From: Actinomadura luteofluorescens
GTDB lineage: Bacteria > Actinomycetota > Actinomycetes > Streptosporangiales > Streptosporangiaceae
Direction: 5' to 3'
Assembly (NCBI RefSeq): GCF_013409365.1
Contig: NZ_JACCBA010000001.1
Span: 4,464,001 to 4,528,000 of the forward strand
Length of the DNA: 64,000 nt
Part shown: positions 1-64,000 of the stretch, piece after piece
Position numbering within the stretch: the first letter of the stretch is position 1
How the letters are laid out: each line of letters opens with the position of its first letter
The notes under the pieces: generated by a model
What the model was told of the DNA's origin: nothing
The model's input: only the letters and a program-made list of their open reading frames with translations
Databases searched by the model: none
Translations under genes and position numbers: made by a program

Positions 1-12
1 TGCCCCGCCCGG

Positions 13-690
13 TCAGGCCCAGTTCCGGGCGTCCGGCCGCCGCGCGGCGAGGAAGGACGCGACGGCGACGACCGCCAGCAGGACGGCCGCGCACCACAGG
101 GGAGCCGACACCGAGACGTGCCGGATGAGCAGGGCGCCGATGGCCGCGCCCAGCAGCAGAGCGGCGATCGAGAGGCCCCTGCGCGCGAGGGCCGCACGGT
201 GCTGCCCGCGCTCGCCGACCAGCGCGGTGAGGGTCGTGGTGACCACGACCGTCCTGAGGTCGGGCACCTCCAGCCGCCGGACGATCGCGTACTGCCAGCC
301 CATCGAGACGGCGAGGACGGCGATCGTCGCGAGGCGGCCGGAGTCGGGGCGGTGACCGAGGGTCGCCACGATCACGGCGGCGGCGGCGAGCGCGACCGCC
401 TGCGCCGCGGTGGCCGCGCCCAGCAGCCGGCCCCGGTGCGCCGGCCGGGTGAAGGTGACGCGACCGCCCACGACCGCGCCGACGCAGAAGAAGCCGGTCG
501 ACACCGCGGTCAGCATGATCTCCGTCCCGCTGCCGCCCAGCCCCAGCCCGAGAAAGATGATGTTCCCGGTCATGTTCGCGACGAAGACGTTGCCGAGCTC
601 CAGGAAACTGACCGAGTCCACCAGCCCGGTCATGATCGTGAGCAGCACGAGCAAGGACGGCAAGGGCCCTTGACCTCGAGTTTCAGGCAC
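13..690 (-). CDS. DUF1275 (YoaK-like) integral membrane protein
   Basis: Small hydrophobic protein of 225 residues with about six membrane segments. The N-terminal part carries the VDSVSFLELGNVFVANMTGN signature typical of the DUF1275/YoaK family, whose biochemical role is unknown. I chose the GTG at 690, where homology begins; the frame is open far upstream but that part has no membrane character and overlaps the next gene. A GAGGG sequence lies 15-20 bases upstream, so the start is only moderately secure. The gene is divergent from the kinase at 832 and the window begins just after its stop codon. Confidence 0.85.
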   Translation of the reverse strand: MPETRGQGPLPSLLVLLTIMTGLVDSVSFLELGNVFVANMTGNIIFLGLGLGGSGTEIMLTAVSTGFFCVGAVVGGRVTFTRPAHRGRLLGAATAAQAVALAAAAVIVATLGHRPDSGRLATIAVLAVSMGWQYAIVRRLEVPDLRTVVVTTTLTALVGERGQHRAALARRGLSIAALLLGAAIGALLIRHVSVSAPLWCAAVLLAVVAVASFLAARRPDARNWA

Positions 691-831
691 GCACGCATTC
701 TCGCAACCCTCGAACCGGCACCCCGCGAGCCACCCGGGGCGTGTCACGGAAAGGAGCGAGGCGTGGCGCCCTCTCATGCCGGTCGATAGCGGGCGTGGAG
801 AGGACGCCGCCGTCCGGGTTACCGTCCTACG

Positions 832-2187
<1,356 letters not shown>

Positions 2188-2196
2188 CACGGCGGC

Positions 2197-4884
2197 TCAG
2201 CGGCGGGGGCGCAGCTCTTCGATCAGGTCGAGAGTGAAGGCGTGCTCGTGGCGGGCACCGATGTGCTCCCACGACCGGGCCGAGCCGGTGAGCTCATCGA
2301 CGTCGCGGTGGAGGAGCCCGGAGGCACGGGCCAGGCAGGCGGCGGCCCACGCGTTCTCCGGGGCGGCGTCCGACGCGGCGGCCAAGCGCTTCGGGGCGTC
2401 GGGCAGGCCGGCGGCGACGGCGAGTTCGGCCCCGGCCGCACGGGCGTACCCCCGGTACCAGTCCTGGGGCGGGAACGGTGCGAACGCCCGCTCCACCAGC
2501 ACCGGAGCTTCCCCGGCCCGCACGGCCCGCAGGGCGGTCCGGGCATCGACGAACGCCGCGTAGGACGCCAGATAGCGGGACCGGGCGTCCCCGGCGATCC
2601 GCTCCGCGCGGTCGCGCCACAGCCGGAGGCCGTCCTCGTCGCCGAGAAGTCCGTGGGCCAGGGCGACGGCGGCGACCGACGGCGCCGTCCACGCGAGCGG
2701 GCTTCCGGCGTCCTCGCAGGCCTCCCACAGCGTGTCCGCGTGGGACAGCGCCTCGTCGAGGTCGCCCATGAGGACCAGCGCCTGGACGAGGGTGGCCATC
2801 GCGACCGGTGACCGGTCGCCGATGAGGTCGTCGGACGCGGCGAGCCGGGCCGCCGACAGCGCCGCGCGCAGGTCGCCGGCCGCGACGGCGCAGGCCGTGG
2901 CCATGTGGTAGGTGTCCGTGATCTCCGGGGCGGGGTAGGGGACGTCGCGCGGCATCGCCGGGAGCAGGCCGACGCGTTCGGTGGCGATCCGGTGCGCCTC
3001 CCGGAACCTGCCCGCGGTCAGGGCGGCGATGCCGGACGCGTCCAGCGCGGCCGACAGCAGCACCGGATCGCCGGTGGCCCGGGCGGCGGAACGCGCGGCC
3101 GCGGCGAGGAACGGGTCCGGGGTGACCTTCTCGGTGCCGTGGCTCCACGCCCTCGCGGCGGCGAGATGCGCGGCCACGACCCGGTCGCGGAGGTCCCCGG
3201 CCGCGCGGGCCCGGGCCAGCAGGGCCCGCAGGCGCTCGTGGGGGATCTCGGCGTCGAACCCGGAAGGGTGCCGCTCGGCGGTCACCACGGCGAACGCGAG
3301 GGTGGCGGCCTCCCCGTCGCCGTCGCCCGCCCTGCGGGACTGCTCCGCCGACTCCAGCAGGAGGTCGAAGGCCCGGCCGGTCTCGATCAGGGCGTGTGCG
3401 GCGTCCGCGGCGTCCCGCAGGTCGAGCGCCGCCTCGTCCGGCGTCGGCGCCCGCCGGGCCGCCTCCCGGTAGTGGCCGGGGGCCTCGCGGAGGAACCGGC
3501 GGGCAAAGGTCAGGTGCCCCAGGGACCGGGCGAGGCGGTGCGGCACGTCCGCCCGGCCCGGCGGCGCGCCCGCGAGGGCCGCGCGCAGGTCGTCGGCGAC
3601 GGCGTCGAAGCGGACGCGCCAGTCGCCGTCCAGCCGATCCTCCAGCTCGGCGGCGGTGCCCGCGGCCCACCGCAGGTACCGCTCGCGGACGGCCCCCTGC
3701 GCGGCACCGGCGGCCAGCCGCTCCGCGGCGAACGCGCGGACCGTCTCCAGCATGCGCCAGCGGCCCTCCGCCGCCCGGACGACGAGGCTCTTGTCGACCA
3801 GCCGCCCGAGCAGGTCGGCGGCCGCGCCCGCGCCGAGGCCGGGGACGACGGCGCCCACGGCCGCGAGGTCGAACCCGCCGACGAACACCGACAGGCACTC
3901 GAACAGCTCCCGCTCGTCCTCGGTCAGCAGGTCGTGACTCCAGCGGATGACCGCGCGCAGGGACCGGTGCCGCTCGACCGCCCCGCGGCCTCCGCTCAGC
4001 AGCCGCAGCACGTCCTCCAGCGCCGTCAGCAGCCCCGCCGCCCCGAGGGACGCGCCGCGCGCCGCCGCGAGCTCGATCGCCAGCGGCATCCCGTCCAGCC
4101 GGCGGCAGATCTCGGCGACGTCCGCGCGCGCGGCGGTGAACCCCGGGCCGGCCGCCTCGGCGCGGTCCAGGAACAGCCGTCCGGCATCGGTGTCCGCCGG
4201 AAGCGGCGGGACGAGAACGGTGCGCTCGCCCTGCACGCCGATGCGCTCGCGCCCGGTGGCAAGGACGGTCACGGTGGGGCACGCCGACAGCAGCCGCTCG
4301 ACGAAGCCGGCGGCGGCGTCGAGGAGATGCTCGCAGTTGTCCAGGACGAGCAGCGTCCGGCCCCTCGCGAGGCGGCGGGCGATGACGTCCTCCAGTGCCT
4401 GCCCGGGGCGCTCGGTCACGCCGAGCGCGGACGCCACCGCCTGCGCGACGAACGCGTCGGCGACCGGCACGAGGTCGACGAACGCACCGCCGAGCGGGAA
4501 CGCGGGCGCCGCCGCCTTGGCGGCCACCGCCGCGAGCCGCGTCTTGCCGATCCCGCCGGGGCCGAGGAGGGTCACCAGCCGCTCCCTCTCCAGGAGGGCG
4601 AGCACCGTCGCGATCTCCTCGCCTCGCCCGAGGAACGTGGTCCGCGCGGCCGGCAGGCCGGCGACGTGCCCCGGCTGGGGCGTGCGGCGCCGCGCCTCCT
4701 CCGCCAGCTCCCAGCGGTCGGTCACGCCGTACTTGCGCAGCAGCGAGGAGATGTGGCTCTCGACGGTCCGCACCGAGATGTGGAGCCTGCCCGCGATCTG
4801 GACGTTCGACAGCCGCTCGGCGAGCGCCGCGAGGACCTCCGCCTCACGCTTGGACGCCTGGACCGGACGCTGGGGGGTCATCAC
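2197..4884 (-). CDS. LuxR-type HTH / NB-ARC ATPase regulator with TPR-like C-terminus
   Basis: Large regulator of 895 residues. Unusually the LuxR-type helix-turn-helix is at the N-terminus (about residues 9-55, with RTVESHISSLLRKYGV as recognition region). It is followed by an AfsR/SARP-like NB-ARC ATPase module with Walker A GPGGIGKT (about 110) and Walker B LLVLDNCEH, a winged-helix part with DGMPLAIELAAAR, and a long alanine-rich helical C-terminus resembling TPR repeats. Such proteins couple nucleotide and ligand binding to transcription. The reading begins GTG-ATG, so translation may start at 4884 or 4881; no strong ribosome site is visible. Target genes are unknown; it is divergent from the RibD-like gene. 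Confidence 0.85.
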   Translation of the reverse strand: MMTPQRPVQASKREAEVLAALAERLSNVQIAGRLHISVRTVESHISSLLRKYGVTDRWELAEEARRRTPQPGHVAGLPAARTTFLGRGEEIATVLALLERERLVTLLGPGGIGKTRLAAVAAKAAAPAFPLGGAFVDLVPVADAFVAQAVASALGVTERPGQALEDVIARRLARGRTLLVLDNCEHLLDAAAGFVERLLSACPTVTVLATGRERIGVQGERTVLVPPLPADTDAGRLFLDRAEAAGPGFTAARADVAEICRRLDGMPLAIELAAARGASLGAAGLLTALEDVLRLLSGGRGAVERHRSLRAVIRWSHDLLTEDERELFECLSVFVGGFDLAAVGAVVPGLGAGAAADLLGRLVDKSLVVRAAEGRWRMLETVRAFAAERLAAGAAQGAVRERYLRWAAGTAAELEDRLDGDWRVRFDAVADDLRAALAGAPPGRADVPHRLARSLGHLTFARRFLREAPGHYREAARRAPTPDEAALDLRDAADAAHALIETGRAFDLLLESAEQSRRAGDGDGEAATLAFAVVTAERHPSGFDAEIPHERLRALLARARAAGDLRDRVVAAHLAAARAWSHGTEKVTPDPFLAAAARSAARATGDPVLLSAALDASGIAALTAGRFREAHRIATERVGLLPAMPRDVPYPAPEITDTYHMATACAVAAGDLRAALSAARLAASDDLIGDRSPVAMATLVQALVLMGDLDEALSHADTLWEACEDAGSPLAWTAPSVAAVALAHGLLGDEDGLRLWRDRAERIAGDARSRYLASYAAFVDARTALRAVRAGEAPVLVERAFAPFPPQDWYRGYARAAGAELAVAAGLPDAPKRLAAASDAAPENAWAAACLARASGLLHRDVDELTGSARSWEHIGARHEHAFTLDLIEELRPRR

Positions 4885-5023
4885 GCCAGTCTCACGGATC
4901 CGGAGAACTCCGGTGGCGGCTTCCGTGCCGTCTCCGTGGCGGCACGGATGTCCTGGCAGGGCGCTGCCCGGAGACTTGCGGGCATACGGCGATCAACCAC
5001 ACACGTCCGGATCGGAGAATCCC

Positions 5024-5581
5024 GTGCGACGCATCATCAACTCCATGTTCGTCTCGATCGACGGTGTCATCCAGGACCCGCAGGACTGGCCGTCCCTCGG
5101 GGGCGGCGACTCCGGCGCGCAGACCGAGCTGCTGCTCGGTTGCGACGGCGTCCTGCTGGGCCGGCACACCTACGACAGTTTCGCCTCGGTATGGAAGGGG
5201 CGCTCCGGCGACCCCTACACCGACAAGATGAACGCGGTGACGAAGTACGTCGTCTCGACCACGCTCGAAAAGGCCGACTGGGACAACTCCGTCATCATCG
5301 GCGGCGACGTGGTCGAGGAGATCTCCCGCCTGAAGGAGCAGCCCGGCGGGGACATCCTCCTGTACGGGTTCGGGCGTCTCTCCCACACCCTGATGCGGCA
5401 CGGACTGCTCGACGAACTCCGGTTCTGGGTCCACCCCTTCTTCCTCGGGAAGGCCGACGAGGAAGGCCTGCTCTTCCGGCAGGACACCCGCGCCATGCTC
5501 GACGTCATCGAGACACGGACGTTCGACTCCGGCATCGTGTTGCTGTCGTACCGGGTGAAGCCGTCCGCCGGCCAGGCCTGA
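5024..5581 (+). CDS. RibD C-terminal / dihydrofolate-reductase-like protein
   Basis: Protein of 185 residues with the fold of the RibD reductase domain: it opens RRIINSMFVSIDGVIQDP, then has LLGRHTYD and a C-terminal DELRFWVHPFFLGK segment, all typical of the DHFR-like family widespread in actinomycetes. These proteins bind NADPH but most have no proven reaction. The GTG at 5024 has GGAG six bases upstream; the much longer open frame upstream is antisense to the LuxR gene and not real. It is a single gene, divergent from the regulator at 4884, whose target it could be (inference only). Confidence 0.88.
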   Translation: MRRIINSMFVSIDGVIQDPQDWPSLGGGDSGAQTELLLGCDGVLLGRHTYDSFASVWKGRSGDPYTDKMNAVTKYVVSTTLEKADWDNSVIIGGDVVEEISRLKEQPGGDILLYGFGRLSHTLMRHGLLDELRFWVHPFFLGKADEEGLLFRQDTRAMLDVIETRTFDSGIVLLSYRVKPSAGQA

Positions 5582-5583
5582 CA

Positions 5584-5614
5584 AGGCCCCCGGCACCGCT
5601 GGCGCCGGGGGCCT
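5584..5614. terminator. Hairpin between convergent genes
   Basis: Arms AGGCCCCCGGC and GCCGGGGGCCT pair perfectly around a 9-base loop. It lies directly after the RibD-like stop codon and before the convergent hydrolase stop, so it can serve both strands. There is no U-tract, as is common in high-GC actinomycetes. Confidence 0.7.
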
Positions 5615-5643
5615 GCCGCTCCCCTGGGCGGGGAAGACCTCGC

Positions 5644-7437
5644 TTACCGCGTTCCGAGCAGGATGGACGAGGGGACCCGTGCGGCCACCGGCGGCAGCTT
5701 CGTGCCGTTGCCGGTGGCGGCCGCCTGCGGCGCCATCGCGCTCGCGTCCGCCGGGCCCCTGGATTCGAGTGCCGGTTCAGGGTTGCCGGCGAACGGCTGG
5801 ACGTCGCCGACGCACACCTTGCCCGCGGGCGGCAGCTTCCCGCCGACGAGGTAGCCGTCGACCGCCTTCGTCACGCACGCCGAGGTGCCGTAGGCGGTGT
5901 GCCCCCAGCTGTTGCTGGACAGCAGCCGGCTGTTGGGCAGCAGCTTGCTGGACGAGACCGCGTCGTTGTAGTTCGTCGCCGGGTCGTAGTAGTCGCCCAC
6001 GAACAGGACGGGCGCGTTCGTGCGCCGGTTGAAGGGACCCGTGTAGGCGTCCTCGTCGCGGACCTTCCAGGCGTCGCGGGCGCACTGCACGCTGCCCCAG
6101 CCCCACGCGCGCCCGAAGTAGGGCGCCCGCCTGTCGGACGCCGCGGTCAGCGCGGGCCAGCTCCCCGCCTTCTTCGGGTGCAGGCCGTCGGTGCAGGTGA
6201 CGCCGCTGAACGCCTCAAGGCTGTTGTCGTAGGGGAAGTCCTTGGCCGTGACCTTCTCCGCCGCCTCCTTCTGCCGCCTGACCTCGGCCCGGCGCTCCGC
6301 GATGCGGGCGGCGAGGGCCTTGCGCGCCTTCGCGGCCTGCGCCGACGACGAGGCGGGCGAGGTCGCCTGCCACAGGTCGGTGGCCATGGCGTCGACGACC
6401 TCATAGCCGCTCGGGTCGTACAGCGCGCCGAGGACACCGCCGACAAGGTCGGCGTAGGTGACCATCTCGCCTTCGATGTCGGCGGGCTTCGCCTTCAACC
6501 GCTTGGCGAGGACGTCGAAGTTCTTGACGGGATCCCCGTAGGCCGCGAACTGGCACTTCTTCCTGCCCGCCTTGCCGCAGCGGACGAGGATCTCCCGCAG
6601 CGCCTTGTAGGCGCCGTCGGCGGACCGCAGCCGGTCGTCCAGGATCTGGTTCTCGGTCTTGCGGGTGCCGGCCCAGGAGACGGGGTTGATGACACCGTCC
6701 ACGACCACGGCGCGCAGCCGGTCGGGGAACATGTTCGCGTAGTACTGGCCGATCGCCGTGCCGTAGCTGAAGCCCAGGTAGGACAGCTTCTTGTCGCCGA
6801 CCGCACGGCGCAGGACGTCCATGTCGCGGGCCGCCTCGGCGGTGGACATCGCGCCCGCCAGCTTCTTCCCGGTCGTCGAGCAGCCCTTGCCGACCGCCTT
6901 CGCCGACTTGACGTAGGCCGCCTCCTGCTTCGCGCCGACCGGGAACGCCACGTTCATCCCCGCCAGCGCGAGCGTCTGGTCCTTGGTGGACTTGAAGCAG
7001 GCGACGTTGGAGCTGAAGCCGATGCCGCGCGGGTCGAAGCCGACGATGTCGAAGCGGTCGAGGACGTCCTTGCCGAGGAAGTAGGGCGCCTGGTAGGCGA
7101 TGGCGGTGCCCTGGCCGCCGGGCCCGCCCGGATTGACGAACAGGCTGCCGATCCGCTTCTTGGCGTTGCGCGCCCTGACCCTCAGGACCGCGATCTCGGT
7201 CGTCGCGCCTTTCGGATCGTCGTAGTCCAAGGGCAGCCGGACGGTCGCGCATTCCGCGGTGTCGTAGCACTTGTACCAGTCGAGCTTCGGAGTGGGCACA
7301 CGGTCGGCGCGAGCCTTCTCGACCGGGCTCGTCGTGTCGCCCGGGCCTGCCAGAGCGGTGACCGTTAAGGCGGGCACGAGGGCCGCACCGGCCACGCCCG
7401 CCACGCCGGCCGCGAGAATCCTGTGTCCGAGACGCAT
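5644..7437 (-). CDS. Secreted alpha/beta hydrolase, tripeptidyl aminopeptidase-like (S33, TAP-like C-terminus)
   Basis: Exported hydrolase of 597 residues. A signal peptide (about 1-30, hydrophobic AGVAGVAGAALVPAL) precedes an alpha/beta-hydrolase domain with the oxyanion motif NPGGPGGQG and nucleophile elbow GFSYGT (Ser224). The TAP-like C-terminal domain supplies Asp485 (DYYDPAT) and His513 (WGHTAYG), completing the triad. Homologues release N-terminal tripeptides or hydrolyse ester-like substrates outside the cell. The ATG at 7437 has AAGGGA upstream; an in-frame start 93 bases earlier would add a non-hydrophobic leader and is rejected. The insertion around residues 355-420 is Ala/Lys rich and probably helical. 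Confidence 0.9.
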   Translation of the reverse strand: MRLGHRILAAGVAGVAGAALVPALTVTALAGPGDTTSPVEKARADRVPTPKLDWYKCYDTAECATVRLPLDYDDPKGATTEIAVLRVRARNAKKRIGSLFVNPGGPGGQGTAIAYQAPYFLGKDVLDRFDIVGFDPRGIGFSSNVACFKSTKDQTLALAGMNVAFPVGAKQEAAYVKSAKAVGKGCSTTGKKLAGAMSTAEAARDMDVLRRAVGDKKLSYLGFSYGTAIGQYYANMFPDRLRAVVVDGVINPVSWAGTRKTENQILDDRLRSADGAYKALREILVRCGKAGRKKCQFAAYGDPVKNFDVLAKRLKAKPADIEGEMVTYADLVGGVLGALYDPSGYEVVDAMATDLWQATSPASSSAQAAKARKALAARIAERRAEVRRQKEAAEKVTAKDFPYDNSLEAFSGVTCTDGLHPKKAGSWPALTAASDRRAPYFGRAWGWGSVQCARDAWKVRDEDAYTGPFNRRTNAPVLFVGDYYDPATNYNDAVSSSKLLPNSRLLSSNSWGHTAYGTSACVTKAVDGYLVGGKLPPAGKVCVGDVQPFAGNPEPALESRGPADASAMAPQAAATGNGTKLPPVAARVPSSILLGTR

Positions 7438-7674
7438 GAGGTTCCCTTCGGGGGGATCGATGCCTCTCCCGCGCGGTTGCACGGATTGGTCCGCTGATTC
7501 TCGAATGCTCGACTTGTCCCCGTGATCCACCGCCGGGCCCGACCTCCCGCCCGGAAGATCACCCCGAGGACCGATTGACGTTCATCCCCCGGGGCGCACC
7601 TCAAGGCAGGGCGGGCCGCCCTTCGAAGACGCCACCTGCCCTGCCGGAACACGCCCGCAGGCGAAATGATCTTT

Positions 7675-7707
7675 TTGACGGGATCGCGGCCCCCGGTGTG
7701 CTGTAAT
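7675..7707 (+). promoter_or_regulatory. Candidate promoter for the Cys-rich peptide operon
   Basis: The 332-base gap between the hydrolase start (7437) and the peptide start (7770) holds no gene I can support. It contains TTGACG (7675-7680) and TGTAAT (7702-7707). The 21-base spacing is longer than the usual 16-18, so this pairing is weak. The local sequence is the most AT-rich of the gap, as expected for a promoter. Confidence 0.25.
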
Positions 7708-7769
7708 CCGATTGGTCCGAATAATGATCACCGTCCACGGCCGCCGACGGCCGGGGAGAGGAGACACGC

Positions 7770-7934
7770 ATGAGCCGTCTCGTCGACCGCCTCCTGGCGC
7801 GCGTGGCCCCCAAGGCCACCGCGTCCGCCGGCTGCAAGACCTACTACTACTGCTCGCAGTCCATCTACTACAAGAAGGTCTGCTGCGACGGCCAGTGCCG
7901 CCACTACGTGATCGGCGCCTGCGGCTCGCCGTGA
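7770..7934 (+). CDS. Small six-cysteine peptide, candidate RiPP/bacteriocin precursor
   Basis: Predicted peptide of 54 residues beginning at ATG 7770 with GGAGAGGAG just upstream. Residues 1-20 form a short amphipathic, Arg-rich leader (LVDRLLARV) ending in TASA before Gly21, which resembles a signal-peptidase cleavage site. Residues 21-54 hold six cysteines (22, 28, 38, 39, 43, 51; pattern C-x5-C-x9-CC-x3-C-x7-C), six tyrosines and a basic stretch, so three disulfides are possible. The leader lacks the hydrophobic core of a Sec signal. The next genes encode a MauE-like protein, a thioredoxin-fold protein, an ABC exporter and a signal peptidase, which fits oxidative folding, export and leader removal of this peptide. 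I recognise no named family. Confidence 0.75.
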   Translation: MSRLVDRLLARVAPKATASAGCKTYYYCSQSIYYKKVCCDGQCRHYVIGACGSP

Positions 7935-7940
7935 GGCTCC

Positions 7941-7972
7941 CCCGCGGGCGGCGGCGCGACGCCGCCCGCGGG
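7941..7972 (+). terminator. Hairpin between peptide gene and modification genes
   Basis: CCCGCGGGCGGCG and CGCCGCCCGCGGG are perfect 13-base arms around a 6-base loop, placed 6 bases after the peptide stop and 18 bases before the mauE-like start. It has no U-run. A partial terminator here would give more peptide transcript than enzyme transcript, a common design in ribosomal-peptide operons. Confidence 0.6.
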
Positions 7973-7990
7973 ACCCCCTGAGGAGTGCGC

Positions 7991-8497
7991 ATGGAACTCG
8001 TGCGGATCGGATGCGCCTGCCTGGTCGGGCTCGTCTTCGCCGTGTCGGCCGTTTCCAAGCTCCGCGACTTCGACGGCTTCGCCAGGTCCGTCCCCGCGCT
8101 GGTGCCCGTCCCGCCCGGCCGCGCCCGGCTCCTGGCGATCGCCACGACCACGCTTGAGGCGCTGGTGCCGCCGCTGCTGGTCGCGCCGGTCACCGCCCCC
8201 TTCGGCTTCGGTCTCGCCGCCGTGCTGCTGGCCGCCTTCACCGCGGCCGTCGCGACCTCGGTCCGGCGCGGGCGCCGCACCGCCTGCCGCTGCTTCGGCC
8301 CGTCCAGCGCTCCGCTCGGTCCGCGCCACCTCGTCCGCAACGGAGTGCTGCTCGCCTGCGCCGTGCTCGGCGCCCTGGCCCCCGGCGGCCTGCCCCCCGC
8401 GGGCGGCATCGCGGTGGCCGCCGCGGCCGGGCTGGCCGGGGCGGTGCTGATCGTCTCCCTCGACGACATCGTCGAGCTGTTCGCGAGGAACCCCTGA
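7991..8497 (+). CDS. MauE/DoxX-like membrane protein
   Basis: Membrane protein of 168 residues with four hydrophobic segments. It resembles MauE of methylamine utilisation: VFAVSAVSKLRDFDGF near the N-terminus, then a CRCFG motif (Cys99, Cys101) after the third segment. In methylamine dehydrogenase maturation MauE and MauD are needed for the disulfide-rich small subunit. The family is related to DsbD/DoxD-type carriers of redox equivalents, so this protein probably relays electrons with the next gene product to form disulfides in the Cys-rich peptide (inference). The start has AGGAG five bases upstream and the stop overlaps the next start. Confidence 0.85.
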   Translation: MELVRIGCACLVGLVFAVSAVSKLRDFDGFARSVPALVPVPPGRARLLAIATTTLEALVPPLLVAPVTAPFGFGLAAVLLAAFTAAVATSVRRGRRTACRCFGPSSAPLGPRHLVRNGVLLACAVLGALAPGGLPPAGGIAVAAAAGLAGAVLIVSLDDIVELFARNP

Positions 8498-9000
8498 TGC
8501 CCTATCTCATCGCCGCCGTCGTCCTCATCGGGCTGCTGTCCGCGCTGAACCTCGTCCTCACGCTCGCCCTCGTCCGCAGGCTGCGGGAGCAGGGCGCCGC
8601 GCACCCGGGGCACGCGGGCCCGCCGATGGCGCTCGGACCCGGCTCGCAGATCGGCGACTTCACCGCGACGACCACCGAGGGCGAGCCGGTCTCCCCGGCG
8701 GACCTCCCCGCTCTCGTCGCCTTCTTCTCCGCGAACTGCGCGCCCTGCCACGAGCTGGCCCCGCGCTTCGCGGAGCTCACGACCGGGCTGCCCCGGCTCG
8801 CGGTCGTGACCGGCGACGACCCCGAACTGGTCGCGGTCCTGTCCCCGGCGGTCCGCGTCGTCGTCGAGGACCACGACGGCGCCGTGAGCAGCGCCTTCCA
8901 GAACACGTGGACGCCGGCGCTCTACATCGTCGACGGCGGGCACCGGGTCGTGGCCGCGGGCGGGCGCCTGGAGGACCTGCCCATCGAATCCCCGGCGTGA
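8497..9000 (+). CDS. Membrane-anchored thioredoxin-fold protein (MauD/TlpA-like)
   Basis: Protein of 167 residues with one N-terminal membrane anchor (about 3-26) and an extracytoplasmic thioredoxin domain carrying the redox motif Cys81-Ala-Pro-Cys84 within FFSANCAPC, followed by a cis-proline region TWTPALYIVDG. This is the MauD/TlpA architecture. With the MauE-like neighbour it probably oxidises or isomerises cysteines of the peptide encoded at 7770. Its start overlaps the mauE-like stop by one base (TGATG), indicating coupled translation. Confidence 0.88.
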   Translation: MPYLIAAVVLIGLLSALNLVLTLALVRRLREQGAAHPGHAGPPMALGPGSQIGDFTATTTEGEPVSPADLPALVAFFSANCAPCHELAPRFAELTTGLPRLAVVTGDDPELVAVLSPAVRVVVEDHDGAVSSAFQNTWTPALYIVDGGHRVVAAGGRLEDLPIESPA

Positions 9001-9031
9001 GGACGCCCGGGGCGGGACGGGGCCCGGCCGC

Positions 9032-10867
9032 ATGAGAGGGCGCGCCCACGTCCGCGGGCTCGCCGCCGCGGGTGCGGAGGCGAGCGCGCTCATCTGGCGG
9101 TCGGCGCCCGGCGGCGTGTCCGGCTACCTGCTGATCACCCTGGCCGAGGCCGCCGCGCCGATCGCGACCGCCTGGCTGATGAAGACGGTGGTCGACCGGC
9201 TGACGACGTCGCACGCCCCGGTCGCGGGCCCGGCCGCCGCGCTGGTCGCGGCCGGGCTGGCCGCCGCCGCCCTGCCCGGGATCGGCACCTACCTGCGCGA
9301 CCAGGCCGGGCGGGCCGCCGGAGTCCGGGCGACCGACCGGCTGTTCGCCGCGACCGAACGCCAGGTCGGGCTGCGGCGCTTCGAGGACCCGGTCTTCCTG
9401 GACCGGCTGCGCCTGGCGCAGGAGGCGACCGCCAGCACCGGGTTCCTGGTCGACGCCGTCTGCGGCACCGCGCGCGGCTCGCTGTCCCTCCTCGGCTTCC
9501 TCGTCTCGCTGCTGGTGATCAGCCCGGCGATGACGGGGCTGGTGCTCCTGGCGGCCGTGCCGGCGCTGATCGCCGAGCTGCTGCTGTCGCGGAGCCGCGC
9601 GGCCATGCAGTGGGCGACCGAGCGGACCCACCGCCGCGAGTACTTCTACAGCGGCCTGCTGACGGACGTGGAGGCGGCCACCGAGATCCGCCTGTTCGGC
9701 ATCGGCGCCTTCCTGCGCGCCCGGATGATGGCCGAACGCGAACGCGGCAACCGGGCCGAACAGCGGATGAGCCGGCGCGAACTGGCCGTCCAGGGCGGCC
9801 TCACCGCGCTGAGCGCCACGGTGGCGGGCGGCGGCCTGTGGTGGGCGATCACGGCGGCGCGGCACGGCTCGCTCGGCGTCGGGGACGTCACCATGTTCGT
9901 CGCCGCGGTCGCCGGAGTGCAGACCGCCCTGAACCTGCTGACGTCCTCCATCGCCACCGGCCACGGCCGCCTGCTCGTGTTCACGCACTACGTCGCGGTG
10001 ACCCGCGCGGAACCGGACCTGCCGAGCGCCGCCACCGGCGGCGCCCCGGAACTGCGGCGGGGCATCGAGTTCCAGGACGTGTGGTTCCGCTACAGCGACG
10101 ACCATCCCTGGGTGCTGCGCGGCGTCGACCTGACGATCCCGCACGGCTGGGCCGTCGCGCTGGTCGGCCTGAACGGCGCGGGCAAGAGCACGCTGGTCAA
10201 ACTGCTCTGCCGCATGTACGACCCGACCCGCGGACGGATCCTGTGGGACGGCGTCGACCTGCGGGACATTCCGCCGCACGCGCTGCGCGAGCGCATCAGC
10301 GCGGTGTTCCAGGACCACATGAACTACGACATGACCGCGAGGGAGAACATCGCGGTCGGCGACCTCCGGACGCTCGACCGTCCGGAGGCGGTCGAAGGGG
10401 CGGCCGCCCGCGCGGGCGTCCACGACAAGCTCGCCACGCTCCCCCACGGATACGACACCCTGTTGACCCGGATGTTCTTCTCCGAGGCCGACAAGGAGGA
10501 CGCCGACACCGGAGTGGTGCTGTCCGGCGGTCAGTGGCAGCGCCTCGCGCTGGCCCGCGCCTTCGTCCGCGACGGCCGGGACCTGATGATCCTGGACGAG
10601 CCCAGCTCCGGCCTCGACCCCGAGGCCGAGCACGAGGTCCACGCCCAGATGCGGCTCCACCGGTCCGGCCGGACCAGCCTGCTGATCTCGCACCGGCTCA
10701 GCGCCGTCCGGGACGCCGGCCTCATCGCGATCCTCGACGAGGGCCGCGTGGCCGAGCTCGGCACCCACGAGACGCTGCTGGCGGCGGGCGGCCACTACGC
10801 CCGCCTGTTCCGCCTCCAGGCGGCCGGATACCAGGAGGCCCCGCAACCCTCCGGGGGCATCGGATGA
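9032..10867 (+). CDS. ABC exporter, fused permease and ATPase
   Basis: Half-transporter of 611 residues. An N-terminal six-helix permease domain (about 20-320) leads to an ATPase domain with Walker A GLNGAGKST (about 377-386), the ABC signature LSGGQWQRLALARAF (about 497), Walker B DLMILDEPSSGLD and the H-loop SHRLS. It works as a dimer. There is no N-terminal C39 peptidase domain, so leader removal from a peptide substrate would need a separate protease, and the next gene encodes one. The likely cargo is the six-cysteine peptide. It begins 31 bases after the thioredoxin-like gene and overlaps the peptidase start by four bases. Confidence 0.9.
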   Translation: MRGRAHVRGLAAAGAEASALIWRSAPGGVSGYLLITLAEAAAPIATAWLMKTVVDRLTTSHAPVAGPAAALVAAGLAAAALPGIGTYLRDQAGRAAGVRATDRLFAATERQVGLRRFEDPVFLDRLRLAQEATASTGFLVDAVCGTARGSLSLLGFLVSLLVISPAMTGLVLLAAVPALIAELLLSRSRAAMQWATERTHRREYFYSGLLTDVEAATEIRLFGIGAFLRARMMAERERGNRAEQRMSRRELAVQGGLTALSATVAGGGLWWAITAARHGSLGVGDVTMFVAAVAGVQTALNLLTSSIATGHGRLLVFTHYVAVTRAEPDLPSAATGGAPELRRGIEFQDVWFRYSDDHPWVLRGVDLTIPHGWAVALVGLNGAGKSTLVKLLCRMYDPTRGRILWDGVDLRDIPPHALRERISAVFQDHMNYDMTARENIAVGDLRTLDRPEAVEGAAARAGVHDKLATLPHGYDTLLTRMFFSEADKEDADTGVVLSGGQWQRLALARAFVRDGRDLMILDEPSSGLDPEAEHEVHAQMRLHRSGRTSLLISHRLSAVRDAGLIAILDEGRVAELGTHETLLAAGGHYARLFRLQAAGYQEAPQPSGGIG

Positions 10868-11355
10868 CGTGGCTCGCCGCCGCGGCGGGCGTGCTCCTGG
10901 CGGCCGGCGCCCTCACCGTCTGGGTGCGCCTGCGTTACCTGGTCACCACGGTCGACGGGCCCAGCATGGAGCCGGCGCTCCATTCAGGCGACCGGCTCCT
11001 CGTCCGGCGGACCCGGCGGGTGCGCGCGGGTCAGATCGTGGTGGTGCGGATCCAGCCCCCGACGCTGGACGCGCCGCCCCCGGACGCGGGGCCCGCTCCA
11101 GGCGAGGAGATTCCGTTCTCGCGGGTCCACCCGGACGGGGAGCTGCTCGTCAAGCGGGCGATCGCCGTGGCCGGTGATCCCGTCCCGGTGGACCGGGTGC
11201 CGTGCCTCCGGGAGACGCGGGAGCCGACCGTGCCGCCGGGCGCCCTCGTCGTGCTGGGCGACAATGCCGCCACCAGCTGGGACTCCCGCGACTACGGGTT
11301 CGTCCGCGCCGAGCAGTTCATCGGCGTGGCCGTCCGCAGGCTCTCGACACCCTGA
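10864..11355 (+). CDS. S26 family signal peptidase
   Basis: Signal peptidase I-like protein of 163 residues with one N-terminal membrane segment (about 3-20). Ser34 lies in GPSMEPAL, general-base Lys97 in LLVKRAIAV, and the family box LGDN (131-134) with SRDYGFV follows. It is shorter than housekeeping signal peptidases, as dedicated ones often are. The peptide at 7770 has an Ala-Ser-Ala site that could be its substrate. It overlaps the ABC gene stop by four bases (ATGA), which supports a dedicated role. Confidence 0.9.
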   Translation: MTWLAAAAGVLLAAGALTVWVRLRYLVTTVDGPSMEPALHSGDRLLVRRTRRVRAGQIVVVRIQPPTLDAPPPDAGPAPGEEIPFSRVHPDGELLVKRAIAVAGDPVPVDRVPCLRETREPTVPPGALVVLGDNAATSWDSRDYGFVRAEQFIGVAVRRLSTP

Positions 11356-11413
11356 CCCCTTCGGCGCCGGTTCGCATATGCCGGCGATATGCCGTCCCGC
11401 CTAGCCTTCGGGT

Positions 11414-12094
11414 ATGCGCGTGCTGATCGTGGAGGACGAGCCCTACCTGGCCGAAGCCGTCCGTGACGGCCTGCGGCTGGAGGCGATCGCCGCCGACATC
11501 GCCGGCGACGGCGACTCCGCCCTGGAGCTGCTCAGCGTCAACTCCTACGACATGGCGGTCCTGGACCGCGACATCCCCGGGCCCTCCGGCGACGAGGTCG
11601 CCCGGCGGATCGTCGCCTCCGGCAGCGGCATCCCGATCCTCATGCTCACCGCCGCCGACCGCATCGACGACAAGGCCTCGGGGTTCGAACTCGGCGCCGA
11701 CGACTACCTCACCAAGCCGTTCGAGCTCCGGGAGCTCGTCATGCGGCTGCGGGCGCTGGACCGCCGGCGCGCGCACGCCCGGCCCCCGGTCCGCGAGATC
11801 GCGGGCCTGCGGCTGGACCCCTTCCGCCGGGAGGTCTTCCGCGACGGGCGCTACGTCGCGCTCACCCGCAAGCAGTTCGCGGTGCTCGAAGTCCTCGCCG
11901 CCGCCGAGGGCGGTGTCGTCAGCGCCGAGGAACTCCTGGAGCGGGCCTGGGACGCCAACGCCGACCCGTTCACCAACGCCGTCCGCATCACCGTCTCCGC
12001 CCTGCGCAAACGACTCGGCGAACCATGGCTCATCGCCACGGTCCCCGGCGTCGGCTACCGGATCGACACCGCCCCCGGCGGCTCGCACGAATAG
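11414..12094 (+). CDS. OmpR-family response regulator
   Basis: Regulator of 226 residues: receiver domain with the acidic pair Glu8-Asp9, phospho-acceptor region DMAVLDRDIPGPSG, Thr/Lys switch residues (MLTAAD, LTKPFE), and a C-terminal winged helix ending GVGYRID. No histidine kinase lies next to it: upstream is the peptide operon (59 bases away) and downstream a convergent deiminase gene. It may control the peptide operon, or act with a kinase elsewhere. The SQ-type phosphorylation partner cannot be told from sequence. Confidence 0.88.
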   Translation: MRVLIVEDEPYLAEAVRDGLRLEAIAADIAGDGDSALELLSVNSYDMAVLDRDIPGPSGDEVARRIVASGSGIPILMLTAADRIDDKASGFELGADDYLTKPFELRELVMRLRALDRRRAHARPPVREIAGLRLDPFRREVFRDGRYVALTRKQFAVLEVLAAAEGGVVSAEELLERAWDANADPFTNAVRITVSALRKRLGEPWLIATVPGVGYRIDTAPGGSHE

Positions 12095-12130
12095 GCGCCC
12101 GGCCCCAGGCGAACGACGGCCCGGGTGCGC

Positions 12131-14028
12131 TCACTGGGCGGGACGCCACCAGGGCGTGGTGCCGCTCAGATTGCGCTGCACGTTCGTGACGCAGTGGATG
12201 TCGCCGCCGGCCGTACCGACGTAGTGGGAGTAGTCCCAGTCCTCGATCCAGTGGACGCGCACGCCCGCTCCGCGCAGGGCCTGCTCGGTGGCCCGCTGGA
12301 ACACGTCATGCCCGTCCTGCCGCGGCCCGTGCTGGGCCGGGGCCAGGTAACCGCCGGTGCCCGTGCTCACGCCGTTGGCGGCGTCCGGCAGGTACGTGAC
12401 GGTCAGGTCCTTACGCGGGTAGCCGTCGGGCAGGTCGAGCTTGGTGAAGAGCGCCGGCACCCGGATGACGTCCCGTTCTGTGATCCCGGCCTTCTCGCGG
12501 AACTGCCGCAGCGCGCGGTCGACGCCCGCCGCCGCGATGCGGGTGCCGTTCACCAGTTCGGGCTTGGCGAGAGCCTGGGCGACCGTGAGGCCGGGGAACT
12601 GCGTGTTGGACGGGGCGACGCCCTCGACCAGCCGCTGCCCACCGCCACCGCCGCGGGCGACCTTCGCCAGGAGGTTCATGCCCATCCGCGGGTCGGCGAC
12701 GACCATGGCCCAGCCCTTGCCACCGCGCCTGGGCACGAAGTGGAAGAACTCGTCGATGTGGCCCACGCCGAGCCAGCTCGTGTCGATGGCGATCGGGTCC
12801 TGGTAGCCCTGGGCCTCCAGCATCCGGGTGAAACTCGCGTCGGGCGCGAACTTCCCCTCGCCTCCGTAGACGATCCGCCCGGTGCTGTACTTGCCGTACG
12901 GCGGGATCGTCCCGAAGTTGCCGCTCGAACTGGCCGATCCGTAGTACAGGTTGGCGTCGGGGCGGTCGACCGCCGTCGCGTCGAACTGCTGGAGGCCCGC
13001 GACGCCCGGACCGCGCATCATGGTGAAGACCGGCCGGGACGCGTCCCTCAGCGGGCGGTCGCGGGCGGGGAAGTCGGGGGTCACCGCCGGAGACCTGAGG
13101 TTGACCACGATGCGGTGCTCCTTGCCGCCCGGCCCCGGCATCGAGGCGTAACCGGCTTGAACATGTCGCCCATCCACTGGTCGCCCCCGGCCGGGGACTC
13201 GACGAACGGTGCGCGCAGCCCCTCGGCGTCCAGGCCGCGCCGCAGGTCGCGCCGGTACGCCTCCTGCCCCTTCACTGGCTTGTCGGGCGCGGTCCCCTTC
13301 TCGAGCGTCACGGGAGCCTTGGGGTTCGCCACGACCGCGCGCTCCAGGGGCAGGAGGTCGTGCTGGAAGAGAACCGGCGCCACCCGCAGCCGGACCGTGT
13401 CGGCCCGGGTCCGGCCGCGGTCGGTGACCGTCAGCGTGAGGTCGCTGAACCCGGACCAGGCGGCCGGGTCGCGGACGACGTCGCGCGCCTCGACGGCGAG
13501 CCGCACCCCGCGGCGCAGCTCGCCGGGGCGGATCGCGCCGTCCGTGCCGAGTGCCGTGAGCCGCCCGCCGCGCCGGACGAAGATCCGCACCTTGTCCGCC
13601 GACCGGGCGTCGGCGCGCAACGTCGCCCGCGCGGAACCGGACGCGCCCGCCACCGCCGGGATCTCCAGCGGCGCCAGATCGGCGGCGTCGGCCGCGCCGT
13701 TGACCACCGCGTCCGCCGCGTCGCCGCACGCCGCCAGCGCCGCGTCGGTGAGCCGCTTCCCGCCGGCGCCGGCCGTGGGGCAGCGGGAGGCGTCGTCGTC
13801 CAGGTTCGGAAGCATGATCGCCCCACGGGCGGCGGTCCACGCGCCGCGCCGGGCGTCGTCGGCGGGCGACAGCCGCCCGTCGCGATCGGCGTCGGCGCGC
13901 AGCAGCGCCCTCCCGGACGCCGACGACGCGCCCGCCTGCGCGGCCTCGGCCGTGAGACCGCATCCCGCGAGGCAGGCCACCGCGGCCGCGGCCAGCCCGG
14001 TTCGTACGATTCGCTTGTGATCGTTCAT
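12131..14028 (-). pseudogene. Lipoprotein protein-arginine deiminase (PAD), one frameshift
   Basis: Two overlapping frames together encode a bacterial protein-arginine deiminase. The N-terminal frame (start ATG 14028) has a lipobox (LAGC, Cys23), an EF-hand or dockerin-like DADRDGRLS loop (about 46-54) and runs to DQWMGDMFKP. The C-terminal frame resumes at GYASMPGPGG and ends at 12131. Catalytic features are present: Asp in DQWMGDMF, His and Asp in GHIDEF, Cys in GGDIHCVTNVQR. One missing base near 13152-13155 (CCGGTT for an expected CCGGGTT) breaks the frame; adding it gives an uninterrupted 632-codon gene. It is either a sequencing error in a G-run or a recent inactivating mutation. The family converts peptidyl-arginine to citrulline, here at the cell surface. 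Confidence 0.85.
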
Positions 14029-15234
14029 GGTGACGAGCCTGGCGATGGGGCCCCCGCCCGGGCATCGGCCGTACGGCAGATCTTCCGGGCGGGCGCCTCG
14101 GCCGTTCGGCAGAGCCGCCCGCGGGCCCGTGCGGCCGGGGCGTTGATCGTCGTGCTCGCGGCGGCCGCCGCCGCGGGCACGCCGGGCACGGGTCCGCTGA
14201 TCACGGTCCCGGCCTGGCTGACCGGTGCCGCCCTGGTCCTGATGCTGGCCTTCCCGGCCGCCCGTCCGGGCGCCGTCGCCGGCACGGCCGCGGCCGGCTC
14301 GCTGGCCGCGACCCTGCTCTACCGGGGCCCGGCCGACAACCGGACGGCCGGCTGGTGGCTGGCCGAGACCGCCGCCGCGACGGTCCTCCTCCACCTGGTG
14401 GTACGGCGCGCGGAGGCCCGTCCCGCCGCGATCGCGGGCGCGGCGGCCGCCGCCGCGGTGACCGCGCTTCCGCTGCGGCTGACACTGCACGTCGTCCCGC
14501 CCGCCAGTGCGCGCGGCGCGCTGCTCGGCTGCCTGTTCTGCGGGCTCGGCGCGGCGGTCGCCGCCGGCACCGGGGCCTACCTGCGGTTCCTGGACGCGCG
14601 GCGGTCCCGGTCGGTGGCCGAGGCGCGCCGCGCGCAGCGCCTCGCCCTGGCACGCGACCTGCACGACTTCGTCGCCCACGAGGTCGGCGGAATGATCGTC
14701 CAGGCGCAGGCCGCCCAGATCGGCGGCGACTCCGGGGAGGCCCTCAGGCGGATCGAGGCGGCCGGGGCGCGCGCCATGGCCTCGCTGGACCGCACCGTCC
14801 ACATGCTCCACGACGAAGGCCCCCGGGAGGGGCCGCACGGCCTGGACGAACTGCCCGCGCTCGTGGACCGCTTCAACGAGTCGAGTGCGGCCCGCGTCCG
14901 GCTGGCGATGGACGCGGAGACCCCGCCCCCCGAGGTCTCGGCGACGGCGTACCGGCTGGTCGTCGAGGCCCTGACGAACGTCCGCCGGCACGCCTCGGGC
15001 GCCACGGCGGTCGAGGTCGCCGTCACCGCGACCGGTCCGGCCCTGCGCGTCACCGTCACCGACGACGGCCGCGGGGGGCGCGCGGGCCCGCTGCGCGAGC
15101 GGCGCCGCGGCGGCCTCGGGCTGCCCGGGATCGCCCTGCGCGTCGAGGCGCTGGGCGGCGACTTCGACGCCGGCCCCGCGGAGGGGCGAGGCTGGCGGGT
15201 CAGCGCCCTGATCCCGGTACGATCACCGCGATGA
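14017..15234 (+). CDS. NarL/DesK-type sensor histidine kinase
   Basis: Kinase of about 405 residues with four to five membrane segments in the N-terminal half, then a HisKA_3 dimerisation domain (LARDLHDFVAHEVGGMIVQ, phospho-His in DLHDF) and a HATPase_c domain (EALTNVRRHA, DDGRGG, GGLGLPGI). It pairs with the regulator that starts in its stop codon. The GTG at 14017 is chosen because the next in-frame start (14152) would delete part of the first membrane segment, but it overlaps the divergent PAD start by 12 bases and has no clear ribosome site, so the true start is uncertain. Confidence 0.85.
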   Translation: MIVHGDEPGDGAPARASAVRQIFRAGASAVRQSRPRARAAGALIVVLAAAAAAGTPGTGPLITVPAWLTGAALVLMLAFPAARPGAVAGTAAAGSLAATLLYRGPADNRTAGWWLAETAAATVLLHLVVRRAEARPAAIAGAAAAAAVTALPLRLTLHVVPPASARGALLGCLFCGLGAAVAAGTGAYLRFLDARRSRSVAEARRAQRLALARDLHDFVAHEVGGMIVQAQAAQIGGDSGEALRRIEAAGARAMASLDRTVHMLHDEGPREGPHGLDELPALVDRFNESSAARVRLAMDAETPPPEVSATAYRLVVEALTNVRRHASGATAVEVAVTATGPALRVTVTDDGRGGRAGPLRERRRGGLGLPGIALRVEALGGDFDAGPAEGRGWRVSALIPVRSPR

Positions 15235-15875
15235 CCACTCGGATCCTCATCGCCGACGACCAGGACGACGTCCGAGGGGGCTACCGCATCATCCTGGACG
15301 CCCAGCCCGACATGCGGGTGGTCGGAGAGGCCGCCGACGGCGCGACGGCCGTCGAGCTGGCCCGCAGGCTGCGTCCCGACGTCGTCCTCGCCGACATCCG
15401 GATGCCCCGCATGGACGGCCTGGAGGTCACCCGGCTGCTGGCCGGCCCCGGCGTCCCCGATCCCCTCCGGGTGGTCGTCGTCACCACCTTCGACCTCGAC
15501 GAGTACGTGCACACCGCGCTGCGCGACGGCGCCTGCGGGTTCCTGCTGAAGCGCTCGGGCCCCGCGCTGCTCGTGGAGGGCGTCCGCGCGGCCGCGGCGG
15601 GGGACGCGCTCATCAGCCCCTCGATCACCACCCGGCTGCTGCGCCGGTTCGCGCCGCCCGTGCCGCGCGCGGACGACGAGCGCCTCACCGGCCGTGAGGC
15701 CGAGGTCGCGACCCTCGTCGCGCGGGGCCGCACCAACGCGGAGATCGCCGCCGAGCTGTCCATCACGTCCGGCACCGCCAAGACGCACGTCGCCAACGTC
15801 CAGCACAAGCTCGGCGTCCGCAACCGGGTCGAGATCGCCGCCTGGGCCTGGCAGACCGGCCGGCTCCGCCCCTGA
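15231..15875 (+). CDS. NarL/FixJ-type response regulator
   Basis: Regulator of 214 residues: receiver (ILIADDQDDVRGGY, phospho-Asp in DVVLADIRMP, TTFDLDEYV) and a C-terminal LuxR-type helix-turn-helix (LTGREAEVATLVARGRTNAE, then SGTAKTHVANVQHKLG). It overlaps the kinase stop codon by four bases (ATGA), so the two are co-translated and form a two-component system. Such pairs often control membrane transport or antibiotic resistance genes; no target is evident here. Confidence 0.92.
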   Translation: MTTRILIADDQDDVRGGYRIILDAQPDMRVVGEAADGATAVELARRLRPDVVLADIRMPRMDGLEVTRLLAGPGVPDPLRVVVVTTFDLDEYVHTALRDGACGFLLKRSGPALLVEGVRAAAAGDALISPSITTRLLRRFAPPVPRADDERLTGREAEVATLVARGRTNAEIAAELSITSGTAKTHVANVQHKLGVRNRVEIAAWAWQTGRLRP

Positions 15876-15893
15876 CCGCGCGGGCGCCGCCCG

Positions 15894-16925
15894 TCACCGG
15901 TGCTCCACGACCGGAGAGTCGCGGGGCGGGGCGGGGAGTGCGGAGCCGAAGACCCAGGGAGAGGTCTCGGCGATGAAGTCGCTCGGGAAGCCGGGCGTGA
16001 ACTCGGCGGCCCGGGTCAGCCGAGCGACGATCTCGGGCGGGAGGGTGAGATCGACGGCGGCGAGATCGTCGCGCAACTGATCACTGGTGCGTGCCCCGAT
16101 GATGGGGTGGACGAGGGGCGAACGGCTCATCGTCCAGGCGATCGCCACCCGCGCCGGAGTGGTCCCGAGCTCGTCGGCGACCTCCCCGACGACGCGGGCG
16201 ACGGCGTGGTCGCCGTCCGAGAGCGGGGCGCCGGCGAGCCGGCCGCCGGCGTTCCCCGGGCGGGTGTATTTTCCCGACAGCACCCCGCCGGCCAGCGGGC
16301 TCCAGGCGGTGACGCCGAGTCCGAGCGTCTCGGCCATCGGCAGCAGGTCCCGTTCGATGTCGCGCTTCAGCAGGCTGTAGGGGACCTGCAGGGCTATGAA
16401 CCGGCTCCAACCGCGCCACTGGGCCAGGGTGTTGGCGTGCGCGACGACCCAGGCGGGGGCGTCGGAGATCCCCACGTACAGCACCTTGCCGGCCTGGACC
16501 GCGTCGTCGAGCGCGCGCATGGTCTCCTCGACCGGCGTGTGCCGGTCCCACATGTGCACCCAGTACACGTCGAGGTAGTCGGTGCGCAGCCGGCGCAGGC
16601 TGGTCTCCAGCGACGCGCGCAGGTTCTTGCGGTGGTTGCCGGCGGCGTTCGGGTCGTCGCGGTCGCGGGAGACGGTGTACTTGGTGCCGAGAACGAACGA
16701 GTCCCGCCGGCCTTCCAGCAGCTCGCCGAGGAACTCCTCGCTGGCCCCGTCGCGGTAGTTCACCGCGGTGTCGATCATGTTCCCGCCGGCGGCGGCGTAC
16801 TGGTCGAGCATCCGGCGGCACTCGGGCAGGGGCGCGCCCACGCCGCCCTGCTCGCCGAAGGTCATCGCACCCAGGATCACCTCGGAGACCCGCAGGCCGC
16901 TGGCGCCCAGTGTGCGGTACCTCAT
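15894..16925 (-). CDS. Aldo/keto reductase
   Basis: NADPH-dependent oxidoreductase of 343 residues with a TIM-barrel signature: LGLR/LRVSEVILGAMTFGE at the start, catalytic Asp and Tyr in MIDTAVNYRDG, Lys in VLGTKYTVS, His in YWVHMWD, and a C-terminal cofactor site HPIIGARTSDQ. It belongs to the YakC/Tas-like branch. The ATG at 16925 overlaps the stop codon of the VOC gene upstream, giving a two-gene operon controlled from the 17.4-kb intergenic region. Substrate unknown. Confidence 0.9.
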   Translation of the reverse strand: MRYRTLGASGLRVSEVILGAMTFGEQGGVGAPLPECRRMLDQYAAAGGNMIDTAVNYRDGASEEFLGELLEGRRDSFVLGTKYTVSRDRDDPNAAGNHRKNLRASLETSLRRLRTDYLDVYWVHMWDRHTPVEETMRALDDAVQAGKVLYVGISDAPAWVVAHANTLAQWRGWSRFIALQVPYSLLKRDIERDLLPMAETLGLGVTAWSPLAGGVLSGKYTRPGNAGGRLAGAPLSDGDHAVARVVGEVADELGTTPARVAIAWTMSRSPLVHPIIGARTSDQLRDDLAAVDLTLPPEIVARLTRAAEFTPGFPSDFIAETSPWVFGSALPAPPRDSPVVEHR

Positions 16926-17368
16926 GCCTTCTCCGACCCGGAGAACAGCTGCGCGGCCCGCGCGACGACCTCTTCGTGCGGCACGTCGCGCACATGCTGG
17001 TCCAGCGCCCACCGGTGCCCGAACGGGTCGAGGAACTGACCGGTGCGATCACCCCAGAACGCGTCGTGCACCGGCTCGAAGACCGTGGCCCCGGCCGCCG
17101 TCGCCCGCGCCCAGGCCGCGTCGGCGTCGGAGACGTCGACGTGCAGCGCGGCGGGGGTGCCACCGAGGCTCGCCGGCGCTCGCATTCCGCGTTCGGGCAT
17201 CTCTCCCGCCACGGCCAGGACGGTGTCACCGAGCCGTAGTTCGACGGTCAGCGTCTGCCCGCCGGGAAGCGCTATGCGGCTCGTCTCGCGCGCGCCCAAC
17301 GCCTCGGTGTACCAGGCGGCGGCCTGGTCGGGATCGGTGACGACCAGATGGATCGCGATATTCGTCAT
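16922..17368 (-). CDS. VOC (glyoxalase/bleomycin-resistance) superfamily protein
   Basis: Protein of 148 residues with paired beta-alpha-beta modules typical of the vicinal-oxygen-chelate fold: HLVVTDPDQAAAWYTEALGA, LHVDVSDADAAWARA and DPFGHRWALDQH. It may be a lyase, dioxygenase-like or binding protein; no substrate can be assigned. The ATG at 17368 is where homology begins. It is first in an operon with the aldo/keto reductase and divergent from a TetR gene, which probably represses both. Confidence 0.85.
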   Translation of the reverse strand: MTNIAIHLVVTDPDQAAAWYTEALGARETSRIALPGGQTLTVELRLGDTVLAVAGEMPERGMRAPASLGGTPAALHVDVSDADAAWARATAAGATVFEPVHDAFWGDRTGQFLDPFGHRWALDQHVRDVPHEEVVARAAQLFSGSEKA

Positions 17369-17387
17369 GAGGCGGGACCATACACGT

Positions 17388-17406
17388 TGTACGGACAGCA
17401 TGTACA
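17388..17406. promoter_or_regulatory. Candidate TetR operator
   Basis: TGTAC and GTACA form an inverted repeat with a 9-base spacer in the 59-base gap between the divergent VOC and TetR genes, 20 bases from each start. Position and symmetry fit the binding site of the adjacent TetR regulator. Confidence 0.5.
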
Positions 17407-17427
17407 GACATCGCGTATGATGGGGTC

Positions 17428-18078
17428 ATGTCCGCCAAGCGCTCCTCCCGGCCCGCTCGTCGATCCGACACCCCGCCCGCCTCCGGCCAACCCGGGGAGC
17501 AGATCCTGTCCGCGACGCGCGAGCTGCTGCGGGAGCGCCGGTTCGACGGCCTCAGCGTGGCCGACATCCTGACCACCGCCGGGGTGTCCCGCGCCAGCTT
17601 CTACTTCTACTTCCCCAACAAGCAGGCCGTTCTGGCCGAGCTGGTGCGCCGGTCCGTGACACAGGGCCGGCAGGCGGCCCAGCCCTGGACGGACGGACGA
17701 CAGGACCCGATCACCGCACTGCGAGCGGGGACCCGGGAGGGCGCCCGGCTGTGGCGCGAGAACGCAGGCGTCCTGATGGCGATCGTGGAGAACTGGGCCT
17801 CCGACGCGGACCTGCGAGCTCTCTGGCTTGAGCAGATGGACCTGTTCACCGATGCCGCCGTGGCGCGCATCCAGTCCGACCCGCAGGCCCTGCAGCGACT
17901 CGCCGGCAAGAACGTACGCGCCGTCGCCGCGTCACTGACCTGGCAGGGCGAGCGGCTCTACTACCTGGCCGCAGCCGGGATCCCGCCCTTCGACGACGAG
18001 GAGACCCTCGTCGATGTCCTCACCGACGCCTGGACCGCCACCCTCTACGGGCGACCGACCGAGGAAACGACAGGTTGA
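17428..18078 (+). CDS. TetR family regulator
   Basis: Regulator of 216 residues. A 25-residue basic, Pro/Ser-rich extension precedes the TetR helix-turn-helix (EQILSATRELLRERRFDGLS, then TTAGVSRASFYFYFPNKQAV). The C-terminal helical ligand-binding domain resembles EthR-like proteins. It is divergent from the VOC/aldo-keto reductase pair and probably controls that operon and itself through the inverted repeat at 17388-17406. Confidence 0.9.
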   Translation: MSAKRSSRPARRSDTPPASGQPGEQILSATRELLRERRFDGLSVADILTTAGVSRASFYFYFPNKQAVLAELVRRSVTQGRQAAQPWTDGRQDPITALRAGTREGARLWRENAGVLMAIVENWASDADLRALWLEQMDLFTDAAVARIQSDPQALQRLAGKNVRAVAASLTWQGERLYYLAAAGIPPFDDEETLVDVLTDAWTATLYGRPTEETTG

Positions 18079-18205
18079 CCTGGGAGGGCCCCGACAGCGG
18101 CGTGGCCGTCGGCAGACCGAGGCTCGGCGCCGTCGCGGCCCGGGCCCACCGTGAGCGCCCGAGCACATTGTGGCCCGTTCAGTCCAGAACCAGTACGGTG
18201 AAGGC

Positions 18206-18802
18206 ATGCCCCGGCCCCGCGAGTTCGACGAAGATCTTGTGCTTCTCGCCATCCGCGACGAGTTCTGGGACAAGGGCTACGCGGCGACGTCGATGGACGA
18301 CCTGCTGCGCGTGAGCAAGCTGGGCAAGGGCAGCCTCTACGGGGCGTTCGGAGACAAGCGAAGCCTGTTCCTGCGGGTGCTGCGCAACTACGACGACGCG
18401 AACCTGCTGATGCTGCGCGAGCGCCTGGCGTCCGCGGCGCGAGGGATCGACCTGGTGCGCGAGTTCCTGCTCGGCCCGACCGGCGACCCGACCGGAGCCG
18501 CTGCGCGCCGGGGTTGCCTGCTGGCCAACAGCAACGCCGAGCTGGCCACCTGCGTTCCGGATGTGGCCGCCGAGGCTCGCCGCAGCTACGACGCGATCGC
18601 CACCATCCTCACCGCGGCACTGGAGCGCGCCCAGCGCGAAGGCGATCTCGCCCCCGACGCCGACCCCGCCGAGACCGCCCGCGCGATCCTCGTCGCCCAA
18701 CTCGGCCTCGTCGCGCTCGGGCGCACCGGCATGGACATCGACACGCTCACCGCGGTGGCCCACTCCACCCTGGCGCGGCTACTGCCCACCCCAGCGCACT
18801 AG
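18206..18802 (+). CDS. TetR family regulator
   Basis: Regulator of 198 residues: MPRPREFDEDLVLLAIRDEF opens a TetR DNA-binding domain with recognition segment LLRVSKLGKGSLYGAFGDKR, followed by a C-terminal domain of the TetR_C_16/YxaF-like type (RRGCLLANSNAEL). The ATG at 18206 has GGTGAAGG upstream. It lies 146 bases before an SDR gene whose promoter carries two matching palindromes, so it most likely represses that gene. Confidence 0.9.
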   Translation: MPRPREFDEDLVLLAIRDEFWDKGYAATSMDDLLRVSKLGKGSLYGAFGDKRSLFLRVLRNYDDANLLMLRERLASAARGIDLVREFLLGPTGDPTGAAARRGCLLANSNAELATCVPDVAAEARRSYDAIATILTAALERAQREGDLAPDADPAETARAILVAQLGLVALGRTGMDIDTLTAVAHSTLARLLPTPAH

Positions 18803-18881
18803 CCAGCAGACCACCGCCCGACCTGTACCGTCGCGGCCCGCAACCGGCCCGCAGCCCTGAAGAGTCGCCGTTCAATGTTTA

Positions 18882-18927
18882 TTGACTGTGCAGTCCATAA
18901 CTGGATAGTTTGCGGACTGAACAGTCC
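18882..18927 (+). promoter_or_regulatory. SDR promoter with twin TetR-type operators
   Basis: A -35-like TTGACT (18882-18887) and a -10-like GATAGT (18904-18909, 16-base spacing) are overlapped by two related palindromes: GACTG-TG-CAGTC (18884-18895) and GGACTG-AA-CAGTCC (18914-18927). The copies are about 30 bases apart, three helical turns, so two repressor dimers would sit on the same DNA face and block the promoter. Confidence 0.6.
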
Positions 18928-18948
18928 ACAACTTGGAGGGAGGGCGGC

Positions 18949-19683
18949 ATGGCCGTCCTGGCAGACAAGGTCGCCGTGGTCACCGGTGGCAGCACGGGCA
19001 TCGGATTCGCGACCGCACGCGCGTTCCTCGAGGAGGGCGCCAGGGTCTTCATCACCGGTCGCCGCAAGGACGCGCTCGACGCCGCGGTCGCCGAGCTCGG
19101 ACCCGCGGTAACGGGCGTGGTCTGTGATGTCTCGGTGCCATCGGAGCTCGACGCGTTCTACGAGACCGTGCGCGACCAGGCCGGCCGCATCGACGTGCTG
19201 GTCGCCAACGCCGGCATCGGCATCGTGGCTCCGCTCGGCGAGGTGACGGAGGATCTGATCGACTCGATCTTCGCCGTCAACGTCAAGGGAACGATCTTCA
19301 CCGTGCAGCAGGCGCTGCCGCTGCTCGGCGCGAACGCGTCGGTGATCCTCACAGGCTCGACCGCCGGGACACGGCCCGACCGGGGACTCGAGGTCTACGG
19401 GGCGTCGAAGGCCGCGATCCGCAACCTCGCCCGCGGTTGGGCCCTCAGCTCGCGCACACGTGGCTTCCGGGTCAACGTCGTGTCCCCGGGCGGCACCCGC
19501 ACCCCCGGTCTCCTCGATCTGGTCACGCCCGAGATGCTCAAGCAGGCCGAAGGCGCCGTCCCCCTCGGCCGGCTCGCCGAACCCGAGGAGATCGCCGCCG
19601 TGACGACGTTCCTCGCCTCGGACGCGTCGAGTTACGTCAACGGTGCCGAGTTCTTCGCCGACGGTGGCTACGCGCAGGTGTGA
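18949..19683 (+). CDS. Short-chain dehydrogenase/reductase
   Basis: Classical SDR of 244 residues: NAD(P) site TGGSTGIG (about 13-20), NAG in LVANAGIGIV, catalytic Ser in ILTGSTAGTR, and Tyr-x3-Lys in YGASKAA. Arg residues after the first strand (GRR) favour NADPH. Substrate unknown. The start has a strong GGAGGGAGG. It is expressed from a promoter with two palindromic operators, so its product may remove a compound sensed by the TetR protein at 18206. Confidence 0.92.
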   Translation: MAVLADKVAVVTGGSTGIGFATARAFLEEGARVFITGRRKDALDAAVAELGPAVTGVVCDVSVPSELDAFYETVRDQAGRIDVLVANAGIGIVAPLGEVTEDLIDSIFAVNVKGTIFTVQQALPLLGANASVILTGSTAGTRPDRGLEVYGASKAAIRNLARGWALSSRTRGFRVNVVSPGGTRTPGLLDLVTPEMLKQAEGAVPLGRLAEPEEIAAVTTFLASDASSYVNGAEFFADGGYAQV

Positions 19684-19722
19684 GTGCTCCCGCCCGGTCC
19701 GCGGCGAGGTCGCGTCGGGCGG

Positions 19723-20631
19723 TCAGGCCGCGGTTGACGCGGCGGTGATCTTGGCGGGGTTCATCATCCACAGCACCTGGCCGATGCCCTGGTCCGTGGC
19801 GTCGACGGTGAGGACGGTGAACGTCCGGCCGTCGCGCTGGAGCAGGGCGGCGTACTGGCCGTTCACGGTGGCCCACTCCACGTCGACCCCGTCCCAGAAG
19901 TGGTTCGCGAACGCCCGGACGTACTTGGCGACACGGACCGCGCCCACCACCGGGAAACGGGACGCGCGGACGGCGCCGCCGCCGTCGGAGTAGCTGACCG
20001 CGTCCGCGGCGAGGATCTCCTCCAGGGCGGCCAGGTCGCCGGCGCGGGCGGCGGCGACGAAGGCGGTCAGCAGCCTGCGCTGCTCGGCGCCGGTCACCGG
20101 CGCCCGCCGCTCGGACCGCAGGTGCTTGCGGGCCCTGCTGACCAGCTGCCGGACCGCCGGCTCCCCCGCCTGGAGGATCTCGGCGATCTGCGGATAGGGG
20201 TAGTCGAACGCCTCGCGCAGCACATAGGCGGCGCGTTCGGTGGGCGACAGCCGTTCCAGGAGCATCAGGACCGCGAGGTTGAGCGCCTCGCCGCGTTCGG
20301 CGCCCAGGTACGGATCGGCGCCGGTGTCGACGGGTTCGGGCAGCCAGGGACCGACGTAGCTCTCCCGGCGGACCCGGGCGGACTGCAGGACGTTGATCGC
20401 CAGCCGCGTGATGGTCGTCGCCAGGAAGGCGGCGGGATCGGCCACGGCGGCGCGGTCGTAGGTCTGCCAGCGCAGCCAGACGTCCTGCACCAGGTCCTCG
20501 GCCTCGGTGGCGCTGCCCAGCATCCGGTAGGCGATCCCGAACAGCCGCGGCCGCACCTCGGCGAAGACCGCGGTGGCGTGGTCGAGTTCGCCCGCCGCCG
20601 GGTCGCCGCCCGGTCCGCCGTCCGCCGCCAT
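19723..20631 (-). CDS. SigJ-like ECF RNA polymerase sigma factor with SnoaL-like C-terminus
   Basis: Sigma factor of 302 residues. Region 2 (RPRLFGIAYRMLGSATEAED) and region 4 (LSPTERAAYVLREAFDYPYP) are followed by a roughly 110-residue SnoaL-like domain ending in IGQVLWMMNPAKI, the architecture of the ECF41/SigJ group in which the C-terminal domain controls activity. No separate anti-sigma gene is adjacent, as expected for this group. It is convergent with the SDR gene. In the ECF41 group the partner is often a carboxymuconolactone decarboxylase or oxidoreductase gene. Confidence 0.9.
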   Translation of the reverse strand: MAADGGPGGDPAAGELDHATAVFAEVRPRLFGIAYRMLGSATEAEDLVQDVWLRWQTYDRAAVADPAAFLATTITRLAINVLQSARVRRESYVGPWLPEPVDTGADPYLGAERGEALNLAVLMLLERLSPTERAAYVLREAFDYPYPQIAEILQAGEPAVRQLVSRARKHLRSERRAPVTGAEQRRLLTAFVAAARAGDLAALEEILAADAVSYSDGGGAVRASRFPVVGAVRVAKYVRAFANHFWDGVDVEWATVNGQYAALLQRDGRTFTVLTVDATDQGIGQVLWMMNPAKITAASTAA

Positions 20632-20741
20632 GATCGCCCCCGTTCGGATCGCCGGCCGGTCCTGTCTCACCTGCCCCCGGACAGCTCAGACAAGACGGGC
20701 CGCTCTCCCGCGAGAGTAACCGCTACCGGTTCACCGTTCGA

Positions 20742-22553
20742 TCAGATGGCCTCACCCTGCGCCGCCGCGGCCCCGCCGGCCGGCCCGGGCGCCTCCTCAC
20801 GGAAGTCGATCTTCCGGTGGGTGCCGTCGCACAGCGGCTTGCCGGCCGACTGCCCGCACCGGCACAGCGTCACCCTGTTGCGGGTCTCCAATGGCCGCCC
20901 GTCCGCGCGGTGCACGGGCACGCCACCGGTCACCCACAGCGCGCTGGCCAGCCCGTCCTCCTCTTCGAGCACGGCGATGGCGGGCGGAAGGCCGGGCTCG
21001 ATGGTCTCCCCGCCGCGCCGCAGTGCGTAGCTGTAGGAGCCGGAGGGGCAGTGCTCGATCCGCCCCATGATGTTGGAGCGCACGTCGCTGTCGCCGGTCT
21101 CGGCGAGCATCTCCGCGATCGGCCGCGTGCGCCCGATGCAGAACGCCGCGTGGATGCACAGCTCGCCGACCCGCTGCGCGGAGATGCCCACCCCGTCGTG
21201 CACGTGCTGCAGTTCCTCGTAGGGCCGGACGTCGGCGCTCTCGGTGCCGTCGAACCCGATCAGTGCGTGCGTCCCGTCGCAGAACGGCTTGGACCGGGAA
21301 TGGCCGCAGCGGCACAGCGCGTAGACGGGCTCGGTCGGCAGGGCGTCGCCGGTCTGCCAGGTGAGCGCGCTGTTCTCGGCGGAGACGATCTTCCGTTTGC
21401 GCCGGAGCGGGATCCCGCCGCGCACGAGGTACGGGCCGTGGGGGAGGACGTCGACGCGCTGCGGCTCGTCGCCTGCGCCCCAGCCGCGCTCCTCCGGCGG
21501 GACGTACTCGAACGTGGGGCCGGCCGTCGCGCCGTCGCCGTCGGGCGTCCGCATCAGCGCCTGGGCCTGCGCCTTGAGCTGGTACATGGAGGCGACGGAG
21601 ACCGCGAGCAGCCGCGGGCTGCCGTTGAACGCCTGCTCCAGCAGGTGAAGGAGAGTGCAGTACGTCCGGTTGAACTCCTCCTGGGCCGCGCGGATCTCGC
21701 TCCCGGGGGCGTGGTCGGCGACCTTGGGGTTGGGCCGCATCGGCAGGACGCCGGCGAAGTCGACGCCGAGCGGCTCGCCGGTGGGGCCGGACGCCGGCGT
21801 GTCGCCGCGGCGGTAGCGGCGGCCGGCCCTGAGCTCCTGGAAGCGGTAGTAGTGGGCGACCTCGTCGCGGTCGGGATGGTGCACGTCGGGGTCGCCGTCC
21901 CAGACCGCGCCGCGGGACGTGCCCTCGCCCTCCTCGACGATCTCCTCCAGCGCCGCCAGCGCCGAGGCGAGACCGGTGACCTCGATCATCCGCCCGGCGG
22001 TGTGCGCGAAGTGCCCGGCGTGGAGCTGGCGTGCCGGGTCGCCGGAGAAGACCTCCGCCTCGCCGAGCCGGTCGCACAGGCCGCGCAGCCCGGCCTCGAT
22101 CGCGTCGTAGAACTGCCCGATCGTCTCGTAGCGGTCGCCTTCGGCGGGGGCGCCGGCCGGTGCCGGCTGCTCCAGGTGCAGGAACATGTCGATCGCCGCG
22201 TCGCCGAACGGGAGCAGCGACAGCTCCAGCGAGGCGTCGCCGTGCGGCAGCCGGCGAGGGTGCGGCGGCAGCAGCTCCGGCGCGTCCAGCCGCGGGCTCC
22301 CGCCTACGGCGTTGAGCAGGTTCGCCGCCAGCACCAGGTGCAGCATCTCCTCGATGAAGACGCCCGCCACCGCCTCGACGGCCTCGGGGTTGCGCTCCGG
22401 GTCGAGCGAGTAGAGCGCGCACAGGTACGGCGGCAGGGTCGCGTGCTCCAGTTCGACCGCCCACTGCAGGTGCTCGCGGAGATCATCGAGCGTGGCGATT
22501 CCGGTCGACGGGACGGGTTCGGGGGCATGCTGCCGCCCAGTTGGTGGGTTCAT
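20742..22553 (-). CDS. Ferritin-like (VioB-type) domain fused to two CDGSH iron-sulfur motifs
   Basis: Multidomain protein of 603 residues. Residues 20-330 form a ferritin-like domain related to the iron-binding part of VioB (WAVELEHATLPPYLCALYSL, FIEEMLHLVLAANLLNAVGG). The C-terminal third carries CRCGHSRSKPFCDGTH (414-429) and CRCGQSAGKPLCDGTH (564-579), both full CDGSH [2Fe-2S] sites, with a Cys-containing DUF1271-like stretch between (CIHAAFC, HCPSGS). It looks like an iron-dependent redox protein with internal electron carriers; its substrate is unknown. A 75-residue acidic protein, a cupin and an NAD-binding protein lie upstream on the same strand and may act with it. Confidence 0.85.
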   Translation of the reverse strand: MNPPTGRQHAPEPVPSTGIATLDDLREHLQWAVELEHATLPPYLCALYSLDPERNPEAVEAVAGVFIEEMLHLVLAANLLNAVGGSPRLDAPELLPPHPRRLPHGDASLELSLLPFGDAAIDMFLHLEQPAPAGAPAEGDRYETIGQFYDAIEAGLRGLCDRLGEAEVFSGDPARQLHAGHFAHTAGRMIEVTGLASALAALEEIVEEGEGTSRGAVWDGDPDVHHPDRDEVAHYYRFQELRAGRRYRRGDTPASGPTGEPLGVDFAGVLPMRPNPKVADHAPGSEIRAAQEEFNRTYCTLLHLLEQAFNGSPRLLAVSVASMYQLKAQAQALMRTPDGDGATAGPTFEYVPPEERGWGAGDEPQRVDVLPHGPYLVRGGIPLRRKRKIVSAENSALTWQTGDALPTEPVYALCRCGHSRSKPFCDGTHALIGFDGTESADVRPYEELQHVHDGVGISAQRVGELCIHAAFCIGRTRPIAEMLAETGDSDVRSNIMGRIEHCPSGSYSYALRRGGETIEPGLPPAIAVLEEEDGLASALWVTGGVPVHRADGRPLETRNRVTLCRCGQSAGKPLCDGTHRKIDFREEAPGPAGGAAAAQGEAI

Positions 22554-22590
22554 GGGTGTCTCGCTTCGGATGTCGTGGGATGGGCAGAGG

Positions 22591-22818
22591 TCAGGCGCCT
22601 TCGCCGGGGCGGTGCCCGCGGGACCGGGGAGCGGCCCTCAGTTCCTCGGCCGCGCCGAGGAGGTTGCGGAGCTCGATCTCCTCGGCCTCTACCTCGGCCG
22701 GGTCGAACAGCCACTCGGAGGCCGGCCGCGCCGCGGCCCGCACCGGGTCGCTCGCCTCGGCCAGCTCCAGTTCGGCCTCGACCTCCGCCTCGAACTCGTC
22801 GCCGATGGGGGTGTTCAT
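22591..22818 (-). CDS. Small acidic protein, unknown function
   Basis: Predicted protein of 75 residues, rich in Glu and Ala (DEFEAEVEAELELAE, AEVEAEEIELRNLLGAAEEL), probably helical, without signal peptide or cysteines. The start ATG at 22818 has an excellent GGAGGA ribosome site and GC3 bias is coding-like, so I think it is real. It sits 37 bases upstream of the ferritin-like/CDGSH gene and could be an accessory factor for it; no family is recognised. Confidence 0.6.
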   Translation of the reverse strand: MNTPIGDEFEAEVEAELELAEASDPVRAAARPASEWLFDPAEVEAEEIELRNLLGAAEELRAAPRSRGHRPGEGA

Positions 22819-22933
22819 CAGTCCTCCACACACGGTTCGTTCGGCCGGCCGCCCGGACGCCTGGTCGCGTGGACCAGCCGCACCGGGCGGCAGCACCCGG
22901 TGGATCTCGCGGAGCATCGCGTCTCGCCGGGGG

Positions 22934-23371
22934 TCAGGAATCCCCGGGGACCCGCAGGTGCGCGCGCTCGGCGAGCTCGGCGTCGTCCACGAGGGTCAGC
23001 ATCGGCTTGCCCGGCTCGCAGAGCATGGTGACGACGAACCGGACCGGCATGTCGTCGCGGTTGTTGCCGTCCTGGTAGTGGATGACGTCGCCGCCGGGCT
23101 CCCAGAACGCCTCGCCCGCCGGGACGGGCCGGGGCGGCTGCCCTTCGAGCTCCATCAGCATCTCGCCCTCCAGCACGTAGCCGAACGCCGGACCGGGGTG
23201 CCGGTGGGGCGGCGCGCCGGGGTCGCCGGGCGGGTACTCGATGACCACCGTCATGGCGTGCGCGCCGGCCGGGATGAACGGCGGCTCCACCTCCTGGACG
23301 GTGGTGAGCGCGGTCTGCCACGCGGTCGACCCGGGCTTCGGCTCGGCGGCGGTGGAGTCAGGGCCGGACAT
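22934..23371 (-). CDS. Cupin domain protein
   Basis: Single-domain cupin of 145 residues. Motif 1 (PHRHPGPAFGYVLEGE) has the His-x-His and Glu metal ligands, and motif 2 includes HYQDGN. Probably a small metal-dependent dioxygenase-like or sensor protein. It lies between the NAD-binding protein gene and the small acidic protein gene on the same strand, with gaps of 36 and 115 bases, so co-transcription is likely but not proven. Confidence 0.82.
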   Translation of the reverse strand: MSGPDSTAAEPKPGSTAWQTALTTVQEVEPPFIPAGAHAMTVVIEYPPGDPGAPPHRHPGPAFGYVLEGEMLMELEGQPPRPVPAGEAFWEPGGDVIHYQDGNNRDDMPVRFVVTMLCEPGKPMLTLVDDAELAERAHLRVPGDS

Positions 23372-23407
23372 GGGGGCGCCTCCTCGGCTCGTCGGTGCGG
23401 GCGCCGG

Positions 23408-24166
23408 TCACTTGACGGGGTTCGCGGCCAGCCAGGCGGCGTAGGTGACCTCGCCGAGCGTCGCGGCGCCCTCGTCCGGGACGAGGTCGCGCTCGTGCAT
23501 CTCGGCGCCGAAGTAGTGCGCGTGCGGGTCGGTGACCACCTCGCGCGGGTCGCCCCAGGCGGCCAGCGCCTTGCGGAAGAACTCGTCCATCCGGGACGCC
23601 TCGGGGCCGGCGATCTGGATCCGGCCGTTCAGCGGCGTTCCCGCCGCGGTCCGCGCGACCGTCCGGGACACCTCCTCGCCCGCGATGGGCTGGAACAGCA
23701 CGGGCGGCATCGGGACCGCGTCGCCGCCGGCGGCGGCCTCGTCGGCGATCCTGCGGCCGAACTCGAAGAACTGCGTCGCGTGGATCAGCGAGAACGGGAT
23801 CGGCGACTCCTCGATCAGCCTCTCCTGCGCGAGCTTCGCCCGGAAGTAGCCGATGTCGGGACGCCGGTCGGTGTTCACGATGGTCAGCGCGACATGGTGG
23901 CCCACACCGGCCTTCTTCTCCGCCTCCAGCAGGTTGCCGGTCGAGGTCGTGAAGAAGTTCAGCACGGCCTCGTCCTCGAAGGACGGCGAGTTGGACACGT
24001 CGACCACCGCGGACGCGCCCTCGAGCACCTCGGCCAGCCCCTCGCCCGTGAGCGCGTTCACGCCCGTGTTCGGCGCGGCCGGCACCGCCTCGTGCCCGTG
24101 CTGCCGGAGCATCTCCACGGCCTTCGAACCGATCAGCCCGGTGCCGCCGATGACCACGATCTTCAT
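23408..24166 (-). CDS. NAD(P)-binding atypical SDR (NmrA/YwnB-like)
   Basis: Protein of 252 residues with an N-terminal Rossmann motif (IVVIGGTGLIGSKAVEML) and later YFRAKLAQERLIEESPIPFS, which holds the usual Tyr-x3-Lys-type region of atypical SDRs. The C-terminal part (DLVPDEGAATLGEVTYAAWL) matches a family often regulated with cupins and sigma factors in actinomycetes. Reaction unknown. It is the first gene of the leftward group that continues with the cupin. Confidence 0.88.
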   Translation of the reverse strand: MKIVVIGGTGLIGSKAVEMLRQHGHEAVPAAPNTGVNALTGEGLAEVLEGASAVVDVSNSPSFEDEAVLNFFTTSTGNLLEAEKKAGVGHHVALTIVNTDRRPDIGYFRAKLAQERLIEESPIPFSLIHATQFFEFGRRIADEAAAGGDAVPMPPVLFQPIAGEEVSRTVARTAAGTPLNGRIQIAGPEASRMDEFFRKALAAWGDPREVVTDPHAHYFGAEMHERDLVPDEGAATLGEVTYAAWLAANPVK

Positions 24167-24358
24167 GAGGAACCCTCCCGTCCGCCGGGCGGTCGGTCAC
24201 CGCCCGGTCGCCAGCTAGGACAGGGCACCCGTCCGGGCTGTGACGGCTCCGGCGAAGATTTCCCGGACGCCGCGCGAATCGGGCCGCGGCCGTCACAACT
24301 CCGGGCCCTCGCCTGTCCTTGCAGTCGGACGAGTTCATGCGACGACGGGAGCGAGACC

Positions 24359-25588
24359 GTGCCACCAGCAGGTGCCGCATGCCGTATCCGGATCCGGATG
24401 ACCGCGCGCGCGGTCGACGAGCCGCACCGCGCCTCGAGTCAGCTCGAACTCCTGTTCGACCTCACCTTCGTGGTGGCGGTCGCGGCCGTCACCGCCCGGT
24501 TCGCGGACCACATCGCCGGCGGGCACGCCCTGTCCGGGCTCGTCCCGTTCCTGCAGGTCTTCTTCGCCGTGTGGTGGGCGTGGATGAACTTCACCTGGTT
24601 CGCGTCCTCGTACGACACCGACGACATCCCCTACCGGCTGCTGACCATGGTGCAGATGGCGGGCGTCCTGGTCCTCGCCGCGGGCGTGCCGGCCGCGGCC
24701 GGCCACGCCGACTACCGCGCCGTCGCGATCGGCTACCTCGTCATGCGGGCCGCCCTCGTCGCGCAGTGGCTGCGGGCCGCGGCCGAAGACCCGGCGGGCC
24801 GCGGCACCGCGCTGCGCTACGCCCTCGGCATCACCGTCGCTCAGGCGGGCTGGATCCTCTGGCTCGTCGCGGCGCAGGCGAACCTTCTGCCGTCGTCCGC
24901 CCAGTTCCCCTGCTTCGCCGCCCTGGCCGTCCTGGAGCTGACCGTGCCGCGGTGGGCGGAACGGACGAGCCCCACCAGCTGGCACCCCCACCACATCGCC
25001 GAACGCTACGGCCTGTTCATGATCATCCTGTTCGGGGAGAGCGTCCTCGCCGCGTCCAACGCGGTCGCCGAAGCGCTCGAAGGGGCCGAGGTCGGCCGGC
25101 GGCTCCTCATCATCGCCGGCTCCGGTCTCGTCCTGCTGTTCGCCCTCTGGTGGCTCTACTTCCTCGTCCCCGCGGGCGAGGGGCTCAACGACCGCCGCCA
25201 CCGCTCCTACCGGTGGGGCTACGGCCACTACGGCATCTTCGCGAGCCTCGCGGCGCTCGGCGCGGGGCTTGAGGTGGCGGTCGCGCAGACCGGACACGAC
25301 CTCGAAGCGTCACCTCTCGCGGTCTGCTACGCCGTGGCGGTCCCGACCGCTCTGTTCGTCATGCTGCTCTGGAAGGTCCACACGCCCATCCTGGCCGCGC
25401 CCGTCCTGCGCCCCGCAGTGGTGGTGCCCGGGGTCGCCGCCGTCCTGCTCATGCCGTCGGCGGCCGCACACGTCGGAGTGGCCACGGTCATCGCAGCGAT
25501 TGCCGCCCTGGCCGTCGTGATGACCGTCCTCACGATCGCGCCCGGCGACAACAGGTCTCCGCGACAGGAAACGCGCGCCGCGACCTAA
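24359..25588 (+). CDS. Low temperature requirement protein A (LtrA) family membrane protein
   Basis: Integral membrane protein of about 409 residues with some ten hydrophobic segments. It opens with the family signature SSQLELLFDLTFVVAVAAVT and has WWAWMNFTWFASSYDTDD and HIAERYGLFMIILFGE. LtrA proteins are common in actinomycetes; the Listeria founder is linked to growth in the cold and transport is suspected. GTG 24359 has GGGAG seven bases upstream; ATG 24398 is an alternative that would remove only 13 residues. The 190-base gap to the divergent SDR gene holds both promoters. Confidence 0.85.
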   Translation: MPPAGAACRIRIRMTARAVDEPHRASSQLELLFDLTFVVAVAAVTARFADHIAGGHALSGLVPFLQVFFAVWWAWMNFTWFASSYDTDDIPYRLLTMVQMAGVLVLAAGVPAAAGHADYRAVAIGYLVMRAALVAQWLRAAAEDPAGRGTALRYALGITVAQAGWILWLVAAQANLLPSSAQFPCFAALAVLELTVPRWAERTSPTSWHPHHIAERYGLFMIILFGESVLAASNAVAEALEGAEVGRRLLIIAGSGLVLLFALWWLYFLVPAGEGLNDRRHRSYRWGYGHYGIFASLAALGAGLEVAVAQTGHDLEASPLAVCYAVAVPTALFVMLLWKVHTPILAAPVLRPAVVVPGVAAVLLMPSAAAHVGVATVIAAIAALAVVMTVLTIAPGDNRSPRQETRAAT

Positions 25589-25595
25589 GCCCACA

Positions 25596-25653
25596 GCGGT
25601 CACAGAAGACTGGCCCCCGCAACGACGAAAACCCCGGGGCTTGCCGCTCCGGG
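25596..25653. repeat. 58-bp direct repeat, copy 1
   Basis: This stretch matches 28668-28725 at 53 of 58 positions in the same orientation (shared core CACAGAAGACTGGCC and AACGACGAA). It follows the LtrA stop codon by 7 bases and adjoins the truncated TetR gene. Its hairpin part is less perfect than in copy 2, which sits downstream of tRNA-Leu. Confidence 0.75.
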
Positions 25654-25715
25654 CAGCGGCACAGGCTCCTCGATGACCCGGTACGGCTCGGTGCCGGTTT
25701 CGGCCCCGCCCATCT

Positions 25716-25856
25716 GTGCTTGTAGAGCGAAGGTGCGCGGATGTCCAGCCGGGCGGCCAGGGCTCGCATCGTGAGGCCATCACAGCCCTCCTCTTCGCGC
25801 AGGCCCATCTGGGCCGCGCGGGAGCTCAGGACGCCGAGTTCAGGCCGGTCGCTCAC
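25716..25856 (-). pseudogene. Truncated TetR-type regulator (DNA-binding helix only)
   Basis: From GTG 25856 about 47 codons read as the N-terminus of a TetR-like protein, including GLTMRALAARLDIRAPSLYK, a clear recognition helix. After LYKH the similarity stops, in every frame, and the sequence runs into the 58-bp repeat at 25596-25653. A 37-codon frame (25600-25713) reads on in another phase, but I recognise nothing in it. The gene starts 14 bases after the SRPBCC stop codon, so it was probably that gene's co-transcribed regulator before losing its ligand-binding domain. Confidence 0.6.
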
Positions 25857-25870
25857 GGTGAGGTCTTCTC

Positions 25871-26395
25871 TCAGTGCGCAGCCTCGACGCGCTTCTTGAG
25901 CGCGTCGTTCATGGCGGCGAACTCGTCCTGGACGTCGATCGCACTCTCGGCGAAGGGCACCAGGAAGCCGGTGAAGTTCTCCCCCTGGGTCAGCTTGACG
26001 CGCCCAGGGCCCATCTCCTGGATGAGGAAGTAGTGCTCGCCGTCGACCACGCCCGGGACACCGAACCGGCCGATCCAGCGCAGTTCGTGCCCGGGGTCGG
26101 CGACCAGGACGGTCGGCTTGAAGGTCATCCCCTTCCCGCCGTCGTCGCCGGCCAGCTTGTTGACCAGCTTCGCGCCCTTCTTCGGCTCGCCGACGGCGCT
26201 GAGGATGAACGGGTTCCACTCGGGATAGGCCTGGAAGTCGGTGAGCACCTGCCAGACCTGGGCGGCGGAGGCGTTGACCTCGATCTCGGCGCGGAGCTTG
26301 TGCGGATGGATCCGGGTCCAGCCGTACAGGCTCCCGATGACGACGACGAGTGCGACGACCACGATCCCCGCGACGCGGACGATGCGGACGGCCAT
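25871..26395 (-). CDS. SRPBCC (START-like) domain protein with N-terminal membrane anchor
   Basis: Protein of 174 residues: one membrane segment (about 7-25), then a polyketide-cyclase/START-like fold beginning AEIEVNASAAQVWQVLTDFQ with YPEWNPFI, the usual opening of SRPBCC domains, and a helical C-terminus. These proteins bind hydrophobic ligands; no ligand is known here. A 44-bp nested palindrome lies immediately upstream and a truncated TetR gene immediately downstream, a layout that suggests past TetR autoregulation of a two-gene operon. Confidence 0.87.
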   Translation of the reverse strand: MAVRIVRVAGIVVVALVVVIGSLYGWTRIHPHKLRAEIEVNASAAQVWQVLTDFQAYPEWNPFILSAVGEPKKGAKLVNKLAGDDGGKGMTFKPTVLVADPGHELRWIGRFGVPGVVDGEHYFLIQEMGPGRVKLTQGENFTGFLVPFAESAIDVQDEFAAMNDALKKRVEAAH

Positions 26396-26412
26396 AACAA
26401 CCCCTCCCTCTC

Positions 26413-26456
26413 AGCTAACCTTATTAGCCATAACCATAAGGCTAATGCAGTTAGCT
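26413..26456. promoter_or_regulatory. Nested palindromic operator upstream of the SRPBCC gene
   Basis: AGCTAAC (26413-26419) pairs with GTTAGCT (26450-26456), and inside it TTAGCC (26424-26429) pairs with GGCTAA (26440-26445); both share the same dyad axis (26434.5). The site is AT-rich against its surroundings and ends 18 bases upstream of the SRPBCC start. It probably binds a TetR-type regulator. Confidence 0.55.
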
Positions 26457-26517
26457 GCACAAGGTCACTCCCCCCATCCCGAAGGCCGTCACCCGTTTCC
26501 ACACATGCGCCGATAGT

Positions 26518-26557
26518 GGAATGAAGCATTCCGTTCTGCTAGAGTGAGAGCAGAACG
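26518..26557. promoter_or_regulatory. Two overlapping inverted repeats upstream of the NmrA-like gene
   Basis: GGAATG-AAG-CATTCC (26518-26532) is a perfect palindrome with 3-base centre. CGTTCTGCT (26532-26540) pairs with AGCAGAACG (26549-26557). Repeated GTTCCGTTCC-like half-sites follow up to the ribosome site. Together they look like the operator of an HxlR- or TetR-type regulator controlling the gene at 26587, encoded outside this stretch. Confidence 0.5.
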
Positions 26558-26586
26558 TTCCGTTCCGCAAAGTTAGGGGTTCGATC

Positions 26587-27411
26587 ATGACCTTCCTCGT
26601 CACAGGTGCCACCGGGACCGTCGGCCGTCTCGTCGTCGAGGAACTCCGCGCGGCAGGGCAGCCGGTTCGCGCCCTGACCAGGAACCCCGCCAGGGCCGCC
26701 TTTCCCGAGGGTGTCGAGGTCGTCGCCGGCGACCTCGCCGACCTCGACTCACTGACCGGTGTCTTCGACGGCGTCGTGGCCGCACACCTGATCAACTTCG
26801 CGGGTGACGACTACACGCCCCTGCCCGACGGTGCCGGTCTGGTGCGGCTGGCCGCCGAGGCGGGCGTACGGCGGGTCACGGTGCTCGGCGGGCGCGCGGA
26901 CGGTGGGCTGGAGCAGGCTCTGGCCGCCGGCGGCATCGAGTGGACGCTGCTCGAACCGGTCGAGTTCATGTCCAACACGCTGCGCTGGTGGGCACAGACG
27001 ATCAAGGCCGAGGGCATCATCAAGGAGCCGTTCGGGGACCGGCTCAGCGCGCTGGTGCACGAGCGCGACATCGCCGCCGTGGCCGCCACGGTGCTGGTCG
27101 AGGGCGGGCAGGGCGGCGAGACGCTCACCATCACCGGCCCCGAGGCGATCACGCTCAGGGACAAGGTCGCGATCCTGAGCGCGGCCATCGGCACGAACGT
27201 GGGGTTCGTGGAACTGACCGTGGACGAGGCGCGCGCCAAGTGGCGCGGCGACGGCATGGGCGAGGGGACCATCGAGTTCCTCGTCAACGCGCTGGGGAAC
27301 ACGCCAGAGGCCGGCTACACCGTGGTCCCGACCGTCAAGGAGATCACCGGCCGCGACGCGCGCGGCTTCGCCCAGTGGTCCGCCGAGAACGCCGCCGCCT
27401 TCCGCTCCTGA
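26587..27411 (+). CDS. NmrA-like NAD(P)-binding oxidoreductase
   Basis: Protein of 274 residues with Rossmann motif VTGATGTVGRLVVEEL at the N-terminus, RALTRNP after the second strand (NADPH preference) and TLLEPVEFMSNTLRWWAQTI in the substrate half. This is the QOR2/NmrA branch of atypical SDRs, which includes quinone reductases and redox sensors. In actinomycetes such genes are usually induced by an adjacent HxlR regulator in response to electrophiles; no HxlR gene is next to it, but the promoter has strong inverted repeats. Confidence 0.9.
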   Translation: MTFLVTGATGTVGRLVVEELRAAGQPVRALTRNPARAAFPEGVEVVAGDLADLDSLTGVFDGVVAAHLINFAGDDYTPLPDGAGLVRLAAEAGVRRVTVLGGRADGGLEQALAAGGIEWTLLEPVEFMSNTLRWWAQTIKAEGIIKEPFGDRLSALVHERDIAAVAATVLVEGGQGGETLTITGPEAITLRDKVAILSAAIGTNVGFVELTVDEARAKWRGDGMGEGTIEFLVNALGNTPEAGYTVVPTVKEITGRDARGFAQWSAENAAAFRS

Positions 27412-27436
27412 TCGGCGACCACCGGGCAAAGGCGGC

Positions 27437-27478
27437 GGCACGGGCGCACTGCGGCGTACGCCGCAGTGCGCCCGTGCC
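27437..27478. repeat. Perfect 42-bp palindrome downstream of the NmrA-like gene
   Basis: The left half GGCACGGGCGCACTGCGGCG plus T is matched exactly by its complement with no unpaired centre (TA axis at 27457/27458). It lies 26 bases after the NmrA-like stop. It may act as a terminator stem or as a dimer-binding site; there is no U-run. Confidence 0.7.
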
Positions 27479-27552
27479 CCTTCCGGGCTCAGAAACCCCG
27501 CCTCGCCGGCTGCGATCAAGAACTGTGGACCGCCTCGACACGTCGTGAGAAG

Positions 27553-27592
27553 CGGAAAGAGCCCCCACGCTGTCGCGTGGGGGCTCTTTCCG
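27553..27592 (+). terminator. Strong hairpin terminator
   Basis: CGGAAAGAGCCCCCACGC and its complement are 18-base perfect arms around TGTC, with the right arm ending in CTCTTTCCG, so the transcript has a short U-rich tail. It terminates transcription from the NmrA-like gene or protects the gene downstream; it is symmetric and could work on either strand. Confidence 0.75.
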
Positions 27593-27931
27593 TCACTACC
27601 CCATCTTCCACTCGATGGCCCGGAGCCGTCTCCGGCTGTCTCTCGGACTCGTGACTGTCGCTGCTCATCGCGCGAGGCGCCGGTGGCGGGGGCGTCGGCA
27701 CCGACGATCTCGACGACGACGCCGCGTTCGACGTTGGTCTGCCGCCCTACATCCGGCTGCACGCACTCCTGGCACCCGAGCCGGGTGCTCCCCGGCACCG
27801 CCGGCCCCGGGCGGTCACCCAGCGCCTCGAGCCCGGTGACAAAGCCACCCGGCTTCGGACGGTCCATGAGTGCGACGGCGGCCCGGAAGGGCGGCCGGAG
27901 CCTAGGGAAACAAACGAAAGGAACAAGAACA
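27593..27931. other. 339-base gap without a supported gene
   Basis: No gene is supported. On the minus strand, codons from ATG 27867 to about 27690 have coding-like GC3, but there is no ribosome site and the frame runs through the terminator and the whole NmrA-like gene without a stop, so at most it is a gene remnant. The last 30 bases supply the ribosome site (AAAGGA) of the next gene. Confidence 0.4.
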
Positions 27932-28405
27932 ATGGAAATCAGGATTGCGGATCCTCGCGATCTGAAGGGCATCCGCCGGATCGTGAGCGACGTGGTGGCG
28001 GACCGCAACCAGTACTGGGTTCGGCGGGCCCTCCCGCTGGAGCCCTCCTTCCAGGACGTTCGGACCGTCTACCTGGTCGCGGCCGAGGGCGAGGAGGTCC
28101 TCGCCTTCATGCGCGGGCGGTGGATCAGTCGGTCGTGGTCGGAGCTGCACGTGGGCCCCGACGAGGACTTCCACGTGGACATGTTCGCCGTGGTCTCCGG
28201 CCACAGCGGGAAGGACCTCGTGCGGCTCTTCGTGGAGTCGGCGGGCGAGTTCTTCACGGGGCCGGTCACGATCGGCTTCAACGTTCCCGAGGGCAGTCCG
28301 CTGCTCGACGTGCTGGTGACGCTGGGGTGTGAGATCGCCCCCACCGACACGTTCTACGAGACCGGTGCACGGCGCCTTCAGGGCCGGTGGCACCGCGGTA
28401 GCTAG
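27932..28405 (+). CDS. Hypothetical protein, possibly GNAT-like
   Basis: Protein of 157 residues starting at ATG 27932 with AAAGGA upstream. The opening RIADPRDLKGIRRIVSDVV and the alternation of strands and helices resemble a GCN5-type acetyltransferase, but the acetyl-CoA pyrophosphate loop (Q/RxxGxG/A) is not obvious; VSGHSGKDLVRLFVESA may take its place. So acyl transfer is only suggested. It is a single gene bounded by two strong hairpins. Confidence 0.65.
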   Translation: MEIRIADPRDLKGIRRIVSDVVADRNQYWVRRALPLEPSFQDVRTVYLVAAEGEEVLAFMRGRWISRSWSELHVGPDEDFHVDMFAVVSGHSGKDLVRLFVESAGEFFTGPVTIGFNVPEGSPLLDVLVTLGCEIAPTDTFYETGARRLQGRWHRGS

Positions 28406-28409
28406 TTCG

Positions 28410-28450
28410 TGAGGGGGTGGTGGGGCCGCGCTGGCCCCACCACCCCCTCA
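28410..28450 (+). terminator. Strong hairpin terminator
   Basis: TGAGGGGGTGGTGGGGCC and its perfect complement (28433-28450) are 18-base arms around GCGCT, directly after the stop codon at 28405, followed by TTGTT. From here to the 58-bp repeat at 28668 (about 217 bases) I see no gene. Confidence 0.8.
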
Positions 28451-28667
28451 TTGTTCGCGTGGGTGTCGCGTGTCCGGGGGCCGGTCCGGAGGGACCCCCA
28501 CCGCCGCGCTCGGCACAAGACACGCAAGCCACGCGGCACCTGGACACCCACCGGGCACATCACCCCGCCCGCAGCCTGAACCCCCGGCACTCACGACGCT
28601 GACACACCGCCACAAACCGGACCCAAGGGCCGAGGCATCCTCCTGCGTGCCTGCCGCTTCGGTCGCT

Positions 28668-28725
28668 GCGGTCACAGAAGACTGGCCTCCGTAACGACGA
28701 AGACCCCGGAGCTTGCTGCTCCGGG
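28668..28725. repeat. 58-bp direct repeat, copy 2 (tRNA-Leu terminator region)
   Basis: Same sequence as 25596-25653 with five differences. It includes the perfect hairpin CCCCGGAGC-TTGCT-GCTCCGGGG, which on the minus strand lies about 50 bases past the tRNA-Leu 3' end and probably terminates that transcript. Copy 1 thus looks like a displaced copy of tRNA flanking DNA. Confidence 0.75.
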
Positions 28726-28772
28726 GTCTGTTCCGTCACTGTGGGGCTAGGACTTTCGTCTGTACCCCTGAG

Positions 28773-28855
28773 TGGGCGAGGAGGGATTTGAACCCTCACA
28801 TCCTTTCGGACACACGGACCTGAACCGTGCGCGTCTGCCGTTCCGCCACCCGCCC
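28773..28855 (-). tRNA. tRNA-Leu (anticodon CAG)
   Basis: Read on the minus strand, GGGCGGG and CTCGCCC form the acceptor stem (one G-U pair) with discriminator A. The D-arm begins GCGGAACGG, the anticodon stem CACGG/CCGTG encloses TTCAGGT (anticodon CAG), a long variable arm follows (GTCCGAAAGGAT), and the T-arm carries GGGTTCAAATCC. The long variable arm and A73 fit tRNA-Leu. CCA is not encoded. Its position just before fhaA is typical of this locus in actinomycetes. Confidence 0.93.
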
Positions 28856-28983
28856 GTGGGTGCCGTCCCGTTTCCGGGTGCCTGAAAAGGCTAGCACGGG
28901 GCCGGGGGTGGTTAGGTATCCAGATACGCCGAGCGAACCTTCGCACCGATACGATCGTCTACCAGTGGGGAAGGGAGGTGCCC

Positions 28984-29739
28984 GTGGGCGTCATTCAGCG
29001 CTTCGAGCGACGGCTCGAGGGCATGGTCGAAGGGGCCTTCGCCCGTGCCTTCAAGTCCGAGCTGCAGCCGGTCGAGGTGGCCAGTGCTGTGCAGCGCGAG
29101 ATGGACGATCGGGCGGCGATCGTGGCACAGGGCCGCACGCTCGTGCCGAACGACTTCGTCGTGGAGATCTCTCAGCAGGACGGGCAGCGGCTGCAGGTGT
29201 ACGCCGACAGCCTGAGCCAGGAGCTGGCGAATCTCGCGCGCGAGTACGCGAAGGAGCAGGGGTACTCCTTCGTGGGTCCGGTGCGGGTGAGGTTCGAGAA
29301 CGCGGGGGACCTCGCCACGGGCATGTTCCGCATCAGGTCGGGCGTGATCCGGGGCTCGACGGTCGAGGGCGGGGAGATCCGCCGGCCGGTGAGCGACGTG
29401 CCGCAGGGCGGCCGGGGCGGGGTGTTCGGGGGGCATCCGCGCCTTCTGGTGACCACGGCGGTGGAGGGATCGGACACGACTCAGCGCACCTATGAGATCA
29501 ACACTCCCGTGACCCTGCTGGGTCGCGGCACCGACTGCGACCTGCGCCTCGTCGACCCCGGCGTATCACGGCACCATGCCGAGATACGCGTAGAAGGTCC
29601 CGAAATCGCTCTCGTGGATCTAGGGTCGACCAACGGCTCGTTCGTGAACGGGCAGCCGATCCGGCGGGTGACGCTGGTCGACGGCTCCCGGGTCACGATG
29701 GGCCGCACCACTCTTGTGTTCCGCCGCGATAGGGAGTAA
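28984..29739 (+). CDS. fhaA: FhaA: DUF3662/FHA domain protein
   Basis: Protein of 251 residues. The N-terminal DUF3662 domain opens GVIQRFERRLEGMVEGAFAR, and the C-terminal FHA domain (about 160-245) has the phosphothreonine-binding set GRGTDCDLRL, SRHHAEI and STNGSFVN. FhaA binds phosphorylated partners of the PknA/PknB kinases, including the flippase regulator MviN in mycobacteria, and tunes peptidoglycan synthesis. GTG 28984 is preferred over GTG 28978 because AGGGAGG at 28972 gives proper spacing only to 28984. The Gly/Arg linker between domains is shorter than in M. tuberculosis. Confidence 0.93.
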   Translation: MGVIQRFERRLEGMVEGAFARAFKSELQPVEVASAVQREMDDRAAIVAQGRTLVPNDFVVEISQQDGQRLQVYADSLSQELANLAREYAKEQGYSFVGPVRVRFENAGDLATGMFRIRSGVIRGSTVEGGEIRRPVSDVPQGGRGGVFGGHPRLLVTTAVEGSDTTQRTYEINTPVTLLGRGTDCDLRLVDPGVSRHHAEIRVEGPEIALVDLGSTNGSFVNGQPIRRVTLVDGSRVTMGRTTLVFRRDRE

Positions 29740-29750
29740 CCCCGACTCCG

Positions 29751-30248
29751 ATGTCCCCATTCACCCTCACGCTGATCAAGCTGGCGTTCCTCGCGGTGCT
29801 GTGGCTGTTCGTCATCGCGGCCGTCGGCGTGATCAGGGCCGACCTGTTCGGCTCGAAAGCCGCCTCGAAGGCGGCCAATCGCGCGTCCCAGCCCCGTCCC
29901 CCCCGGGCGGCGAGACAGCCGAAGCCGCCGCGGCCGCAGCGCAGCGCCCAGAACAGCGCCCCGACAAAGCTGGTCGTCGTCCAGGGCGAGCGGGCCGGCA
30001 CCGTCATCGACCTCACGGGGGTGCCCATCACCATCGGCCGCGCCAATGACGCCACGCTCGTCGTGACCGACGACTACGCTTCGAGCCGGCATGCCCGACT
30101 TTTCGCGCAGGACGGTCAGTGGATCGTGGAAGATCTCGGCTCGACCAATGGGACGTATCTCGGACGCACGAAGGTGAGCCGGCCGATGCCGATTCCACCC
30201 GGCGTTCCGGTCCGTATCGGCAAGACCGTGATCGAGCTGCGCAAATGA
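29751..30248 (+). CDS. fhaB: FhaB (FipA-partner type) FHA domain membrane protein
   Basis: Protein of 165 residues: N-terminal membrane segment (about 7-29), a Pro/Arg-rich linker, and a C-terminal FHA domain with GRANDATLVV, SSRHARLF and STNGTYLG. It reads phosphothreonine signals of the kinases encoded downstream at the membrane. It starts 11 bases after fhaA and its stop overlaps the pstP start by four bases. Confidence 0.93.
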   Translation: MSPFTLTLIKLAFLAVLWLFVIAAVGVIRADLFGSKAASKAANRASQPRPPRAARQPKPPRPQRSAQNSAPTKLVVVQGERAGTVIDLTGVPITIGRANDATLVVTDDYASSRHARLFAQDGQWIVEDLGSTNGTYLGRTKVSRPMPIPPGVPVRIGKTVIELRK

Positions 30249-31831
30249 CACTGGGAATCCGCTACGCCGCGCGCTCCGACGTGGGCATGCTGCGCGAGGG
30301 CAACGAGGACTCGGCGTACGCGGGCGCGCACCTGCTCGCGGTGGCCGACGGGATGGGCGGGCACGTCGGCGGCGAGATCGCGAGCGCCGCGGCGATCGAG
30401 GCGCTGCGGGGGCTCGACAAGGACCTTCCCGCGACCGAGCTGCTGGCCGCGCTGGAGCACACGGTCAAGACGGCGAACGACAACCTGCACCGCATCGTGG
30501 AGTCCGACCCCGCCCTGCAGGGCATGGGGACGACGCTGACCGCGATGCTGTGGGCGGGCAACCAGGTCGCGCTGGTGCACATCGGCGACTCGCGCGCCTA
30601 CCTGCTCCGCGACGGCAGCCTGTTCCAGATCACGCACGACCACACGCTGGTGCAGTCCCTGGTCGACGAGGGCAGGATCAGCCCGGACGAGGCGGCCTCG
30701 CACCCGCAGCGGTCGCTGCTGCTGCGGGCGCTGGACGGCCGCGGCGAGGTCGACCCCGACCTGTCGCTGCGCGAGGCCAAGGTCGGCGACCGGTACCTGC
30801 TGTGCTCGGACGGCCTGTCCGGCGTCGTCACGGCGGAGACGATCTTCCAGGTGCTCACGGACGTCGACGACCCCGAGCAGGCCGTCCGGCAGCTGATAGA
30901 CCTGGCGAACCGCGGCGGCGGCCCCGACAACATCACCTGCGTCGTCGCCGACGTGGTGGACCTGGAGCGCCAGCCCCCGACGGGCGGCCCCGGCCACGCG
31001 GTGGGGGCGGCGGCCAACGCGGCGCCGCCGGAGCGGCCGGGCGGGGGGACGGGGCCGAACACGACCGTCGCCGACACCCCGGCGGGGCGGGCCGCGCAGC
31101 TGCGCGAGACCAGGCCGCAGCCGCCCGTGGCGGTGGACGAGATGCCGCCGCCGCAGGCCCCGATGCCGATGAGCGACGCGATGGGCCCCCCACCGGCGCC
31201 GGGCGCGATGCCGCAGGCCCAGCAGATGCGGGCGCGGCGGGGCGGCACGCGGCGCTGGACGTGGCTGGTCGTCGTGGCGGGCGTGGTCGTCGTGGGCGTC
31301 GTGGCGGGCGGGTTCGTACTGCTGCAGAACGTCCGGAACGGCTACTACATCGGCGCGAACAAGGACGGCGAGGTCGTCCTCTACCGCGGGACGACGCAGA
31401 AGGTGCCGGGCCTCAGCCTGTCGCGCGAGGCCGCCAAGAAGGAGCAGCCGAAGCAGGCGATCCTGGTGGCCGACCTCCCGCAGGACCTCCAGCAGCAGGT
31501 CAAGGACACCTACACCGTGGACGGCCCGAAGGCGCTGAAGCAGCTGGAGAACGCCGTCTGCAAGTACTCCCTCATCGGGGAGGGCGGCAAGGTCGTCATG
31601 GTGAAGGGCCGTGAGCAGCAGAACTGCCGGCAGTCCTCCGTGAAGAGCAGCGACATCCGGATCGACGAGCTGCCCGCATCGGACGTGACCGCGGTCGAGA
31701 AGGGCACCCTCGTGTTCATCGGGCAGAAGGCGGCGCAGGCCAAGCTCGACCAGCTCGGCGCGCACCGGGAAGAGTGCAAGCAGCGCACCCCGTCCATCAA
31801 GGACTGCCCCTCCAGCGGGGGGAGCTCGTAG
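30245..31831 (+). CDS. pstP: PP2C-type Ser/Thr phosphatase PstP
   Basis: Membrane phosphatase of 528 residues. The PP2C domain (about 1-240) has the metal-binding motifs REGNEDSAY, VADGMGGHVGGE, GDSRAYLLRDG and GGPDNITCVV. A Pro/Gly-rich linker leads to a membrane segment (about 336-360) and a 165-residue extracytoplasmic domain with several cysteines. It reverses PknA/PknB phosphorylation and is the only PP2C of this locus. Start overlaps the fhaB stop (ATGA); its stop abuts the rodA/ftsW start. Confidence 0.94.
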   Translation: MTLGIRYAARSDVGMLREGNEDSAYAGAHLLAVADGMGGHVGGEIASAAAIEALRGLDKDLPATELLAALEHTVKTANDNLHRIVESDPALQGMGTTLTAMLWAGNQVALVHIGDSRAYLLRDGSLFQITHDHTLVQSLVDEGRISPDEAASHPQRSLLLRALDGRGEVDPDLSLREAKVGDRYLLCSDGLSGVVTAETIFQVLTDVDDPEQAVRQLIDLANRGGGPDNITCVVADVVDLERQPPTGGPGHAVGAAANAAPPERPGGGTGPNTTVADTPAGRAAQLRETRPQPPVAVDEMPPPQAPMPMSDAMGPPPAPGAMPQAQQMRARRGGTRRWTWLVVVAGVVVVGVVAGGFVLLQNVRNGYYIGANKDGEVVLYRGTTQKVPGLSLSREAAKKEQPKQAILVADLPQDLQQQVKDTYTVDGPKALKQLENAVCKYSLIGEGGKVVMVKGREQQNCRQSSVKSSDIRIDELPASDVTAVEKGTLVFIGQKAAQAKLDQLGAHREECKQRTPSIKDCPSSGGSS

Positions 31832-33418
31832 ATGCAATCCATCGGGGACCAGATCAGGGCCCACCTCCCGTACCAGCGGCGCAACGCCGCCTCGCTGGCG
31901 CTTCTGGCGTTCGCGATGGTCCTGACGCTGTCGGCGTTCGCGGAGGTCGGCCTCGCCCGTGACGGGAACATCCCCGGCGGCCTGTTCGTGTACGGCGGCG
32001 GCCTGGCCGTCCTGGCGTTCATCGCCTACCTGATCCAGGCGAAGTTCACCCCGTACGCCGACCCGCTGCTGCTGCCGCTCGCCGTGGCGCTGAACGGCAT
32101 CGGGCTGGCGATGATCTACCGCCTGGACCTCGACACCAGCCACGACCGCAAGGTCGCGGCGGCCGCGGGCAAGAAGCTGCTCCCCGACGCCGCCGACGCG
32201 CCCGGCCAGCTGATGTGGACGTTCATCGGGATCGCCCTGTTCGTCGGCGCCGTGATGATCATGCGCGACACCGACAAGCCCGACGCGCCGCTGTCGTTCA
32301 CGCCGAAGACCGCGCAGCGCTACACGTACCTGATCGGGCTCACCGCGGTCGTCCTGCTGCTGCTGCCGATCGTCCCCGGCATCGGAGCGGAGATCAACGG
32401 CGCCCGGGTGTGGATCCATCTGGGTCCGTTCTCGGTGCAGCCGGGCGAGTTCGCCAAGCTCCTGCTGGTGGTCTTCTTCGCCGGGTATCTGGTGAACAAG
32501 CGGCAGGCGATGTCGCTGATCGGCAAGAAGGTCGGCCCGATCAGCCTGCCCCGGGCCCGCGACCTCGGCCCGATCATGGTGATCTGGTTCTTCTGCCTCG
32601 GCGTCCTGTTCATGCAGAAGGACCTCGGCACCGCGCTGCTGTTCTTCGGCCTGTTCGTGTCGATGCTGTACATCGCGACCCAGCGGGTGTCGTGGGTGGT
32701 GATCGGTGTCGGGCTGCTGTCGGTCGGCATCTTCATCGCCACGCTGCTGCCGTTCATGGGCCACGTGAACCAGCGCATCGACATCTGGCAGAACCCCAAG
32801 CCCTACTTCGACGGCGGCTGCCTGCTGGAGAGCGGCAAGGTCGTCCCGGTCAACCCCGACACCACCATCTACAAGAAGTACAAGGCGCAGGGCACCATCT
32901 CGCCGGGCTTCTCCGCCTGCGCGGAGCTGGGCGGGGAGTACTCCGACAGCGCGCAGCTGATGAAGGGCCTGTTCGCGCTCGGCCAGGGCGGCGTGCTCGG
33001 CACCGGGCTCGGCCAGGGCGAGCCGTGGCGCACGCCCCTGTCGTTCAGCGACTTCATCTTCGACTCGCTCGGCGAGGAACTCGGGCTGACCGGGTTGATG
33101 GTGCTGCTGCTGATATACGCGTTGATCGTGCAACGCGGGATGAAGACGGCCGTGGCGGCGCGGGACCCGTTCCTGAAGCTGTTCGCGGGCGGCGTGTCGT
33201 TCGTGCTGGCCCTCCAGGTCTTCGTGATCGTCGGGGGCGTCACGCGGCTCATCCCGCTCACCGGCCTGACGACGCCCTTCCTGTCCCAGGGCGGTTCGTC
33301 GCTGATGGCCAACTGGATCCTGATCGCGATCCTGGTGCGAATGAGCCACGACGCGCGCAAGCCGGCCCCGCAGGCGATCCAGGACGAGGGCATGACCCAG
33401 ATCGTGAGCACGAGGTGA
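31832..33418 (+). CDS. SEDS peptidoglycan glycosyltransferase (FtsW/RodA)
   Basis: Polytopic membrane protein of 528 residues with about twelve segments. Family signatures include GARVWIHLGPFSVQPGEFAK, the SEDS motif DFIFDSLGEELGL and LTTPFLSQGGSSLMANW near the C-terminus. In this locus it is the RodA-like polymerase that works with the PbpA transpeptidase next to it. A larger than usual loop around residues 325-370 (DIWQNPKPYFDGGC to GEYSDSAQL) contains two cysteines. ATG follows the pstP stop with no gap. Confidence 0.93.
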   Translation: MQSIGDQIRAHLPYQRRNAASLALLAFAMVLTLSAFAEVGLARDGNIPGGLFVYGGGLAVLAFIAYLIQAKFTPYADPLLLPLAVALNGIGLAMIYRLDLDTSHDRKVAAAAGKKLLPDAADAPGQLMWTFIGIALFVGAVMIMRDTDKPDAPLSFTPKTAQRYTYLIGLTAVVLLLLPIVPGIGAEINGARVWIHLGPFSVQPGEFAKLLLVVFFAGYLVNKRQAMSLIGKKVGPISLPRARDLGPIMVIWFFCLGVLFMQKDLGTALLFFGLFVSMLYIATQRVSWVVIGVGLLSVGIFIATLLPFMGHVNQRIDIWQNPKPYFDGGCLLESGKVVPVNPDTTIYKKYKAQGTISPGFSACAELGGEYSDSAQLMKGLFALGQGGVLGTGLGQGEPWRTPLSFSDFIFDSLGEELGLTGLMVLLLIYALIVQRGMKTAVAARDPFLKLFAGGVSFVLALQVFVIVGGVTRLIPLTGLTTPFLSQGGSSLMANWILIAILVRMSHDARKPAPQAIQDEGMTQIVSTR

Positions 33419-33428
33419 CTTCCCCCCA

Positions 33429-34910
33429 ATGAACATGGACAAGCCGGTTCGGCGGGTGGCGATCTTCGCGCTGCTGCTGTTCTTCGGCCTGATGGCGCAG
33501 GTCAACTACGTCCAGGGCAGCCAGGCGGAGGACCTGCGGACCGACGCGCGCAACAGCCGCCAGTACGCGGACGTGTTCAACTCGCCGCGCGGCCAGATCT
33601 CGGCGGGCGGCGAGGTCCTGGTGACCTCGAAGGAGACCGGCAAGGACAACCCGAAGTACGGCCGGACCTACAAGGACGGGGCGGTCTTCGCCCCGATCAC
33701 CGGGTACTTCAACGGCAACGCCACCCAGGTCGAGCGGGCCTACAACTCGCTGCTCGGCGGCAAGGACACGCGGATCACGCAGCAGCGCTGGTTCGACACG
33801 TTCATCGGCAAGAAGGCCGAGGGCGCGAACGTCGAGCTGACGATCGACCCGCAGGCGCAGCGCACCGCCTACGAGCAGCTGAAGGCGGGGACGGCGCAGG
33901 GCCGCCGCGGCGGCGCGGTGGTGATCGACGTGAAGACGGGCGCGGTGAAGGTGGCGGCGTCGTGGCCGTCGTTCGACCCGAACGAGGTCGCGCCGCAGAC
34001 CGGTGAGAAGGGCGGCAAGCGCCTGGAGCAGCTCGACAAGGGCGACGGCGTCGTCAAGCCGCTGGTCGACAACGCGCTCAGCCAGACGTTCCCGCCCGGG
34101 TCCTCGTTCAAGGCGGTCGTGTCGGCGATCGGGATGCAGAAGCTCGGCCTGAACAGCTCCTCGACGGTGGACACCGGCCAGCTGATCCTGCCGGAGTCGG
34201 GGCGTCCGCTGCCGAACTCGCACGACACCGGCAACTGCGGCGGTGCGGCCCCGCTGCGCGGCGCCTTCGCCGAGTCCTGCAACACCTCGTTCGCGAAGAT
34301 GGCGCTGAGCATGGGCATCCAGGAGCTGCACGACGGCGCCACGCGGTTCGGGTTCGGCAAGCACGTCCAGCTGGAGCCCGACATGTACGCCGCGGAGAGC
34401 GACGTCCCGGTGTCGATCAAGGACGCCAAGGGCAACACGATCGAGACCGGCAAGGACGGCACGGCCCGGTCCGGTATCGGCCAGGAGAACGTGCGCGCGA
34501 CGCCGCTGCAGATGGCGCTGGTCGCCTGCTCGATCGCCAACGACGGCAAGATCATGAACCCGTACGTGGTGCAGAAGGTCCGCGCGAAGGACCAGAGCGA
34601 GCTCTACAACGCCTCGCCGAAGGAGTTCGGCGAGGCCATGAGCGGCGACCAGGCGGGCCAGCTGGAGGACATGATGCGCGCGGTGGTCTCCGAGGGCACC
34701 GCGAAGAACCTGGCGGGCAGGCGGATCGCCGGCAAGACCGGTACCGCCGAGCAGGGCCCGGGCAACCCGAACGCGAACTGGTTCGTCGGGTTCAGCCCGG
34801 TCGAGAACCCGCGTTACGCGTTCGCCGTGATGGTCGAGGCCCCGGGCTCCGGCGCGGCCAACGCCGGCCCCGTCGCCGCGGCGATCATGGCTAAGGTCCT
34901 GCAGAAGTGA
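33429..34910 (+). CDS. pbpA: PbpA: class B penicillin-binding protein
   Basis: Transpeptidase of 493 residues with an N-terminal anchor (about 11-27), a PBP dimerisation domain and a C-terminal acyltransferase domain. Active-site motifs: Ser225-Ser-Phe-Lys228 (SxxK), Ser283-Cys-Asn285 (SxN) and Lys436-Thr-Gly-Thr439 (KTGT). It cross-links peptidoglycan together with the SEDS protein upstream. The stop overlaps the next start by four bases (GTGA), so translation with the kinase is coupled. Confidence 0.94.
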   Translation: MNMDKPVRRVAIFALLLFFGLMAQVNYVQGSQAEDLRTDARNSRQYADVFNSPRGQISAGGEVLVTSKETGKDNPKYGRTYKDGAVFAPITGYFNGNATQVERAYNSLLGGKDTRITQQRWFDTFIGKKAEGANVELTIDPQAQRTAYEQLKAGTAQGRRGGAVVIDVKTGAVKVAASWPSFDPNEVAPQTGEKGGKRLEQLDKGDGVVKPLVDNALSQTFPPGSSFKAVVSAIGMQKLGLNSSSTVDTGQLILPESGRPLPNSHDTGNCGGAAPLRGAFAESCNTSFAKMALSMGIQELHDGATRFGFGKHVQLEPDMYAAESDVPVSIKDAKGNTIETGKDGTARSGIGQENVRATPLQMALVACSIANDGKIMNPYVVQKVRAKDQSELYNASPKEFGEAMSGDQAGQLEDMMRAVVSEGTAKNLAGRRIAGKTGTAEQGPGNPNANWFVGFSPVENPRYAFAVMVEAPGSGAANAGPVAAAIMAKVLQK

Positions 34911-36346
34911 GTGCGGGCCTCGTCCTGAACGACCGGTACCGGCTGCTGGAGCGGCTGGCGATCGGCGGGATGGGCGAGGTCTGGCGCGCCTCCGACGCGC
35001 TGTCGGGGCGGCTGGTGGCGGTGAAGCTGCTGCGCCTGGAGCTGGGCTCGGACATGCGGGCGCGCGGCCGGTTCGAGTCGGAGGCGCGGTTCGCGGCGGA
35101 GCTGCGGCACCCGGGGATCGCGCGGGCGTTCGACTACGGCGAGCAGGCCGGACGGACGTTCCTGGTGATGGAACTGGTGCCGGGCGAGCCGCTCGACGAG
35201 ATCCTGGCGCGCGACGGCGGGCTGCCGCTGGAGGCGGTGCTCGACCTGGTCGTGCAGGCGGCGCGGGCGCTGGCGGTCGCGCACGCCGCCGGGATCGTGC
35301 ACCGCGACGTCAAGCCCGCGAACCTGATGGTCGCCCCGGACGGCACCCTGAAGATCACCGACTTCGGGATCGCCCGCCGGCTGGCGGCGGCGTCGCAGAC
35401 CCAGACCGGGATGGTCATGGGGACGGCGCACTACATCTCGCCGGAGCAGGCGCAGGGCCTGGAGCTGTCCCCTGCGGCGGACCTGTACTCGCTGGGCGCG
35501 GTGGCCTACGAGTGCCTGACGGGCGCGCCGCCGTTCGACGGGCCGACGCCGGTGGAGGTGGCGCTCAAGCACGTCCGGGACGCCCCCGCTGAGCTGCCGC
35601 GGCGGGTGCCCGAGTCGGCCCGCGAGCTGGTCATGGAGATGCTCGCGAAGGAGCCTCGGGACCGTCCCGCGAACGCGGACACGGTCGCCGCCCGGGCCCT
35701 CGGGATCCGCGCGGCGCTCAGCACGGGCCGGGCCGGGGCGACCGGCGAGGCCGCGCGCCTGGACGCCGCCCGGCGGGGCGCGCGCCGGCCCTCCGCGGCC
35801 GGCCCCGCTCCCCGTCCTGTAAGATCGTCTACTTTGTCGGGATTTGACGCTGGCGACGGGGCGGATAACCTCACCAGCGGACCGGTGACCGGGCAACGGC
35901 GCTCGGCACTGGCGTACGCGTCGGTCGCGGCCGTGGTCCTGGTCTGCGTGATCGTCGTCGGCTCCCTGTGGAAGGGGCTGGCCTTCGCCGGTCCGGGCGG
36001 GGACCCGCCCGCGGCTCCGGCCACCCGGCCGGTCGGGGACGACGGCAGCGTCGCCGATCCGGCGTCCACGCCGGCGTCCTCCGCGACCCCGCCGCGGCGC
36101 AGGGCCCGGAGCACTCCCGGGCCGGCTGTCCCGCCGCGGCACCGGACGCATAGGATCCGTCCGTCAACGCAGGCGTCGCCCCAGGCGTCCCTCTCACACA
36201 AGCCATCCACGAAACCGCCCCGGGCGACTCCCACCGCCCCTGAGCCCACACCCGTCCCGACGGGGAGCACCACGACTCCGTCAACTCCGAGCCCGGATCC
36301 CCCGCCGACCCAGACGGGGAAGCTAGGTTCTGGAGACAAGGTGTAG
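34907..36346 (+). CDS. pknA: Membrane Ser/Thr protein kinase, PknA position
   Basis: Kinase of 479 residues: glycine loop LAIGGMGEVW, catalytic HRDVKPAN (Asp134), DFG and activation segment MGTAHYISPEQAQG. A linker with basic residues is followed by one membrane segment (about 335-358) and a Pro/Ser/Thr-rich tail of about 110 residues without a folded domain. In this locus PknA acts with PknB on division and wall proteins. Start GTG overlaps the pbpA stop. The extracytoplasmic tail has no recognised ligand. Confidence 0.9.
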   Translation: MSAGLVLNDRYRLLERLAIGGMGEVWRASDALSGRLVAVKLLRLELGSDMRARGRFESEARFAAELRHPGIARAFDYGEQAGRTFLVMELVPGEPLDEILARDGGLPLEAVLDLVVQAARALAVAHAAGIVHRDVKPANLMVAPDGTLKITDFGIARRLAAASQTQTGMVMGTAHYISPEQAQGLELSPAADLYSLGAVAYECLTGAPPFDGPTPVEVALKHVRDAPAELPRRVPESARELVMEMLAKEPRDRPANADTVAARALGIRAALSTGRAGATGEAARLDAARRGARRPSAAGPAPRPVRSSTLSGFDAGDGADNLTSGPVTGQRRSALAYASVAAVVLVCVIVVGSLWKGLAFAGPGGDPPAAPATRPVGDDGSVADPASTPASSATPPRRRARSTPGPAVPPRHRTHRIRPSTQASPQASLSHKPSTKPPRATPTAPEPTPVPTGSTTTPSTPSPDPPPTQTGKLGSGDKV

Positions 36347-36368
36347 ACGTACGAGGGAAAGTGCACAT

Positions 36369-38183
36369 ATGAGTCAACCTCGGCTGCTCGGCGGCCGCTA
36401 CGAGCTCGAAACGGTGATCGGGCGCGGCGGCATGGCCGAGGTCTACCGTGCCCGGGACCGCCGCCTCGATCGCATCGTCGCGGTCAAGACGCTGCGATCC
36501 GACCTGGCCCGTGACCCCACGTTCCAGGCACGGTTCCGGCGCGAGGCCCAGTCGGCCGCGTCGCTGAACCACCCCTCGGTCATCGCCGTGTACGACACCG
36601 GCGAGGACATGATCGGCGACACCCCGATCCCGTACATCGTCATGGAGCACGTGGACGGGAGCACGCTGCGCGACCTGCTGAGGGAGAACCGCGCGCTGCT
36701 GCCGGACAAGGCCCTGGAGATCACCGACGGGATCCTGCGGGCGCTGGACTACAGCCACCGCGGCGGCATCGTGCACCGCGACATCAAGCCGGCCAACGTG
36801 ATGCTGACCCGGCAGCACGAGGTCAAGGTCATGGACTTCGGCATCGCCCGGGCCATGGCCGACACGGCGTCCACGATGACGCAGACCGCCCAGGTGATCG
36901 GTACCGCGCAGTACCTGTCGCCCGAGCAGGCGCGCGGCGAGCGGGTGGACGCCCGCAGCGACATCTACTCGACCGGTTGCGTGCTGTACGAGCTGCTCAC
37001 CGGCAAGCCGCCGTTCACCGGCGACTCCCCGGTCGCGATCGCCTACCAGCACGTGCGGGAGGAGCCGGTGCCGCCGTCGCAGGTGGACCCGCAGATCCCG
37101 CAGTGGGCTGACGCGATCGTCCTGAAGGCGATGGCGAAGGAAGCCGACCACCGCTACCAGAACGCGACGGAGTTCCGGCAGGAGATCCAGCGCGTCCTGC
37201 AGGGCCAGCCGGTGTCGTCGACGGCGGCGTCCACGATGCTGATGGGCGGCCACCAGCCCCAGGGCACGCAGGTGATGGGCGCGTACGGCGGCGGCCCGGC
37301 GCGCACGCAGGTGCGGCGGCCGCAGGACGACGGCTACGGCCTGCCTCCCGCCCACTACGACGACGACGGCGGACGCGGCGGCGGCGGCAAGAAGGCCGCG
37401 CTGTGGGTGGGTCTCGCGGTGCTGTTCATCGGCGGCGCCGCGCTCATCGGCCTGCTGATGAGCAACGGGAACGACGGGGCCGACCAGGTCGCGATCCCCA
37501 AGAGCATCGTCAACGTCTCGCAGAACGACGCGACGGCCCAGCTCACCAAGCTCGGCTTCAAGCTCGGCGAGCCGAGGACCGACTTCAACGACGACGTCCG
37601 GAAGGGCTTTGTGATCAGTTCTGATCCCCAGCCCGGCACGGACGCCGCCAAGGGCGCCACGGTGACGCTGCTGGTCTCCAAGGGCAAGAAGCCGCCCACG
37701 GAGGTCGAGATCCCGGACGTGACCGGCAAGCCGTACGCCACGGCCAAGAAGATGCTGGAGAACAGCGGATTCGAGGTCGACAAGAGGGTCGATTCGAACG
37801 ACACGGTGCCGCGGGGCAACGTGATCTCGACCGACCCGTCCGGCGGTTCGAAGGCGGCCAAGGGCTCGAACGTGACGGTGACGGTGTCGACCGGCCCGTC
37901 GAGCCTGAAGGTCCCGAGCCTGTTCAACAACAGCCAGCGGGCCGCGTGCGGCAAGCTGGAGGGCATCGGCCTGAAGTGCAACGTGCAGAAGGGCGCGCCG
38001 CCGCCCGACAAGCAGGTCGCGCCCGGCTTCGTCTACGACCAGCAGCCGGGTGAGGGCGCGACGGTCGCACCGGGTGAAACGGTGACGATCTTCGTGGCGC
38101 AGAAGCCGCAGTCGCCGCCGCCCAGCACGCCGGGCACGCCCACGCCGGGCTTCCCGGGTTTCCCGGGCAACGGCCAGGGCTGA
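36369..38183 (+). CDS. pknB: PknB: Ser/Thr protein kinase with PASTA domains
   Basis: Kinase of 604 residues. Glycine loop IGRGGMAEVYRA, catalytic HRDIKPAN (Asp138), DFG and activation segment VIGTAQYLSPEQARG are intact. A juxtamembrane linker and membrane segment (about 341-362) precede three PASTA repeats (about 374-437, 441-509, 510-578), which bind muropeptides or lipid II in homologues. M. tuberculosis PknB has four, so this one is shorter. A Pro-rich tail ends the protein. It starts 22 bases after the kinase upstream and ends at a strong terminator. Confidence 0.94.
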   Translation: MSQPRLLGGRYELETVIGRGGMAEVYRARDRRLDRIVAVKTLRSDLARDPTFQARFRREAQSAASLNHPSVIAVYDTGEDMIGDTPIPYIVMEHVDGSTLRDLLRENRALLPDKALEITDGILRALDYSHRGGIVHRDIKPANVMLTRQHEVKVMDFGIARAMADTASTMTQTAQVIGTAQYLSPEQARGERVDARSDIYSTGCVLYELLTGKPPFTGDSPVAIAYQHVREEPVPPSQVDPQIPQWADAIVLKAMAKEADHRYQNATEFRQEIQRVLQGQPVSSTAASTMLMGGHQPQGTQVMGAYGGGPARTQVRRPQDDGYGLPPAHYDDDGGRGGGGKKAALWVGLAVLFIGGAALIGLLMSNGNDGADQVAIPKSIVNVSQNDATAQLTKLGFKLGEPRTDFNDDVRKGFVISSDPQPGTDAAKGATVTLLVSKGKKPPTEVEIPDVTGKPYATAKKMLENSGFEVDKRVDSNDTVPRGNVISTDPSGGSKAAKGSNVTVTVSTGPSSLKVPSLFNNSQRAACGKLEGIGLKCNVQKGAPPPDKQVAPGFVYDQQPGEGATVAPGETVTIFVAQKPQSPPPSTPGTPTPGFPGFPGNGQG

Positions 38184-38189
38184 CCGGAT

Positions 38190-38237
38190 AACGCCCGAGG
38201 GCCCCGTCTCCATCAGGAGGCGGGGCCCTCGGGCGTT
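38190..38237 (+). terminator. Terminator of the pknB operon
   Basis: AACGCCCGAGGGCCCCG pairs with CGGGGCCCTCGGGCGTT over 17 bases around a short loop and is followed by TCA. It lies six bases after the pknB stop. Confidence 0.85.
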
Positions 38238-38279
38238 TCACGAGCCGTGTCACGGGGCCGGCCGGGCCCGGACATGAGA

Positions 38280-38320
38280 GAAGGGCCTCCGCCACTCGGG
38301 GGCAATGGCGGAAGCCCTTC
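38280..38320. terminator. Second hairpin between convergent operons
   Basis: GAAGGGC-C-TCCGCCA and TGGCGGA-A-GCCCTTC pair apart from one mismatch, enclosing an 11-base loop. It lies between pknB and the convergent amidotransferase gene, so it may terminate leftward transcripts coming from 38400. Confidence 0.6.
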
Positions 38321-38399
38321 GCTATGGTCTTCGTCACGACGTCGGGAGACGTTACCGATTTCAACCGAAATTTTCTAAGTTCGGGTGAGATGGGGCTGC

Positions 38400-39002
38400 C
38401 TAGCTCCCGCCCACCCGGTGAAGGCGCAGGTCATCGCAGGTGACCAGCCAGTTCCGAAGCAGTCGATGGCCGGCGGTCGACAGGATCGACTCGGGATGGA
38501 ACTGGACGCCCTCGACGGGACGGCCGCGGTGGCGCAGCCCCATGACGACGCCGTCGCGGGTGCGCGCGGTCACCTCCAGGACGTCCGGCGGGACGGTGGC
38601 GGGCGCGACGGCGAGCGAGTGGTAGCGGGTCGCGGTGAACGGGTCCGGCAGGCCGCGCAGGACGCCGGCGCCGTCGTGGTGGATCTCGCTCGTGTAGCCG
38701 TGGACGATCTCGGGGGCGCGGTCGACCGTCGCGCCGTGCACGTGGGCGATCACCTGGTGGCCGAGGCAGACGCCGAGGAGCGGGGCGCCGCGGCGCTCGG
38801 CGTCCCGCACGAGGTCGAGGCAGACGCCGGCGTCGGCGGGATGGCCCGGTCCGGGGCTGAGCAGGACGCCGTCGACGGCGGCGGCGTCCCGGACGGAGAC
38901 GTCCGAACGGTCCTTGACGACGCAGTCGGCGCCGAGTTCCAGCAGGTACTGGACGATGTTGTAGACGAAGCTGTCGTGGTTGTCGACGACGAGGACGCGC
39001 AT
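38400..39002 (-). CDS. Glutamine amidotransferase, anthranilate/aminodeoxychorismate synthase component II
   Basis: Class I amidotransferase of 200 residues with DNHDSFVYNIVQYL at the start, nucleophile Cys79 in LLGVCLGHQ, and His169 and Glu171 in VQFHPES. It releases ammonia from glutamine for an anthranilate or 4-amino-4-deoxychorismate synthase; the partner is not in this window. This trpG/pabA-like gene next to pknB is conserved in actinomycetes. It is the last gene of the sortase/DUF881 leftward group, six bases after the small membrane protein gene. Confidence 0.93.
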   Translation of the reverse strand: MRVLVVDNHDSFVYNIVQYLLELGADCVVKDRSDVSVRDAAAVDGVLLSPGPGHPADAGVCLDLVRDAERRGAPLLGVCLGHQVIAHVHGATVDRAPEIVHGYTSEIHHDGAGVLRGLPDPFTATRYHSLAVAPATVPPDVLEVTARTRDGVVMGLRHRGRPVEGVQFHPESILSTAGHRLLRNWLVTCDDLRLHRVGGS

Positions 39003-39008
39003 CGCCGG

Positions 39009-39197
39009 TCAGCCCGGGGTCGCGGAGCCGGACGGCGCGGGGTCCTGCACGACGCCGTGGTCGAACTGGACCTTGGGCTCGATCCACGGGAACACCACGT
39101 ACCAGAGGAGGACGGCGACCGCGACGAGCAGGCCGAGCGCGGTCGCGGTCTTGGTCTGCCAGGCGCCGGGCAGCCGGCGCCAGATCCAGGCGTACAC
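39009..39197 (-). CDS. Small single-pass membrane protein
   Basis: Protein of 62 residues, GTG start at 39197 with GGAGG upstream. A basic N-terminus (IWRRLPGAWQTK) precedes one hydrophobic segment (about 18-36) and an acidic/polar tail. It sits between the sortase and amidotransferase genes with 8- and 6-base gaps, a position where actinomycete genomes commonly encode such a protein. Function unknown; it may assist the sortase. Confidence 0.7.
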   Translation of the reverse strand: MYAWIWRRLPGAWQTKTATALGLLVAVAVLLWYVVFPWIEPKVQFDHGVVQDPAPSGSATPG

Positions 39198-39205
39198 GGA
39201 GCCTC

Positions 39206-39847
39206 CTACGTCCCGGCGGCCCGGGCCGACGCCGCGCGCGGCAGCGCCTCGGCCAGCTCGCCGAAGATGATCATTCGTTGGGCGGCGGAGTACTTGGGGT
39301 GGCAGGTGGTGAGCGTGAGGAGCCGCTCGGTCGGCCGCCGCTTCGGGTGGAACGGGACGGGCGCGGTCACCTCCACCGCCGACGGCTTCACGATCCGCCG
39401 GTCGGTGACCGTGTAGACGTACTGCTCGTCCCGGGTGTCGATGAGGATCCTGTCGCCGCGGTCGAGCTCGCCGAGCCGGTTGAACGGCGCCGAGTAGGTC
39501 GTGCGGTGCCCGGAGACCACGAAGTTCCCGATCTGGCCCGGCAGCGCGCTGCCCGGGTAGTGGCCGGGCCCCTTGCGCAGGTCGGCCCGGTCGACGCCCT
39601 CGATCACGACGAAGCGGTAGTGCTCGCCGAACCGGGGGATGCGGATCACGGCGATTCCCTTGCCGAGCCTGACCCTCTCGGTGGTGACCTTGGTGGCCCG
39701 CCAGTTCTTCAGCATCTCGTCGCCGAGCTCGTCCTGGGCGCCCTTGGTGTACTGGCCGGTGCCCCACAGCTCGTACGTGACGAACAGCATGACGATCAGC
39801 CCGGCGGTGATGCACAGCTCGCCCATGCCACGGATCACCGTCCGCAC
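39206..39847 (-). CDS. srtE: Class E sortase
   Basis: Transpeptidase of 213 residues with an N-terminal anchor (about 10-28). The active site is complete: His114 in VSGHRTTY, Cys182 in TLTTCHPKYS and Arg191. Class E sortases attach LAXTG-type surface proteins such as chaplins to peptidoglycan in actinomycetes. GTG 39847 has GGAGG upstream; the longer frame is antisense noise. It lies 23 bases after the DUF881 gene. Confidence 0.92.
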   Translation of the reverse strand: MRTVIRGMGELCITAGLIVMLFVTYELWGTGQYTKGAQDELGDEMLKNWRATKVTTERVRLGKGIAVIRIPRFGEHYRFVVIEGVDRADLRKGPGHYPGSALPGQIGNFVVSGHRTTYSAPFNRLGELDRGDRILIDTRDEQYVYTVTDRRIVKPSAVEVTAPVPFHPKRRPTERLLTLTTCHPKYSAAQRMIIFGELAEALPRAASARAAGT

Positions 39848-39870
39848 CGCGTCCTCCTCTGCCGGGGGGT

Positions 39871-40626
39871 TCAACCGCCTTGGGGCGGTTCCGCCGGAAC
39901 CGTAGCGTGCTTCATGGTCACGTTGCCGGTGTAGGGCGGCAACGTGGCGCGCTCCACCGTCCGCACCGCGTAGCCGAGCCCGTAGGCGCGGACGTACCTG
40001 CGGTAGATCGCGATCTCGCGGGACGCGCCGAGCGCCGCGCGCAGCCGGACCGGATCGCCGACGGCGGTGATCCGGAACGGCGGGGAGTAGACGACGCCCT
40101 GGAGGATCAGCGTATTGCCGACGCACCGCACCGCGCTGGTCGAGATCACCCGCTGGTCCATGATCTGCATGGCGCGGGCGCCGCCGGCCCACAGCGCGTT
40201 GACGACGGACTGGACGTCGCTCTGGTGCACCACCAGGTCGTCCGGCCGGACGCCGCGGGGCAGCTCGCCCGGCTTCGGCAGCGGCGCGTCGTCCAGCGAG
40301 ACCCGGACGGCGCGGCCCGCGGCGGGGGTGAACCCGGCCTCGGCGGCCAGCCGGTCGGCCTCCGCCTGAGCGTTTTTCACCCGGGCGTCGTGACGTCCGG
40401 CCTCCCGGGAGATACCGTCGACCTGGCGGCGCAGCCGCCGGTACTCGGCGCGATCCTGCCGGCCCCGGCGCTGCTCCGCGGTGATGAGCTCGGTGATCCT
40501 GGTCCGGCCCTGCTCGCGCAGGCTCGTGCCGCGGGCCGTGCTCGCGCTCGCCGCGAACAAGGTTCCCGCAAGGAGCGTGAGAACTGGGATGATGCTTCCC
40601 CACGCCGGACGCCGTACGCTGCTCAC
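39871..40626 (-). CDS. DUF881 family membrane-anchored protein
   Basis: Protein of 251 residues: N-terminal membrane segment (about 10-28), a coiled-coil stretch rich in Arg and Glu (about 45-95), and a DUF881 domain with VNALWAGGARAMQIMDQRV and TLILQGVVYSPPFRITAVG. It resembles YlxW/YlxX-type proteins linked to division genes. The GTG at 40626 is divergent from crgA, and this gene heads the leftward group with the sortase. Function is unknown; a septum- or wall-related role is suggested by its conserved place. Confidence 0.9.
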   Translation of the reverse strand: MSSVRRPAWGSIIPVLTLLAGTLFAASASTARGTSLREQGRTRITELITAEQRRGRQDRAEYRRLRRQVDGISREAGRHDARVKNAQAEADRLAAEAGFTPAAGRAVRVSLDDAPLPKPGELPRGVRPDDLVVHQSDVQSVVNALWAGGARAMQIMDQRVISTSAVRCVGNTLILQGVVYSPPFRITAVGDPVRLRAALGASREIAIYRRYVRAYGLGYAVRTVERATLPPYTGNVTMKHATVPAEPPQGG

Positions 40627-40707
40627 CAGCGACTACGCTAACCGACAAAACACCCATGCGCGGTCCGACGCTCCGGCCGCCGGACGCCCGAGGAGATCGA
40701 TCCCACC

Positions 40708-40965
40708 GTGGCCAAGTCCAAAGTGCGCAAGAAGGCCGTCTACACGCCCCCGCAGAAGTCCAAGGCTCCCGAGGTCAGCCCCCGCTGGCTCGTGCCGACG
40801 ATGGTCGCTCTGTGGCTCGTCGGCCTGATCTGGATCGCTGTCTTCTACGTGACGGCCAGCACGGGTACGGACGTGCCGTACATGACCGACCTGCACAACT
40901 GGAACCTGGGGATCGGCTTCACCGCGATCATCCTGGGTGTGATCCTCTCGACCCGCTGGCGCTGA
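40708..40965 (+). CDS. crgA: CrgA cell division protein
   Basis: Small membrane protein of 85 residues: a basic N-terminus (KSKVRKKAVYTPP), two membrane segments (about 28-49 and 67-81) and the family motif NWNLGIGFTAIILGVILSTRWR at the end, of which the final part is invariant in the family. CrgA recruits or restrains FtsZ-ring and wall synthesis proteins (FtsI, PBPs, CwsA) in Streptomyces and mycobacteria. GTG start at 40708 with GGAGATCGATCCC upstream. Monocistronic, divergent from the DUF881 gene. Confidence 0.95.
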   Translation: MAKSKVRKKAVYTPPQKSKAPEVSPRWLVPTMVALWLVGLIWIAVFYVTASTGTDVPYMTDLHNWNLGIGFTAIILGVILSTRWR

Positions 40966-40972
40966 CCGCACG

Positions 40973-41036
40973 TTATCCACAGGTTGAGGATCTCTCACCG
41001 CGCCTTTCCCCAGGTTTTCCACAGCGGGTGTCCACA
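40973..41036. promoter_or_regulatory. Cluster of DnaA-box-like sequences
   Basis: TTATCCACA (40973-40981), the consensus DnaA box, is followed by TTTTCCACA (41015-41023) and GTGTCCACA (41028-41036), all in the same direction, within the gap between crgA and the convergent rhomboid gene. No rpmH, dnaA or dnaN genes are here, so it is not the usual origin; it may titrate DnaA or be a chance group. Confidence 0.45.
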
Positions 41037-41107
41037 GGCGCCGGAGCGCGGACGCCGCCGCGCGCGGGCCGCGCGGCCCGGCGCCCGCGCGGCGTCCGCG
41101 CGCACGG

Positions 41108-42004
41108 CTACACCGACGGGCTCAGCTCGGCCGTCCTGAGCATCACGAGCACCGCGAGCAGCACCAGCACGGCCAGCGGCGCGCCGATGTGGAACAGCCG
41201 CCGCCGCGCGTCCGGCGCGTAGGCGTAGGCCGCGGCCAGCGCAGCCCCCACCGCCAGCCCGCCGACGTGGCCCTGCCAGGAGATCCCCGGCACCGAGAAC
41301 GTGATCACCAGGTTGATCACCAGCAGGACCACGATGGGGCCGACCGGTCCGCCGAGCCTGCGGCCGATCACGAAGTACGCCCCGAACAGCCCGAAGATGG
41401 CCCCGGACGCGCCGACCGCGGAGTCCGCCGGCGAGCCGACCAGGTACAGCAGCACCGAGCCGCCGAGCCCCGACAGCACGTAGAGGGCGAGGAAGCGCCA
41501 CCGCCCGAGGACCTGCTCCAGCGCGGGACCGACGGCCCACAGCGCCCACATGTTGAACAGGATGTGGGTGATGCCGAACGATCCGCCGCGCTGGTGCAGG
41601 AACATCGTGGTGAACAGGCGGTACCACTCGCCCTCGGCGACCCCGCCGACCTCCCCGCCGGGCAGCACCCCCCGGCCGAGCATCATGAAGTCCCAGACCA
41701 CGCGCCAGGACGCCAGCTCGGCGAGGTACGCGGCGACGCACGCGCCGATGAGCGTGTAGGTGACGACCGGCACGGCGGTCGCCGAGCCCCGCGCGCCGAG
41801 GATCGTCCGGGGAACCGCCTTGCGGACCCCCCGGTTGCCCTCGGCGACGCACTCCACGCACTGGTGCCCCACCGCCGCGTCCCGCATGCACTCGGGGCAG
41901 ATGAAGCGGTCGCAGCGGGTGCAGCGCACATACGTCTCGCGGCTCGGATGCCGGTAGCAGGTCGGCACCGAGGTCTCGGGGACGGGACTCTGGTCTGTGC
42001 TCAT
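41108..42004 (-). CDS. Rhomboid family intramembrane serine protease with B-box-like zinc finger
   Basis: Protein of 298 residues. An N-terminal zinc-binding module (Cys16, Cys28, Cys31, Cys36, Cys39, His47, Cys49, Cys52) precedes six membrane segments with Ser200 in GASGAIFG and His246 in WQGHVGGL, the rhomboid dyad, plus HILFNMWALWAVG. It cuts within or near membrane helices of other proteins. This fused zinc finger/rhomboid form next to crgA and cyclophilin is standard in actinomycetes. Confidence 0.93.
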   Translation of the reverse strand: MSTDQSPVPETSVPTCYRHPSRETYVRCTRCDRFICPECMRDAAVGHQCVECVAEGNRGVRKAVPRTILGARGSATAVPVVTYTLIGACVAAYLAELASWRVVWDFMMLGRGVLPGGEVGGVAEGEWYRLFTTMFLHQRGGSFGITHILFNMWALWAVGPALEQVLGRWRFLALYVLSGLGGSVLLYLVGSPADSAVGASGAIFGLFGAYFVIGRRLGGPVGPIVVLLVINLVITFSVPGISWQGHVGGLAVGAALAAAYAYAPDARRRLFHIGAPLAVLVLLAVLVMLRTAELSPSV

Positions 42005-42076
42005 CAGTGGCTCCGTGGGCCGTACGTACGGTGGGTGCTCGGCTCACCCGTAGCGGGGTCTCACCGTGTGGAACGT

Positions 42077-42601
42077 CTAACGGCGCTCGATCGTCACCGA
42101 CTCGATGACGACGTCCTCCTTGGGACGGTCCATCCGGCCCGTCGGGACCTTGCCGATGCGGTCGACGACGTCGGTGCCCTCGATGACCTTGCCGAAGATG
42201 GTGTGCCGGCCGGTCAGGTGCCGGGTGTGCGCGACGTTCGTCGTGATGAAGAACTGGGAGCCGTTGGTGCCGGGCCCCGCGTTCGCCATCGCCAGCAGGT
42301 ACGGGCGGTCGAACTTCAGGTCAGGGTGGAACTCGTCCTTGAACTGGTAGCCGGGGCCGCCGGTGCCGGTGCCGAGCGGGTCGCCGCCCTGGAGCATGAA
42401 GTCGTCGATGACCCGGTGGAAGATCGTCCCGTTGTAGAGCGGCGCGTCCGACTTCTGGCCGGTGCGCGGGTCGGTCCAGGTGCGGGTGCCCTCCGCCAGC
42501 TCGACGAAGTTCGCCACGGTCTCGGGCGCCTGCTCCGGGTACAGCTGGATCACGATCTTGCCGAGCGACGTGTTGAGCGTCGCGAAGATCTCGTTGGCCA
42601 C
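42077..42601 (-). CDS. Peptidyl-prolyl cis-trans isomerase (cyclophilin)
   Basis: Cytoplasmic cyclophilin of 174 residues with the catalytic residues in [14 protein letters not shown], then GSQFFITT and HTIFGKV. It speeds proline isomerisation during folding; no signal peptide is present. GTG 42601 with GGAGGAGG eight bases upstream is the start; the longer frame upstream has no homology. It is co-directional with the rhomboid gene and divergent from the DUF5324-like gene. Confidence 0.94.
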
Positions 42602-42762
42602 GCTGGCCGCCTCCTCCTGAGATGGGTTCTGTTCCGTCCGGTGCGCGGTCCCGGCCAGGCCGTCCACGTCACTCTGAGTGAAAGCCTCGTCACGATCGCG
42701 GTGTTTACCTTCCGTTCGCTGGGAAGGCTGCCTGACAGGACCTCGCAAACAGGGAGGTTAGC

Positions 42763-43248
42763 GTGTCCCTAATGATCAATATCCGCCGGAAGCCGCAGGA
42801 CGAGGTCGTCAATCGGCTCGGCCGCGTCCAGCAGGCGGCCCGTCAGGGCGCCGACGCGTGCCGGCAGGGCGCCTCCAGTGCGGCCGAGCGGATCGGGCCC
42901 ATCGCGAACGAACGCGTGATGATCGCCCGTGGATGGAGCGCACCGAGGCTGCGGCAGGCGGCCCGGTACGTGGAGACCGGCCTCGCCCCGCGGGTGAGCA
43001 CGTTCCTGAGCGATGTCGCCGGACGGGTGGAACCGCCCAGATCGGCGGCCAAGCCCGGGCGTGGCGCCCTCATGGCGATGATGGGGGTGGTCGCCGCCGT
43101 CGGGGTCGCCGGCGCGGTGGCCACGCGGCGCGGCGCCGTCCGTGACATGGCCAAGGGGTCGAGCGAGCATGCGGGCAGCGCGACCTCGGCCGACTCCATG
43201 ACGGTCAGCGGCGCCGACGTCGACGGTCAGGTGCGTTCATCGCACTGA
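42763..43248 (+). CDS. DUF5324-like membrane protein
   Basis: Protein of 161 residues: a helical, amphipathic N-terminal half (QQAARQGADACRQGASSAAE, then ARYVETGLAPRV), one membrane segment (about 101-120, ALMAMMGVVAAVGVAGAVAT) and a polar tail. Size, layout and place opposite the cyclophilin gene match the DUF5324 family of Streptomyces and relatives; function unknown. The GTG start has AGGGAGG six bases upstream. Confidence 0.75.
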   Translation: MSLMINIRRKPQDEVVNRLGRVQQAARQGADACRQGASSAAERIGPIANERVMIARGWSAPRLRQAARYVETGLAPRVSTFLSDVAGRVEPPRSAAKPGRGALMAMMGVVAAVGVAGAVATRRGAVRDMAKGSSEHAGSATSADSMTVSGADVDGQVRSSH

Positions 43249-43276
43249 GCCCCGCGATCGCGCTGAGCGCACAGGT

Positions 43277-43309
43277 GAAGGGTCCGGCCGCGCGGCGGCC
43301 GGGCCCTTC
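43277..43309 (+). terminator. Hairpin terminator
   Basis: GAAGGGTCCGGCCGC pairs with GCGGCCGGGCCCTTC (one G-T pair) after the DUF5324-like gene and 50 bases before the acyltransferase start. Confidence 0.65.
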
Positions 43310-43358
43310 GCCGTCCCCGTCGGTCAAGGGGTTGCTACCACCCGGTACGGTGAACGCC

Positions 43359-44168
43359 ATGTCGCCGAAACGCCCCTTGCGGCAGATGCTGGCGGCCCGC
43401 GCGAAGCAGCGGGCGCGCCAGGGCGTGCACACGGCCGTGCACCACGCCTGGGAATGGATCCAGCGGCACGGGGAGATCACCCCGCACACGCCGGGCCGCC
43501 GCAGGTTCGCCTACCTGGGCGAGGGCGCCTGCATCGGCTTCCCGACCGGCGCGATCTACGGCGAGCCCTGGATCTCGATCGGCGACCACACGCTGGTCGG
43601 CACGCACGTCACCATCTCCGCGGGGTTCGTGCCCGGCCTCGACCTCGGCCCGGACGTCATCGTCCGGATCGGCGGGAGCTGCTCGCTCGGCCGCGGCACC
43701 CACATCGTCGGCCACCAGTCGATCGACATCGGCGACGACGTCTTCACCGGCCCGAACGTCTACATCACCGACCAGAACCACACCTACGGCGACCTGCACA
43801 CCCCGATCGGGCGGCAGTGGCCGGAGAACAACCCTGTCGTGATCGGGGACGGCTGCTGGATCGGCACCGGGGCGATCATCCTTCCTGGCACCCGCCTCGG
43901 CCGCAACGTCGCGGTGGCGGGCGGCGCCGTCGTCCGCGGCGAGTTCCCCGACCACTCGGTCATCGGCGGTGTCCCGGCCAAGGTCCTGCGCAGCCACGAC
44001 AAGGAGAACGGCTGGCAGCCGCCCCTGCGCACCGACCCCCTCATGTCCCTGGACGAGCTCGCCGCCCTCTCGGTGGACGGCCTGGAGGGCCTGCAGATCC
44101 TCCAGGACAGGCTGCGCGCCGAGTCCGCCGCCCGCGAGGGCGACGTCCTCAGCGAGGAGGCGGGCTGA
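43359..44168 (+). CDS. Left-handed beta-helix acyltransferase-like protein
   Basis: Protein of 269 residues. After a basic helical N-terminus, residues 55-205 carry hexapeptide repeats of the left-handed beta-helix type (IGDHTLVGTHVTISAG, LGRGTHIVGHQSIDIGDDVF, PVVIGDGCWIGTGAIILPG), with NHTYGD and GGVPAKVLRSHD as in WbbJ/maltose O-acetyltransferases. It probably transfers an acetyl or other acyl group to a sugar or small molecule. ATG 43359 was chosen; GTG 43350 is possible. Confidence 0.85.
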   Translation: MSPKRPLRQMLAARAKQRARQGVHTAVHHAWEWIQRHGEITPHTPGRRRFAYLGEGACIGFPTGAIYGEPWISIGDHTLVGTHVTISAGFVPGLDLGPDVIVRIGGSCSLGRGTHIVGHQSIDIGDDVFTGPNVYITDQNHTYGDLHTPIGRQWPENNPVVIGDGCWIGTGAIILPGTRLGRNVAVAGGAVVRGEFPDHSVIGGVPAKVLRSHDKENGWQPPLRTDPLMSLDELAALSVDGLEGLQILQDRLRAESAAREGDVLSEEAG

Positions 44169-44191
44169 CCGCCGCGGCCGGCCCGGAACGC

Positions 44192-44223
44192 GAAGAGCCC
44201 CGCCGTTCCCGGCGGGGCTCTTC
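44192..44223. terminator. Bidirectional terminator between convergent genes
   Basis: GAAGAGCCCCGCCG and CGGCGGGGCTCTTC are 14-base perfect arms around TTCC, between the acyltransferase stop and the helicase stop. The tail CTCTTCTG gives a mild U-run on the plus strand. Confidence 0.8.
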
Positions 44224-44232
44224 TGTCGTCGA

Positions 44233-45732
44233 TCAGCTGGTGCGGGCCGTCCGGCGGTCGCCCCCGTAGGAGGAGGTGCCCCGGCGGTTGCCGTGGGAAC
44301 CGCCGCCGGTCCGGGGACCGCCGCCGCGGCGCTCGCCGGACGAGTAGGAGCGGTGCTCGCCGCCGCGCCCGCCCTCGCCGTCGCGACGGCGGTTGCCGCC
44401 CTCGCGGTCGAAGGTGCGCGGGCCGCGGCCGCGGCCGCGCCCACCCGGCCGGCCCCGGCCGCCCTCGCGGCGCGCCGGCCGCTCGGGGATGATCGGCTCC
44501 TCGATCGGGATGCCGGACGGCTGCCGGGCGCCGGTCAGCTTGACCAGCTCGGAGTCGCCGGTGGACACCCGCGTCCGGGGCGCGTTGATGCCGGCGCGGC
44601 GCGTCATCGCGGACGTGGAGCGCACCTGGTGCGGCAGGACGAGCGTGACGACGGTGCCGCGCTCGCCTGCGCGGGCGGTGCGCCCGGCGCGGTGCATGTA
44701 GTCCTTGTGGTCGGCGGGCGGGTCGACGTGCATCACCAGGGACACGTCGTCGACGTGGATGCCGCGGGCGGCGACGTCGGTGGCGACGAGCACGCTGATG
44801 GTGCCCTCGCGGAACTCGGCGAGGGTGCGGGTGCGCAGCCCCTGGCTCTTGCCGCCGTGCAGGCCCGCCGCACGGACCCCGGCCTGGGTGAGCTGCTTGG
44901 CGAGCCGGTCGACGCCGTGCTTGGTGCGGGCGAACAGGATCGTCCGGCCCTCGCGGTTGGCGATCTCGGCGGTGACGGCGCTCTTCTCCTTGGGCGCCAC
45001 GAGCAGCAGGTGGTGGTCCATGGTGTCCACGGACTCGTCCACCGGGCCGATCGCGTGCGTGACCGGCTGGTTCAGGTACCGCCGGACCAGGACGTCGACG
45101 TCCTTGTCGAGGGTGGCGGAGAACAGCAGCCGCTGCCCGCCGGGCTTGGCGGCGTCCAGGATGTCGGTGACGTCGGGCAGGAAGCCCATGTCGGCCATGT
45201 GGTCGGCCTCGTCGAGCACGGCGATCTCGACGTCGGACAGGTCGCAGGCGCCCTGCCGCATCAGGTCCTTGAGCCGGCCCGGAGTGGCCACGAGCACCTC
45301 GACGCCGCGGCGCAGCGCGTCGATCTGCTTGAACATCGAGGTCTGGCCGATGACGGTCTTGAAGCGCAGGCCGAGCCCGCGGCCGAGCGGCTCCAGGTTC
45401 GTCTGGACCTGCTGGGCGAGCTCGCGGGTCGGGACGAGGATCAGCGCCAGGGGGCGCTTGGGGGCGGCCTTGCGGCCGGAGAGGCGGGCCAGCAGCGGCA
45501 GCCCGAACGCCAGGGTCTTGCCGGAGCCGGTCTTGCCGCGCCCGAGGACGTCGTGTCCGTCCATGACGTCGGGGATGGCGGCGGCCTGGATCGGGAACGG
45601 CGCCTCGATGCCCTGGCGGACCAGGGCGCTCACCAGCACCGGCGGGAGGCCGAGCTCGGCGAAGGTGGGAACCCGCTCCTCGTCCGCGATGGCGGGCATG
45701 GTCGGGTTCTGTTCAGCAGCAGCTGTGGTCAC
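44233..45732 (-). CDS. DEAD-box ATP-dependent RNA helicase
   Basis: RNA helicase of 499 residues. Q motif (FAELGLPPVL...PFPIQAAAIP), motif I GRGKTGSGKT, Ia PTRELAQQ, DEAD, SAT and the C-terminal motifs HGGKSQGLRTRTL, TDVAARGIHV and HRAGRTARAG are all present. The C-terminal 90 residues are rich in Arg/Gly (RGRGRGPRTFDREGG type), a nonspecific RNA-binding tail of cold-shock-type helicases in actinomycetes. GTG 45732 with GGAAGG upstream. It probably remodels rRNA or mRNA. Confidence 0.95.
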   Translation of the reverse strand: MTTAAAEQNPTMPAIADEERVPTFAELGLPPVLVSALVRQGIEAPFPIQAAAIPDVMDGHDVLGRGKTGSGKTLAFGLPLLARLSGRKAAPKRPLALILVPTRELAQQVQTNLEPLGRGLGLRFKTVIGQTSMFKQIDALRRGVEVLVATPGRLKDLMRQGACDLSDVEIAVLDEADHMADMGFLPDVTDILDAAKPGGQRLLFSATLDKDVDVLVRRYLNQPVTHAIGPVDESVDTMDHHLLLVAPKEKSAVTAEIANREGRTILFARTKHGVDRLAKQLTQAGVRAAGLHGGKSQGLRTRTLAEFREGTISVLVATDVAARGIHVDDVSLVMHVDPPADHKDYMHRAGRTARAGERGTVVTLVLPHQVRSTSAMTRRAGINAPRTRVSTGDSELVKLTGARQPSGIPIEEPIIPERPARREGGRGRPGGRGRGRGPRTFDREGGNRRRDGEGGRGGEHRSYSSGERRGGGPRTGGGSHGNRRGTSSYGGDRRTARTS

Positions 45733-45899
45733 GCACTACCTTCCGAGAGGGGGGCACGTCTCGGGAGGCACCGCGTGGGTGTGGCCTGCAAGGACGAGCC
45801 TGGCGCCGTCGTCGGCGCCGAAGAGTGATTCCTAGAGTCTAACGTCGTCGGGGTACGAGCTTATGCCCCGTCCCCGAAGGAACATGCGTCACCGCGAGC

Positions 45900-46358
45900 T
45901 CAACAAGCACAGGAAACACCCCTGACGGGGGCGGTGAGCGGGTCCGGTGAACGCCGCGTGACGGTGCCGCCACCGGTCTCCACGGGGTAGCCCTCCCGCG
46001 CCCAGTACTCGAATCCGCCGAGCATCTCCTTGACGGGACGGCCGAGCTTCGCGAACTCCAGCGCCGCCTTCTGGGCGCCGTTGCAGCCCGGCCCCCAGCA
46101 GTAGACGACCACGGCCGCGCCCTCGGGGACGAGCGCGGCGGCGCGTCCGGCGATCTCGGCGGTGGGGAGGTGGACGGCGCCCTGGACGTGGCCCTGCGCC
46201 CAGCTCTCGGTGCTCCGGGTGTCGACGACCACGATTCCGGGCGTCCCCTCGGCGAGCCGGGCGGCCACGTCGGACACGTCCGTCTCGAAGGCCAGCCTGG
46301 CGGCGAAGTGCCGGAGGGCCTCGTCGGCGGTGGCGGGCGCCGGGGTGGCCTCGTTCAT
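45900..46358 (-). CDS. Rhodanese-domain protein
   Basis: Single-domain rhodanese of 152 residues: DTRSTESWAQGHVQGAVHLP and active-site loop VVYCWGPGCNGAQKAA with Cys at the sulfurtransferase position. These proteins transfer sulfur or act in cyanide and thiol metabolism. AAGGAG precedes the ATG at 46358. It is divergent from a GlxA-type AraC regulator, a common pairing that suggests control by that regulator. Confidence 0.9.
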   Translation of the reverse strand: MNEATPAPATADEALRHFAARLAFETDVSDVAARLAEGTPGIVVVDTRSTESWAQGHVQGAVHLPTAEIAGRAAALVPEGAAVVVYCWGPGCNGAQKAALEFAKLGRPVKEMLGGFEYWAREGYPVETGGGTVTRRSPDPLTAPVRGVSCAC

Positions 46359-46466
46359 CTGCGGCTCCTTGGAATCGTGACGAGCGTCTCGTGACCACCT
46401 CGATCCTCGGCCGCCGGCCGCTCGCCCGGAAGTGGCGCGAATGCCGCGTATCGCTAATATCGCGCC

Positions 46467-47450
46467 ATGTACGTCGCCGCCCCGTCCCGCCGGCACACGG
46501 TGTCGGTGCTGGTGTTCGACGGCATGGCGCCGTTCGAGCTCGGCACGGTCGTCGAGGTGTTCGGGCTGCCCCGGCCCGAACTGGACGTCCCCTGGTACGA
46601 CCTGCGTGTCTGCTCTCTGGAACGCGGCCCGATGCGGGCGGTGGGCGGTTTCACGATGACCGCCGAGCACGGGCTGGACGCGTTCGCGTCGGCGGACACC
46701 GTGCTGGTCGTCGCCGTCCCCGACGTCCGCGGGGACCCGCCGCCCGAGGTCGTCGCGGCGCTCCGGGAGGCGCACGCGCGGGGCGCCCGCGTGGCGTCCA
46801 TCTGCTCGGGCGCGTTCGCCCTCGCCGCCGCCGGGCTCCTGGACGGACGGGCGGCCACCACTCACTGGCGGTACGCCGACCTGCTCCGCCGCCGTTACCC
46901 GGACGTCCACGTGACGCCCGACGTCCTCTACGTGGACGGCGACGACGTGCTCACCGGGGCGGGCAGCGCGGCGGGGCTCGACATGTGCCTGCACCTCGTC
47001 CGCAAGGACCACGGCGCCCGGGTGGCCAACGCGGTGGCGCGGCGGCTGGTCGTCCCGCCGCACCGGGACGGCGGGCAGGCGCAGTTCGTGGAGGCGGCGG
47101 TGGTCCCGCCGGGGGAGGACGACCCGGTCGCGCGGGCCATGGCGTGGGCGCTTGACCACCTCGCCGAGCCCATCACGGTGGCCCGCATGGCACGTGAGGC
47201 GTGCCTCGCACCCCGTACGTTCCTGCGCCGCTTCCAGCGTCGGACAGGGACGAGCCCGCTGCGCTGGGTGGTCAGCCAGCGCGTCCTGGCCGCGCTGCCG
47301 CTGCTGGAGGAGGGCGGCGCGCCGATCGAGGAGGTCGGCGCGGCGGTCGGCTTCGAGAGCCCGGCGACGTTCCGGCACCACTTCGCCCGGACGATGCGGA
47401 CCTCCCCGTCCGCCTACCGCCGCACCTTCCGCACCGCCGGCGGAACCTGA
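46467..47450 (+). CDS. GlxA-type AraC family regulator
   Basis: Regulator of 327 residues: an N-terminal DJ-1/PfpI-like domain (VLVFDGMAPFELGTVVEVFG, then VASICSGAFALAAAGLLDGR) and a C-terminal AraC helix-turn-helix pair (ITVARMAREACLAPRTFLRR, GAAVGFESPATFRHHFARTM). Divergent from the rhodanese gene, with 108 bases between the starts, so it probably regulates that gene and itself. Confidence 0.92.
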   Translation: MYVAAPSRRHTVSVLVFDGMAPFELGTVVEVFGLPRPELDVPWYDLRVCSLERGPMRAVGGFTMTAEHGLDAFASADTVLVVAVPDVRGDPPPEVVAALREAHARGARVASICSGAFALAAAGLLDGRAATTHWRYADLLRRRYPDVHVTPDVLYVDGDDVLTGAGSAAGLDMCLHLVRKDHGARVANAVARRLVVPPHRDGGQAQFVEAAVVPPGEDDPVARAMAWALDHLAEPITVARMAREACLAPRTFLRRFQRRTGTSPLRWVVSQRVLAALPLLEEGGAPIEEVGAAVGFESPATFRHHFARTMRTSPSAYRRTFRTAGGT

Positions 47451-47766
47451 CCCGCCTCCCTCACGCCCGGCGCGGGGAGCGCGCGCCGGGGTGAGAGTCC
47501 GGTAACGGTCACGAACCGGGGAGTGTCCCCGCGGTTTCCTGACCAGCAGAAGTCACCGATGTCAGGGGCGAGTTGCGCCATCTCGGCGGCCGGGGCGCGG
47601 CCGCGGTGACCGCGAGGGGCGGCAAGGTCAGCACGGCAGTCAGGCGGCGCGGGACGGGCGCGGGCGCGATCGGTCCGGACGCCCGCAAGATCATTACAGA
47701 CGGGACCGAAACGCGCGGCCGCCCCGCCGGAAAACCGGGCACCGACACAAAGTTCCTGCTCAATCG

Positions 47767-47903
47767 TTGATCATCGCCCGGGGCCTTTGTTAATCTGCCC
47801 GGCAGCCGAGAGGAAGCGGTCCCTTACCGCATGTGATAGATCACTTCCACTCCGCGACATTTGTTCATCCCACCAACAAATGGAAGCCGTTCTCAGTGAT
47901 CAC
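47767..47903 (+). promoter_or_regulatory. Putative control region of the biosynthetic operon
   Basis: The 526-base stretch 47451-47976 has no convincing gene; its right half is much more AT-rich than the window. It holds TTGATC (47767-47772) with TTAATC 17 bases on, a weak promoter candidate, and three dyads: GTGAT-AG-ATCAC (47833-47844), TTTGTT/AACAAA (47860-47880) and GTGATCAC (47896-47903). The GTGATC-type sites suggest a GntR-like or other dimeric regulator. Confidence 0.4.
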
Positions 47904-47976
47904 GGCCGACACAATCGGCCGCGCACGCCTTCAGCTACACCCGACCCTTGAGTAGTCAGGTGAACGGTACAAGTCA

Positions 47977-49368
47977 ATGACAGTTCAACCGCAGGCAGCC
48001 CCTGCCGCCCCACGCGCCGGCGGCACCCTCGGAAAGCGGATCCTGGCGTTCGCCGGCCACCCGCTGTTCCGCGGTGATCCCCAGGTCGTCCACGGCCGCA
48101 ACCCCTACCGCCGCATGCTCGCGCCCGGCTCGCTGGCCGAAGCCGACTTCGACCGCCCGCCGGGCCCCGGCGAGTGGGCGGCCCATCGGTCCCTCGCCGC
48201 GCACCGGCTGCTCGGCACCTTCTACGAGGCCGAGACCGTGCTGCTCCCCGAGCAGGGACTCGACGGCCTGTACGAGGATTTCGACCTCTTCTACGGCCCT
48301 GACCTCAAAGAACTCCGGGAAGGGTCCGTCTCGGATCTGGAACGTTTCGCGTTCGGCTGCCTGGACGAGGCCGTGGACGTCAGCGGCGCCGCCACGCCCG
48401 AGGTGCTGGAGGCCTACTTCCAGCACGTCGTCGAGGAGGCCGCCGCCGGGCCCTCGCCCGCGCTGACCGCCATCGCCGGCGCCCGCGACCGCAAGAGCGC
48501 CGCCGACCTGTACCTGGTGCAGCTCGCGCTGGACGGGCTCACCGAGGCCTCCGCGATGTCGCGCAACCTCGCCGGGGCCTACGGTCCCGAGCAGTCCGCC
48601 CTGTTCAAGATATTCATCGACGAGTTCGGCTACGGGGTCTACGACGCCAAGCACACCACGATCTTCGCCAAAATGCTGCGCAGCCGCGCGATGGCGACCC
48701 ATGTGCACGCGTACTGGAACTTCTACCTGACCGGCCCCCTGGCAACGAACAACTACTATTACTACCTGTCCCGCGACCATGCGAAGTTCTTCCGCTACGC
48801 GGGCGCGGTCACCTACGCCGAGGCCGTCTTCGCGCCCGCATTCGTGGAAATGATAAAAGTCTTCCGCGATATATTCGGCGACGCGGTCGATCTGCATTAC
48901 TGCGACGAGCACGCGCACATCGACGAGCACCACGGGCGCATCACCCGGGACCAGGTCCTGCTGGCCCTGGCCGGGCGGCACGGCCCGCGAGTCGTCCCCG
49001 AGCTGCTGCGCGGCATCGCGGAGGCGCGGCTGGTCGGCGGCTGGTTCGAGGACGACACCGCGGCGCAGATCCGCTGGTCCGACGACCTCCCCCGGCACCG
49101 CGAGCTCGCCGGTTCGGCCCGGACCGGGTCCGAGCCTCCGCGGCGCGTCGTGCTGACCGCCGAAAGCCCGTTCGGGACGCGGTGCCATGACGGCGACGTC
49201 GTCCTGGAGGTGGAGCGCGGCGAGGCCGACCTCGTCACGACCCCCACCGGGCCGCCCGAGCGGCTGGCGCGCGGCGAGGCCGTGCTGATCCCCGGCGGGC
49301 GCCTCTACGGGATCCGGCCCGCGACGCCGGAGACCGCCTGCGCGCTCCACGCCGTGCCTCCCGCCTGA
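47977..49368 (+). CDS. SznF-type heme-oxygenase-like diiron oxidase with cupin-like C-terminus (copy 1)
   Basis: Protein of 463 residues. A helical N-terminal domain (1-130) precedes a heme-oxygenase-like diiron domain with the full ligand set: Glu190 in LTEAS, Glu216 and His226 in DEFGYGVYDAKH, and His312, Asp316, His319 in CDEHAHIDEHHGR. Spacing equals that I recall for SznF of streptozotocin biosynthesis (E189, E215, H225, H311, D315, H318). Residues 390-450 look like a small cupin (GEADLV, LARGEAVLIPGGRLYG), but the HxH metal motif of SznF is not seen (RCHDGD instead). It should N-oxidise an arginine-like substrate; the N-N-bond-forming cupin step is doubtful. First gene of the nine-gene operon. 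Confidence 0.87.
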   Translation: MTVQPQAAPAAPRAGGTLGKRILAFAGHPLFRGDPQVVHGRNPYRRMLAPGSLAEADFDRPPGPGEWAAHRSLAAHRLLGTFYEAETVLLPEQGLDGLYEDFDLFYGPDLKELREGSVSDLERFAFGCLDEAVDVSGAATPEVLEAYFQHVVEEAAAGPSPALTAIAGARDRKSAADLYLVQLALDGLTEASAMSRNLAGAYGPEQSALFKIFIDEFGYGVYDAKHTTIFAKMLRSRAMATHVHAYWNFYLTGPLATNNYYYYLSRDHAKFFRYAGAVTYAEAVFAPAFVEMIKVFRDIFGDAVDLHYCDEHAHIDEHHGRITRDQVLLALAGRHGPRVVPELLRGIAEARLVGGWFEDDTAAQIRWSDDLPRHRELAGSARTGSEPPRRVVLTAESPFGTRCHDGDVVLEVERGEADLVTTPTGPPERLARGEAVLIPGGRLYGIRPATPETACALHAVPPA

Positions 49369-49487
49369 GACTCCCCGCTCCCCGACGCTCCCGCCGAGAC
49401 TCCCGTCTCTCCCGCCCCGCCTGACCGCGCCATGCCCAGTGCCGCCCCCGCCCGTCACCGGCCGCGCCCGAAAGACAAGAGGAGCCG

Positions 49488-49850
49488 ATGGCCCGCGTCA
49501 TCGTGATGGATCTGAGCCGGCACAACACCGTGATGGTCGGCCACGACCGCTACTTCGTCCTGCACGAGGGCGAACGGTCGCTGCTCGTCCGCGACCACTG
49601 CCCGCACCGCGGCGGCCCGCTCAGCCTGGCCCGCCGCACCCCGGACGGGCGGCGGCTCAGCTGCCCGTGGCACGGCACGAAGGTCGGTGTCTCCGCCGTG
49701 AAGCGCTCCTGCCTGCCGATGGTGCGCAGCGGCGACGAGGCCGTCGTCGTCCTTCCCGACACCGGCGACCCCGTCTCGGTCATCCACAAGGAGATCCTCG
49801 CCAACCTGCCGCCCGACCCGACCCACGACGAAGGGGCCGAGAGCCGATGA
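49488..49850 (+). CDS. Rieske [2Fe-2S] protein
   Basis: Small protein of 120 residues with Rieske motifs Cys38-Pro-His40 and Cys59-Pro-Trp-His62, enough to bind one [2Fe-2S] cluster, and no membrane anchor. It may be a ferredoxin-type electron donor for the diiron oxygenases on either side, or a Rieske subunit; an oxygenase subunit is absent. It overlaps the methyltransferase start by four bases (ATGA) and lies 119 bases after the first oxygenase gene. Confidence 0.9.
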   Translation: MARVIVMDLSRHNTVMVGHDRYFVLHEGERSLLVRDHCPHRGGPLSLARRTPDGRRLSCPWHGTKVGVSAVKRSCLPMVRSGDEAVVVLPDTGDPVSVIHKEILANLPPDPTHDEGAESR

Positions 49851-50932
49851 ACAGCGCACAGCCGCGGACGCAGGGCGCGATCGCCGGGATCCACGACGGA
49901 ACGGAGCTCGGCGAGTTCCTCAGGTGGGGCCGCGACCTGCACCACCAGGGCCGCTACGAGGACGCCGCCAGGGCCTTCGAACTGATCCTCGGCGTGGACG
50001 CCGACAACCAGGAGGCCCTGATCGGCCGGAACCGGGCCGTCCGGCGCTCGGTCCCCCGCTGGCACTGGGAGATGCTGCACGACGAGGAGCGCGCCGAGCT
50101 GTACGACCGGGCGATCCGGCAGGCGGTTGCGGCCGCCCCGGACGCCCTGGTCCTCGACATCGGCGCCGGGTCGGGCCTGCTGGCGATGATGGCGGCGCGG
50201 GCCGGGGCGCGGGAGGTCGTGGCCTGCGAGGGCCAGCCGTCCGTCGCCGAGACGGCCGCGCGGGTGGTCCGGGTGGCCGGGTACGACGACGCGGTCGGCG
50301 TCGTGTCGAAGATGTCCACCCGCATGACGGTGCCCGGGGACCTGCCGAGGCGCGCCGGCCTGCTGGTCACCGAGATCGTCGACTGCGGCCTGCTCGGCGA
50401 GGGCATCCTCGGGACGATCGCGCACGCCCGCGAGCACCTCCTCACCCCGGACGCGACGATCATGCCGTCGCGGGGGCGGATCCTCGCGCAGCTCATCGAG
50501 AGCGAGCCGCTGCACCGCAAGAACCACGTCGGCAAGCTGTACGGGTTCGACCTCGCGCCCTTCAACCGCCTGTCCACGCTGGAGTACTTCGACTCCCGGC
50601 TGCACCGGCACGAGCACCGGGCGCTGTCGGAGCCGACGACGGTGTTCGAGTTCGACTTCTACACCGCGGACGCGCGGCCGCAGCGCACCGAGCTGACGGT
50701 CCGGCCGACGGCCGCGGGCAAGATGCACGCGATCGCGTTCTGGTTCGAGATGGAGCTGCTGCCGGGGATCGTGGTCGACAACGCGCCCGGCCACGACTCG
50801 CACTGGAAGCAGGCGATCCAGTGCCTGCCCGTCCCGCTGCACGTCCAGCCGGACCTGCCGGTGTCCCTGGTCGCCGCCCACGACGGCGAGTGCGTCCGCT
50901 TCGAGGTGGAGTCCGAGGAGGTGGTCGCGTGA
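49847..50932 (+). CDS. PRMT-like SAM-dependent N-methyltransferase (SznE-like)
   Basis: Protein of 361 residues. A short TPR-like segment (about 31-60, HHQGRYEDAARAFE) precedes a PRMT fold: WHWEMLHDEERAELYDRAI, SAM-binding DIGAGSG (104-110), acidic Glu128, and the double-E loop Glu176...Glu185 (TEIVDCGLLGEG). The beta-barrel half follows. Related enzymes include PRMT7 and, from memory, SznE, which mono-methylates the guanidine of free L-arginine in streptozotocin biosynthesis. Here, flanked by two SznF-type genes, it likely methylates a guanidine of free arginine or a related amino acid; a 50S-protein target is less likely. Overlaps both neighbours by four bases. Confidence 0.85.
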   Translation: MNSAQPRTQGAIAGIHDGTELGEFLRWGRDLHHQGRYEDAARAFELILGVDADNQEALIGRNRAVRRSVPRWHWEMLHDEERAELYDRAIRQAVAAAPDALVLDIGAGSGLLAMMAARAGAREVVACEGQPSVAETAARVVRVAGYDDAVGVVSKMSTRMTVPGDLPRRAGLLVTEIVDCGLLGEGILGTIAHAREHLLTPDATIMPSRGRILAQLIESEPLHRKNHVGKLYGFDLAPFNRLSTLEYFDSRLHRHEHRALSEPTTVFEFDFYTADARPQRTELTVRPTAAGKMHAIAFWFEMELLPGIVVDNAPGHDSHWKQAIQCLPVPLHVQPDLPVSLVAAHDGECVRFEVESEEVVA

Positions 50933-52398
50933 CGGCGATCACGGAGGCGCTCGGCGCACCGGCGCCGGGCATGGTGACGACGAGCATGGCACCGACGCCG
51001 GCCGCGGCGAGCGCCCTCGCCGCCTACTGCTCGCAGCGGATCTTCCAGCCCGGGCCCGAGGTCCTCATCGAGGGCAACCCGTTCCGGCGGCCGATCGGCC
51101 CGCCCGGCGCCGGCGCCGGCGACTTCTCCGTCCCGGCGACGGAGGCGGAGTTCCTCGGCAGCGGCCAGCTCATCGCCGGCCGCGTGCTGTGCAACGCCTA
51201 CGAGAGCGACATGATCCTGCTGCCCGCCGCCGGGCTGGCCTCCGCGAAGGACGACTTCGACCTGTTCTACGGCGACGAGGTGCGGGCGCTGCGCGACGCC
51301 GTCCGGCCGGGCCTGGAGCGGTACGCGTTCTCCTTCCTGGACGACGCCGTCGCCGTCCCGCCGGTGCGAACGCTGGAGGAGCTCCAGGCGTACTTCCTCA
51401 CCGAGGTCGGCGGCGCCGGGGCGCCCGCCGACGCGTCCGGGAGCAACCCGGCGGTGGACCCGGCGGCCGAGGTGACCGGCACCATGCGGCTGATCACCGA
51501 GTGCCGGCGGCCGGAGGAGGCCGCGGCGCTGCACCTGATCCAGCTCGCCCTGGACGCGCTGACCGAGGCGTCGGCCATGGCGCGCAACCTCGGCGGCTCC
51601 TACGGCGTCGAGCAGTCCGAGCTCTTCAAGATCTTCAACGACGAGTTCGGGTACGGGGTCTACGGCGCCAAGCACAGCACGATCTTCAAGGAGATGCTGG
51701 CCAGCGTCGGGCTGCGCACCGACCTGCACGCCTACTGGAACTTCTACCTGACCAGCTCCCTGGTCGGGGTGAACTACTTCAACTGGCTCACCGAGGACCA
51801 CCGCGGCATGTTCCGCTACATGGCGGCGGTGACGTACCTGGAGTGGCTGTTCGCCCAGGGGTTCGCCGACACCGGCGCCATGCTCCGCGCCGTCTACGGC
51901 GACCGCGTGGACGCCAAGTACTGCGACGAGCACGCGCACATCGACGTCCACCACGGGCGGATGACCTACGAGAACCTGCTGCTCGGCCTGGCGCGCACGC
52001 ACGGCGAGCTGGTCATTCCCGAGCTGGTGCGCGGCATCGAGGACACCAAGCTCCTGCTGCGCCTCGGCGACGCCGACTTCCGCGCGCAGATCGCCTGGGC
52101 CGACGGCCTCGACCGGTACACCGAGAAGGGCGCCGCGCTGGCGTCCTCCGCGCTGGACGACGCCGAGACGAGCACGCTCCGCCCGGACAGCCCGTTCTGT
52201 ACCGGCGTGTACGACTCCGACCGGCTCGTGGAGATCACGAGCGGCGAGGCGGACGTGTACGCGTGGGCGACCGGCCACCCGCACCGGCTCGGCACGGGCG
52301 ACGTGCTGCTGGTGCCGCGCGGCCGCCTGCACGGCCTGAAGGCCGCCTCGCCCGAGGCCCGGGTGACCGTTCGAACCGTCGAGAGGACGTCGCGATGA
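50929..52398 (+). CDS. SznF-type heme-oxygenase-like diiron oxidase with cupin-like C-terminus (copy 2)
   Basis: Protein of 489 residues, related to the product of 47977 throughout. Diiron ligands are conserved: Glu213 (LTEAS), Glu239 and His249 (DEFGYGVYGAKH), His335, Asp339, His342 (CDEHAHIDVHHGR). An insertion of about 20 residues sits around 163-184. The cupin-like C-terminus (SGEADVYAWA, LGTGDVLLVPRGRLHG) again has no HxH metal motif. GTG start overlaps the methyltransferase stop. Two oxygenases may oxidise different nitrogens or different intermediates of the same pathway. Confidence 0.87.
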   Translation: MTAITEALGAPAPGMVTTSMAPTPAAASALAAYCSQRIFQPGPEVLIEGNPFRRPIGPPGAGAGDFSVPATEAEFLGSGQLIAGRVLCNAYESDMILLPAAGLASAKDDFDLFYGDEVRALRDAVRPGLERYAFSFLDDAVAVPPVRTLEELQAYFLTEVGGAGAPADASGSNPAVDPAAEVTGTMRLITECRRPEEAAALHLIQLALDALTEASAMARNLGGSYGVEQSELFKIFNDEFGYGVYGAKHSTIFKEMLASVGLRTDLHAYWNFYLTSSLVGVNYFNWLTEDHRGMFRYMAAVTYLEWLFAQGFADTGAMLRAVYGDRVDAKYCDEHAHIDVHHGRMTYENLLLGLARTHGELVIPELVRGIEDTKLLLRLGDADFRAQIAWADGLDRYTEKGAALASSALDDAETSTLRPDSPFCTGVYDSDRLVEITSGEADVYAWATGHPHRLGTGDVLLVPRGRLHGLKAASPEARVTVRTVERTSR

Positions 52399-53513
52399 CC
52401 GAGAACGCACCTTCGGCCGAGCGGCCCGCCCCGGTCGGCTCGTACAACGAGTGGGACCCGCTGGAAGAGGTGATCGTCGGCGTCGTCGACGGCGCCGCCG
52501 TCCCGCCGTGGCATCCGGCGATCGAGGCGACCGTCCCGCCCGAGGCGTGGGACTTCTACCGTCGCAACGGCGGCGGGGGGTTCCCGCGGGAGCAGGTCGA
52601 GGCGGCCCGCGAGGAGCTCGACGGTTTCGCGTCGATCCTGGAGGGCGAGGGCGTGACCGTCCGGCGCCCCGACCCGGTCGACCAGTCCCGCCCGTTCGGG
52701 ACCGCCGACTGGACGTCCACCGGCGGCTCGTCGCACACCTTCCCCCGCGACATCGCGCTGGTCGCCGGCGACCAGATCGTCGAGGCGACGATGGGCTGGC
52801 GGTCGTACTACTTCGCCACCCACCCGTTCCGGACGATCTTCAAGGACTACTTCCGGCGCGGCGCCCGCTGGGTCGCGGCACCGAAGCCACAGCTCACCGA
52901 CGCGTCCTTCAACCCGGGCTACGCCGCCGCCAAGCCGGCGACCATGTCCCCGGACGACCCGTTCCCGGACGCCACCTCCGTCATCACCGAGTTCGAGCCG
53001 ATCGTGGACGCGGGCGACTTCATGCGGTTCGGCCGCGACATCCTCGTCCAGCGCAGCCACGTCACCAACCGGTTCGGCATCGAGTGGGTGCGGCGGCTGC
53101 TCGGCGGCGAGTTCCGGGTGCACGAGGTCGCCTTCGCCGACGACCACCCGATGCACATGAACGCCACGTTCGTCCCGCTGCGTCCCGGCCGCGTGCTGAT
53201 CAACCCCGAGCGGGTGCCGGAACTGCCGGAGATGTTCGCCGACTGGGACGTGCTGGTCTGCCCCGAGCCCGCCATCCCCGCCGACCAGACCATGTACTTC
53301 TGCAGCCGGTGGATCGCGATGAACACCCTGATGCTCGACCAGGAGCGGATCTTCGTCGAGGCGCAGGAGACCGAGCTGCTGCGGCTGCTGGAGAAGGAGG
53401 GGTTCACCCCCATCCCCGTCCCGTTCCGCACGGTCAACACCTTCGGCGGCGGCTTCCACTGCGCCACCCTCGACGTCCGCCGCCGCGGCGGGCCCGAGGA
53501 CTACTTCTCCTGA
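52395..53513 (+). CDS. Arginine-type amidinotransferase
   Basis: Enzyme of 372 residues of the AGAT/StrB1/CyrA family: Asp206 to Asp208 in DAGDFMRFGRD, His254 in MHMNATF and nucleophile Cys356 in GGGFHCATLD. It moves the amidino group of arginine (or a modified arginine) to an amine acceptor and releases ornithine. The position after His254 is Asn256, where I recall Asp in characterised relatives, which might alter donor use. Start overlaps the upstream stop (ATGA). Its product, a guanidino compound, could be the substrate of the methyltransferase and oxygenases. Confidence 0.9.
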   Translation: MTENAPSAERPAPVGSYNEWDPLEEVIVGVVDGAAVPPWHPAIEATVPPEAWDFYRRNGGGGFPREQVEAAREELDGFASILEGEGVTVRRPDPVDQSRPFGTADWTSTGGSSHTFPRDIALVAGDQIVEATMGWRSYYFATHPFRTIFKDYFRRGARWVAAPKPQLTDASFNPGYAAAKPATMSPDDPFPDATSVITEFEPIVDAGDFMRFGRDILVQRSHVTNRFGIEWVRRLLGGEFRVHEVAFADDHPMHMNATFVPLRPGRVLINPERVPELPEMFADWDVLVCPEPAIPADQTMYFCSRWIAMNTLMLDQERIFVEAQETELLRLLEKEGFTPIPVPFRTVNTFGGGFHCATLDVRRRGGPEDYFS

Positions 53514-53534
53514 CAACCTGCGATCGAGGTCCGC

Positions 53535-54803
53535 ATGTCCTATGACCCGCCCGCGGGCGGCGAGCGTCCGCTCCTTCTCCTGGTCGCGAGCAGCTACTGG
53601 GTCTACCGCAAGTACATCCTGGAGTCGGTGTCGCAGCGGTACCGGCTCTGGCTGCTCAACCCGTCACCGGCGAGCTGGGAGGAGCCCTACATCGCCGGGC
53701 ACACCGTCGTCGACTGCCTCGACCTCGAAAAGCTGACGGCCGCGGCGCGCGACGTCGCCCGCGACCACGAGGTCGCCGGGGTGTTCTGCTACGACGAGGT
53801 CTACATCGAGACGTCCGCGCACCTCAGCGCGGCGCTCGGGTTCCCCGTCCTCGACCCGGGCGCGGTGGCGCGGTGCCGGGACAAGTCCGCGACGCGGGAG
53901 GCGCTGCGGGACGCCGGGTTCCCGCAGCCCGCGTCCCGTGCCGTGGCGTCGCTGGAGGAGGCGCGCGCGTTCGCCGCCGGGATCGGGTACCCGATCATCG
54001 TCAAGCCGCGCAACCTCGGCGGCAGCCTCGGCCTCAGCAAGGTCGAGAGGCCCGAGGACCTGGACGCCGCGTTCGCGCTCACCGACGGGACGCGGATGGG
54101 CGGCATCCGCCAGTTCGAGGACTACGTGGTCGTGGAGGAGTTCCTCGAAGGCCCGGAGATCTCCGTCGAGTGCGTCCTGTTCCAGGGGGAGTGCACGCCG
54201 CTGATCGTGGCGCGCAAGGTGCTCGGGGGCAGCGGCGACCTGGCGTTCGAGGAGATCGGCCACGACGTCGACGCGGGCGACCCGCTGCTGTTCGACGCCG
54301 GGTTCCACGACATGCTCACCCGGGTCCACGCGGCGGTCGGGTTCACCGACGGGGTCACGCACATCGAGTTCAAGCTCACCCCGGACGGCGCGAAGCACGT
54401 CATCGAGATCAACGTCCGGCTGGGCGGGGGGATGATCCCCTACCTCGGGCTGCTGACCTCCGGCGTCGACGGGCCGCTCGCGGCGGCCGACGTCGCGGTG
54501 GGGCGCCGCCCCGCCCCGCGGTTCCCGAAGCCGCGCAGGGCCGCGTCCATCCGGTTCGCCTATCCCCCGTTCGACATGGAGGTCACCTCGGCGACCGCGC
54601 ACCGGGAGCTGATACGACCCCCCGTCGCGGAGGTCGAGGTCGGGACGCAGCCCGGCGCGCGGGTGCGGCTGCCACCGCACGGCCTGGCCCGCACCGGCTA
54701 CGTCATCGCGATCGGGGAGACCCTGGAGGAGACCCGCGCCGCGATCCCGGACGCCGGACGGTACTTCACCTTCGAGGGCGTCCCGCTGGAGCCGGCGCCA
54801 TGA
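53535..54803 (+). CDS. ATP-grasp ligase (carboxylate-amine ligase)
   Basis: Protein of 422 residues with an ATP-grasp fold: SYWVYRKYILESV in the N-terminal domain, ATP-binding YPIIVKPRNLGGSLGLSKVE, VVEEFLEGPEISVE, and Mg-binding HVIEINVRLGGGMI. It resembles L-amino acid ligases (BacD/PurK-like) that join two amino acids as an acyl-phosphate intermediate. It begins 21 bases after the amidinotransferase and overlaps the transporter start by four bases. Confidence 0.88.
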   Translation: MSYDPPAGGERPLLLLVASSYWVYRKYILESVSQRYRLWLLNPSPASWEEPYIAGHTVVDCLDLEKLTAAARDVARDHEVAGVFCYDEVYIETSAHLSAALGFPVLDPGAVARCRDKSATREALRDAGFPQPASRAVASLEEARAFAAGIGYPIIVKPRNLGGSLGLSKVERPEDLDAAFALTDGTRMGGIRQFEDYVVVEEFLEGPEISVECVLFQGECTPLIVARKVLGGSGDLAFEEIGHDVDAGDPLLFDAGFHDMLTRVHAAVGFTDGVTHIEFKLTPDGAKHVIEINVRLGGGMIPYLGLLTSGVDGPLAAADVAVGRRPAPRFPKPRRAASIRFAYPPFDMEVTSATAHRELIRPPVAEVEVGTQPGARVRLPPHGLARTGYVIAIGETLEETRAAIPDAGRYFTFEGVPLEPAP

Positions 54804-56161
54804 GCTCCGCCGACTCCCCCGAGCCCCCGGCTCCTCCGGAACACCCGACGATCATCGCCACGCTGCGGGAGATGAGCGGGACCGTCCGGATCCTCGTCCT
54901 CGGCAACCTGATCATCAATCTGGCGGCGTTCCTCAACGCGTTCCTGGTGCTGTTCCTCACCGACAGGGGCTTCACCGCGTGGGAGAGCGGCGTGGTGCTG
55001 ACCGCGCTGATGATCGGGCGGATCTCCGGGTCGGCGGCGGGCGGCGCCGCCGCCGACCGGTTCGGCTACCGGCGCGCCATCATCGGCTCGATGGCCGGCA
55101 CGGCGGTGCTGACCGCGGCGCTCGTGCACGTCCCGAACGTGTGGACCGGCGCGCTGGTCGCCGGGGGAGCGGGCCTGACCGCGCAGGCGTACCGGCCCGC
55201 CGCGCTCGCCTGGGTCGTGGAGCTGACGCCGAAGGACCGCCAGGTCATCGTGTTCTCGGTGCTGCGGCTGACCTTCAACGTCGGAACGACGGTCGGCCCG
55301 GTCGGCGCCGCGCTGCTGCTGGCCTACTCCTCCTACGACGCGCTGTTCTACGTGGACGCGGCGACGTCGCTGGCGTTCGGTGTCCTCGCCTACGTGGCGC
55401 TGCGCTCCAACCCCGAGCCGGCCGGCAGGGAGGCGGCGTCGAGCGACGGCAAGCGCGCCGGATACGGGCAGGTGTTCGCCGACCGGCGGTTCATGCTCGT
55501 CGTCCTCGGCCTCTTCGTCACCGCCATCGCCTACATCCAGAGCTCGGCCGCGCTGCCGCTGTTCGTCACCGGCTCCGGGCACACGGAGAAGGTGTACGCG
55601 GCGCTCCTCTCCGTGAACGGGTTCATGGTGATCGCGTTCGAGGTGCTGCTGTCGAAGTGGACGCAGCGGCTGCCGATCGGGGTGCCGATGGCGCTCGGCA
55701 TGGCGATGCTGGGCGTCGGCCACCTCGTCTACACCGGGCCGTCCCCCGTCACGATGCTGATCCTCGCGACCGTGGTGTGGACCGCCGGCGAGATCATCGC
55801 GGCGCCGTCGATGATGGCCTACCCCGGCCTGGTCGCGCCGTCCGCGCTGCGCGCCCGCTACATCGCCGCGGCGACCGTCCCGCAGCACGTGGGCTACGCC
55901 GTCGGCCCCATGATCGGGATCGCCGCGTGGCACGCGTGGGGCTCGGGCGTGTGGGTGCTCACCGGGGCGTGCGGGCTGCTCGCCGGCCTCCTCGTGCTCG
56001 CCGGGGCCGGGGTGTCGCGGCGGCGGCCCGGCGAGGACGAGCCCGCGAAGGAGCCCGGGGAGCCGCCCGCCATGGCCGCGAGCCGGCCGGGCGCGGCGGA
56101 CGAGGCGGGCGCGCCGGACTCCCCGGGGCCGCAGGGCCAACCGACGGATCAACCGACATGA
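54800..56161 (+). CDS. Major facilitator superfamily exporter
   Basis: Transporter of 453 residues with twelve membrane segments and an A-type motif GGAAADRFGYRRAII between segments two and three. A charged/Pro-rich tail of about 50 residues follows the last segment. It resembles drug:H+ antiporters of the DHA1 type and most likely exports the final product and protects the producer. It overlaps both ATP-grasp genes by four bases, so it belongs to the pathway. Confidence 0.9.
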   Translation: MSSADSPEPPAPPEHPTIIATLREMSGTVRILVLGNLIINLAAFLNAFLVLFLTDRGFTAWESGVVLTALMIGRISGSAAGGAAADRFGYRRAIIGSMAGTAVLTAALVHVPNVWTGALVAGGAGLTAQAYRPAALAWVVELTPKDRQVIVFSVLRLTFNVGTTVGPVGAALLLAYSSYDALFYVDAATSLAFGVLAYVALRSNPEPAGREAASSDGKRAGYGQVFADRRFMLVVLGLFVTAIAYIQSSAALPLFVTGSGHTEKVYAALLSVNGFMVIAFEVLLSKWTQRLPIGVPMALGMAMLGVGHLVYTGPSPVTMLILATVVWTAGEIIAAPSMMAYPGLVAPSALRARYIAAATVPQHVGYAVGPMIGIAAWHAWGSGVWVLTGACGLLAGLLVLAGAGVSRRRPGEDEPAKEPGEPPAMAASRPGAADEAGAPDSPGPQGQPTDQPT

Positions 56162-57438
56162 AGGTGAAGAGCATGAGCAAACCCGTCGTCGCCGTCGTCC
56201 GGCCGTTCAGCTCGTCGGCGCTGCTCGCGCCCGCGCTGCGCGAGGCCGGCTTCAGCCCCGTCGCCGTCATGGACTACGACGGGCCGGCGCTGGCCCCCAT
56301 GCAGGGGGCCTACGACCCCGCCGCCTACGACGCGGTGATCAACCACCACGGCGACGTCGAGGAGACCGTCGCGCGGCTGGGCGCGCTCGAACCGGTCGCG
56401 ATCTTCCACGGCGCGGAGGCCGCGCTGGAGCTGGCGCAGCGCTGCACCGACGCCCTCGCGCCCGAGCTGTCCAACGACCCCGCGCTGATGGACGCCCGGC
56501 GCCACAAGTACGCGATGCACCAGGCCGTCGCCGCCGCGGGGCTGCCCGTCCCCCGGCAGATCTGCGCCTCCGACCCCGCCGAGGTCGCCGCCTGGATCGA
56601 GCGCGAGAAGCTCGCCGGGGTGGACCTGGTCATCAAGCCCCCGGCCAGCGCGGGCACGGTCGGGGTCAGCCGCGCGCCCGGCGGGCAGGGCTGGCGGGAG
56701 CTGTTCGACCGCATGATCGGCACGCGCGACAAGCTGGGCGTGCTCGCCGACGAGGTGCTCGTCCAGGAGCAGCTGACCGGCACCGAGTACGCGATCGACA
56801 CGATCAGCCACCGGGGCCGCCACTCGATCACCGACATGATCAAGTACCGGCGGGTCCCGTTCGGCGAGGGCATCGCGGTGTACGACAGCGTCGAGTGGCT
56901 GCCCTACGACCGGGACGCCTACGGCGAGCTCATCGACTATGGCCTCGCCTCCCTGGACGCGGTCGGGCTGCGCAACTGGGCCGCGCACACCGAGATCATG
57001 ATGACCCCGGACGGGCCCCGGCTGCTGGAGGTCAACGCGCGGCTCTCCGGTGCGGGCAACCCCGCGGTCACCTACATCGCGTCGGGGGAGAGCCAGGTCA
57101 CCCGGACGATCGACCTGGTGCGCGGGCGCGGGCCGGAGCTGCCGCCCGGCTACACGCTGCGCCGCAACGTCATGGCCGTGTTCCTGATGTCGCACTCGAC
57201 CGGGATCGTGCGCAACGCCGAGATCTACGACCTGGCCCGCGAGCTGCCGAGCTACCACTCGCCCGTCGCGGTCGTGCGCACCGGCGACCACGTGGACGCC
57301 AGCACCGACATCTTCGCCAGCATGACGATGGGCTACATCATCCTCGCCCACGAGGACCCGGAGCAGATCCACGCCGACCGCGAGGCCATCCGCAAGATCG
57401 AGAAGGACCTGGTCGTCGACGTGGAGGGGGCCGGCTGA
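56158..57438 (+). CDS. Second ATP-grasp ligase
   Basis: Protein of 426 residues of the ATP-grasp superfamily: KPVVAVVRPFSSSALLAPAL start, NDPALMDARRHKYAMHQAVA helix, ATP loop DLVIKPPASAGTVGVS, LVQEQLTGTEYAIDT and LLEVNARLSGAGNPA. Sequence differs strongly from the first ligase, so it probably couples a different amino acid. ATG 56158 overlaps the transporter stop; ATG 56173 is an alternative start. Its stop overlaps the next start by one base (TGATG). Confidence 0.88.
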   Translation: MKVKSMSKPVVAVVRPFSSSALLAPALREAGFSPVAVMDYDGPALAPMQGAYDPAAYDAVINHHGDVEETVARLGALEPVAIFHGAEAALELAQRCTDALAPELSNDPALMDARRHKYAMHQAVAAAGLPVPRQICASDPAEVAAWIEREKLAGVDLVIKPPASAGTVGVSRAPGGQGWRELFDRMIGTRDKLGVLADEVLVQEQLTGTEYAIDTISHRGRHSITDMIKYRRVPFGEGIAVYDSVEWLPYDRDAYGELIDYGLASLDAVGLRNWAAHTEIMMTPDGPRLLEVNARLSGAGNPAVTYIASGESQVTRTIDLVRGRGPELPPGYTLRRNVMAVFLMSHSTGIVRNAEIYDLARELPSYHSPVAVVRTGDHVDASTDIFASMTMGYIILAHEDPEQIHADREAIRKIEKDLVVDVEGAG

Positions 57439-58721
57439 TGGTCACCGCGAAGTACATGGAGGCGGCCGGCGAGGGGCCACTGCGCGACGTCATGACCGAG
57501 GCCGAGTACCCGCCCGTCTTCGCCGAGGCCTGGGGCAGGTACCTGGCGACGCGGCCGCTGCTGTCGTCGGAGACGCGGACGCGCCAGGCGGCGGACGACC
57601 TCGCCGGACTGTTCCGGCTCATGGCGTCCCTGCCGGACCGGCTGTTCGACGGCGACCGCCGCAGGTTCTGCGCCGCGGTCGGCGCGGACGCCCGCCGGAC
57701 CGACCTCATGACGCGATTCGACGCGGAGCCGATCCTGTACGGGCGGGCCGACCTCTACGACGACGGATCCCGGTTCCGGCTGCTGGAGTTCAACATCGGC
57801 AGCGAGCTGGGCGGCGTCGACATGAGCGAGGCCAACCGCTGCCTGCTGGCCCACAAGGAGTTCGCCGCGTTCGCCGACGAGCACGGCCTGTCCACCGTCG
57901 ACACGCCCGCGGCCATCGCGCGGCAGTTCGTCCAGGCCACGCAGAAGGAGGCGCCCGTCGTCGCCACGCTTGAGGCCGTCGACGGGATGGCGGCGTACGA
58001 GTCGCTGCACCGCTCCTTCCAGGAGTCGATGAAGCGGTACGGCATCGAGCTGCTCATCGGTGAAGTGGACCAGGTGCAGGAGAAGGACGGACGGCTGTAC
58101 CTGCACGACCGTCCGCTCGACCTCGTCCTGCGGTACTTCTCCGCCCACCAGGTGGCGCGGGACCCGCGCAACGACAAGCCCGTCGAGGCCGTCATGCGCG
58201 CCTACGAGGAGGGCAAGGTCGTCCTGTGGACTCCCCTGACGGCGTCCATGTTCTCCTACAAGAGCTGCCTGCCGCTCGTCTCCGATCCCGACATGCGCGC
58301 GGAGCTGTCGCCGGACGAGAACGCCCTGATCGACCGCATCCTCCCGTGGACGCGGACCCTCACCCCCGACCTGGCCGACCAGGTCCGGGCCGAGCGGGAC
58401 GAGCTGATCCTCAAGCCGGTCGCGGGCCTGTCGGGGAGGGGCATCCGCGTGGGCTGGGAGCAGACCGACCGCGAGTGGGCCGAGACGGTCGCCGGGTGCC
58501 TGAAGGAGGACTACATCGTCCAGCGCCGCGTCGTCCCCGCCGCCGAGCCGATGCTCAACGACGAGACCGGCGCGGTCGAGGACTGGCTGGGCGTGTGGGG
58601 CCTCTTCGTCTTCCCGGACGGCTACGGCGGCGCGTTCTGCCGGGCCGTCCCGTCCGGCGGGGCGTCGGTCGTCAACCTCGGCACGAAGGGCGCGCGGGTG
58701 ACCTCCGCGTTCCATTACTGA
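57438..58721 (+). CDS. Circularly permuted ATP-grasp-like ligase (glutathionylspermidine synthase-like)
   Basis: Protein of 427 residues. Features such as RFDAEPILYGRADLYDDG, RLLEFNIGSELGG and ELILKPVAGLSGRGIRVGWE resemble the C-terminal synthetase fold of glutathionylspermidine synthase-like and circularly permuted ATP-grasp proteins, which make amide bonds to amines or amino acids. The family match is moderate. It is the last gene of the operon: its stop is followed within ten bases by a strong terminator. Confidence 0.75.
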   Translation: MVTAKYMEAAGEGPLRDVMTEAEYPPVFAEAWGRYLATRPLLSSETRTRQAADDLAGLFRLMASLPDRLFDGDRRRFCAAVGADARRTDLMTRFDAEPILYGRADLYDDGSRFRLLEFNIGSELGGVDMSEANRCLLAHKEFAAFADEHGLSTVDTPAAIARQFVQATQKEAPVVATLEAVDGMAAYESLHRSFQESMKRYGIELLIGEVDQVQEKDGRLYLHDRPLDLVLRYFSAHQVARDPRNDKPVEAVMRAYEEGKVVLWTPLTASMFSYKSCLPLVSDPDMRAELSPDENALIDRILPWTRTLTPDLADQVRAERDELILKPVAGLSGRGIRVGWEQTDREWAETVAGCLKEDYIVQRRVVPAAEPMLNDETGAVEDWLGVWGLFVFPDGYGGAFCRAVPSGGASVVNLGTKGARVTSAFHY

Positions 58722-58727
58722 TCGCCG

Positions 58728-58788
58728 GGAGGGCGCCGCGGGCCGGGCTTGGCAATGCCTGCCAGATTCGAGGCGCCCTCCGTTTTTG
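58728..58788 (+). terminator. Rho-independent terminator of the biosynthetic operon
   Basis: GGAGGGCGCC pairs with GGCGCCCTCC (58772-58781), with an inner TGGCA/TGCCA stem, followed by GTTTTTG. A true U-tract is rare in this window, so the operon end is well marked. Confidence 0.85.
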
Positions 58789-58866
58789 TCCACTTTTGAC
58801 CTTTCTGGACGGCGGTGCCGTGGTTAGCATCACGCTGCCACCCCTCACTGGAGAGGACCCCCCGCC

Positions 58867-59715
58867 ATGCACAGACGCCTTCTCGGCGCGCTCGCCGCCG
58901 CGGCCGTCGGCGCCGCCGCGCTGACCGCCGGAGCCGCCCCCGCCTCCGCCGCCCCCGCCCCCGCGCCCGCCGCCCAGGTCAAGGCGGTCGACTTCACCGG
59001 GATCGTCGCCCTGAGCAACTGCTCCGGCTCGCTCGTCCGCACCCCGACCGCCGCCGACAGCGACCCGGCGCTCGTGCTCACCAACGGCCACTGCTACGAG
59101 GGCGGCATGCCCAGCGCCGGACAGGTCATCACGAACCGGGCGTCCAGCCGCACGTTCAGCCTGCTCAACTCCAGCGGCTCGGGCACGCTCGGCACGCTGC
59201 GCGCCAACAGGGTGCTGTACTCCACCATGACCGACACCGACGTGACCCTGTACCGGCTCAGCCAGAGCTACGCGGCCATCCAGCAGTCCTACCGGACGCC
59301 GGCGCTCCAGCTCTCGCTCACCCGCCCCACGGCGGGCGCCGACGTGCGCGTGGTCTCCGGCTACTGGCGCAGGATCTACTCCTGCAACATCGACGGCTTC
59401 GCCTACCGTCTCAAGGAAGGGGAGTGGACGTTCAAGGACTCGATCCGCTACACCTCCACCTGCAACGTCATCGGCGGCACGTCGGGCTCCCCGCTCGTCG
59501 ACGCCTCGACCGGCAAGGTCGTCGGGGCGAACAACACCATCAACGAGGACGGCGGCCGCTGCACGCTGAACAACCCGTGCGAGGTCGACCAGTCCGGCAC
59601 CGTCACGGTGCACCCGAACATCGGATACGCCCAGCAGACCTACACCCTGGCCGCCTGCATCGCCCCCGGCAGCGTCATCGACTTCAACCGCGCGGGCTGC
59701 ACCGTCCCCCGGTGA
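58867..59715 (+). CDS. Secreted trypsin-like serine protease
   Basis: Exported S1-type protease of 282 residues. A Sec signal (1-28, AAVGAAALTAGAAPASA) is followed by catalytic His75 in TNGHCYEG, Asp125 in TDTDVTLY and Ser206 in GGTSGSPL. Five to seven cysteines beyond the signal suggest two or three disulfides. Ser/Asn-rich loops are typical of actinomycete extracellular proteases. It stands between the biosynthetic operon terminator and the cyd operon, so it is unlikely to be part of either. Confidence 0.88.
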   Translation: MHRRLLGALAAAAVGAAALTAGAAPASAAPAPAPAAQVKAVDFTGIVALSNCSGSLVRTPTAADSDPALVLTNGHCYEGGMPSAGQVITNRASSRTFSLLNSSGSGTLGTLRANRVLYSTMTDTDVTLYRLSQSYAAIQQSYRTPALQLSLTRPTAGADVRVVSGYWRRIYSCNIDGFAYRLKEGEWTFKDSIRYTSTCNVIGGTSGSPLVDASTGKVVGANNTINEDGGRCTLNNPCEVDQSGTVTVHPNIGYAQQTYTLAACIAPGSVIDFNRAGCTVPR

Positions 59716-59753
59716 TCCGCCACGCGGGCCGCTGACCCGAACCCCCACCTGCC

Positions 59754-59792
59754 CTGGACGGGGCGGCGCACCCCTCGCGCCGCCCCGTCCAG
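59754..59792 (+). terminator. Strong hairpin terminator
   Basis: CTGGACGGGGCGGCGC and its perfect complement (59777-59792) are 16-base arms around ACCCCTC, 40 bases after the protease stop. Confidence 0.8.
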
Positions 59793-59833
59793 CCGCGTCC
59801 GGGGCGAGTGACACAACTAACCACCGGCCGTAG

Positions 59834-59884
59834 TACTACAGCTCGTAGTATTTCTGACAGGATGAAGTACTACAGCTTGTAGTA
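59834..59884 (+). promoter_or_regulatory. Twin BlaI/MecI-like operators upstream of cydA
   Basis: TACTAC-AGCTC-GTAGTA (59834-59850) and TACTAC-AGCTT-GTAGTA (59868-59884) are nearly identical inverted repeats 34 bases apart, in the only AT-rich part of the gap; a -10-like TAGTAT overlaps the first. The motif resembles the BlaI/MecI box (TACTACA-TGTAGTA). Mycobacterial BlaI also controls respiration genes (from memory), so repression of the cyd operon by a BlaI-type protein is plausible. Confidence 0.6.
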
Positions 59885-59908
59885 GATGAGCCGGAGAGGC
59901 CTGCGCCC

Positions 59909-61327
59909 ATGGACACCGTCGACATCGCCCGGTGGCAGTTCGGGATCACCACCGTCTACCACTTCCTCTTCGTCCCGCTGACGATCGGGCTCTCCGCGCT
60001 GGTCGCGGTGCTCCAGACGGCCTGGCTGCGGACGGGGAAGACGGCCTACCTGCGCGCCACCAAGTTCTGGGGCAAGCTCTTCCTGATCAACTTCGCGATG
60101 GGGATCGTCACCGGCATCGTGCAGGAGTTCCAGTTCGGCATGAACTGGAGTGACTACTCCCGGTTCGTCGGCGACGTCTTCGGGGCGCCGCTCGCCATCG
60201 AGGGCCTGCTCGCCTTCTTCGTCGAGTCGACCTTCCTCGGCCTGTGGATCTTCGGCTGGGACCGGCTGCCCAAACGCCTGCACCTCGGCTGCATCTGGCT
60301 CGTCCACATCGGGACGCTGCTGTCGGCGTACTTCATCCTCGCCGCCAACTCCTGGATGCAGCACCCCGTGGGCTACCGGATCGACCACGAGTCCGGGCGC
60401 GCCGTCCTCACCGACTTCTGGGCCGTCCTGACCAACTCCACCCAGCTCGTCGCGTTCCCCCACACCATGACGGCGGCGTTCGCCACCGGCGGCATGTTCA
60501 TGGCCGGCGTCAGCGCCTGGCACCTCGCCCGCCGCAAGAACGTCGAGGTGTTCCGGCCGTCGCTGAAGCTCGCGCTGGTCGTCACCGCGATCGCCTCCAT
60601 CGGCGTCGCGATCACCGGCGATCTCCAGGGCAAGGTCATGACCGAGCAGCAGCCGATGAAGATGGCCGCCGCGGAGGCGCTCTACGAGACCGAGCGGCCC
60701 GCCTCCTTCTCGATCTTCACGGTGGGGACGCTGAACGGCGACGAGGAGGTCTTCGGCCTCAAGGTGCCGCGGTTGCTGTCGTTCCTCGCCACCGGCACCC
60801 TCGACGGCGAGGTCAAGGGGATCAACGACGTCCAGGCCGCCGAGGAGGCGCGCTACGGCGCCGGCGACTACCGGCCGGCGACCCCCGTCATCTACTGGAA
60901 CTTCCGGGTCATGTCCGGCGCCGGGATCGCCATGGCGCTGGTCTCGCTGGCCGGGCTGTGGCTGCTGCGCCGCGGCAGGCTCCCCTCCAGCCCCTGGGTG
61001 TACCGGATCGGCGTCCTGTCGCTGACCCTGCCCTTCATCGGCAACTCCGCCGGATGGATCTTCACCGAGATGGGGCGGCAGCCCTGGTCGGTGTTCGGCG
61101 TGCTCAAGACCTCGGCCAGCGTCTCGCCCGGGGTGTCGGCGTCGTCGATGCTCATCTCGGTCGCGTCGCTGACCGCGCTCTACGGCGTCCTGCTGGTCAT
61201 CGAGACGGGGCTGATGCTCAAGTACGCCAAGGCCGGGCCGCCGTCGGAGGACGAGGTGCTGCCGCCTCCGTCCGACGGTCCCGGGTCCGACTCCGACTCC
61301 GAGCGCTCGCTCGCGTTCGCCTACTGA
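59909..61327 (+). CDS. cydA: Cytochrome bd ubiquinol oxidase subunit I
   Basis: Membrane subunit of 472 residues with nine segments. Conserved parts include RWQFGITTVYHFLFVPLTIG (haem-ligand His18), GIVQEFQFGMNWSDYSRFVG and the quinol loop region near QQPMKMAAAEALYE. The Q-loop is short, as in Gram-positive bd oxidases. CydAB reduces O2 with quinol, giving respiration at low oxygen. It is followed after nine bases by cydB. Confidence 0.95.
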   Translation: MDTVDIARWQFGITTVYHFLFVPLTIGLSALVAVLQTAWLRTGKTAYLRATKFWGKLFLINFAMGIVTGIVQEFQFGMNWSDYSRFVGDVFGAPLAIEGLLAFFVESTFLGLWIFGWDRLPKRLHLGCIWLVHIGTLLSAYFILAANSWMQHPVGYRIDHESGRAVLTDFWAVLTNSTQLVAFPHTMTAAFATGGMFMAGVSAWHLARRKNVEVFRPSLKLALVVTAIASIGVAITGDLQGKVMTEQQPMKMAAAEALYETERPASFSIFTVGTLNGDEEVFGLKVPRLLSFLATGTLDGEVKGINDVQAAEEARYGAGDYRPATPVIYWNFRVMSGAGIAMALVSLAGLWLLRRGRLPSSPWVYRIGVLSLTLPFIGNSAGWIFTEMGRQPWSVFGVLKTSASVSPGVSASSMLISVASLTALYGVLLVIETGLMLKYAKAGPPSEDEVLPPPSDGPGSDSDSERSLAFAY

Positions 61328-61336
61328 GGGCCGACC

Positions 61337-62344
61337 ATGGAACTCACCACCGCCTGGTTCATCATCATCGCCTTCCTGTGGACGAGCTACTTCTTCCTGG
61401 AGGGCTTCGACTTCGGCGTCGGGATGCTGCTGCCCGTGCTCGGCCGCGACGACGTCGAGCGCCGCGTCGTCATCAACACCATCGGCCCCGTCTGGGACGG
61501 CAACGAGGTGTGGTTCATCGTCGCGGGCGCCGCCACCTTCGCCGCCTTCCCCGAGTGGTACGCCACCCTTTTCAGCGGCTTCTACCTGCCGCTCCTCGCG
61601 ATCCTCCTCGCGCTGATCATCCGCGGCGTCGCGTTCGAGTACCGCGGCAAGCGCGACGACGCCCGCTGGCGGTCCCGCTGGGACAAGTGCATCTTCTGGG
61701 GCAGCCTCGTGCCCGCCTTCGTGTGGGGCGTCGCGTTCGCGAACATGGTGCGCGGCGTGCCGCTGGACGCCGACCACGAGTTCGTCGGCTCCCTCGGCGA
61801 CCTCCTCAGCCCGTACGCGCTGCTCGGCGGCCTCACCACAGTGACCCTGTTCCTCCTGCACGGGGCGGTGTTCCTCGCGCTCAAGACGTCCGGGAGCATC
61901 CGGGCGCGGGCCCGCCGGATCGCCGGCCTCGCCGCGGTCGCCGCCGTCCTCGCCGGGGGCGCCTTCCTGCTGATCACCCAGCTCCAGTACGGCGAGCCCG
62001 TCACCTGGCTCACCGCCGCGGGCGCCGCCGCAGGCCTGCTCGCCGCCGCGGCGGCGAACCGGCGCGGCCGCGAGGGCTGGGCGTTCGTCGGGACCGGCGC
62101 CGCCATCGTGCTCGCCGTCGCGACCCTGTTCCTGTCGCTGTTCCCGGACGTCCTGCCGTCCACCCTCGGCACCGGCGGCCTGACCACCGCGAACGCCGCC
62201 TCGTCCGGCTACACCCTGAAGATCATGACCTGGGTGGCGGCCGTGTTCACCCCGATCGTGATGATCTACCAGGGCTGGACGTACTGGGTCTTCCGCAAGC
62301 GGATCGGCACCTCCCACATCCCCATGAAGAAGCCGGTCGCATGA
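61337..62344 (+). CDS. cydB: Cytochrome bd ubiquinol oxidase subunit II
   Basis: Membrane subunit of 335 residues with eight to nine segments; opens with the conserved SYFFLEGFDFGVGMLLP and has INTIGPVWDGNEVWFIVAGA. It forms the bd oxidase with CydA. Stop overlaps cydD start by four bases (ATGA). Confidence 0.95.
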   Translation: MELTTAWFIIIAFLWTSYFFLEGFDFGVGMLLPVLGRDDVERRVVINTIGPVWDGNEVWFIVAGAATFAAFPEWYATLFSGFYLPLLAILLALIIRGVAFEYRGKRDDARWRSRWDKCIFWGSLVPAFVWGVAFANMVRGVPLDADHEFVGSLGDLLSPYALLGGLTTVTLFLLHGAVFLALKTSGSIRARARRIAGLAAVAAVLAGGAFLLITQLQYGEPVTWLTAAGAAAGLLAAAAANRRGREGWAFVGTGAAIVLAVATLFLSLFPDVLPSTLGTGGLTTANAASSGYTLKIMTWVAAVFTPIVMIYQGWTYWVFRKRIGTSHIPMKKPVA

Positions 62345-63996
62345 AGCCCCTCGACCCCCGGCTGCTGCGCCACGCCCGCACGACGCGCCCGTTCCTCGCG
62401 GCGTCCGTGCTGCTCGGCGCCGCCACCGCCGGGCTGATCATCGCGCAGGCGACCCTCCTCGCCGGGATGCTCACCCGCGCCTTCCTGCACGGCGCGTCGC
62501 TCGGCGACCTGCGCACCCCGCTCCTGCTGCTCCTCGCCGTCGTCCTCGGCCGGACGCTCGTCGCGTGGCTCCAGGAGGTCGCCGCGCACCGCTCGTCCGC
62601 CGCGGTGAAGTCGCAGCTGCGCGGCCGCCTGCTCGCCCGCGCCCTCGCCCTCGGGCCGCGCTGGCTGTCCGGCGAGCGCAGCGGCGAGCTCGCCACCCTC
62701 GCCACCCGCGGGATCGACGCGTTCGACGACTACTTCTCCCGCTACCTGCCGCAACTCGTCCTCGCGGTGATCGTCCCGGTGGCGGTCGGCGCGCGGATCC
62801 TGCTCGGCGACTGGCTCTCCGCCGTGACGATCGCGGCGACGCTGCCGCTCATCCCCGTCTTCGCGATCCTGGTCGGGCTCACCACCCGGCGCAGGATGGA
62901 CCGGCAGTGGCGGACGCTCTCCCTGCTCTCCGCCCACTTCCTGGACGTCGTCGCCGGGCTCCCCACGCTGAAGATCTTCGGCCGGGCCCGCGCGCAGGCG
63001 GACCGCATCCGCGAGATCACCGGCCGGCACCGGCGCGCGACCATGTCCACCCTGCGGATCGCGTTCCTGTCCGCCCTCGTCCTCGAAGTGCTGTCCACCC
63101 TGTCCGTCGCCCTGGTCGCCGTGTCGATCGGGCTCCGGCTGGTGGAGGGCGGCCTCGGCCTGGAGACCGCGCTGCTCGTCCTGATCCTCGCGCCGGAGGC
63201 CTACCTCCCCCTACGCCAGGTCGGCGCGCAGTACCACGCGAGCGTCGAGGGCCTCACCGCCGCCGCGCGGATCTTCGAGGTCCTCGAAACGCCGCTGCCG
63301 CCCGCCGGGACGCGGCGGGACGTCCCCGACGCCGGCCGCGCGACGCTCCGCCTGGACGGGGTGACGGTCACCTACCCGGGCCGCGACGTCCCCGCCCTCG
63401 ACGGCTTCTCCCTGACAGTCCACCCGGGCGAGACGGTCGCCCTGGTCGGCCCGAGCGGCGCGGGCAAGTCGACCGTGCTGGCCGTGCTGCTCGGCTTCGT
63501 CCACCCGGACTCGGGCCGCGTCCTGGTCGACTGGGACGACCTCGCCGACCTCTCCCCGGACGCCTGGCGCGAGCGCATCGCCTGGGTCCCCCAGCGCCCG
63601 CACCTGTTCGCCGGCTCCGTCGCCGCGAACATCCGCCTCGGCCGCCCGGACGCGTCCGACGCCGAGGTCCGCGAGGCCGCCCGCGCCGCGAACGCCCTCG
63701 GGTTCGTCGACGCCCTCCCCTCAGGCTTCGACACGCCCCTGGGCGACCGCGGCGCGGGCCTGTCCGCGGGCCAGCGCCAGCGCATCGCCCTGGCCCGCGC
63801 CTTCCTCCGCGACGCCCCGCTCCTCCTCCTGGACGAGCCGACCTCCAACCTGGACACCGAGAGCGAGGCCGCCGTCCTCGACGCCGTCCACCGGCTGGCG
63901 GAGTCCCGCACCGTCATCCTCGTGGCCCACCGCCCGGCCCTGGCCGCGATGGCCGACCGCACCGTCCCCATCACCCCCGCCCTGGTGACGACATGA
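62341..63996 (+). CDS. cydD: ABC transporter CydD (bd oxidase assembly, thiol export)
   Basis: Half-transporter of 551 residues with a six-helix permease domain and an ATPase domain: Walker A GPSGAGKST (about 370-378), signature LSAGQRQRIALARAFL, Walker B LLLLDEPTSNLD and switch His in VAHRP. CydDC exports cysteine/glutathione-type thiols and is needed for haem insertion in bd oxidase. The stop overlaps a new ATG at 63993, presumably cydC. Confidence 0.93.
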   Translation: MKPLDPRLLRHARTTRPFLAASVLLGAATAGLIIAQATLLAGMLTRAFLHGASLGDLRTPLLLLLAVVLGRTLVAWLQEVAAHRSSAAVKSQLRGRLLARALALGPRWLSGERSGELATLATRGIDAFDDYFSRYLPQLVLAVIVPVAVGARILLGDWLSAVTIAATLPLIPVFAILVGLTTRRRMDRQWRTLSLLSAHFLDVVAGLPTLKIFGRARAQADRIREITGRHRRATMSTLRIAFLSALVLEVLSTLSVALVAVSIGLRLVEGGLGLETALLVLILAPEAYLPLRQVGAQYHASVEGLTAAARIFEVLETPLPPAGTRRDVPDAGRATLRLDGVTVTYPGRDVPALDGFSLTVHPGETVALVGPSGAGKSTVLAVLLGFVHPDSGRVLVDWDDLADLSPDAWRERIAWVPQRPHLFAGSVAANIRLGRPDASDAEVREAARAANALGFVDALPSGFDTPLGDRGAGLSAGQRQRIALARAFLRDAPLLLLDEPTSNLDTESEAAVLDAVHRLAESRTVILVAHRPALAAMADRTVPITPALVTT

Positions 63997-64000
63997 CCCC
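63993..64000 (+). CDS. cydC: Start of the next gene, probably cydC (partial)
   Basis: ATG at 63993 overlaps the cydD stop by four bases (ATGA). Only two codons and two bases lie in the window. Assignment rests on operon order alone: cydA-cydB-cydD is normally followed by cydC. Confidence 0.5.

Follow-up and report, generated by a model that had tools for sequence, protein, structure and literature searches.

SznF is an N-nitrosating enzyme that converts N-methylarginine to an N-nitrosourea. Two SznF-like oxygenases are encoded in one operon of the soil bacterium Actinomadura luteofluorescens, and the question is whether this operon still makes an N–N bond, as the original prediction allowed for, or stops at an N-hydroxylated product.

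In the window, i.e., the whole stretch of 64,000 nucleotides that was analysed, nine uninterrupted open reading frames occupy positions 47977-58721 of the + strand (Table 1). Gene identities, kept or lost catalytic residues, conservation and insertion site were all established by computation. The open reading frames, the Pfam matches (Haem_oxygenas_2 twice, Rieske, PRMT_C, ATP-grasp_4 twice and MFS_1) and matches to SznF and AGAT bore out the kinds of genes and the place of the nine-gene operon that had been predicted. The junctions had been described as nearly all overlapping by 1–4 bases. From the coordinates, six of the eight do overlap, by 4 bases (Rieske/MT, MT/HDO2, HDO2/AT, AG1/MFS and MFS/AG2) or 1 base (AG2/AG3), but gaps of 119 and 21 bases separate HDO1 from the Rieske gene and AT from AG1. 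Of the predicted closing U-rich terminator, the hairpin and GUUUUUG are present, but the hairpin is not exceptional given its composition (stability z −1.79; equally stable in 12 of 200 shuffles) and was missing from the output of a simple terminator scan. A sigma-70 promoter scan found none (0.3 expected).

Table 1. Features of the operon, with positions in the window
Feature	Position	Strand	Remarks
HDO1, SznF-like oxygenase, 463 aa	47977..49368	+	diiron ligands kept; cupin triad positions R-H-Y
Rieske [2Fe-2S] ferredoxin-like protein, 120 aa	49488..49850	+	CxH...CxxH present; candidate electron donor (inferred)
PRMT7/9-like arginine N-methyltransferase (MT), 361 aa	49847..50932	+	double-E loop and HW motif
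HDO2, SznF-like oxygenase, 489 aa, GTG start	50929..52398	+	diiron ligands kept; cupin triad positions G-Y-H
AGAT/HsvA/SxtG-family amidinotransferase (AT), 372 aa	52395..53513	+	Cys356/His254/Asp205 present
ATP-grasp ligase 1 (AG1), 422 aa	53535..54803	+	PRK02186 is best NCBIfam match
MFS transporter, 453 aa	54800..56161	+	MFS_1; likely exporter (inferred)
ATP-grasp ligase 2 (AG2), 426 aa	56158..57438	+	PRK07206/DdaF-like L-amino acid ligase
Ligase 3 (AG3), probable circularly permuted ATP-grasp, 427 aa	57438..58721	+	weak family match
Possible terminator: 10-bp GC-rich stem, then GUUUUUG	58728..58787	+	hairpin folding; sequence

The upstream AraC/DJ-1 regulator gene (46467-47450) and the downstream protease gene (58867-59715) were rejected as operon members, as they lie close together in genomes without the operon. 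Cytochrome bd genes lie 3' of the operon in many carriers; cydAB was likewise rejected as a part of it, its neighbourhood being present in the 8 operon-free loci examined.

A search for the same gene set in other genomes found this operon type in 23 of 65 same-genus genomes, and related loci in Streptomyces (see below). At the 22 further same-genus loci the gene order was unchanged; two lacked AT, three lacked AG3 and two were cut by contig ends, while MT and AG2 were present at all 22. Because the genes recur together at these loci, the set is not a chance assembly.

Both oxygenases matched SznF over nearly their entire length (1e-97 for HDO1 and 9e-86 for HDO2), which confirmed their predicted SznF type. 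We scored as diiron ligands E189, E215, H225, E281, H311, D315 and H318 (SznF numbering), E189 being presumably a ligand in SznF. The other six are given as SznF ligands in PMC11705231, and a review ascribes a seven-ligand set with four carboxylates to this enzyme. These positions read EEHEHDH in HDO1, in HDO2 and in all 44 A-type copies. In contrast, the H407/H409/H448 triad of the cupin was complete in none of the 44. Residues 407, 409, 448 and 459 are R, H, Y and C in HDO1 and G, Y, H and V in HDO2, which leaves a single triad histidine in each protein (H409 and H448, respectively). Tyr459 was kept in only two A-type copies (HDO1 of L043 and L046), and in six HDO1 rows of a 97-row set from overlapping genomes, whose counts cannot be added to those of the 44 copies. 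One A-type copy (HDO1 of L049) is frameshifted in the cupin, where its letters are unreliable, and in one genome (G018) the HDO1 reading frame shifts within this domain. The smaller B type showed the same pattern (diiron ligands in 7 of 7, cupin triad in 0 of 7).

Further evidence for a change in the cupin came from its divergence. With domain borders set by hand on SznF numbering, the median cupin/HDO divergence ratio was 3.04, 2.66 and 2.21 in A1, A2 and B, versus 0.75 in 29 canonical actinobacterial proteins; the cupin is thus the most diverged domain in the former and the least diverged in the latter. The cupin of the window oxygenases is nevertheless of full length, and 24 (A1) and 31 (A2) of its 79 columns are conserved, compared with 48 in canonical proteins. 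According to PMC11705231, substitution of H407, H409 or H448 in SznF causes the dihydroxy intermediate to accumulate, with no product formed. Judged by these residues, both oxygenases appear to have lost the N–N-bond-forming part; the cupin possibly retains a structural or altered role, and its partly changed site could bind metal. With every diiron site retained, no complete cupin triad among the 44 copies, and more divergence in the cupin than in any other domain, we predict an N-hydroxy rather than an N-nitroso product. That a further, canonical SznF encoded outside the operon provides the N–N step was rejected, because an HDO-type search of the genome gave two matches in total at E up to 1e-30. 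We found no description of such a cupin-altered oxygenase pair among the literature matches listed.

In a quickly built, midpoint-rooted tree of 94 of the 97 rows (SH-aLRT support), 44 rows formed the canonical SznF side, which separated with a support of 100. The window proteins fell in clades A1 and A2, and neither was inside the canonical clade. Left out were a partial sequence (L127), an HDO1 running on past a frameshift (L071) and a mis-extracted HDO2 of 27 aa (L077), which on re-reading had the diiron set EEHEHDH and cupin residues R/Y/H. Long branches meet in this tree (A1 with A2, and B with the canonical side), and it does not fix how A1, A2 and B branched from each other, so we make no claim on the order of HDO duplication or on whether the cupin site was lost just once.

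The Rieske motif was present at 70 of 74 loci, and the protein is a candidate electron donor for the SznF-type oxygenases. In the literature covered, one paper contained both Rieske and SznF, and there Rieske refers to a different enzyme. The SAM motif, double-E loop and HW motif were found in 66 of 66 methyltransferases, all of which kept the double-E glutamates; we take these glutamates to bind guanidine, and assign the SAM and HW motifs their usual roles on the same assumption. AT had no Pfam match but matched human AGAT (E 2e-108), and its catalytic C356, H254 and D205 were kept in 41 of 41 sequences (AT plus 40 homologues drawn from genome sets that overlap). N300, D305 and S354 of AGAT, presumably pocket residues, are replaced by H251, N256 and C303.

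Of the three ATP-grasp-type ligases that had been predicted, two are clear and the third scores weakly. AG3 matched Pfam CP_ATPgrasp_1 at E 1.7e-4 (21.2 bits, below the gathering score of 23.1 bits) and a Cp1B ligase at E 1.7e-5, and some of its relatives match CP_ATPgrasp_2 or GSP_synth. Its E117, N119 and K326 did not vary across 22 sequences; they may be the E/N and K that ATP-grasp enzymes keep invariant. By sequence, AG3 is probably a circularly permuted ATP-grasp ligase.

The closest systems were three Streptomyces loci (L092, L096 and L097), with oxygenases 88–93% identical to SznF, for which they are called szn-type (streptozotocin-type) here. Their gene content, as defined from these three loci, is MT, HDO, Rieske, two ATP-grasps and MFS, and all six kinds have homologues in the window (37–48% identity). 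Five of the six are collinear (MT-HDO-ligase 1-MFS-ligase 2, with HDO2 as the window HDO); the Rieske gene lies 3' of an HDO in both, but precedes MT in the window. The operon differs by its second HDO, amidinotransferase and third ligase, by the absence of the alpha/beta hydrolase and LysE genes of L097, and by the loss of the cupin triad, intact in the szn-type relatives. No cluster with this exact set had been known to the original prediction, and no identical published cluster or described product was found among the matches listed. However, the combination of SznF chemistry with ATP-grasp coupling is not new, since six of the gene kinds surround SznF-like oxygenases in Streptomyces.

Other known systems share fewer parts. 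Chalkophomycin-type homologues (ChmM) are also SznF-family proteins with one decayed catalytic domain, but they are reported to have lost the HDO and kept the cupin (all but one of their SSN cluster) and to have NRPS/PKS neighbours, the reverse of the window. In the argolaphos (alp) cluster, the part of the source available describes N5-hydroxyarginine in a short peptide and a PRK02186 ATP-grasp, the family nearest AG1, but a YqcI/YcgG (heme) oxygenase instead of an HDO and a phosphonate partner, and names no arginine methyltransferase. In the saskemycin cluster, an amidinotransferase gene lies close to that of an SznE-like arginine methyltransferase (31% to SznE); the product of the cluster is a glycolipid, and the main text mentions neither SznF nor Rieske. 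A known Actinomadura metabolite was rejected as the product: in a term search, a review that covers ~230 Actinomadura compounds (PMC10951976) had none of guanidin, arginine, nitroso, ATP-grasp or streptozotocin in its main text.

We therefore favor, with a probability of about 0.6, a szn-related operon for guanidine N-methylation and N-hydroxylation, with no N–N step, leading to a small exported arginine peptide. MT would methylate the guanidine of arginine, and HDO1 and HDO2 would hydroxylate guanidine nitrogens with electrons from the Rieske protein of the operon. The N–N-forming rearrangement would not follow, because the metal triad is missing from both cupins, and the hydroxyguanidine would be retained. 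AG2, together with AG1 and AG3, would join it to other amino acids; AT may add or edit a second guanidine, either by passing an amidino group to an amine or by deiminating a peptide, and the MFS protein, likely an exporter, would release the peptide, predicted to contain N-methyl-N-hydroxy-arginine. We infer the substrates, the positions that are hydroxylated, the sequence of the steps, the end product and the part played by AT. The predicted coupling of guanidine N-methylation and N-oxidation to ATP-grasp ligation, with no NRPS in the operon, is consistent with homology and residue checks. Mangotoxin, with an HDO, a redox partner and a pair of ATP-grasp ligases, and argolaphos, with N5-hydroxyarginine and a PRK02186 ATP-grasp, are precedents for this reading.

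An N–N bond might still be formed if different ligands allowed the altered cupins, or a composite HDO1/HDO2 site, to catalyse the SznF rearrangement; the product would then be an N-nitroso or diazeniumdiolate peptide. The full-length cupin, the conserved cupin columns of A1 and A2 and the six gene kinds shared with triad-intact relatives would fit this, but the missing triad, the near-absence of Tyr459, the divergence of the cupin and its frameshift in G018 make it quite improbable, and the N–N-bonded product of the original prediction is not upheld. Somewhat less improbable, but still unlikely, is that one or both HDOs perform other chemistry on an arginine peptide, e.g., MboA-like desaturation, with AT a peptidyl-arginine deiminase. 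Indeed, the mangotoxin (mbo) operon makes a small arginine-derived peptide from similar parts, namely an HDO and its dedicated redox partner, a pair of ATP-grasp ligases, and a putative amidinotransferase (MboE) that acts as a peptide deiminase; AT differs from AGAT at 300, 305 and 354, and two HDOs suggest two distinct reactions. Yet MboA makes an alkyne, its redox partner is a flavin/Fe2S2 reductase, and three of four MboA chains have three carboxylates, whereas HDO1 and HDO2 have the SznF set with four and match SznF at full length. A PRMT-like methyltransferase is present at all 22 further same-genus loci; no methyltransferase is named for the mbo operon in the part of the source available.

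It is very unlikely that the product, instead of being an antimetabolite peptide, is mainly metal-binding or nitric-oxide-related, as a hydroxyguanidine chelator or an NO/HNO donor would be. SznF relatives act in diazeniumdiolate metallophores, and cytochrome bd, whose genes often lie nearby, tolerates NO; however, the cydAB neighbourhood also occurs in operon-free loci, and the nine genes include none for siderophore transport.

Returning to the N-hydroxylation reading, we see about even chances that paired cupin-inactive guanidine N-oxygenases with a dedicated Rieske protein form a separate SznF-family class, in which the hydroxylations are split and stop at a stable N-hydroxy-N-methyl-guanidine, and that they serve a new NRPS-free peptide family of Actinomadura. 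With the Rieske protein, SznF-type enzymes would have a candidate physiological electron donor that can be tested. If this reading is true, the N–N-bond family has evolved a branch in which the oxygenase persists and the N–N step has been given up, a mirror image of the chalkophomycin-type homologues; the two SznF activities would become separable for study in natural enzymes, and Actinomadura would hold a class of small arginine-derived peptides that has yet to be explored.

All nine genes predicted to form a single operon were found as intact open reading frames (see the table), in a host genome of 9.62 Mb assembled as a single contig, and the predicted overlaps of 1-4 bases were present at six of the eight junctions. 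The proposed U-rich terminator was seen as a 10-bp GC-rich hairpin followed by GUUUUUG at the operon end, but a simple terminator scan did not list this hairpin; 12 of 200 shuffled sequences folded equally well. The two diiron oxygenases, HDO1 and HDO2, share 45% sequence identity and each matched SznF over nearly its full length. Among the matches listed, the closest named relative of HDO1 was from Actinomadura mexicana DSM 44485 (96%) and that of the last gene, ligase 3, from A. citrea (97%). The small second gene encodes a protein with the Rieske motif CxH...CxxH, and the best matches of the methyltransferase (MT) among solved structures were PRMT7 and PRMT9. The amidinotransferase matched human AGAT, HsvA and SxtG. 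It is 47% identical to AGAT and retains the catalytic Cys, His and Asp, but carries the changes N300H, D305N and S354C. The nearest NCBIfam models were PRK02186 for ligase 1 and PRK07206/DdaF for ligase 2; the latter also had a match among solved structures, an L-amino acid ligase (1e-46). The Pfam match of ligase 3 was weak; among 22 aligned relatives, nine matched CP_ATPgrasp_2 and five GSP_synth, and the ligase 3 profile matched the solved ligase Cp1B at 1.7e-5. The public record of one ligase 3 relative (P0008, 83% identity) names Mycobacterium tuberculosis as its source and is probably mislabelled or contaminated.

The activity of SznF is described in PMC11705231 as requiring E215, H225, E281, H311, D315 and H318 of the HDO domain, while substitution of H407, H409 or H448 in the cupin domain is described there as causing accumulation of the dihydroxy intermediate and no product formation. 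In the window-type HDOs, the HDO ligands were retained in 44/44 copies and the cupin triad in 0/44, the triad positions reading mostly R-H-Y in HDO1 and mostly G/D-Y/H-H in HDO2. A second residue survey, covering genomes that overlap with those of the first, showed that the proteins of a smaller operon type (type B) also kept the HDO ligands and lost the triad (7/7), and that the HHH triad was present in 40/44 proteins of the canonical side, SznF included. The four exceptions (L104, L111, L117 and L118) suggest further, repeated losses of the N-N step; L104 and L117 group together and both also carry E215D. HDO1, HDO2, type B and the canonical side separated in a quick tree (100 each), in which the branching order among the first three was unsettled. 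Within these three groups, the cupin had the lowest mean identity of the four segments, with median cupin/HDO divergence ratios of 3.04, 2.66 and 2.21, respectively, consistent with weaker selection on the cupin once its reaction had been lost. In canonical actinobacterial proteins (n = 29) it was the segment of highest identity (median ratio 0.75). Some conserved cupin columns remain (24/79 in HDO1, 31/79 in HDO2). In A. viridilutea (G018; L049/L071), HDO1 shows a frame shift within the cupin domain, the HDO domain being still open; this is either a natural loss or an assembly error.

SznF-type proteins (E <= 1e-30) were found in 27 of the 149 relatives searched, 26 from the same genus (own genome included) and one from the same family. 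The same gene set, which the original prediction had proposed to look for in other actinomycetes, was recognized on reading the loci in 23/65 same-genus genomes (own included), two of these operons being broken by contig ends (G050, G060). G028 contained the smaller type instead; the canonical type was seen in G053 and G054. Across 396 genomes sampled evenly from the phylum, no match (E <= 1e-40) was obtained besides the window's own genome. A named search yielded 139 stretches encoding relatives; the best 80 of these, corresponding to 74 distinct loci, included window-type loci in Actinoallomurus (L070), Dactylosporangium (L076) and a Micromonosporaceae MAG (L077).

A full Rieske motif was found at 70/74 loci, making the Rieske protein a candidate electron donor for SznF-type enzymes in general. 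It was not found at L061 and L081, which are cut by contig ends, nor at L104 and L127. The mangotoxin HDO and its redox partner are called, in PMC13185094, perhaps the first characterised dedicated pair of this kind. Both PRMT hallmarks, the double-E loop and the HW motif, were retained in all methyltransferases (66/66).

Variation was counted across 22 fetched same-genus window-type loci. MT, HDO2, the MFS transporter and ligase 2 were present in 22/22, the Rieske protein in 21/22 and HDO1 in 20/22, the misses being located at contig ends. The amidinotransferase was missing from two (L050, L051). Ligase 3 was present with at least 62% identity in 17, diverged (30-32%) in two and absent in three, which are the same three with a diverged ligase 1 (41-42%). 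At the Dactylosporangium locus, neither amidinotransferase nor ligase 1 was seen, and ligases 2 and 3 are encoded on the opposite strand. MT, the two HDOs, the Rieske protein and ligase 2 make up the constant part; the variable part appears to serve for tailoring the peptide. Because L050, L051 and L076 carry both HDOs without the amidinotransferase, neither HDO seems to depend on the product of the latter.

The surroundings were compared with eight cydA-centred loci from genomes devoid of the window-type operon: seven without SznF-type match (E <= 1e-30), and G028, whose smaller type is located elsewhere. Ahead of cydA, these contained a DEAD helicase (8/8), an AraC-type regulator (6/8) and a protease (5/8), with a helicase-cydA distance of 0.45-4.4 kb; in the window the two genes are 14.2 kb apart, with the operon between them. 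Since the regulator, the protease and cytochrome bd also occur together in operon-free loci, they were ruled out as operon parts and are neighbours. The arrangement of the window was found in 11/22 fetched carriers, a single flank, within the fetched stretch or contig, in five (L036, L040, L041, L045, L052), and different surroundings in six (L039, L047-L051), with cydAB upstream instead in L047 and L048. The insertion site is therefore common, not universal.

Three Streptomyces loci (L092, L096, L097), whose HDOs are 93, 92 and 88% identical to SznF, show the order MT, HDO, Rieske, ligase 1, MFS, ligase 2. Identities with the window were 43-46% (MT), 37-38% (HDO), 43-46% (Rieske), 48% (ligase 1), 42-44% (MFS) and 43-44% (ligase 2). 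The window shares this order for five of the six genes (MT, HDO2, ligase 1, MFS, ligase 2). The exception is Rieske, which comes after an HDO in either case but ahead of MT in the window. L097 has two further genes, one for an alpha/beta hydrolase ahead of ligase 2 and one for a LysE translocator behind it. Because ligases 1 and 2 have homologues there, coupling of such chemistry to ATP-grasp enzymes is a szn-type trait and not new in the window. The view that no such cluster had been described held insofar as no product of this operon type appeared among the literature matches listed, but six of its gene kinds also occur in szn-type loci. The chalkophomycin paper (PMC11177257) collected 426 SznF homologues, one cluster of which had retained the cupin but not the HDO; no description of the reverse case was met in the text consulted. 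Its unnamed clusters may contain window-type sequences, and the at least 25 unique clusters with HDO and ATP-grasp ligase mentioned in the mangotoxin paper (PMC13185094) may include that of the window.

Positions of the operon, of neighbouring cydAB and of type B-like gene sets
Feature	Position	Organism	Remark
Nine-gene operon	window: 47977-58721 (+)	Actinomadura luteofluorescens	
cydAB (cytochrome bd)	window: 59909-62344	Actinomadura luteofluorescens	after operon region; same neighbourhood in eight operon-free loci
Type B module + transporter, four adjacent genes HDO-Rieske-MT-transporter	L079: 9977-14077	Streptomyces smaragdinus	transporter: amino acid permease (Pfam)
Type B module + transporter, four adjacent genes HDO-Rieske-MT-transporter	L080: 10010-14134	S. 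lateritius	
HDO-Rieske-MT + AMP-binding (adenylation-type) enzyme two genes on	L082: 10052-15518	Kutzneria	

In the most likely scheme, arginine would be N-methylated, then N-hydroxylated by HDO1 and HDO2 with electrons passing via the Rieske protein; no rearrangement would follow. The ligases would join the product to other amino acids, the amidinotransferase would alter it, and it would then be exported. Dihydroxyarginine made by ChmN is described as no longer present after one week at room temperature (PMC11177257), so the product may keep either one or two hydroxyls. By analogy with MboE, the amidinotransferase may be a deiminase. A single locus of a Blastocatellia MAG (L106) encodes an HDO with an intact cupin triad, Rieske, MT and an amidinotransferase 54% identical to that of the window. 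Type B consists of HDO-Rieske-MT and lacks the ligases of the szn-type and window loci; the same trio was seen in L085 and L086. The HDOs of L079 and L080 have lost the cupin triad. These two four-gene sets may serve to export free modified arginine, and in Kutzneria the same building block may be used by an NRPS.
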